From Sedimentisphaerales bacterium (lineage in GTDB: Bacteria > Planctomycetota > Phycisphaerae > Sedimentisphaerales > Anaerohalosphaeraceae): a DNA stretch of 33,481 bases. Under the pieces are notes generated by a model. The model saw only the letters and a list, made by a program, of their open reading frames with translations. It had not been told where the DNA came from and did not search any database. The stretch lies in contig JAFGQP010000214.1 of the NCBI GenBank assembly GCA_016935635.1, forward strand, positions 1 to 33,481. The letters are read 5' to 3'. The number at the start of each line of letters is the position of its first letter. Positions within the stretch are counted from its first letter, which is position 1. Shown here one piece after another: positions 1-33,481 of the stretch. Made by a program: the position numbers and the translations under genes.

Positions 1-1872
1 GCACATTATGATAATGTGATCGGTGCGATGTGGATTCATCCGGCGGCCTGTCAGCCGCCCAGCGGAACTGTGGCACATGAATTTGCCCATGCCCTGCAAT
101 GCCAGAGTTTCATCGAGTATCCCGGCACCGGCTTCCAGCATTACTCGTCTGGATTTTTCTGGGAAGCTCATGCCAACTTTATGATGCTGCAGTGCTATCC
201 GGATAATTGGAACGGAGTTGACCTTGTCAATTTTATGAATCACCAGCATTTCCACTACAGCAGTACCCGGCATCGTTACAACAACATGCTGTTCAAGCAG
301 TACATTGAAGACAAACGCGGTATCGAGATGGTCAACCGGCTTTGGCGGGAATCCGATGCCGATACGGAGCATCCGCTCCAGACATATATGCGTTTAACGG
401 GCATGACTCAGCCTCAGTTAAACGATGAATTCGGCGAATACGCCATGAAAAATGTCAATTTTGATTATTCGGTTGGCGCACGAATCAGGTATGAGTTTGC
501 CAATCGTTTTGCACTTAACTATTTAACCCGTCGTTTCACGATGCTCGAGCCGATGTCCGGACAGGCCAACGCCTACAAAGTTCCTTACTACATGGCGCCT
601 CAGGATTATGGCTATAATATTATCCAGCTTGATCCGGATAGCCCAACAGCGACGATCGATATGAAATTTTATGGTCAGCGCAATGATCCTGCCGGCGGTG
701 CTGAATACCGTTTTGGTTTCGTTGCACTCAACGGTTTAACGTCACGCCATAGCGAACTGTACGCTGCTTCAGGCGGCATGGAAATACCTGCCAGTTTTAC
801 AATGCAGGCCAATGAAACAGAATTATACCTTGTCGTCTTGGGTGCACCAGCCGAGCACCACAATTATAACTGGGAAGAAGGCTGGCCCAAGTACTACCGC
901 TACCCATGGCAAATACAGATTACCGGAGCGACTCCCTTTGTGAATAACCACAAATACACTGCCGGCTCTTATCATCCCAAAGGCGGTGGCTTTGTGGCAA
1001 ACACTGCGACCGTTGCACCGACGGCCTATGTTGGCCCCAATGCAGTCGTTTTGGGCAATTCCAGAGTTCAGGGCAATGCCCGCATTGAGGACATGGCTTC
1101 AGTTGTCGGTGGGGCTGTCGTTAAAGACAAGGCTATTGTGCGTCATGCAGGATTTGCCGTTGGGGGAACCATCCAGGACTCAGCCGTGCTTGAAGAGAGT
1201 GCGGCGCATTTTGGTGGAATCTTAGGCGGAACTTATGTTGGCGGCGGCGATGCTACAGGTCACGCCGACTGTTCCAGCGGCTACTACCGGCAGGAACCGA
1301 ACGGAAATAACGGCAGAACCGCCTGTGACGGCTTGACCACTCATCCCGCCAACGTTGATGTCAACCCAGCATTTCCGGATTATATATTTAACGGTGCTCC
1401 TGGGGTTGATGCCGGTGATGATATCGTCACATGGCTGGTCGGGGGGACGGTTACGGAGATCCTCAATGGTGCTCTCATTACGGACGATGGTATTCCGGCT
1501 GCTGCAGCAACGGTTTGGACGGTTGATCCGACAACTGATATCACGGTCGTTTCGCTCGCGAGTCTGACAACCGATGTGACAATCACCGCGGTTGGGACTT
1601 ACACCCTGACGCTGACAGCCGATGATACGGAAAAGATCGGCGCCGATACGATGAAGATTCGCGTGTATACCGATGCCTGTGATGCCGCAAAGGCTGAAAA
1701 CGGTTATACTACGGCCGTTGCGGACGCCCGCGGCGATTTTGATTACAACTGTATGGTTGATTTGGATGACTTTTCAACCCTGGCTTCAGCATGGCTTGTT
1801 TCGTTTGATTTGAATGACCTTGCACAGGTTGCATCGGAATGGCTTGTTTCGAGCGAGTATGTAAAACCGTAG
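1..1872 (+). CDS. Secreted modular protein, 5'-truncated by window edge: HEXXH putative metallopeptidase-like core, hexapeptide-repeat (left-handed beta-helix-like) segment, PKD-like domain, C-terminal dockerin-like segment
   Basis: Frame is open from base 1 (AHYDNVIGAMW...) and aligns to the interior of the 9720..13349 protein (SHYDGVIGAMW...). Motifs: AHEFAHALQ...FFWEAHANFMMLQ; VAPTAYVGPNAVVLGNSRVQGNARIEDMASVVGGAVVKDKAIV; GDFDYNCMVDLDDFSTLASAWL. Confidence 0.8.
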   Translation, partial: AHYDNVIGAMWIHPAACQPPSGTVAHEFAHALQCQSFIEYPGTGFQHYSSGFFWEAHANFMMLQCYPDNWNGVDLVNFMNHQHFHYSSTRHRYNNMLFKQYIEDKRGIEMVNRLWRESDADTEHPLQTYMRLTGMTQPQLNDEFGEYAMKNVNFDYSVGARIRYEFANRFALNYLTRRFTMLEPMSGQANAYKVPYYMAPQDYGYNIIQLDPDSPTATIDMKFYGQRNDPAGGAEYRFGFVALNGLTSRHSELYAASGGMEIPASFTMQANETELYLVVLGAPAEHHNYNWEEGWPKYYRYPWQIQITGATPFVNNHKYTAGSYHPKGGGFVANTATVAPTAYVGPNAVVLGNSRVQGNARIEDMASVVGGAVVKDKAIVRHAGFAVGGTIQDSAVLEESAAHFGGILGGTYVGGGDATGHADCSSGYYRQEPNGNNGRTACDGLTTHPANVDVNPAFPDYIFNGAPGVDAGDDIVTWLVGGTVTEILNGALITDDGIPAAAATVWTVDPTTDITVVSLASLTTDVTITAVGTYTLTLTADDTEKIGADTMKIRVYTDACDAAKAENGYTTAVADARGDFDYNCMVDLDDFSTLASAWLVSFDLNDLAQVASEWLVSSEYVKP

Positions 1873-2079
1873 CAGTTGCGTGCGTGTAGACGCGGCAAGT
1901 GAGAACAAATAATAAGTTGGTTTTCTATGGAATGGACCAAATAAATACCTTGTTGGGCATCGCCGTGCCGGTTTCCCCGTATGATCGGTATTAATAATAG
2001 GCTGATTAATGCAACATGGTTGTTGTGTTAACGCAGGTTAAAGTTTTTAAGGAAAATTCAGGTAGAAAGGATTGGTTTC

Positions 2080-4551
2080 GTGTATTCAATAAAAAAGACC
2101 GTAAAATACCAGTTCATATTGATTGTGTCGTTACTGTATACATGTGTCTGCATAGCGTCGGAATCCCAGGGAACCATTAAAATGGTTCCGTTTCAACAGG
2201 TAAAAATGGATGATGTGATCTGGGCGCCGCGTATCAAGATGCTGGTTGGGGAGACGCTGCCTCATGCCTTTACCCAGACGGAAGTGGCCCAGCGGCGGCT
2301 GCGGATGTGCGCTGAATACCTGGAAAACAAAGGCGGTCCCAAGCCTGAAGCGCATCGGTTTAATACGTCGGACCTTTATAAAGTTATGGAGGGGGCGGCG
2401 CTGATGATTGCCGCTGAGCCGAATCCCGAGATCGGGGCCACTATGGATCGCATTATCGATATTATTGCAAGGGCTCAGCAGGCGGATGGCTACCTGTATG
2501 TTTCGCATATCTGCGGCAATCCGATTGTGGAGGAGATGGGGCCTCGTCCTTACAGTTATGTGCTCCACAGTCATGAGCTTTATAATGTGGGGCATCTGTA
2601 TGAAGCGGCCGTGGCGTATGCTCAGGCGACCGGCAAGACCAAACTGCTGGATGTTGCGGAAAAGAGTGCCCGGCATATCAACAAGGCATTCTTTGAGGGA
2701 GATCCCAACTATAATGACGGCAAGCCCGTCAACCAGGCGCCGGGGCATGAGGAAATCGAGCTGGGGCTGATGAAGCTGTATAATTATACGGGCAAGCGGC
2801 TGTATCTGGATATGGCCAAGCGTTTTCTGGATATCCGCGGGGTGACGTATATTCCGGACGGGACGGGGGTGAATTCGCCGACGTATGCCCAGCAGCACGC
2901 GCCGGTGGCCAAACAGACCGAGGCGGTGGGTCATGCGGTTCGCGCGACGTATTTATATGCGGCTATGGCCGAGGCGGACAGTCTTCTGGGTTCGACGGAT
3001 TACAGCTTTGCCCTGGATTCCATCTGGCACAATATTGTGGATACGAAGATGCATATTACCGGCGGGCTGGGGGCGGTGCACGGGATTGAGGGATTCGGGC
3101 CGTCGTATGAGCTGCCCAACAAGGATACATATCTGGAAACCTGTGCGGCGGTGGGGAATGTGTTTTTCAATATGCGGATGTTTTTGAAATATCATGATGG
3201 CAAATATGCGGATGTGGCGGAGGCGGCGCTGCTGAATAACTGTCTGTCGGGGGTGGGGCTGGACGGCAAGAGCTTTTTCTATCCGAATCCGCTGGAGGCC
3301 GATTATGGTCACGGTCCCCGTTCCGGCTGGTTTGGTACCGCGTGCTGTCCGTCTAATATCGCACGTTTGATCCCGCAGATTCCCGGCTATATGTACGCGA
3401 CCGATGGCAAACAGCTTTATACGGTGCTTTACGGCAGCAGCCGGACCGCGGTTGAACTGAACGGGATGAAGGTTGCATTAAGGCAGACGACGGATTATCC
3501 GTATTCGGGGGAGATTGGGTTGCAGGTTGATCCGCAACAGGCGGTTCGGTTTAAATTGAATCTTCGGATTCCGACGTGGGCGGGCAGTCAATTGGTGCCC
3601 GGTCGGCTGTATGCGTACAGCGAGCCGTCTTCGGGATGGACGGTTGAGGTTAATGGTCAAGGCATTCGGCCTGAGGTCGAAAAAGGTTTTGCGGTGATCG
3701 AGCGGGTCTGGAACCCGGGGGATCGAATTAGCCTGAAGCTGCCGATGCCGCTGAAGGCCAATACCTGCATCGAGCAGGTTGCGGCCAATCGCGGGCGAGT
3801 GTCCTTTTCGCGCGGGCCGCTGGTGTATTGTGCCGAAGGCATCGATAACGGCGGGGCGGTGCAGCGTTTTTATGTTGATCCGACGAAAGCGAAGACCGGA
3901 GCCAAAACGCAGACGATTGACTCCGGTGTTCTGGCGGGATTAACAGAAGTGACAATCCCGGCGAAGGAATTATCAGGCCCTGATCGGACATTCAAAGACG
4001 CTACGCTGAAGCTGATTCCGTATTTTGCCTGGAGCAATCGGGACCGCAGTTCAATGATTACATGGATTGGTACAAAAGAAGAACTGGCCAAACCCGATCC
4101 TCGCGATCCGGCCAATATAAAATATGCGTCCGTGACGGCATCGCATACCTGTGACAGTGACACGGTCGATGCGATCCGAATGGATCAAACGCCAAAGTCG
4201 TCTTCGGATGGTTCTATTCAGCGATGGACCAGCTGGCCGCAGACCGGTCAATCCCAGTGGGTAGAAATCGGCCTTGGCGAGGTCAAGCAGATCCGCAACG
4301 TTGGTGTCTATTGGTACAATGATAATGGCGGCGTTCAGTTGCCCGGTGAATGGTATCTGCAGGCACCGTCTGATTCCGGCTGGAAAAAGATTGAGATATA
4401 CAACACAGATCAATACAGCACGCTGGTTGACAACTACAACACAGTCCATCCGGCACAGTCGCTTAAAACAGACAAAATTCGTATCGTTATGAAGCCGCGG
4501 CACAACGATACCTGCGTTGGAATCCTTGCTGTTAATATCGAAACCAAGTGA
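2080..4551 (+). CDS. GH127/GH146-type (DUF1680) beta-L-arabinofuranosidase-like protein with signal peptide and C-terminal discoidin-like region
   Basis: FNTSDLYKVMEGAA, HELYNVGHLYEAAVAY, GHEEIELGLMKLY, YLETCAAVGN, FFYPNPLE, GTACCPSNIARLIPQIPGY, typical of the DUF1680/GH127 fold. GTG start preceded by an AGAAAGGA-like RBS. Confidence 0.9.
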   Translation: MYSIKKTVKYQFILIVSLLYTCVCIASESQGTIKMVPFQQVKMDDVIWAPRIKMLVGETLPHAFTQTEVAQRRLRMCAEYLENKGGPKPEAHRFNTSDLYKVMEGAALMIAAEPNPEIGATMDRIIDIIARAQQADGYLYVSHICGNPIVEEMGPRPYSYVLHSHELYNVGHLYEAAVAYAQATGKTKLLDVAEKSARHINKAFFEGDPNYNDGKPVNQAPGHEEIELGLMKLYNYTGKRLYLDMAKRFLDIRGVTYIPDGTGVNSPTYAQQHAPVAKQTEAVGHAVRATYLYAAMAEADSLLGSTDYSFALDSIWHNIVDTKMHITGGLGAVHGIEGFGPSYELPNKDTYLETCAAVGNVFFNMRMFLKYHDGKYADVAEAALLNNCLSGVGLDGKSFFYPNPLEADYGHGPRSGWFGTACCPSNIARLIPQIPGYMYATDGKQLYTVLYGSSRTAVELNGMKVALRQTTDYPYSGEIGLQVDPQQAVRFKLNLRIPTWAGSQLVPGRLYAYSEPSSGWTVEVNGQGIRPEVEKGFAVIERVWNPGDRISLKLPMPLKANTCIEQVAANRGRVSFSRGPLVYCAEGIDNGGAVQRFYVDPTKAKTGAKTQTIDSGVLAGLTEVTIPAKELSGPDRTFKDATLKLIPYFAWSNRDRSSMITWIGTKEELAKPDPRDPANIKYASVTASHTCDSDTVDAIRMDQTPKSSSDGSIQRWTSWPQTGQSQWVEIGLGEVKQIRNVGVYWYNDNGGVQLPGEWYLQAPSDSGWKKIEIYNTDQYSTLVDNYNTVHPAQSLKTDKIRIVMKPRHNDTCVGILAVNIETK

Positions 4552-4637
4552 GAGTATTAAAGAGTTCAAAAAAGCTGATTGAAATGCGACTGATTGTATC
4601 AAAAAATCAAAGTGAGCTTCCAATTGGATAACATGCC

Positions 4638-7600
4638 ATGAAGCAGGTAAAGATTGTCTTGATTCTTTTGGTTTGCTCGGCGGTTAGTTATGCGGCCATT
4701 TTCGAAGGTGACCTGAATCGTGATTTAAGGATTGATTTATCGGACCTCATGATTTTCGCAGAACAGTGGCTTGATCCTTCCGGCTGCTCAGGACGGAAAG
4801 ATTGCGCGGATATGGACGGTCTTGGGGGTGTCAATTTTAGTGATTTGGCTGTTATTGCTAAACGGTGGATGATGGATACGCCGACGCCGATTATAACAGA
4901 ATTCAGTGCTTCCAATACTTCCTTGCTGCGGGATGAGGACGGTCAGTCCTCGGACTGGATTGAAATCTATAATCCGCTGTCATACGCTATTGACCTGACG
5001 GGATGGGCATTGACGGATAATAAAGAGAAGCCGACGAAGTGGCCGTTCCCGGAGATGACACTTGACGCCGGTCAGTATCTTGTTGTGTTTGCATCCAATA
5101 AAGACCGCGACGATCCGGCGAGTGAATTGCATACGAACTTTGTGCTGGATCCGGATGGTGAGTACCTGGCGCTGAACATGGATAACGGCGGGACTGTTGT
5201 TCAGGAGTTCGACCACTACCCGCGTCAGTATCGGGATGTCAGCTACGGCCTGTCGCAGCAGGCTGAAACCGAGTTGGATTTTGTCGATAAGGAATCCATG
5301 CAGGGATACTTTGTCGCACCGACACCCGGGACGAAAAACGGCGTTGCGGAGGCAGTGACAGGCCCGATGATTGATGATATCCTGCAGACGCCCGAATTGC
5401 CCGCTGATGCCGATGATCTGATTGTTACAGCTACTGTTTCTGAAACCGCCTCTGCGATCGATCCCCAAAGCGTTCGATTGCATTACCGGGTCATGTATGG
5501 CCCGGAAGTAACTGTTTCGATGACCGATGATGGAACCGGCAGTGATGTTACAGCAGATGACACTATTTATACCGGGGTGATTCCTGCGGCCGTGTCCTCT
5601 AGCAAGGAAATGGTTCGGTATTATATTACCGCTTCGAATATCCAGGAGAATACGACGCGATTTCCGCTTTATAAGTCGCCGCAGTTTTCAGAGCAGTACT
5701 ATGGCACCGTTATCGGCAGCAATACCATACCGACACAAATGGATATGTTCTGGTGGTTCGTCGAAGATCCGACATGGTATATTCGTCCTTCTGACGGCTT
5801 ATATACGGATGAATATACGGCATCGTCGCTGTTTTACAAGGGCCGGTTTTATGATAATGTCCGAACCCGCATCCGCGGTGCTTCGTCTGTAGTACATAAA
5901 TTCCCCAAGCAGAGCCTGAAGCTGGAGTTTAATCAGGAGAATCGTTTTTATTATTCGCCAGAGATGGATAAGCTCAACGAGATCAATGTCAATGCCCTCA
6001 GCGTCGATAAAGGGTTCATTCGGAATCACTTGTCCATGAAGGCATTTGGAGACAGCGGTAGTCCCTATTCGACATCCGATATGTGGCTGTGCTATCAAAA
6101 CGGCCAGTTTCACAGCGTGGTCAATTTCGTCGAACAAGTCGATGAACAGTATCTGAAGCGAAACGATCTCCCTGCCAACGGTGCCTTATATAAGATTTTT
6201 AATTACCTGGATAATTCGGTGGATCGGCCCGCCTGGTATCCCGGAGTCAACCCGGATACGCTTGACGGTGTCGAAAAGAAAACACGCCAGTGGGAGGACA
6301 ATTCGGACCTTCAGGCTCTGGTGAACGGAATAAGAACGTCGACTGATCGGGCCCGATTCTTGTTCGACAGTATCAACATTCCAGAAGTAATTAATGTGAT
6401 GTGTGGCAATATCATCAATCAGTGCTGGGATCGGTTTGAGAAGAACTATTACATGTATTGCGATACCGAGGGCAGCGGTCAGTGGTATCTTTTGCCGTGG
6501 GATCAGGACCTGGGCTGGGGTTATTTGGGATGGATGAATGATAATCTCAGCGGAACTCACAGCACTATGTCACACCCTCTCTATGGTGAGCAAGAACATC
6601 CCAATGCTTATGGTCAGTGGCACCGGCTTGATGAGGCGATGCTGGACAATCCGACAATCAGACAAATGTATCTTCGGCGTCTTCGGACGGTTCTGGACGA
6701 GTAACTTCAGGCCCCAACCACGCCGGCGAACGAACGAAAACTTGAGGCGTATATTAATCAGATGATCGCCCAAATCGGCACGGAGGTAGATGCGGATAAA
6801 GCTAAGTGGGGTGTGACCTTCGGCAGTTTTCGCTATTTCCAGGCGGAAATGAATATGCTCATTAAAAATTATCTTGTTCCCAAGCGAAACACACTGTATA
6901 TCACGCACGGCCCATCCGGGACAGGACTGCTGCCGGAAGCACAGGTTGGCAATCCGGTGATTGTCTTGCGTGATTACCAAGTCAATCCCGGTGCGAATAT
7001 TATCAACGATCCAGCCATTAGTCCGCAGGAATGCGAATATGTCGAGCTTGAAAATCCCAACAGTTACGCTGTTGATATCTCCGGCTGGAAACTGACCGGC
7101 GGCGTGGAATTTACCTTCAAACCGGGTACTGTCATTGCATCGCATAGCAGTCTGTATGTCTGTCCTAATGTGAAAGCGTTCCTCATGCGGAATGAAAGTC
7201 CGAAAGGCGGCGAAGGTCTCTTCGTCGTTGGCGACTATGACGGCCATCTGTCTAATTGGGGAGAGACGGTAAATCTTTTGGCAGCCGATGGTGCCATGAT
7301 TTACACGTTTTCTTATGCCGCAAATCCCAGCGACCAGCAGCGGTATCTGCGAATCAGTGAAATGATGTATCATCCTTCGACTCCGGATGGCGTGACCGCC
7401 TTTGAGGATGAGGATTTTGAGTATATTGAGTTGAAAAACATTGGAACCGAATCGCTGTCGCTGGTTGGCGTGCGGCTGACTGACGGAGCCAGCTATGCTT
7501 TCCCGCTGACATCATCATATTCAGAGAAGCTGGATTTACTGGACTATACGGATGCGTGGAAATATGACCAGACTGATACGGATTTAAAGGTGAGCTGGCG

Positions 7601-9338
7601 ACAGTCTGGCTACGATGACGCCGGCTGGCTGTCCGGGGCCGGGCTTTTGTACGTTAAACCGTCCGATTTGCCGGAGCCGAAGAATACGCTTCTGATGCTT
7701 GGCCCGAGGACATTTTATTTCCGGACACATTTCAACTTTCCATCTGCTCCGTCGGTCTATGAGTCAGTTGAACTGAAGTTGTCAACGATACTGGATGACG
7801 GGGCGGTGGTCTACTTGAATGGCCAGGAGGTTTTTCGGCTTGGTGTTTCTGAAGGACAGACACACAGCTCTCTTTCCAGCCGGCTTGTCGGGGATGCGGT
7901 TGTTGAAGGGCCATTCGTGATTCCGTCAGATAATCTGGTCCAAGGTGATAATATTCTGGCTGTTGAGGTCCATCAGCAGTCCGACAGCAGCAGCGATGTT
8001 GTGTGGGGCTGTCAATTGCAGGCGATAGTAACAATTCAGACGGCTGGTCAAACGCTTCAACCGGAACAGCATCTTGTGATTTGTAAAAATGCCGAGGCAT
8101 TTGCAGAGCGGTATGATTTAACGGGTATTCTAATTGCAGACGGAAACTATACCGGTAATTTGAGTAATTCTGGCGAGATGATCAACCTCGAAGACATGAC
8201 CGGTTCGACTATTCAGAGCTTTTCGTATAAAGACGGCTGGTATCCCGTGACCGACGGTGGTGGATTTTCGTTGACGGTCATTGACACAACAGCCGCGAAT
8301 GACCTCAGTAAAAAATCCAGTTGGAAACCCAGCAGCACATTAGGCGGCTCGCCGGGCCAGGCCGACACCGGTTCAATCCCGCTGCCGGGTTCGATTGTGA
8401 TTAATGAATTGCTTGCCCACTCCCATGATGTGGCTCCGGACTGGATCGAACTTTACAATACGACCGACCAGCCCATCAATATCGGGGGATGGTACATCGG
8501 TGACAGCGGTTCTACCGACGAAGCTCTGATGAAATATCAAATTCCGCTGGGTACGATCATCCCGGCGTATGGATTTGCGGTTTTTTATGAAGAAACGGAT
8601 TTTACGGACTTTGCGTTCAGTGTAAACGGGGAAACCGCATATCTGACGTCCGCGGTCGATGGCCAATTAGGCAGCTATCGCATCAGCGAAAGTTTCAGCG
8701 CCTCGCCTACCGGTATCGCATTCGGGCGTTACTATAAAGCCAGCACCGACAGTTATAATTTCGTGCTGATGAGTACGAATACGCCCGGAGCCGCCAATGC
8801 TTATCCGTTGGTTGGCCCCCTTGTCATCAGTGAAATCATGTACCATCCGCCCCAGTTAAAAGACGCTGAATATGTTGAACTGCTGAATATCAGCAATGAA
8901 ACGGTACACCTATATGATGTGGCCAAAGGGGCTGGCTGGAAATTCGCTGACGATGGCGGCTTTGAGTTTTACTTCCCGGCCGACTCAGCTATCGCACCCG
9001 GCGAACGGATTCTCATTGTTAAAAATCCTGTGGCTTTTGCCAGTGAATTTACCGCCGCTGCAGGGACCCAGATATTTGCGTGGAGCGGGGACGGCAACTT
9101 GAGCAATTCCGGCGAGGAAATCCAATTGTCGATGCCTGGCGATATTGACAGCGAGGGCACACGCTATTATATTCGGATTGACCGGGTCGTCTACAGCGAC
9201 GGCTCTCACCCGGAGGACGCGGACCCGTGGCCTGTTGCCGCCGATGGCAATGGACAGTCGTTGCATCGCATCGACCATAATGCTTATGGCAATGATGTCC
9301 TCAACTGGACCGCTGCGGCACCAACGCCGGTTATGTAG
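4638..9338 (+). pseudogene. Giant secreted CotH-kinase-like protein with N-terminal dockerin-like repeats and several lamin-tail domains; interrupted by one in-frame TAA at 6702..6704
   Basis: ORFs 4638..6704 and 6762..9338 are in the same frame (offset 2124 = 708 codons). Translation across the stop is ...RRLRTVLDE*LQAPTTPANERKLEAYINQMIAQIG..., with no frameshift. Part 1: dockerin-like GDLNRDLRIDLSDLMIFAEQWL, lamin-tail domain, CotH motifs (RIRGASS, KQSLKLEF, WYLLPWDQDLGWG). Part 2: lamin-tail domains and a jelly-roll. Confidence 0.8.
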
Positions 9339-9535
9339 GTTTTCCTGCCCGTCGAAAGAAAACGGAAAACAATGAATCTCGAAGCGGAAGGACTTCAGCG
9401 ATGGACTTAAAGCAACGTAATCGTCGCAATATTTGTGAACGATTACAGTATTTCTAATGAACAGTTCAATTTCTTTTATGGTATTTTAATATTGATTACG
9501 GAAAAAAATATTATGTGGTGTCCGGCATGTTGTAG

Positions 9536-9581
9536 CTGTGTCATCGCAGGCGTTAATAACTAAACGTTTACGATGACACAG
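9536..9581. repeat. Perfect 11-bp inverted repeat CTGTGTCATCG/CGATGACACAG enclosing a TAAACGTTTA palindrome (9561..9570)
   Basis: Left arm 9536..9546 and right arm 9571..9581 are exact reverse complements. It lies in the intergenic region upstream of the 9720 CDS. Confidence 0.8.
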
Positions 9582-9719
9582 TACTCCCGCGAAATCAAAA
9601 GGTTAGAAGGGAATCTATCCTAATGTTAAGACGTATTCCCAATCTAATGATTTTAGCGATAAACGAGAAAATATTGCGGAGTTTTTTATGTTTATAAATA
9701 TTATCAAGGAGGTCTTACG

Positions 9720-12700
9720 ATGAAAAAAACAGTTTTTTATTTATTTCTGTTATTAGCCCTGTCGTTTGCAGCGATTGCCGACAGTGACGGTTTTAATGAA
9801 CCCCACAATTATCTGACAAGCGGTGCTTCCGGAACAGTTTTTGACAATTATTTTGTCAACGGCGGGGTCAGCGGAACTCAGAACGGTGTTATATCTACGC
9901 TGGATACAAACACGACCATCGGTACCCTTCGCTTTGCAACCAGCAATACTAACTGGGAGCATGGTGATGATGATGGTGCGCTCCTTTGGCATTACTTTAC
10001 GGGTGATTTTACTGCTAAAGTCCAGATCACGGATGGTAAATTCCAGTCTATGCAGGGACAATCGGACTACCTCTCTGCCGGTCTCATGGCCCGCAGCGAT
10101 AACGCCGGGAATCGCGACTGGATTGCGTTGTTTGGCTTTGACCATCCTGAATGGAACCAGACGTATATGTTACGTTCGACCGATGGCGGTTCTTCGGCCA
10201 CCTATGGCGGGCTTAACCAGTCATTGAGTTCTTTTAAATGGCAGCGTCTGGTCCGTACCGGTAATACGTTTACGGCCTATTACAGCGCGGACAATGTCAC
10301 CTGGTGGCAGTTTGCTCAGGTGACCCGCCCGGATATGCCCAGTACCGTTCAGGTCGGTTTGGCCGTAGCTCAGTTTGGCTCCAATACAGGCTGGGTGGAA
10401 TTCGATAATTTGTCAATTACTGCGCCTAAAGCGGGCAAAAGTATTTATTGGTCACCGGACTTCAATACTAAGCCGGAACTTACGTCTCAGCGTTCACGTC
10501 AATCGGATAATTTTGTCATCTACTGGGGTGAAAAGTGCGGGCTTGACCCGACAACCGCGTCGGACCCGGCTCTGCGGTTTGATCCTGCGAGGGTACTGGA
10601 ACAACTGGAGATTTATTACAGTATCTATATCAACCATAAAAAATGGTTGGATGACAGTTGGGGCAACCTCTCCCAGTACAAGATTATTCTTATTATGAAT
10701 GACACCTGGAACGGTGGCTGGTGGACCGGTTGGGCTTTTGGCAGCCACTATGATGGTGTGATCGGTGCGATGTGGATCCATCCGGCTGGCTGTGGGCCGC
10801 GCAGCGTGGTTTTGGCGCATGAATTTGCCCATTCCTTGCAAAACCAGAGTTGGATCCAATATCCCAACACCGGCTTCCAGCATTACTCGTGTGGATTCTT
10901 CTGGGAAGCCCATGCCAACTATATGATGCTGCAGTGCTTTCCGGATAAGTGGCACGCAACGGACCAGGTCAATTTTCTGAATCACCAGCACTGCCACTAC
11001 GGCACCCCTCGGCATCGTTATCAGAACCAGCTGTTCATGCAGTACATTGAGGATAAACGCGGTGCTAATATGATCAACCGGATATGGCGGGAATCCACCC
11101 ATAGTGAGCATCCTCTGCAGGCGTATATGCGTTTGACGGGCATGAGTCAGTCCCAGTTAAACGATGAATTCGGCGAATATGCCATGAAAAATGTCAATTT
11201 TGATTATTCGATTGGTACACAGTATAGAAATGAATTTGCCAATAACTACGTTCTTCAGAATATGGTCCGACGTTTTACAATGCTTGAGGAGATACCCTCG
11301 CAGCCCAATGTCTATAGGACTCCTTACTACATAGCACCTCAGGATTACGGCTATAACATTGTGCAGCTTGATCCGGATGATTCAACAACCACGATCGACC
11401 TGAAATTTTATGGCCAGCGCAATGATCCAGCCGGCGGAGCGGAATACCGTTTCGGTTTTGTTGCCGTTGACACGGACACGTCAACGTCCCGTAAAAGCCA
11501 GGTGTACTCTGCTTCAGGCGGCACGGAAAAATCCGCCAGTTTTACCATGCAGGCCAACGAAGAGGAATTGTACCTCGTCGTTCTGGGTGCACCGGCCGCA
11601 CACCACAATTATTACTGGGAACAAGGCTGGCCCAAGTACTACCGCTATCCGTGGCAAATCCAGATCATAGGAGCCACTCCCTTTGTGAATAATCACAAGA
11701 CCCTCAGTGGTTCTTATCATCCCAATGGCGGCGGCTTTATACAAAGCGGTGCTTATGCAGCCCCGACGGCGTACGTTGGCCCCAATGCAATGGTTACAGC
11801 CAATGGTAGAGTTGAGGGCAATGCTCGTATTGAAGACATGGCTGCGGTTATCGAGCAAGGCATTGTCAAAGACAATGCGATTTTGCGTCATGCTGCATAT
11901 ACCGGCTGGTCAACAGTAAAGGATTCGGCTGTGCTTTCAGAGAGTGTTGTGCACTTGGGTGTAACCGTTGGCGGAACGTATGCTGCCTCTGGCGATGCTG
12001 AAGGTCACGGCGACTGTTACAGCGGCTACTACCGACAGTCCCCGAGCGACTACAACGACAGAACCCCCTGTGACGGTCTGACAAGCCATTGGTCTAACGA
12101 CGATATCAACCCATTCTATCAAGAGTATATTTTCCCAAGAGTAGTTCCGGATGATGAGTTTGAAGCTGGTTTCTGCAATGGCGGTGTAAATCCAACGCAG
12201 AACGCTACTCTTTGGACTCCACCTCAAGGTCTGAGTAATCAGGGTGAATTATATTACCAGCATACCAACACAAACTGGGAACATGCAGACGATGACGGTG
12301 CTTTTTACTACAAAACGATTACAGGCAATTTCAGTATGTCTGTCCAGATCACAGATGGTACATTCCCATCGATGTCGGGCCGGTCTGACTGGCATTCAGC
12401 CGGGCTTATGGCCAGAAACCCCAATGCCTCTGCGGTTGACTGGGTTGCGCTGTTTGGTTTTGACCATCCTGAATGGAACATGGGCTATATATTCCGTTCA
12501 ACCGATGCCGGCTCTTCAACCAGTACCGGAGGCCTTAGCTCTTCATTGAGTTCGCATCCATGGTTGCGTCTAATGCGTTATCGCAAGACGTTCTATGCTT
12601 ACTACAGTGCTGACGGCATTAATTGGACGCAATTCGCCAGTGTAACCCGTAACGACATCCCCGATACGCTTCAGGTTGGTATTGCATTGGCTGAATTTGG

Positions 12701-13349
12701 AAGTAATGTCGGCTGGGTTAAGTTTAATAACTTCTCTTTGAGCGACATTGATAATTATTGGGATGGAATGATTGTCAACGATGGTGTCAATGCAACACAG
12801 GACGGCAGTCTTGTTTATAACTCAACGACTAGTAATAACGGTACGTTTACTTTACAAACAACTCGCACGAACTGGGAGCATGCTGCCGATGACGGCGTTC
12901 TCTGCCATGAGTATGTTACGGGTAATTTTGATGCCCGGGTCCGTATCGCAGATGGCACGTACCCATCGATGCAGGGACAATCCGACTGGCTTTCTGCAGG
13001 GCTTATGGCACGAAACCCGGATCGTTCCGCGGTTGACAGGATTGCCAATTTTGCGTTTGACCACGCATCTTGGGGCATGACGTACATGACTCGAAGCACG
13101 GATAACGGTTCCTCAAGCAATACGAATACGACATGGGAAAGTGCTTCTCTTAGTCAGATCCGTTGGCAGCGTATGATTCGAGACGGTGAATGGTTCAGTA
13201 CATGGTACAGCACAGATGGCGTCAACTGGACCAACATAGCTTATGTACATCGTCCGGATCTGCCTGCGATGCTTCAAGTGGGTATCGGTATTGGCCAGTT
13301 TGGAACCAATACCGGCTCGGTAACCTTTGATAACTTCACTATCCAATAA
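9720..13349 (+). CDS. Secreted modular protein, paralogue of CDS 1..1872: one N-terminal and two C-terminal concanavalin/DUF1349-like modules around the HEXXH and hexapeptide-repeat core
   Basis: Signal peptide MKKTVFYLFLLLALSFAAIA; HEFAHSLQ...FFWEAHANYMMLQ; APTAYVGPNAMVTANGRVEGNARIEDMAAVIEQGIVKDNAIL; three copies of a module with NTNWEH..DDGA/V...GDF/GNF...DGxxPSMxGxSDxxSAGLMAR...DH..W.. motifs. RBS AAGGAGG upstream of ATG. Confidence 0.85.
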   Translation: MKKTVFYLFLLLALSFAAIADSDGFNEPHNYLTSGASGTVFDNYFVNGGVSGTQNGVISTLDTNTTIGTLRFATSNTNWEHGDDDGALLWHYFTGDFTAKVQITDGKFQSMQGQSDYLSAGLMARSDNAGNRDWIALFGFDHPEWNQTYMLRSTDGGSSATYGGLNQSLSSFKWQRLVRTGNTFTAYYSADNVTWWQFAQVTRPDMPSTVQVGLAVAQFGSNTGWVEFDNLSITAPKAGKSIYWSPDFNTKPELTSQRSRQSDNFVIYWGEKCGLDPTTASDPALRFDPARVLEQLEIYYSIYINHKKWLDDSWGNLSQYKIILIMNDTWNGGWWTGWAFGSHYDGVIGAMWIHPAGCGPRSVVLAHEFAHSLQNQSWIQYPNTGFQHYSCGFFWEAHANYMMLQCFPDKWHATDQVNFLNHQHCHYGTPRHRYQNQLFMQYIEDKRGANMINRIWRESTHSEHPLQAYMRLTGMSQSQLNDEFGEYAMKNVNFDYSIGTQYRNEFANNYVLQNMVRRFTMLEEIPSQPNVYRTPYYIAPQDYGYNIVQLDPDDSTTTIDLKFYGQRNDPAGGAEYRFGFVAVDTDTSTSRKSQVYSASGGTEKSASFTMQANEEELYLVVLGAPAAHHNYYWEQGWPKYYRYPWQIQIIGATPFVNNHKTLSGSYHPNGGGFIQSGAYAAPTAYVGPNAMVTANGRVEGNARIEDMAAVIEQGIVKDNAILRHAAYTGWSTVKDSAVLSESVVHLGVTVGGTYAASGDAEGHGDCYSGYYRQSPSDYNDRTPCDGLTSHWSNDDINPFYQEYIFPRVVPDDEFEAGFCNGGVNPTQNATLWTPPQGLSNQGELYYQHTNTNWEHADDDGAFYYKTITGNFSMSVQITDGTFPSMSGRSDWHSAGLMARNPNASAVDWVALFGFDHPEWNMGYIFRSTDAGSSTSTGGLSSSLSSHPWLRLMRYRKTFYAYYSADGINWTQFASVTRNDIPDTLQVGIALAEFGSNVGWVKFNNFSLSDIDNYWDGMIVNDGVNATQDGSLVYNSTTSNNGTFTLQTTRTNWEHAADDGVLCHEYVTGNFDARVRIADGTYPSMQGQSDWLSAGLMARNPDRSAVDRIANFAFDHASWGMTYMTRSTDNGSSSNTNTTWESASLSQIRWQRMIRDGEWFSTWYSTDGVNWTNIAYVHRPDLPAMLQVGIGIGQFGTNTGSVTFDNFTIQ
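9801..10425 (+). repeat. DUF1349/concanavalin-like module, copy 1
   Basis: YFVNGGVSGTQNGV...SNTNWEHGDDDGALLWHYFTGDFTAKVQITDGKFQSMQGQSDYLSAGLMAR...GWVEFDNLSI; boundaries approximate. Confidence 0.65.
12155..12755 (+). repeat. DUF1349/concanavalin-like module, copy 2
   Basis: FCNGGVNPTQNATLW...TNTNWEHADDDGAFYYKTITGNFSMSVQITDGTFPSMSGRSDWHSAGLMAR...GWVKFNNFSL; boundaries approximate. Confidence 0.65.
12765..13346 (+). repeat. DUF1349/concanavalin-like module, copy 3
   Basis: MIVNDGVNATQDGSL...TRTNWEHAADDGVLCHEYVTGNFDARVRIADGTYPSMQGQSDWLSAGLMAR...GSVTFDNFTI; boundaries approximate. Confidence 0.65.
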
Positions 13350-13404
13350 TAAGTTCAGTGTAAATTATCGGTTTGGTAAAAATGAATTGCAATGATTCAA
13401 TTTA

Positions 13405-13653
13405 TTGGTTCATTGCAAATTCATACGTGATGTCAGAAAAAACGGCAATATCTTTGTGCTTTGGTTGAGTTATGACCAAGGCACAAGATTTGCCGTTATA
13501 TATGATTATGGTTCAATAGAAGAGACCGTGACAACTGAACCGATGGCTGCCGGATGGCCCGAGGTGCAAAAGGATAACAAGAAATTATCAGGAGAGAAAA
13601 GTGAAAATAGCTTTTTAATTGGAGATGGAAAAAAATATTTGATGCTACTGTAA
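13405..13653 (+). pseudogene. Probable C-terminal coding remnant of unknown protein
   Basis: Short ORF without a convincing start; contains TTEPMAAGWPEVQK, and a near-identical stretch recurs upstream of the third GH127-like gene (about 16260..16345). Confidence 0.4.
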
Positions 13654-13700
13654 TGGAATCAAGGAAATAAAAAAATATTGATATGGAAAGTCTGTAATCG

Positions 13701-16157
13701 ATGTGTAAAAATCTACTTATTATTGTGGTTGTTTTCTTAGGAATTGGTATTTGCTCTGCTAAGTCTAATGCCCAGTTATCTCAGGTGGCTGACAGGTCGA
13801 GTCGACAAGAAACCGATTACCCATTTAAACCGGTGCCGTTTACCAAGGTGCAGTTTACGGACGACTTCTGGCTGCCGCGTATCGAGGTAAATCGTACGGC
13901 CACGATTCCATTTGCTTTTAAGATGTGCGAAGACACTCATCGGATCGAAAACTTTAAGGTCGCCGGCGGCCTGTCCGATAAGAAGTGGCAGGGGGCGTAC
14001 GGGTTTAATGACAGCGACCTCTATAAAGTCATTGAAGGCGCTGCTTATGCGATGATGGTTAAGCCCGACCCACAACTGCAAAAGTACGTTGATGAGATCA
14101 TCTCTTATATCGCCGCCGCCCAGGAAGACAATGGTTACCTGTATACTGCCTGGACGGCTCGGGCAAAAGACCACCTGGATAACGTCTGGTGTTGTTATAA
14201 TAAAGAACCGTGGGACAATCTGGAATTTGCTCATGAGTTATACAACGTGGGGCATATGTATGAAGCGGCTGCAGCGCACTATGCAGCAACGGGCAAACGA
14301 ACATTTTTGAATGTTGCGATTAAAAACGCAGATTTAGTCTGCGAGACGTTTGGTCCTGGGAAAAATGAAGGGGTGCCTGGACACCAGGAGATAGAAATCG
14401 GCCTGGTAAGATTATACCGTGCAACAGGCGATGAAAAATACCTCACCCAGTCACGCTGGTTCCTCGACCGTCGTGGACGAGCAAAAGGCTCAGAATACTC
14501 ACAGGGCCATAAGCCTGTTGTCGAACAGGATGAAGCGGTTGGCCACGCTGTACGGGCTACCTATATGTACAGTGCCATGGCAGATGTCGCAGCCCTGACC
14601 GGTGAACAGGCATTTGTTAAAGCCGTTGATACGTTATGGGACAATGTGACTCATAAAAAGTTCTATGTCACGGGTGGTATTGGTGCCAGACACAGCGGTG
14701 AGGCGTTTGGTGAGATTTATGAATTGCCCAATCGCACGGCCTATTGTGAGACTTGTGCGGCGATTGCAAATGTGTTCTGGAATCACCGTATGTTCCTGTT
14801 CCACGGTGAATCAAAATATCTTGATATCATGGAACGTTCGCTTTACAACGGCGTGATCAGCGGTGTGTCACTGGATGGGATGACCTTTTTCTATCCGAAT
14901 CCACTTGAAACCGCTTCCGGCATAGACCGCAGTCCATGGTTTGGATGTGCCTGCTGTCCCAGTAATATCTGCCGGTTCATGGCGTCGTTGCCGGGCTATG
15001 CGTATGCAGTGCGAAATGATGAAGTCTATGTCAACCTCTTCGTCGACAGCAAGGCTGAATTTGACGTTGACGGCAAGCCGGTTAAGGTGTCGCAGGAAAC
15101 ATTGTACCCATGGCAAGGCAAGATTGCGATCACAGTCACGCCCCAGAGCAAAGCTCAGCAGTTTTCTCTGAACGTTCGAATTCCCAGTTGGGCGAAGGAC
15201 CAGCAACCCGTTTCAAAGCTTTATACGTTTACAGAACCGGTTGAAGCAAAAATAACCATCTCGGTTAATGGTAAAGATGTCCCTGTCAATATCACCAATG
15301 GATTCGCTTGCATTAATCGAAAGTGGAAACAGGGAGATCTTGTCGAACTGAACCTTCCGATGCCTGTCCGCCGGATCATATGTGATGAGCAGGTTGACGC
15401 TAATATTGGAAGATCTGCCATACAGCGCGGACCGATTGTCTATTGCGTTGAATGGCCGGATGTTGAAAATAACAATCCGCTGAATCTCGTATTGCCCAAA
15501 GATGCAACCCTTACCGCTGAACATAAGCCGGATCTGCTGGGCGGCGTTACGGTTCTTGAGGGCAAGGCCACTGAAGTACGCAGAATAGTTGACAGTGAAG
15601 ACTATGAGCGTAAAACATGCGATTTTAAAGCGATTCCTTATTATGCTTGGTCGCATCGAGGTAAAGGAGCAATGACTGTATGGCTTCCCTATACTGAAAA
15701 AATGGCTACTCCCCTGCCTGCTCCTACCATTGCTTCCCAGAGCAAGGTGACGGTATCAAATATGGTGGGCGGTGACAATTCACTCAAAGCGATTAATGAC
15801 CAGCAAGTGCCCAAAGCCTCCAGTGACAAATCGTTTGGCATCATGCATTTCTGGCCGCGAAAGGGAACGGCCGAGTGGATTCAGTATACATTTGAGGAAC
15901 CGGCTCAGGTTTCCAGCGTTGCAGTATTCTGGTTTGATGATCGTGGCCATGGTGAGTGCAGAATACCTAAATCGTGGGTGTTGAAATACCGTGAAGATGG
16001 CCAGTGGAAGGGAATTGAAAACTTCAGCGATTACAAAGTAACACGGGATGATTTTGATCGTATTAGCTTTGTTCCGGTCACTACCGATGCATTGAGGCTT
16101 GAATTTCAGTTGGAGGACAATTTCTCAACCGGTATCCAAGAGTGGATTGTAGAGTAA
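13701..16157 (+). CDS. GH127/GH146-type (DUF1680) beta-L-arabinofuranosidase-like protein with C-terminal discoidin-like region
   Basis: FNDSDLYKVIEGAAYAMM, HELYNVGHMYEAAAAHY, GHQEIEIGLVRLYR, YCETCAAIANVFWN, FFYPNPLE, GCACCPSNICRF; signal peptide. Confidence 0.9.
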   Translation: MCKNLLIIVVVFLGIGICSAKSNAQLSQVADRSSRQETDYPFKPVPFTKVQFTDDFWLPRIEVNRTATIPFAFKMCEDTHRIENFKVAGGLSDKKWQGAYGFNDSDLYKVIEGAAYAMMVKPDPQLQKYVDEIISYIAAAQEDNGYLYTAWTARAKDHLDNVWCCYNKEPWDNLEFAHELYNVGHMYEAAAAHYAATGKRTFLNVAIKNADLVCETFGPGKNEGVPGHQEIEIGLVRLYRATGDEKYLTQSRWFLDRRGRAKGSEYSQGHKPVVEQDEAVGHAVRATYMYSAMADVAALTGEQAFVKAVDTLWDNVTHKKFYVTGGIGARHSGEAFGEIYELPNRTAYCETCAAIANVFWNHRMFLFHGESKYLDIMERSLYNGVISGVSLDGMTFFYPNPLETASGIDRSPWFGCACCPSNICRFMASLPGYAYAVRNDEVYVNLFVDSKAEFDVDGKPVKVSQETLYPWQGKIAITVTPQSKAQQFSLNVRIPSWAKDQQPVSKLYTFTEPVEAKITISVNGKDVPVNITNGFACINRKWKQGDLVELNLPMPVRRIICDEQVDANIGRSAIQRGPIVYCVEWPDVENNNPLNLVLPKDATLTAEHKPDLLGGVTVLEGKATEVRRIVDSEDYERKTCDFKAIPYYAWSHRGKGAMTVWLPYTEKMATPLPAPTIASQSKVTVSNMVGGDNSLKAINDQQVPKASSDKSFGIMHFWPRKGTAEWIQYTFEEPAQVSSVAVFWFDDRGHGECRIPKSWVLKYREDGQWKGIENFSDYKVTRDDFDRISFVPVTTDALRLEFQLEDNFSTGIQEWIVE

Positions 16158-16337
16158 ATGTCAAAATTCGGGACATTGACAGATTAGCGGACCGTCTCGG
16201 TAACTGGATGAAATAAAATATGGTGTCGTTAAATGACACATTTGAGAAAAATGCCTGCTACTGTGACACAACTGAACCGATGGCAGCTGGATGGTCCCAG
16301 GTGCAAAAAATATCAAAGCAATGAACAGGAGAACAAA

Positions 16338-18446
16338 GTGAAACAGTACAGCATTAAAATGCTTGTTGGCGTGATCGTAATGATCTGTCTGGTGCCGTGT
16401 ATTGTACTCGCCGCAAAGAAAAACATCGCGTCGCAGGACACGCTCTACACCTTCAACCGGGCCCCTCTAAAGGCCAAGCCCTACGCGGAACTGCCGCTGG
16501 GAACGATCAGGCCGGACGGCTGGCTCAAGGATGAACTGCAGCGCATGGCCAAAGGAATGACGGGAAATCTTGATCAGTGGTACCCGGAAGTCTGCGGCCC
16601 GCGAAATGCCTGGCTTGGCGGCGACGGCGATACATGGGAACGCGGCCCGTATTGGATCGATGGCCTGTACCCGCTGTCCTATCTGCTGGACGACAAAGCC
16701 CTTCAGGCCAAGGCCAAGAAGTGGGTCGAGTGGACACTGGAAAACCAGCGTGAAGATGGATACATTGGACCGGTTGAGTTAAAAGATGAAGACCGAACGA
16801 TACCGCCGCCACGTGGTGCTCAAATTATCGAACCTGGTGACTGGTGGCCTCGTATGGTCATGCTCAAAATACTCCAGCAGCAGTACCTGGCCACCGGCGA
16901 CGAGCGTGTCATTGAAGTCATGAGCAAGTACTTCAAGTACCAGCTCAAAACACTTCCCGGTGCGCCCCTGAAAGCCCCAGACGGTGGCAAGGGCGGAAGT
17001 TGGTGGGCCGAACAGCGCGGCGGCGACAACCTGATGAGCGTTCTGTGGCTCTACAACATCACCGGCGAAGAATGGCTGCTGGAACTAGGCGATTTGCTTT
17101 ACAAGCAGACACTGCCCTGGACGGACTTGTTCCTGAAGGGCGATGCCCTCAAGCAGCAATTGGATCAACCCGGCGGTCCGGTGCTCCACTGTGTCAACCT
17201 GGCCCAAGGCATCAAAACCCCCATTATTCGCTATCAGCAGGATAAGGACAACAAGCAGATCGAGGCAACACACCTCGCTTTCCGTGATATCCGCAATCAC
17301 CAGGGCCAACCGCACGGTCTCTACGGCGGCGACGAATATATGCATGGCTCCGGTCTGGATCGCGGCAGCGAATTGTGCAGTGCGGTCGAAATGATGTTCT
17401 CGCTGGAAAAGATGTTTGAGATTACCGGTGATGTATCCTTTGCTGATCTCATCGAAAGGATTGCGTTCAATGCTTTGCCAACCCAGGTTACCGATGATCA
17501 TCATGCCCGTCAGTACTTCCAGCAGTCCAACCAGGTCGAGTGTACTTGGGGGGATCGGTCTTTTGGCGACGATGGCGGCTCCCGTATTGTATACGGCCTG
17601 CTGCACGGCTATCCCTGCTGTACCTGCAACTATCATCAGGGCTGGCCCAAGTTTACCCAGCACCTCTGGATGGCTTCGGCAGACAAGGGTCTGGTTACCA
17701 TGGCGTACGCTCCCTGCAGCGTCACCGCCAAGGTTGCAGACGGTCAACAGGTAACGATCACCGAAGAAACCGTATATCCGTTTGAAGAAACCATTCGTTT
17801 TACGGTCAAAACAGATAAGTCCGTCGCGTTTCCGCTGCATCTGCGTGTTCCCGGCTGGTGCCAACAGGCCGTGATTACCGTTGATGGCGAACCCGGTCCT
17901 AAAGCGGCTGCAGGTCAAGTGGCAATCGTCAACCGCACCTGGAAGTCTGGCGATCGCGTTGAACTGAAACTGCCGATGCAGTTACGCAGATCATACTGGT
18001 ACGAACGCAGCGCATCCATCGAACGCGGCCCACTGGTCTATGCACTTCGCTTGGAAGAAAACTGGTCCGAGGTTAAACATCCGGCGCCTGAGGGCGTTCC
18101 GGCTGAGGCTATGCATCGTGGCTATCGCGAATGCCGGACGACACAGGACTGGAACTATGCACTCTTTGAAGAAACGCTGAACAACCTCAACAAAGAGGTC
18201 AAGGTTGTGACCAAAAACTCCGTCGCGGCGAATCCCTGGAATCTGGAAAACGCCCCGATCGAACTTCAGATGCCGGCAGTGAAGCTCTCAGACTGGACGC
18301 TCTATCGTGGCTCAGCCGGCCCGGTCCCGAGAAGCCCTGCAACTCGTTTCCGTGACGGAAAAGTCGAGACCATCCGCCTGATCCCATACGGATGCACAAC
18401 CCTGCGGATTACCGGCTTCCCATGGATCGACGGCGCCCCTGATTAA
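16338..18446 (+). CDS. Divergent GH127-like (DUF1680-related) secreted protein
   Basis: ORF opens at 16233, but the GTG at 16338 follows an AGGAGA RBS and begins a signal peptide (VKQYSIKMLVGVIVMICLVPCIVLA). Motifs GSELCSAVEMMFSLEKM, YPCCTCNYHQGWPKFTQHLWM, RNYVxRGPLVYALR-like region (SIERGPLVYALRLEE). Confidence 0.8.
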   Translation: MKQYSIKMLVGVIVMICLVPCIVLAAKKNIASQDTLYTFNRAPLKAKPYAELPLGTIRPDGWLKDELQRMAKGMTGNLDQWYPEVCGPRNAWLGGDGDTWERGPYWIDGLYPLSYLLDDKALQAKAKKWVEWTLENQREDGYIGPVELKDEDRTIPPPRGAQIIEPGDWWPRMVMLKILQQQYLATGDERVIEVMSKYFKYQLKTLPGAPLKAPDGGKGGSWWAEQRGGDNLMSVLWLYNITGEEWLLELGDLLYKQTLPWTDLFLKGDALKQQLDQPGGPVLHCVNLAQGIKTPIIRYQQDKDNKQIEATHLAFRDIRNHQGQPHGLYGGDEYMHGSGLDRGSELCSAVEMMFSLEKMFEITGDVSFADLIERIAFNALPTQVTDDHHARQYFQQSNQVECTWGDRSFGDDGGSRIVYGLLHGYPCCTCNYHQGWPKFTQHLWMASADKGLVTMAYAPCSVTAKVADGQQVTITEETVYPFEETIRFTVKTDKSVAFPLHLRVPGWCQQAVITVDGEPGPKAAAGQVAIVNRTWKSGDRVELKLPMQLRRSYWYERSASIERGPLVYALRLEENWSEVKHPAPEGVPAEAMHRGYRECRTTQDWNYALFEETLNNLNKEVKVVTKNSVAANPWNLENAPIELQMPAVKLSDWTLYRGSAGPVPRSPATRFRDGKVETIRLIPYGCTTLRITGFPWIDGAPD

Positions 18447-18482
18447 AAGCACAACCGTTTAGCGAAAAGATACCTTAACGGG

Positions 18483-18566
18483 CGAGATCGATATCTTTTC
18501 TTAACCAGAATAAGTCGGATGTAATTGTCCTAACATGACAATCAACAGCCGGCAAAATCGATCTCG
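18483..18566. repeat. Nested inverted repeats after the third GH127-like gene (CGAGATCGAT/ATCGATCTCG and ATTGTC/GACAAT)
   Basis: 18483..18492 pairs with 18557..18566 (10 bp perfect); 18524..18529 pairs with 18537..18542 (6 bp, 7-nt loop). A T-run follows at about 18572..18577. Confidence 0.5.
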
Positions 18567-18729
18567 TCCATCTTTTTTATTCATACGCACAGCGAACAGC
18601 GGTCCCTTTGCCTCCGTTAAAGGAGTATCGAGATTCCTGTGTTTATTGACAGGACCAAAGGAAATCTATTATCTGTTGAGTAAGAACCTAACGTAATTGA
18701 AAACGCACTATTAACAAAGGAGACAAAGC

Positions 18730-19896
18730 ATGACAAGGAACGATTATCACAGGTTTTATTCTGTTTTGGTATGCATGGCTGTTTTAGTGACCGGTTGTGA
18801 GAACTTGTCGCAATCCGGCAAGAATGTTGCCAGGATGAGTATTGCAAAAGCAGATTTTGGAAAGACTCAAGATGGACAACAGGCAGATATTTACACATTA
18901 ACGAATGCCAATGGCCTTGTTGTCAAGATCACCAATTACGGCGGAACCATCACCGAACTGTGGACACCTGACCGCAAAGGCAATCTGGGGGACATTGTTC
19001 TGGGATTTGATAATCTGAAGGATTATGAAGAAAAAAGCCCGTATTTTGGATGCCTGATTGGGCGTTATGGCAACCGGATTGCGAAAGGGAAATTTACGCT
19101 GGATGGGCAAGAATACACCTTGGCTGTTAATAACGGAAAAAACCATTTGCATGGCGGCCTGAAGGGATTTGATAAAGTTGTTTGGGAGGCCGAACCGTTC
19201 CAAACGGATGAGGCTGTCGGCTTGAAACTGCACTATCTCAGCAAGGACATGGAAGAGGGCTATCCGGGCAACTTAGATGTGAACGTTGTTTACACGTTGA
19301 CAAATAAAAACACGTTGGCAATTGATTATGAAGCGACCACGGATAAGCCGACAGTATGCAACCTGACGAATCACAACTATTACAACCTGGCCGGCCAGGG
19401 GATTGGCAGCAATTATGAAAATCAGTTGATGATCAATGCCGACTATTTCACGCCGGTCGATGAAGGGTTGATTCCCACGGCTCAATTGCGTTCCGTTGAG
19501 GGAACTCCCATGGATTTCACACAAATGACAGCGATTGGGAAGCGCATTGATACAGACACAACTCAACTCAAGTATGGTGGCGGCTATGACCATAATTGGG
19601 TTCTCAATAAAGAGAACGAGAATGAGATGTCTTTGGCGGCAAAAGTGTACGAACCGAAATCCGGCCGTGAGATGGCGATCTTCACCACCGAACCGGCGAT
19701 CCAGTTCTATTCCGGTAATTTTCTCGATGGGACATTGGTCGGTAAGGAAGGTAGAGTGTATAAACACCGCAATGCATACTGCCTGGAGACTCAGCACTAT
19801 CCGGATTCTCCAAATCATGCCGAGTTTCCTTCAACCGTGCTTCGTCCGGGGCAAATCTATAAGACCACGACCATTCATAAGTTTAGTGTGAAATAG
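18730..19896 (+). CDS. Aldose 1-epimerase, predicted lipoprotein
   Basis: GalM-type motifs: NYGGTITELWTPDRKGNLGDIVLGFDNLKDYEEKSPYFGCLIGRYGNRIAKGKF, NHLHGGLKGFDKVVW, NLTNHNYYNLAG, GGGYDHNWVL, ETQHYPDSPNH. Lipobox-like LVTGC near the N-terminus. Confidence 0.92.
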   Translation: MTRNDYHRFYSVLVCMAVLVTGCENLSQSGKNVARMSIAKADFGKTQDGQQADIYTLTNANGLVVKITNYGGTITELWTPDRKGNLGDIVLGFDNLKDYEEKSPYFGCLIGRYGNRIAKGKFTLDGQEYTLAVNNGKNHLHGGLKGFDKVVWEAEPFQTDEAVGLKLHYLSKDMEEGYPGNLDVNVVYTLTNKNTLAIDYEATTDKPTVCNLTNHNYYNLAGQGIGSNYENQLMINADYFTPVDEGLIPTAQLRSVEGTPMDFTQMTAIGKRIDTDTTQLKYGGGYDHNWVLNKENENEMSLAAKVYEPKSGREMAIFTTEPAIQFYSGNFLDGTLVGKEGRVYKHRNAYCLETQHYPDSPNHAEFPSTVLRPGQIYKTTTIHKFSVK

Positions 19897-19949
19897 TGAG
19901 CCCATCCGAATCGAAATCAGGAGAAATGTTATAATGATGGTAAATATAC

Positions 19950-20215
19950 TTGTGATGGAAGGTTTTCGTACGTTAGATTGAGAGGTGCTTGGGGTATTTT
20001 TTGCATTGATGATTGGTATTGTTATTTTTTTTTGGGGGGGGTAGAAAGAAGAGACCTTTGCGGACTATATTCTTGCAGGTAAAGATGCTGGTTGGATAGC
20101 AATTGGTGCTTCAATACTTTCTGATTTTGACTTGAAAAGAATGGTGTTGGACCGGAGAATTTGTTACCGGCGCCTGTTTATAATTCAAATTGACGAAGTT
20201 GATTTGGACGATTAG
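19950..20215 (+). pseudogene. Decayed N-terminal fragment of a second sodium:solute symporter
   Basis: LD*EVLGVFFALMIGIVIFFWGG, then (shifted frame at a T9G8 tract) *KEETFADYILAGKDAGWIAIGASI. This matches the SSS N-terminal pattern (compare KSGEDYFLAGRGLKWWLIGFSL in the intact downstream gene), with nonsense and frameshift lesions. Confidence 0.7.
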
Positions 20216-20324
20216 GGTCAAATATTAACTGATTATTTATGGTTTGATTAGGAAATCGTGTATATCTTGGAAATGTTTTCAAGGTGACTATTGTCTTTGA
20301 AGTTTTCATGGGAAAGGTGTTAGA

Positions 20325-22355
20325 GTGGGTACACTAGATATTTTAGTATTTGTGACTTTTGTAGTTTGTGTGATCAGTTTAGGCTTATGGAAGAGCCGCA
20401 ATGAAAAATCCGGTGAAGATTACTTCCTTGCCGGCAGAGGCTTAAAATGGTGGCTGATCGGTTTTTCGTTGATCGCCGCCAATATCTCTTCTGAACAGTT
20501 CGTCGGAATGAGCGGTAATGCCGCCAGTCATGTTGGTTTGGCGATTGCCAGTTATGAGTGGATGGCAGCAATCACGTTGGTGGTAGTGGCATTTTGTTTC
20601 CTTCCGTATTTCCTCAAAGCCGGTATTTATACCATGCCCGAATTCCTGGAATATCGCTACAACCAGTGGGCACGTTTAATTATGGCTGCCAGTATGTTGC
20701 TGATTTATATGCTGCTGCTGGGCGCGGTAACCTATTCGGGTGCATTAACCATCAATGCCATGGCCGGAGAGATGGATATGGATTATATTCCGTCGATTCA
20801 ACTGGCTTCTTTGGTTATTGGGATTATTGCGATGGTTTACGTGGCCGCAGGCGGACTCAAAGCATGTGCATGGGCCGATCTGATTCAGGGCAGCGCGCTG
20901 ATCGTCGGCGGCGCTGTTGTCATGATCTTTGCCTTCAAGATGTTAGGCGGTGTTTCAGAGGCCGCGTATATTGAGGACGTCAAATCCGGTGCCGTGGCCG
21001 TTAAAACATTCACTCAGCAGCAAGGTGTCATGGAGCGGTTTGTGGAGCTTAATAAGGTTCGACTGAATATGTTCCTTCCTAAGGATGATGCGGTACTGCC
21101 GTGGACAGCGCTTTTGCTGGGGCTGTGGATCCCGAATTTTTACTACTGGGGTTTGAATCAGTATATCACCCAGCGTACACTTGGCTCCGCTTCTTTAGCC
21201 GAAGGCCAGAAAGGCATTGTGTTTTCGGCATTTATGAAGCTTTTGATCCCCTTTGTCATTGTGATCCCCGGCATTATCGCATTTAACCTGTTCTCCTCGG
21301 AGATGAAATTCAAAGCGGTTCACGATAATGCACCGGTCATCGCCAAATATAAAATGGCTAATCCTGCAACCGGACTGGTCGAGGTTGTCAATAATCCGTC
21401 CCAAGAGGCCTTGTCCGGTTGGTCAGGCGAGAAATTTATGCTGGCTGTTTTCGATGATGGAACGGCGTTAAAGACCATCGACTTGAAGAACCCGCTGATT
21501 CTTCCGATTACCAAGGACAGCCATGATAACATCAGTGCCGCTGAATACACGCTCTTTAAGTCCGAAGACAAATCATGGCAAAATGTCTTCCCTGCCTTAG
21601 CAGAGGAACTGGAAGTTTATAATCATATAACGGAACAAAAGGCCAAAGCGGCAGGGGCGTTAACGAGTACTGAGAAGTTTATCGGGTACAAGTATGATTC
21701 GGCCCTGGGTCACTTGCTCAGCAAAGTACTGCCCCGAAATACAGGCCTGGTCGGCTTTGTACTGGCTGCCTTGCTAGGTGCGATCGTCAGTTCACTGGCG
21801 GCCATGCTGAATGCAGCTTCCACGATCTTTACCATGGATATTTTCACCAAATATATAAATCCCAATGCGACACAGAAAACCATTGTGCGGCTGGGCCGTA
21901 TTTGTGTGGTTGTCTTTTCTGTGATTGCCATTTCGTTGGCACCGGCTTTAGGCAATCCCAAATTCAGCCACAGTATTTTCACCATCATCCAGGAAAGCCA
22001 GGGCTTTATTTCCCCGGGTATTCTGGCAGTGTTTGTTTTCGGCCTGATCGTTCATAAGGCACCCCGTTTTTCAGGTGTCATTGGGTTGCTGACCAGTATC
22101 ATTGCTTATGGTGCACTGAAAGCATCGGCGCCCCAGATACAGTTCCTGAATCGAATGGCCATTTGCTTTGCGTTGTGCCTGCTAGTGATGGGCGTTATTA
22201 CCGCCATTAAACCGTTGGCTCAACCGGTCGAGTTTAAGGTTAACACGAAAATTGAGCTATATTCGTCGAAGAGTGCAATGATTGTCGGTTGGATTGTCAT
22301 TATCTTAACATTGATTTTGTATGTGGTCTTTAGTCCAATTGGAATTGCTAAATAA
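20325..22355 (+). CDS. Sodium:solute symporter (SSS family), sugar-type (SGLT-like)
   Basis: MGTLDILVFVTFVVCVISLGLWKSRNEKSGEDYFLAGRGLKWWLIGFSLIAANISSEQFVGMSGNAASHVGLAIASYEWMAA...; many hydrophobic segments; GTG start. Confidence 0.93.
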   Translation: MGTLDILVFVTFVVCVISLGLWKSRNEKSGEDYFLAGRGLKWWLIGFSLIAANISSEQFVGMSGNAASHVGLAIASYEWMAAITLVVVAFCFLPYFLKAGIYTMPEFLEYRYNQWARLIMAASMLLIYMLLLGAVTYSGALTINAMAGEMDMDYIPSIQLASLVIGIIAMVYVAAGGLKACAWADLIQGSALIVGGAVVMIFAFKMLGGVSEAAYIEDVKSGAVAVKTFTQQQGVMERFVELNKVRLNMFLPKDDAVLPWTALLLGLWIPNFYYWGLNQYITQRTLGSASLAEGQKGIVFSAFMKLLIPFVIVIPGIIAFNLFSSEMKFKAVHDNAPVIAKYKMANPATGLVEVVNNPSQEALSGWSGEKFMLAVFDDGTALKTIDLKNPLILPITKDSHDNISAAEYTLFKSEDKSWQNVFPALAEELEVYNHITEQKAKAAGALTSTEKFIGYKYDSALGHLLSKVLPRNTGLVGFVLAALLGAIVSSLAAMLNAASTIFTMDIFTKYINPNATQKTIVRLGRICVVVFSVIAISLAPALGNPKFSHSIFTIIQESQGFISPGILAVFVFGLIVHKAPRFSGVIGLLTSIIAYGALKASAPQIQFLNRMAICFALCLLVMGVITAIKPLAQPVEFKVNTKIELYSSKSAMIVGWIVIILTLILYVVFSPIGIAK

Positions 22356-22432
22356 ATTATCAACAGGAGACATCTTAGTGAATGTATACTGCTCTCAACT
22401 GAAAAATCCTGTTTTAAACTTTGAGGCATCTT

Positions 22433-22693
22433 ATGTCCGATGATCAAAATATGAATAACTATTCGTTATCCAAGGCACAACTGGTCGAGCTGGAAAACCA
22501 GCGTCGGAAGTTGCGGGACAAGCGTCAGGCGGATCACGTCAAAGTCGTCATCGCCCATATTTATCAACAGTATCGGGTACGTTACTCGCTTAGAGGCCTC
22601 TCACCTAAGATGTTAATAAGTAGCCGGCTGATGATGACTGATTCACTTACAACCTTCTGTGGACAGGAAACATCCGGTACTTATTTTAAGTGA
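22433..22693 (+). pseudogene. IS630-like transposase remnant (N-terminal HTH joined to a winged-helix fragment)
   Basis: LSKAQLVELENQRRKLRDKRQADHVKVVIA resembles IS630-type N-terminal helices; IYQQYRVRYSLRGL resembles the Y-G-V-x-Y-S-x-x-G winged-helix segment. Catalytic DDE region absent. Confidence 0.5.
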
Positions 22694-22939
22694 AAGAACG
22701 CTCCGCCTTTGCGGAAGATCAAGACATCATCAGAATTTGTATGATTGATTTAGGCGAAATATAAATTACAACTGAAGTTTTGCAAAATTGAATATGTTTA
22801 TGTTATATGACCTACAGCACCGATAAAACAATAGGAACCTGCATAAGAAGCGACAGGTGTCCTGCTAGTGTAGCAACCTCATGGAGAGACTGTTTGCTTG
22901 GAAATCAATTGAAATTACAAAGATGAAGGCGAAATTTTA

Positions 22940-23686
22940 ATGAATTTTACCACGTTGCAAAAGGAGTTTTTTGAACAGCTTATTGAGCCATTTACGTGTG
23001 AGGCTCTGTTTGATCAGCTTATAGACATGGTCTATTTTGTTAAAAATTCGCTTGGGCAATATATCCTTGTTAACCAGGCACTGGTCATTCGCTGTGGTTT
23101 TCAATCCAAAAAGGATTTGATTGGAAAAAGACCTGACGAGGTATATCCGGAACCTCTTGGATGTGAATACCGCAAACAGGATGAAGAACTGCTTCGGGAA
23201 GGAAAGCCCATACTCAACCAGCTTGAACTTCAGATTGCACCAACGCTGTCGCTGGGGTGGTGCCTGACGACAAAAGTTCCTCTGCATGGTCCGGGCGGGA
23301 GAGTGGTTGGGCTGGCGGGTGTTTCCAGGGATTTGCAGGTTCAGAACAAAAAAAGCGAAGAATTCCAAAAAATCGCAGAGTCGGTTTCTTATATAAAAAA
23401 ATACTATCACGAATCGCTTATTGTTGAGGATTTAGCTGATATGGCTGGTATGTCACTGTACCAATATGAGCAGCGGATGCAGAAAATATTTAATATCACC
23501 GCGGGGCAGTTTATCCAGAAAACAAGGATGGAAGCGGCCCTCTGGAAGCTTCGCGAAACAGATGAACCAATTATTGATATTTCTCTGAATTGTGGATATG
23601 CGGATCAGAGCGCATTTTCACGTCAATTCAAGAAAACTATCGGTATTTCACCCGCTCAATATCGTTATGTTGTCAATAAACGATAA
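22940..23686 (+). CDS. PAS-domain AraC-family transcriptional regulator
   Basis: N-terminal PAS-like (LIDMVYFVKNSLGQYILVNQALVIRCGFQSKKDLIGKRPDEVYP); C-terminal AraC HTH (VEDLADMAGMSLYQYEQRMQKIFNITAGQFIQKTRMEAALWKL...DISLNCGYADQSAFSRQFKKTIGISPAQYR). Confidence 0.9.
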   Translation: MNFTTLQKEFFEQLIEPFTCEALFDQLIDMVYFVKNSLGQYILVNQALVIRCGFQSKKDLIGKRPDEVYPEPLGCEYRKQDEELLREGKPILNQLELQIAPTLSLGWCLTTKVPLHGPGGRVVGLAGVSRDLQVQNKKSEEFQKIAESVSYIKKYYHESLIVEDLADMAGMSLYQYEQRMQKIFNITAGQFIQKTRMEAALWKLRETDEPIIDISLNCGYADQSAFSRQFKKTIGISPAQYRYVVNKR

Positions 23687-23705
23687 GCTGACCGCGGCAT
23701 CGGTT

Positions 23706-25334
23706 TTACCCCATGCATGGATAACGATATTCCGTCGGCGGAAGGAAGTTTTCTTTGATGGTTCGGACAGAGATCCATCGTTGCATATTCAGCATTGAAC
23801 CTGCCTTGTCATTGGTGCCGGAACCCCTGGAACCACCAAACGGCTGCTGTCCGACTACAGCACCTGTTGGTTTGTCATTGATATAGAAATTACCAGCCGC
23901 GTGGCGAAGCATGTCCATCGCAGTCATGATTGCGTATCGATCCTGTGCGAATACGCATCCTGTCAGACCGAAGATGCTTGTCTGGTTGCACAATTCGAGA
24001 GCCTGTTCGTATTGGTCATCCTCATAAACATGCATGGTTAGAATCGGAGCGAAGATTTCCTCAACCATGGATTTGTATTGTGGATTAGTTGTTTGGATGA
24101 GAGTTGGCTGAATAAAATATCCCATAGAATCATCACTGCCCCCCCCACAGACGATAGAGGCATCCGAGGCCTTCTTTGCGTGCTCAATGTAACGCCTGGC
24201 ATTGTCAAATGAGCCTTTGTCAATTACAGCGTTCATAAAATTGGAGAAATCCTGTACCGGTCCGATTTTGATATGTTTGATTTCTTCCACCAGGGGTTCC
24301 TTGAGTATTTTCCAGATGCTGTTAGGAAGATACATTCGAGAAAGGGCAGAGCATTTTTGTCCTTGATATTCATAGGCCCCGCGTATGATGGCAGCTTTAA
24401 GAGCATCTGTAGCCGCAGATCCATGTGCGATCAGGAAATCTTTGCCGCCGGTTTCGCCAACAATACGCGGGTATGTTTTATAGTTTTGAATAGTATTACC
24501 GATAGTCTTCCACATGCCCTGAAAAACATCGGTGCTGCCAGTGAAGTGAAGACCGGAGAAATAAGGCGATGCCATAACCGAATCGCCGACTTCGGAGCCC
24601 GAGCCGGGTATGAAGTTGATGACGCCATCAGGCAGGCCTGCTTCCTGCAGAATTTTCATGATATAATAAGCGGCGTATACTGCCGTTGAGGCCGGTTTCC
24701 AGAGTACGGTATTACCGAGCATTGCGGGAGCGGTGGGAAGGTTTCCGGCGATGGAAGTAAAATTAAACGGTGTTACTGCGAAGATGAATCCCTCAAGAGG
24801 ACGATGTTCAACAAAGTTTAACGAGCCAATCGGCGAATGCAGAGGCTGTTCTTTGTATAGTTCCTGCATGAAATACGCATTGAAACGCCAAAAATCAATC
24901 ATTTCACAGGCGCTGTCAATTTCAGCTTGGAATGGATTTTTGCTCTGGTTGAGCATCGTCGCCGCATTGAGCGTGTAGCGGTATTTATTGGCCAGCAGTT
25001 CGGCAGCCTTCATGAAGATGGCGGCTCGCTGCTGGTAGGGGAGTTTTTCCCAGTCCGCTTTGGCTTTCAGAGACGATTGAATTGCCATTTCGATTTCTTT
25101 TTTACCTGCCTTATGATAGACTGCCAGAGTGTGCTTATGGCAGTGAGGCTGGACACATTTTCCTGTGCTGGTGGTTCTGACTTCTTTCCCCCCAATAATT
25201 AACGGAATTTCTATCTGTTGGGATTCGAGTCGACTCAATTCGGCTTTAAGCCGCTTGGAAGGCTCTGAATCCGGAGCATAAGAAAATACAGGTTCATTGA
25301 CCGGTTTTGGAATGTTACTTACTGTATTTTGCAT
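23706..25334 (-). CDS. pruA: 1-pyrroline-5-carboxylate (L-glutamate gamma-semialdehyde) dehydrogenase
   Basis: ALDH motifs FAVTPFNFTSIAGNLPTAPAMLGNTVLWKPAS, FTGSTDVFQGMWKTIG, RIVGETGGKDFLIAH, GAYEYQGQKCSALSRMYLP, FGGSRGSGTNDKAGS, characteristic of P5C dehydrogenase. Confidence 0.92.
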   Translation of the reverse strand: MQNTVSNIPKPVNEPVFSYAPDSEPSKRLKAELSRLESQQIEIPLIIGGKEVRTTSTGKCVQPHCHKHTLAVYHKAGKKEIEMAIQSSLKAKADWEKLPYQQRAAIFMKAAELLANKYRYTLNAATMLNQSKNPFQAEIDSACEMIDFWRFNAYFMQELYKEQPLHSPIGSLNFVEHRPLEGFIFAVTPFNFTSIAGNLPTAPAMLGNTVLWKPASTAVYAAYYIMKILQEAGLPDGVINFIPGSGSEVGDSVMASPYFSGLHFTGSTDVFQGMWKTIGNTIQNYKTYPRIVGETGGKDFLIAHGSAATDALKAAIIRGAYEYQGQKCSALSRMYLPNSIWKILKEPLVEEIKHIKIGPVQDFSNFMNAVIDKGSFDNARRYIEHAKKASDASIVCGGGSDDSMGYFIQPTLIQTTNPQYKSMVEEIFAPILTMHVYEDDQYEQALELCNQTSIFGLTGCVFAQDRYAIMTAMDMLRHAAGNFYINDKPTGAVVGQQPFGGSRGSGTNDKAGSMLNMQRWISVRTIKENFLPPTEYRYPCMG

Positions 25335-25760
25335 CGTTGGTCTCGAAAAGGATATTTTTTAATTATTCAATAGGCTATTATACTTAACCTCGACGGCAGA
25401 AGCTGTACTATAGCGAGGATGTTATAAATGTCTTGATGGAAAACAGAGTAATTACTTGATTATTTGCACAAGTAAAAAACGTTGTCGAGATATCCTCTAA
25501 ATAGATGGATTCTTCTGTGTCCTGAACCCAATATCTTATGTTGTGTGATATTGAATAGTTTTGCAAAGATTTAAGTATTTGCTGATATTACAGACAAGAC
25601 ACAATATGGATAACATGTGATAATGACGAAAATAGGGTAATAAAATAGCGATCGAGCAAATTACTTATACGGGCTTTCAGATACGTTGCTTTAAGCGAAA
25701 TGAAGAACGCTTTTTTGAAAGCTAGGATTATTTTTTCATGTGTCAGGAGACCAGTAAGCA

Positions 25761-26198
25761 ATGCGTCAGCATACGATTGTGTTGGGTGTCATTGGTTCTG
25801 ATTGCCATGCCGTAGGCAATAAAATTCTGGAACGTTATTTTGCAAACGCTGGTTTTAATGTAATTAACCTTGGCGTTATGGTTAGCCAGCAGGAATTCAT
25901 TGATGCAGCAATTGAAACCAATGCCAATGCGATTCTGATATCATCTCTGTACGGACAGGGTGAATTGGATTGCGAAGGCTTGCGGGGGCGTTGTATTGAA
26001 GCAGGTCTGGAAAATATTGTTCTATATGTAGGAGGCAATCTTGTCATTGGCAAGAAGGATTTTTCAGCCATAGAAAGGAAATTTCAACGGATGGGTTATG
26101 ATCGTATCTTTAAGCCGGATGCGGACCTGGAACAGGTGACATTGCTTTTACGACAGGACATTGACTCTTTGCAATCTGTGCAAGAGAACCGTATATGA
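25761..26198 (+). CDS. glmS: Glutamate mutase sigma (S) subunit, B12-binding
   Basis: B12-binding signature GSDCHAVGNKIL (DxHxxG); VSQQEFIDAAIETNANAILISSLYGQGELDCEGLR; YVGGNLVIGK. RBS AGGAGA upstream. Confidence 0.93.
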   Translation: MRQHTIVLGVIGSDCHAVGNKILERYFANAGFNVINLGVMVSQQEFIDAAIETNANAILISSLYGQGELDCEGLRGRCIEAGLENIVLYVGGNLVIGKKDFSAIERKFQRMGYDRIFKPDADLEQVTLLLRQDIDSLQSVQENRI

Positions 26199-27652
26199 CA
26201 CATTCCCATGTCCGGCATGAAGACAAGGTAATCAGCCTTGATATTGGATCAACATTTACCAAAGCAGCCTTATTCAATGTTGGCCCGGAAACATTGGTTC
26301 TTGAGAAAATGGCCATGGTTCCAACCAATCCTGCATCATTGCCTGACAGTGTATATCAGGTATTGAAGTGTTTCGGGTGTCTTGAAGTTAACAATCAAAA
26401 ACCCTCTTATCCCGTCTATTTTTCTTCGTCAGCAAAGGGGGGGCTGTACATCATAGCGGTCGGGATCGTCCCGAATATGACATTGAAAGCCGCCAGGATC
26501 ACAGCCATGTCGGCGGGTGCCAAGGTTACTCAGGCTTATGAGTACAAGCTGACCCTGGATAATATCCGTCAGATTCAACAATTATGCCCAGACATTATCC
26601 TGTTGTGCGGAGGTACAGATGGAGGTAATGAAACGCATATTCGACACAATGCCGGGCTTTTAGCTGGTCTTCAAATCAGGCCGGAAATTATTTATGCGGG
26701 AAATAAGGTGATGCGGGATGAAGTGTCGGCAATTCTATCACAATTTTCATTATATTATGCTGACAACATATTGCCTGAACTGGATCACATATCGCCAGAC
26801 TCTGCACGTCAAACCATCCAGGATGTATTTCTAAAACACATTATTACCGGAAAAGGACTTGGCGATATTGTTCAACTGGCCAGCCGGGAGCCGCTACCGA
26901 CGCCTTTGGCAGTGATGGAACTGGTTGAAGCCATTTCATCCCATCGAACGGATTGGAGTGATTTTTGTGTTATCGACATGGGCGGAGCCACGACAGACTT
27001 TTATTCATGCTGCGAGGGGTATCCCGGCGAAGGAGGAGTTTTGTATCGGGGACTAATGGAGCCGAGAATCAAAAGGACTGTCGAAGGGGAGTTGGGGATG
27101 AGAATCAATGCTGCTTCAGTTTTACTGGCCGGCAGTGGTATTCTCCAAAATATGAAAAATACAGATGAATTAATGGCGATACAGGACTATGCCTATAAAG
27201 TCATGGATCAGACGTCTTATGTGCCCGACAATCCTGTTGAGAAGTCTTATGATCGTATGATTGCGGATATTTGTATCACGCAGGCGGCCGAACGTCATGT
27301 AGGGTACCGCAAGCGTATCTTCACGGGATCCGGCGAAAGTTTTATTCAGACAGGAAAAGATCTCAGAAGTGTGTCGAAAATTGTATTTACCGGGGGCTTT
27401 TTAAGTCAATGTGCCGATGAGGGCCTGGCAATGCTGATTGCTTCCCGCTGGAAACAGCCTCGACAATCCAAATCGGAATATATTTATTTATATCCGCAGA
27501 AATATTCAATATATCAGGACAAATCCTATTTGATTCCTTTGCTGGGCAATCTTGTCCGGGATTACCCGATTCAGGTGGTTCATACAGCAATCAACAGCTT
27601 GACTGATTTGCCAATACCGACAAAAAACACAATGGAGAACATATGGTCGTAG
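26195..27652 (+). CDS. glmL: GlmL/MutL-like protein (glutamate mutase reactivation/chaperone, ASKHA-type)
   Basis: SLDIGSTFTKAALFNV ASKHA phosphate motif; LLCGGTDGGN; VIDMGGATTDFYS. Lies between the S and E genes with ATGA overlap. Confidence 0.9.
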   Translation: MTHSHVRHEDKVISLDIGSTFTKAALFNVGPETLVLEKMAMVPTNPASLPDSVYQVLKCFGCLEVNNQKPSYPVYFSSSAKGGLYIIAVGIVPNMTLKAARITAMSAGAKVTQAYEYKLTLDNIRQIQQLCPDIILLCGGTDGGNETHIRHNAGLLAGLQIRPEIIYAGNKVMRDEVSAILSQFSLYYADNILPELDHISPDSARQTIQDVFLKHIITGKGLGDIVQLASREPLPTPLAVMELVEAISSHRTDWSDFCVIDMGGATTDFYSCCEGYPGEGGVLYRGLMEPRIKRTVEGELGMRINAASVLLAGSGILQNMKNTDELMAIQDYAYKVMDQTSYVPDNPVEKSYDRMIADICITQAAERHVGYRKRIFTGSGESFIQTGKDLRSVSKIVFTGGFLSQCADEGLAMLIASRWKQPRQSKSEYIYLYPQKYSIYQDKSYLIPLLGNLVRDYPIQVVHTAINSLTDLPIPTKNTMENIWS

Positions 27653-29088
27653 TCAGTGAAAAAATTGACATGACGGAGTTTCAAAAAGAAAGAAAAGAGG
27701 TGCTGGAAACCTGGTCGACGGGAAGCATGATTGACTTGGCCGAGGGGATTGAATTTCAGAAGAATCTTTCTGAGTCGAAGCGTTTTTCTCTAGTCATGAA
27801 AAATGCTCAGGAAAATGGATTGCTTTTGCTTCAACCGCGGGCAGGCGTCGCCCTTGTGGATGAACATATCAAGCTGCTGAGCCGGCTTGAAAACTACTGT
27901 GATTTACTGCCGACAACTATTGACGCGTATACCCGTCAAAATCGTTATCAAGATGCCCAGAGAGGAATTGAACGATCTGTCAAATCAGGACAGTCCATGC
28001 TCAATGGCTTTCCCGCCGTGAATCACGGGCTTGAGGCCTGCCGCAGGGTGGTTCAAGCGGTTCATAAGCCCCTGGAGGTGCGGCACGGGACTCCGGATGC
28101 CCGGCTGCTGGCTGAAATTACACTAGCCGGGGGGTTTACCGCTTTTGAGGGAGGGGGGATTTCTTATAATATTCCCTATGCCAAAAAAGTACCGCTGGAA
28201 ACATCAATTCGCCATTGGCAATACGTAGATCGACTTGTCGGATTTTATCAAGAAGAGAGGATTACGATCAACAGGGAGCCTTTTGGACCGCTTTCCGGAA
28301 CGCTGATTCCTCCATTTATCAGCCACGCTGTTGCAATTCTGGAAGGGTTGCTTGCTCTGGAGCAGGGTGTCGTTTCACTTACATTGGGCTATGGGCAGTT
28401 GGGCAATCTGATACAGGATGTCGCTGCGATACGAAGTCTGCGTGAGCTGGCGGATGAATATTTCCAGCGATTCGGTTACACTAATTATGAATTGACTACA
28501 GTTCTGCATCAATGGATGGGCGGTTTTCCAGAAAAAGAGACGCAGGCGTATTCAGTTATAGCTTGGGGCGGAGCAGTGGCTGCTCTATCAGGGGCGACAA
28601 AAGTCATTATCAAGACACCCCACGAGGCATCAGGAATACCAACCTGCGAGGCCAATATTCAGGGCCTGGAAGCGACACGCCAGATAACCAATATGCTCAA
28701 GGATCAATATCTCCCAGATTCGCGTGAATTGAGTATTGAGACAGAAATAATCAAGCAGGAAGTGCGGGCTGTTTTGGATTCAGTATTCGATCTTGGCCAG
28801 GGCAATATAGCCGCAGGAGCGGTTCGAGCTTTTCAGGCCGGTGTTATCGATGTGCCATTTTCACCTTCGATTTACAACAAGGGCAAAATGCTTTCAATTC
28901 GTGATAATGTAGGTGCAATTCGAGTCTTGGAAAAAGCGGAAGTGCCCCTGCCGGAATCCGTTTATAAATATCATGCTGATAAAATTCAACAAAGAGCTTG
29001 TGCTGAAGGCCGCCAACCCTGTTTTCAAATGGTGGTTGACGATATTTATGCGATCAGCAAGGGACGACTGGTGGGGAGACCTCGATGA
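27643..29088 (+). CDS. glmE: Glutamate mutase epsilon (E) subunit
   Basis: LLQPRAGVALVDEHIKLL, GFPAVNHGLEACRRVV, RHGTPDARLLAEITLAGGFTAFEGGGISYNIPYAKKVPLE, GYGQLGNLIQDVAAIRSL, HQWMGGFPE. Confidence 0.94.
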   Translation: MVVVSEKIDMTEFQKERKEVLETWSTGSMIDLAEGIEFQKNLSESKRFSLVMKNAQENGLLLLQPRAGVALVDEHIKLLSRLENYCDLLPTTIDAYTRQNRYQDAQRGIERSVKSGQSMLNGFPAVNHGLEACRRVVQAVHKPLEVRHGTPDARLLAEITLAGGFTAFEGGGISYNIPYAKKVPLETSIRHWQYVDRLVGFYQEERITINREPFGPLSGTLIPPFISHAVAILEGLLALEQGVVSLTLGYGQLGNLIQDVAAIRSLRELADEYFQRFGYTNYELTTVLHQWMGGFPEKETQAYSVIAWGGAVAALSGATKVIIKTPHEASGIPTCEANIQGLEATRQITNMLKDQYLPDSRELSIETEIIKQEVRAVLDSVFDLGQGNIAAGAVRAFQAGVIDVPFSPSIYNKGKMLSIRDNVGAIRVLEKAEVPLPESVYKYHADKIQQRACAEGRQPCFQMVVDDIYAISKGRLVGRPR

Positions 29089-30335
29089 ATATAAAAAAAG
29101 TATTGTTTTCCACCGGCTATACCGGGTTTTTCTCTGATGATCAGGCAGCAATCAAGTCCGGCTTAAAGCAGGATGGATTTTTTTATCAGGGCGGGGCGGT
29201 CACGGCCGGCTTTAAGCAGGTACGACAGGCTGGAGAATCCATATCTGTTTTATTAGTTCTTGAGAATGGACAGACAGCAGTTGGAGATTGTGCGGCCGTT
29301 CAATATTCCGGGGCAGGGGGGCGCGACCCCTTGTTTACGGCACACTCTTATATTTCAGTGCTGGAAAAGTATGTCAGGCCGATGCTTGAATGTGCTTCGG
29401 TAAACTGTTTTCGGGAACTGGCGGACCGTATCGATCGCGTATTGGTTGAAGGTCGGCAATTGCATACCGCTTTGCGTTACGGAATTACACAGGCGATTCT
29501 GGATGCAGTTGCCAAAGCTCATCAAAAGACCATGACTGAAATTATTTGGCAGGAATATAATTTGCCATCTATCATAAAACCCGTTCCTTTATTTGGTCAA
29601 AGCGGTGATGATCGCTACCTTGCTGCTGATAAAATGATTCTCAAACAGGTCGATGTGCTGCCTCACGCTTTGATTAATAATATCGAAAGCAAATTAGGCA
29701 TGGATGGCAAAAAGCTTAAAGATTATATTATATGGCTGCGTGAGCGAATTTTACATAATAGATTCAGTTCATCTTACCATCCGACACTGCATATTGATGT
29801 CTATGGGACGATAGGAATGATATTTAATTATGATATCTCCAGAATCGCGACATATCTGGCTGAGCTGGAGAAGGCGGCTCGCCCATTTGATCTTTACATC
29901 GAAGGGCCTGTGGATGTCGGTCACAAGCAGCGGCAGATAGATATGCTTTTAAAGATTCGAAAAGAACTGGATAATATCGGCTGCAAAGTGAAAATCGTGG
30001 CGGATGAATGGTGCAATACCTATGAGGATGTTCGGGATTTTAGCGACAGTCGATGCTGCCACATGGTTCAGATCAAGACGCCGGACCTGGGAGGCATTCA
30101 ACATATTGTCGAAAGCGTCTTGTATGCGAAAAGACACGGCATGGAGGCCTATCAGGGCGGGACATGTAACGAGACGGACATTTCCGCAAAGATATGTGTG
30201 CATCTGGCGCTGGCTGCCGGTGCAGATCGAATGCTTGCCAAGCCGGGAATGGGTTTCGATGAAGGTTTTTGCATTGTGAAAAATGAAATGGAACGGACAC
30301 TGAAGCTGTTAAGCCTTAAATATGGAAACGAATGA
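29085..30335 (+). CDS. Methylaspartate ammonia-lyase
   Basis: IKPVPLFGQSGDDRY, HIDVYGTIG, LYIEGPVDVGHK, KIVADEWCNTYEDV, MVQIKTPDLGGIQHI, AYQGGTCNETDISA; enolase-superfamily MAL signature. ATGA overlap with glmE. Confidence 0.94.
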   Translation: MNIKKVLFSTGYTGFFSDDQAAIKSGLKQDGFFYQGGAVTAGFKQVRQAGESISVLLVLENGQTAVGDCAAVQYSGAGGRDPLFTAHSYISVLEKYVRPMLECASVNCFRELADRIDRVLVEGRQLHTALRYGITQAILDAVAKAHQKTMTEIIWQEYNLPSIIKPVPLFGQSGDDRYLAADKMILKQVDVLPHALINNIESKLGMDGKKLKDYIIWLRERILHNRFSSSYHPTLHIDVYGTIGMIFNYDISRIATYLAELEKAARPFDLYIEGPVDVGHKQRQIDMLLKIRKELDNIGCKVKIVADEWCNTYEDVRDFSDSRCCHMVQIKTPDLGGIQHIVESVLYAKRHGMEAYQGGTCNETDISAKICVHLALAAGADRMLAKPGMGFDEGFCIVKNEMERTLKLLSLKYGNE

Positions 30336-31702
30336 TGAGCAATAGAGAGTTTAAAATACTGTCTCCCACCGCCATCCTTGGATATGGTTTCCCGGAGTCA
30401 TCCTTTCTTCAGGGTATAAAGGAAAATCCCGATCTAATCGCAGTTGATGCCGGCTCGGTGGATCCGGGCCCTTATTATCTCGGCTCGGGAAAATCCTTTA
30501 CGGACCGAGTTGGGGTCAAACGCGATTTGCGGATTATGCTCAGAGAAGCCATTCCCCGTAAAATACCCGTTATTATTGGTTCGGCCGGCGGCTCAGGAGC
30601 AAAGCCTCACCTGGACTGGTGTGAGCAGATTATCCGGGAGATTGCCCGTCAGGAAAGGCTGTCCTTTAAAATGGGTATAATTCCCGCTGACATCGATAAG
30701 TCCCTGGTTTGCAAATCCATTCAGGAAAACAAAATTCATCCCTTGTGCAAGAATAAACCTCTGACCGAACAGACTGTTGAGGAAACCAGCTATATTGTAG
30801 CTCAGATGGGAACAGAACCTTTTGTGGAAGCGCTGCGGCAGGATTGCCGGGTGATCCTTGCCGGCAGGGCGTATGATCCGGCAGGATTTGCTGCGTTGCC
30901 TGTTCTGCTTGGCTATAATCCTGCTCTTGCGATTCATCTTGGTAAAATTCTTGAGTGTGCCGCGATTGCCGCCCAACCGGGATCCGGCGCCGACTGTGCA
31001 CTGGGTATTTTGAAAGAAAACTCATTTGTGCTCAAACCGCTGAATATGAAGAGGTCTTTTACCAGAACGTCTGTTGCGGCTCATTCGCTGTATGAAAAAT
31101 CCGATCCATATTGTCTGCCAGGACCAGGCGGGGCATTGGATTTGCGTGAAGTGGAATTCACGGAAATAGGCGATGGACAGGTTGAAGTCAAAGGCACACA
31201 TTTTATTCCGGCAAATCCTTATACGCTCAAACTGGAAGGAGCCCGTCAGGTCGGATACCGTACAGTTAGCATTGCGGGAAGCAGGGATCCGGTTATGATC
31301 GCCGGCATTAATTCCATTCTTAAGGCTGTTGAGATGCATGTGAAAGAAATTCTCGAAAATGAAAAAATTGACGGTTATGTCAATACACATATCTATGGCA
31401 AAAATGCCGTCATGGGAGAACTGGAGCCTAATCCTTCCATAACAAGTCATGAGATCGGCATTCTGCTTGAAGCTGTGGGAAAAACGCAGGAAAACGCCAA
31501 TACGATATGCTCTATTATGCGATCGACCCTGCTGCATTATGGATACCCCGGCAGGATTTCGACCGCCGGCAATCTGGCTTTCCCATTTTCGCCTTCCGAT
31601 ATTCAAACGGGGGCAGTCTATGAGTTTTCCATTTATCATCTGATGGAAGTGTCTCAAGACCAGCTCAAAAGATTATTTCCGGAAAGCGTTGTCCAGATAT
31701 GA
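30332..31702 (+). CDS. AtuA-like (DUF1446) family protein
   Basis: SVDPGPYYLGSGKSF, PVIIGSAGGSGAKPHLDW, GRAYDPAGFAALPVLLGYNPALAIHLGKILECAAIAAQPGSGADCALG; C-terminal SNIxxPFSPSDI-like region. ATGA overlap with the MAL gene. Confidence 0.8.
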   Translation: MMSNREFKILSPTAILGYGFPESSFLQGIKENPDLIAVDAGSVDPGPYYLGSGKSFTDRVGVKRDLRIMLREAIPRKIPVIIGSAGGSGAKPHLDWCEQIIREIARQERLSFKMGIIPADIDKSLVCKSIQENKIHPLCKNKPLTEQTVEETSYIVAQMGTEPFVEALRQDCRVILAGRAYDPAGFAALPVLLGYNPALAIHLGKILECAAIAAQPGSGADCALGILKENSFVLKPLNMKRSFTRTSVAAHSLYEKSDPYCLPGPGGALDLREVEFTEIGDGQVEVKGTHFIPANPYTLKLEGARQVGYRTVSIAGSRDPVMIAGINSILKAVEMHVKEILENEKIDGYVNTHIYGKNAVMGELEPNPSITSHEIGILLEAVGKTQENANTICSIMRSTLLHYGYPGRISTAGNLAFPFSPSDIQTGAVYEFSIYHLMEVSQDQLKRLFPESVVQI

Positions 31703-31711
31703 GGAGGTTCA

Positions 31712-32029
31712 ATGCAAAAACAAATAACCGAACTGGCTAAAGTCATCCGAAGTAAAAATTGCAGCCCGTTTGAGCTGACTATGGATATTATCTTCCTTGA
31801 AAAAGCAGATTATGAGTTGGTAAAAAAAAATAATGGAATTAATGCAAAAATGTTGGCGGCAATTTATAATGTATGCCCGACAAAGATAAACAAAGTAGTT
31901 TATTTTGATCCGGCCTGTGCCGTGAAAATCTGCATGGACAGACCTATTTCATCAGGAGCGCCGGGAGATACCGATGTCTATGGTGCTCAGCAACATGGGC
32001 CTTTGTTGTCGATCTTGCTGGATATATAG
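31712..32029 (+). CDS. DUF4387-like small protein (AtuA-associated)
   Basis: About 105 aa: LAKVIRSKNCSPFELTMDIIFLEKADYELVKKNNGINAKMLAAIYNV...DVYGAQQHGPLLSI; immediately follows the AtuA-like gene; RBS GAGGAGG. Confidence 0.75.
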   Translation: MQKQITELAKVIRSKNCSPFELTMDIIFLEKADYELVKKNNGINAKMLAAIYNVCPTKINKVVYFDPACAVKICMDRPISSGAPGDTDVYGAQQHGPLLSILLDI

Positions 32030-32039
32030 GAATCAGAAT

Positions 32040-32975
32040 ATGTTACGGATGCCGATTAAAGACACTCTGGTATATGCCAGTTATTACGCTCCGCGAGGCC
32101 GTAGACGAATGTATATTCTGGGAAGTCAGCTTTCCCAGAAATATTTGTACCCATCCGATTTGATTATTGGGGTAATAGGCAACGAAGGTTCCGGGAAATC
32201 CACGCTGATTAAAGGCTTATTCCCCGGTCTGGAACTGACTAATGATGATGAGGGTGTTAATCTTCGGCCTTGTCCGATTTTTAATTTCTCAGAGGATGAT
32301 TTCTTTTCCGGCCATACATTTCATCTTGATATTCGCTACGAATCCGCTTTTCGGCAAAAATTCGAAATTGTGGATGCCATCAACAAAGCCCTGTCGTTTG
32401 AGAGGCGTGTCATAATTGAACATTTTGAATTAATATATGACCAGTTAGGTTATAATGCGCAGGTATTGTTTGGTATTGGTGAAGAAGTTCGTGTTTACAG
32501 ACCCTCGATATTCGGCCCCTCTCCGCATGCTGTCAAAAAAAGAACTGAAGAGGGATTGCGATACCGGCAGATGGCACATTCCGCCGAAGACCTTGTTCAA
32601 TTCATTCTCAGTAGAGATCATGGCTTTGTGCCATCTGTTTTGCATTCTGATGTTCGGCATGGGTTTGTCATTGGTTTTCCGCAAAAACCGGATATGGATT
32701 TGAATAGTATTGAACAAAAAGTGCTCGAAATGATATATCAGGATATTCCGATCACGCCTGACAAGGGGGATTATATCCGTGCCGGCAATAACAGAATATA
32801 CTGTACCGGAAAACGCATTCATGTCAAATCTGCCGGGCAGATTGAGAATTTTCGATTGGTAAAGGAATTTATTTACGACAAAATATCAGGGCAATATCTG
32901 CTGGTGGGAATTGTCGGAAATCGAACTGGCCAAGATGATTTCGATCAAAAAGGTCTGATCGCTAGTTCTGTGTAA
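32040..32975 (+). CDS. P-loop NTP-binding protein with C-terminal AlaRS second-additional-domain-like motif
   Basis: Walker A GVIGNEGSGKSTLIKG; C-terminal YCTGKRIHVKSAGQIENFRLVKEF resembles the AlaRS SAD pattern CGGTHVxNTGEIGxFKIxxE. Start chosen at the ATG 11 nt after the DUF4387 stop rather than the ORF-track start at 31974. Confidence 0.65.
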   Translation: MLRMPIKDTLVYASYYAPRGRRRMYILGSQLSQKYLYPSDLIIGVIGNEGSGKSTLIKGLFPGLELTNDDEGVNLRPCPIFNFSEDDFFSGHTFHLDIRYESAFRQKFEIVDAINKALSFERRVIIEHFELIYDQLGYNAQVLFGIGEEVRVYRPSIFGPSPHAVKKRTEEGLRYRQMAHSAEDLVQFILSRDHGFVPSVLHSDVRHGFVIGFPQKPDMDLNSIEQKVLEMIYQDIPITPDKGDYIRAGNNRIYCTGKRIHVKSAGQIENFRLVKEFIYDKISGQYLLVGIVGNRTGQDDFDQKGLIASSV

Positions 32976-33069
32976 ATCGCTCTATAGATACATGATATTG
33001 GTTGTTAAAGAGTAAAATCTAGGCCAAGTACACCTCAGCAAAAATAATGGCCGCCAGCCATTTGACTTG

Positions 33070-33481
33070 TCAGGCGACTCCGGCGGGCAATTCTTTGGTG
33101 ATGACAGCCTCTTTAGAGGGTAATTTCGGCGGTGTCCAACGGGACGGCAGCAACGCGTCGATCTGATGAGCGGCCACGTTGTAACCTTTTTCAGCACATC
33201 ATGGAGCGAACGGGTCATGCCCATCAGTTTGCAGCTGGCCACCAGGCTGTAAATGATGGCGGCTCTCTCGGCTCCCGCTTCACTGCCGGCAAACAGGTAG
33301 TTCTTGCGTCCGACGACCACCATTCGCAAGGTTCTTTCCGAGAGATTGTTATCGATGCTCAGACGCGGGTCACTCGTGTACCGGACCAGAGCATCCCATT
33401 GATTTAAGGCATAGTGAATGGCCTTGCTCATCAGGCTTTTCGGAAGCACCTGAGGTAGCCAACTTATGAGTTGCCCTTAAA
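33070..33481 (-). pseudogene. IS66-family transposase C-terminal remnant, frameshifted and partial
   Basis: VLPKSLMSKAIHYALNQWDALVRYTSDPRLSIDNNLSERTLRMVVVGRKNYLFAGSEAGAERAAIIYSLVASCKLMGM...LHDVLKKV, then a +1 shift gives ...HQIDALLPSRWTPPKLPSKEAVITKELPAGVA*. An in-frame stop also lies just upstream of VLPKSL at the window edge. Confidence 0.85.

Follow-up and report, generated by a model that had tools for sequence, protein, structure and literature searches.

At positions 32040-32975 on the forward strand of the window, the whole 33,481-nucleotide stretch of Sedimentisphaerales DNA analysed here, lies an open reading frame for a 311-aa product with the N-terminus MLRMPIKD. The start at 32040 is favoured by homologues, and an upstream in-frame ATG at 31974 would overlap the preceding gene, which encodes a DUF4387 protein. 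The product, referred to below as the fusion protein, is encoded by the last gene of an operon with the order GlmS-MutL-GlmE-MAL-AtuA-DUF4387-fusion gene, in which all genes share one strand and either overlap slightly or are narrowly spaced. This order agrees with the original prediction, made from the sequence alone, that the gene closes a co-oriented operon for 3-methylaspartate. The genes of the operon are as follows.

25761..26198, forward: GlmS, B12-binding subunit of glutamate mutase (Pfam B12-binding, 1.4e-14)
26195..27652, forward: MutL/GlmL, reactivation factor (Pfam MutL, 5e-121)
27643..29088, forward: GlmE, catalytic subunit of glutamate mutase (Pfam, 2.8e-208)
29085..30335, forward: methylaspartate ammonia-lyase, MAL (Pfam MAAL_C, 5.9e-115)
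30332..31702, forward: AtuA family protein (Pfam, 9.5e-21)
31712..32029, forward: DUF4387 protein (Pfam, 7.2e-34)
32040..32975, forward: TsaE-like/SAD fusion gene (311 aa), last gene of the methylaspartate-pathway operon

Judging by its motif, we take the N-terminal part of MutL/GlmL to be actin-like (ASKHA). A C-terminal piece of an IS66 transposase (32982-33449, reverse strand) lies 6 bases past the stop of the fusion gene, at the contig end. The first 22 kb of the window form a separate region, apparently devoted to sugar degradation, with three genes of the GH127 beta-L-arabinofuranosidase type (2080-4551 and 13701-18446) and, near them, genes for two DUF6055 proteins, an aldose epimerase and lamin-tail/CotH proteins. 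PADLOC returned marginal P-loop matches and nothing else.

The family of the fusion protein reaches five phyla. Genome searches identified full-length relatives in Planctomycetota (77% and about 65% identity), Spirochaetota (54-63%), Propionivibrio (54%) and Clostridia (about 47-52%), and homologues in Peptoclostridium acidaminophilum and Prevotella nigrescens were found through plasmid records. Research on glutamate fermentation via glutamate mutase goes back decades, but despite its strong conservation the protein is labelled 'hypothetical protein' in the two annotated records seen, those of P. acidaminophilum and P. nigrescens. Our searches of the open literature did not find a description of a P-loop/SAD fusion.

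Conservation is concentrated at particular positions. No substitution occurs among the 29 sequences at K53, S54, D97, E127-H128, H180, A182, E183, D204, C255 or R259. D184, H202 and H261 are each shared by 28 sequences, Prevotella being the exception at all three. The P. nigrescens homologue (L114, 9992-10936) is the most divergent member, with the changes D184->E, H202->F and H261->Q; it retains the P-loop, but with these residues its site may have lost the ability to bind metal. A family remnant on contig L055 of genome G715 (about 8386-8676, reverse strand) consists only of a stretch of about 97 residues from the C-terminal SAD region and looks like a decayed gene; a search of the same genome for GlmE found none.

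The P-loop and SAD-type domains

The combination of domains in the fusion protein is new, but its parts are known: a domain of the P-loop ATPase type and a domain of the SAD type. Both are familiar from translation quality control, and here they are combined in a metabolic operon. The features of the two domains are as follows.

32040..32519, forward: N-terminal P-loop domain (residues 1-160), predicted TsaE/YjeE-like fold (AF2 and Foldseek)
32178..32201, forward: Walker A motif GNEGSGKS (residues 47-54), with K53 and S54 invariant in 29 homologues
32328..32330, forward: D97 of an HxDxR motif, aligned with HxDxYR of TsaE, invariant
32418..32423, forward: E127-H128, aligned with E108-W109 of TsaE, invariant
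32517..32924, forward: C-terminal SAD-type domain (about residues 160-295; Pfam, profile and Foldseek comparisons)
32577..32591, forward: H180-S-A-E-D184, counterpart of the SAD HxxxH with Asp as the second His (profile alignment with AlaRS HTATH)
32643..32651, forward: H202-x-D204 of HSDVRHGF, conserved strand-region motif outside the HxxxH position
32802..32822, forward: C255-TGKRI-H261, counterpart of the SAD C-x-G-x-H with two extra residues (profile alignment)

The Walker A motif named in the original prediction was confirmed as G47-NEGSGKS-54, whereas the uridine-kinase-like fold suggested for the same domain gave way to a TsaE/YjeE-like one in structural comparison. For the full-length AF2 model (mean pLDDT 74.6), the top six PDB matches in Foldseek were all TsaE/YjeE (E 4e-5 to 5e-4, probability 1.00), followed by ThrRS and AlaX-M, which match the other half of the model; PRK structures (PF00485) were absent from the 50 best matches. 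The predicted strand-helix ahead of the P-loop strand also fits TsaE, and D97 and E127 align with the acidic residues of the TsaE HxD and IEW motifs. Profile comparison alone did not discriminate between the two folds, with probabilities of 93% for TsaE and 95% for uridine kinase/PRK that both depend on the P-loop, and the parts before and after the P-loop, compared separately by profile, showed no significant likeness to TsaE. The window protein scores 11.7-11.9 bits with the Pfam TsaE/YjeE model (PF02367), below its gathering threshold of 26.6, and PDB sequence searches returned mainly P-loop matches. The N-terminal domain is therefore best described as TsaE-like by predicted fold rather than as 'a TsaE'; sequence alone does not settle the fold.

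TsaE/YjeE is an ATPase of bacterial t6A biosynthesis, and in the E. coli protein the substitutions E108A and T43A abolish function, while W109A also loses activity (PMC4330362). The fusion protein shares with TsaE the predicted fold, the beta-alpha element before the P-loop strand, the Walker A motif and residues aligned with D80 and E108, but it falls under the Pfam cut-off, has His in place of W109, is fused to an SAD-type domain and is linked to glutamate fermentation. A separate canonical TsaE is present in nine of ten carrier genomes, so the fusion protein is not the t6A TsaE of its carriers; on the same grounds, we rejected the idea that it replaces the genome's own TsaE. The genome of the window (G000) differs from the other nine in that no canonical TsaE was found in its 87.6% complete assembly, an absence that is probably due to assembly incompleteness; in this one genome, replacement of TsaE by the fusion protein is conceivable. 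The carrier genomes also encode PRK/uridine-kinase proteins of about 560 aa that likewise combine a P-loop kinase-like domain with a synthetase-derived one, but in the reverse order and with another predicted P-loop fold, and their N-terminal region did not match the SAD profile of the fusion family (probability 18%).

The C-terminal domain is a genuine SAD-type domain and not a chance motif likeness. In a single-sequence Pfam scan, the window protein alone gave a weak tRNA_SAD match (PF07973; E 0.095, 13.1-13.3 bits against a gathering threshold of 24) together with sub-threshold P-loop matches. The Pfam model matches six of nine homologues (best E 1.3e-4), and one homologue, scored with neighbours in frame, reached 24.5 bits against the cut-off of 24. 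Profile-profile comparison with an SAD profile, built from a mixed set of 23 SAD sequences from carrier genomes, gave a probability of 97% (E 3e-10), and the reverse controls, the C-domain against TsaE and the N-domain against SAD, stayed under 1%. The predicted fold is likewise that of SAD: an AF2 model of the isolated domain (pLDDT 81, pTM 0.77) had as its 20 best PDB matches in Foldseek AlaX, AlaRS and ThrRS editing domains or designs built on them, with a TM-score of up to 0.64 (AlaRS).

The AlaRS/AlaX SAD-like motif that had been noticed at the C-terminus, C255-TGKRIHVKSAGQIENFRL, is present with the CxxxxxH (C-x5-H) spacing described for it. Profile alignment places HSAEDL onto HTATHL and CTGPRIHVKSTGxIENFRL onto CGGP--HVxxTGxIGxFKI. 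In place of the canonical HxxxH...CxxxH motif, the 29 sequences have an almost invariant HxxxD (H180, D184) and Cx5H (C255, H261), and the site as read from this alignment is H180/D184/C255/H261, that is, H/D/C/H instead of H/H/C/H. The domain had been called degenerate, which fits the altered metal-site motif but is too strong for a four-residue site that is remodelled and almost invariant. An upstream HSDVRH (H202) had been taken for a relic of the HxxxH motif; we ruled this out, as the alignment places HSDVRH in the following strand region and puts HSAED (H180...D184) on the AlaRS HTATH.

Homology to the AlaX, ThrRS and AlaRS editing domains raises the question of trans-editing, in which the SAD domain would hydrolyse tRNA mischarged with 3-methylaspartate or a related amino acid while the ATPase regulates or drives tRNA release. 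Such an activity would protect translation in cells that make bulk amounts of 3-methylaspartate, a non-protein amino acid, and the gene is linked to the part of the pathway that produces it. Like tRNA_SAD, AlaX, AlaRS and ThrRS, the fusion protein has the fold, the C-x-G-P...H-V-x-x-T-G signature, the site Cys and last His and the first His of HxxxH. However, D184 stands in place of the second His, two residues are inserted before the last His, and the stretch between the site halves is shorter, by about 27 residues relative to AlaRS. The predicted protein also has no synthetase body and no AlaX-type N-terminal beta-barrel, the P-loop domain standing where the barrel would be, and Prevotella has lost H261. 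Furthermore, many organisms with the methylaspartate pathway lack the gene, there is no linkage to translation genes, and mischarging with methylaspartate was not found in our literature searches. On balance, we consider trans-editing quite unlikely.

Association with the methylaspartate pathway

The survey of homologue neighbourhoods tied the family to glutamate mutase/MAL clusters, as anticipated in the original prediction. Of the 391 Clostridia genomes, the full gene is present in 13 and GlmE, scored over the cut-off, in 22, with both in 12 (Fisher P 4e-16); in the thirteenth carrier, the gene lies on a 7.8-kb contig (L049) beside MAL-AtuA-DUF4387. The corresponding numbers for 198 Spirochaetota genomes are 7, 14 and 5 (P 1.6e-5), and in the remaining two carriers there the gene lies on short contigs with MAL-AtuA. 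Mapped onto the GlmE tree, the presence or absence of the gene amounts to 4 changes, compared with a mean of 13 after shuffling and with 0 of 500 shuffles as low. This pattern is consistent with an old companion that was lost in Alphaproteobacteria, E. coli, classic Clostridia and Treponema-like Spirochaetes, where we infer the direction of change (loss) on an unrooted tree. These results strongly support a near-exclusive link of the gene to the GlmS-MutL-GlmE-MAL pathway. The family is real, has no name in the libraries searched, and belongs specifically to glutamate fermentation by the methylaspartate route.

The surroundings of the gene are variable beyond this core. The complete clusters share only GlmS-MutL-GlmE-MAL (with no separate GlmS apparent in L008), whereas the module for the step after citramalate differs among carriers. 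DUF4387 is the next gene upstream of the fusion gene in 17 loci; a CitC with CitDEF module occurs in 6, with a fused CitXG downstream in 5; two Planctomycetota loci (L007, L057) have a SucCD-like plus HpcH/CitE lyase module; and L054 has no citramalate module adjacent to the fusion gene. Since each module can be absent, we ruled out that the fusion protein serves AtuA-DUF4387 or citramalate lyase specifically, and the earlier suggestion of a maturation factor for the AtuA pair is unlikely for the same reason, the gene also being found in clusters of the CitCDEFXG and SucCD+CitE types without AtuA/DUF4387. Conversely, nine Clostridia genomes have complete GlmS-MutL-GlmE-MAL-FumAB-CitDEF clusters without the fusion gene. 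Thus, the fusion protein is not a necessary pathway enzyme, and an accessory role is parsimonious. The MutL of Propionivibrio (L008, 723-2567) is extended at its N-terminus by about 150 aa that match no Pfam family.

At five loci (L050-L053, L113), the gene stands between citC and citXG in an accessory operon (citC-X-citXG, X being the fusion gene) that diverges from the enzyme genes. This position speaks for an accessory role and against a catalytic one, and it would also suit a sensor or kinase: the SAD pocket would detect an intermediate of the pathway, and the P-loop domain would signal to or phosphorylate a target to regulate flux or expression. The small-ligand-binding ancestry of SAD domains and the invariant polar residues around the P-loop (T67, N68, D70, H95, D97, R123, E127, H128) point in the same direction. 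Nonetheless, the protein lacks DNA-binding and receiver domains as well as any known kinase acceptor domain, the clusters already contain GntR, LysR or AraC regulators, and the predicted fold is TsaE-like and not kinase-like. A sensor or kinase role therefore appears unlikely, if slightly less so than trans-editing.

One Spirochaetota genome (G987) departs from the usual arrangement: GlmS-MutL-GlmE-MAL-AtuA-DUF4387 is intact, with the fusion gene 0.5 Mb away, where it overlaps a class I fumarase gene (L123, 7408-10210). Fumarase genes also lie directly downstream of the fusion gene in other Spirochaetes and in Prevotella. This exception keeps mesaconase a candidate partner, and it weakens both a strict link to glutamate mutase and the case for MutL as partner. 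It is thus imaginable that the fusion protein matures or repairs the oxygen-sensitive mesaconase of the class I fumarase type, rather than glutamate mutase. However, no fumarase gene is adjacent in many Clostridia with AtuA-type clusters or in Planctomycetota, and the clusters of E. coli type and of classic Clostridia have class I fumarase without the fusion gene, so we regard a mesaconase factor as improbable. At the usual place of the fusion gene in G987, after DUF4387, are two genes without Pfam matches (L129, 11535-13324; 302 and 287 aa), which HMM and profile comparison ruled out as a divergent copy of it.

Possible roles of the fusion protein and of AtuA-DUF4387

The reading we prefer is that the fusion protein serves the anaerobic breakdown of glutamate via 3-methylaspartate as an accessory ATPase, and not as a catalyst, acting as a TsaE-type switch gated by its SAD-type domain; we put the probability of this reading at about 0.45, somewhat below even odds. 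TsaE itself has weak ATPase activity; it binds to the TsaD-TsaB pair, which has an actin fold, and uses ATP to reset that pair after turnover (PMC11648230). By comparison, the N-terminal domain of the fusion protein would be an ATP switch of the TsaE type that docks on a pathway protein and resets or quality-checks it. Binding of a small amino-acid-like ligand such as 3-methylaspartate or glutamate in the SAD pocket would gate the switch. Depending on the reading, the fusion protein would bear on the upkeep of B12 mutase activity or on protection against misuse of 3-methylaspartate.

By analogy with TsaD-TsaB, the most attractive partner would be the actin-like MutL; the class I fumarase (mesaconase) that adjoins the gene in Spirochaetes and Prevotella would be the alternative. 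Distance correlation names no partner, the values being 0.740 for MutL, 0.742 for GlmE and 0.734 for MAL. The narrower proposal, that a TsaE-type switch from tRNA modification and a synthetase editing domain now reading free 3-methylaspartate or glutamate were recruited for an ATP-driven reset of MutL/glutamate mutase, is a long shot. If true, the type of partnership seen in TsaE-TsaD would have a second instance, gated by a ligand and outside tRNA biology.

MutL/GlmL and MeaB, which reactivate or chaperone B12 mutases, resemble the fusion protein in that it, too, may be a nucleotide-driven helper of a B12 mutase pathway, but it is homologous to neither. A search of ten carrier genomes for MeaB gave weak P-loop-type matches only and no clear MeaB, and the fusion protein as a MeaB-like G-protein was ruled out on the basis of both observations. 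The cultured P. acidaminophilum DSM 3953 carries the gene in a complete plasmid record, which makes the question of its function directly testable.

A separate observation, drawn from window positions 30332-32029 and loci L007, L013, L137 and L138, concerns AtuA-DUF4387, which stands where other methylaspartate clusters have CitDEF, SucCD+CitE or CaiB+CoA ester lyase. Literature searches on AtuA/DUF4387 gave no useful result. Among 5426 complete E. coli genomes, 1105 (about 20%) match GlmE, and the one E. coli GlmE cluster inspected lies beside cydAB and lacks the fusion gene. The E. coli cluster contains AtuA-DUF4387 and fumarase without citramalate lyase, and the fate of citramalate in E. 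coli has been reported as unknown (PMC4682846). We consider AtuA-DUF4387 a candidate for cleaving citramalate or for a step equivalent to this.
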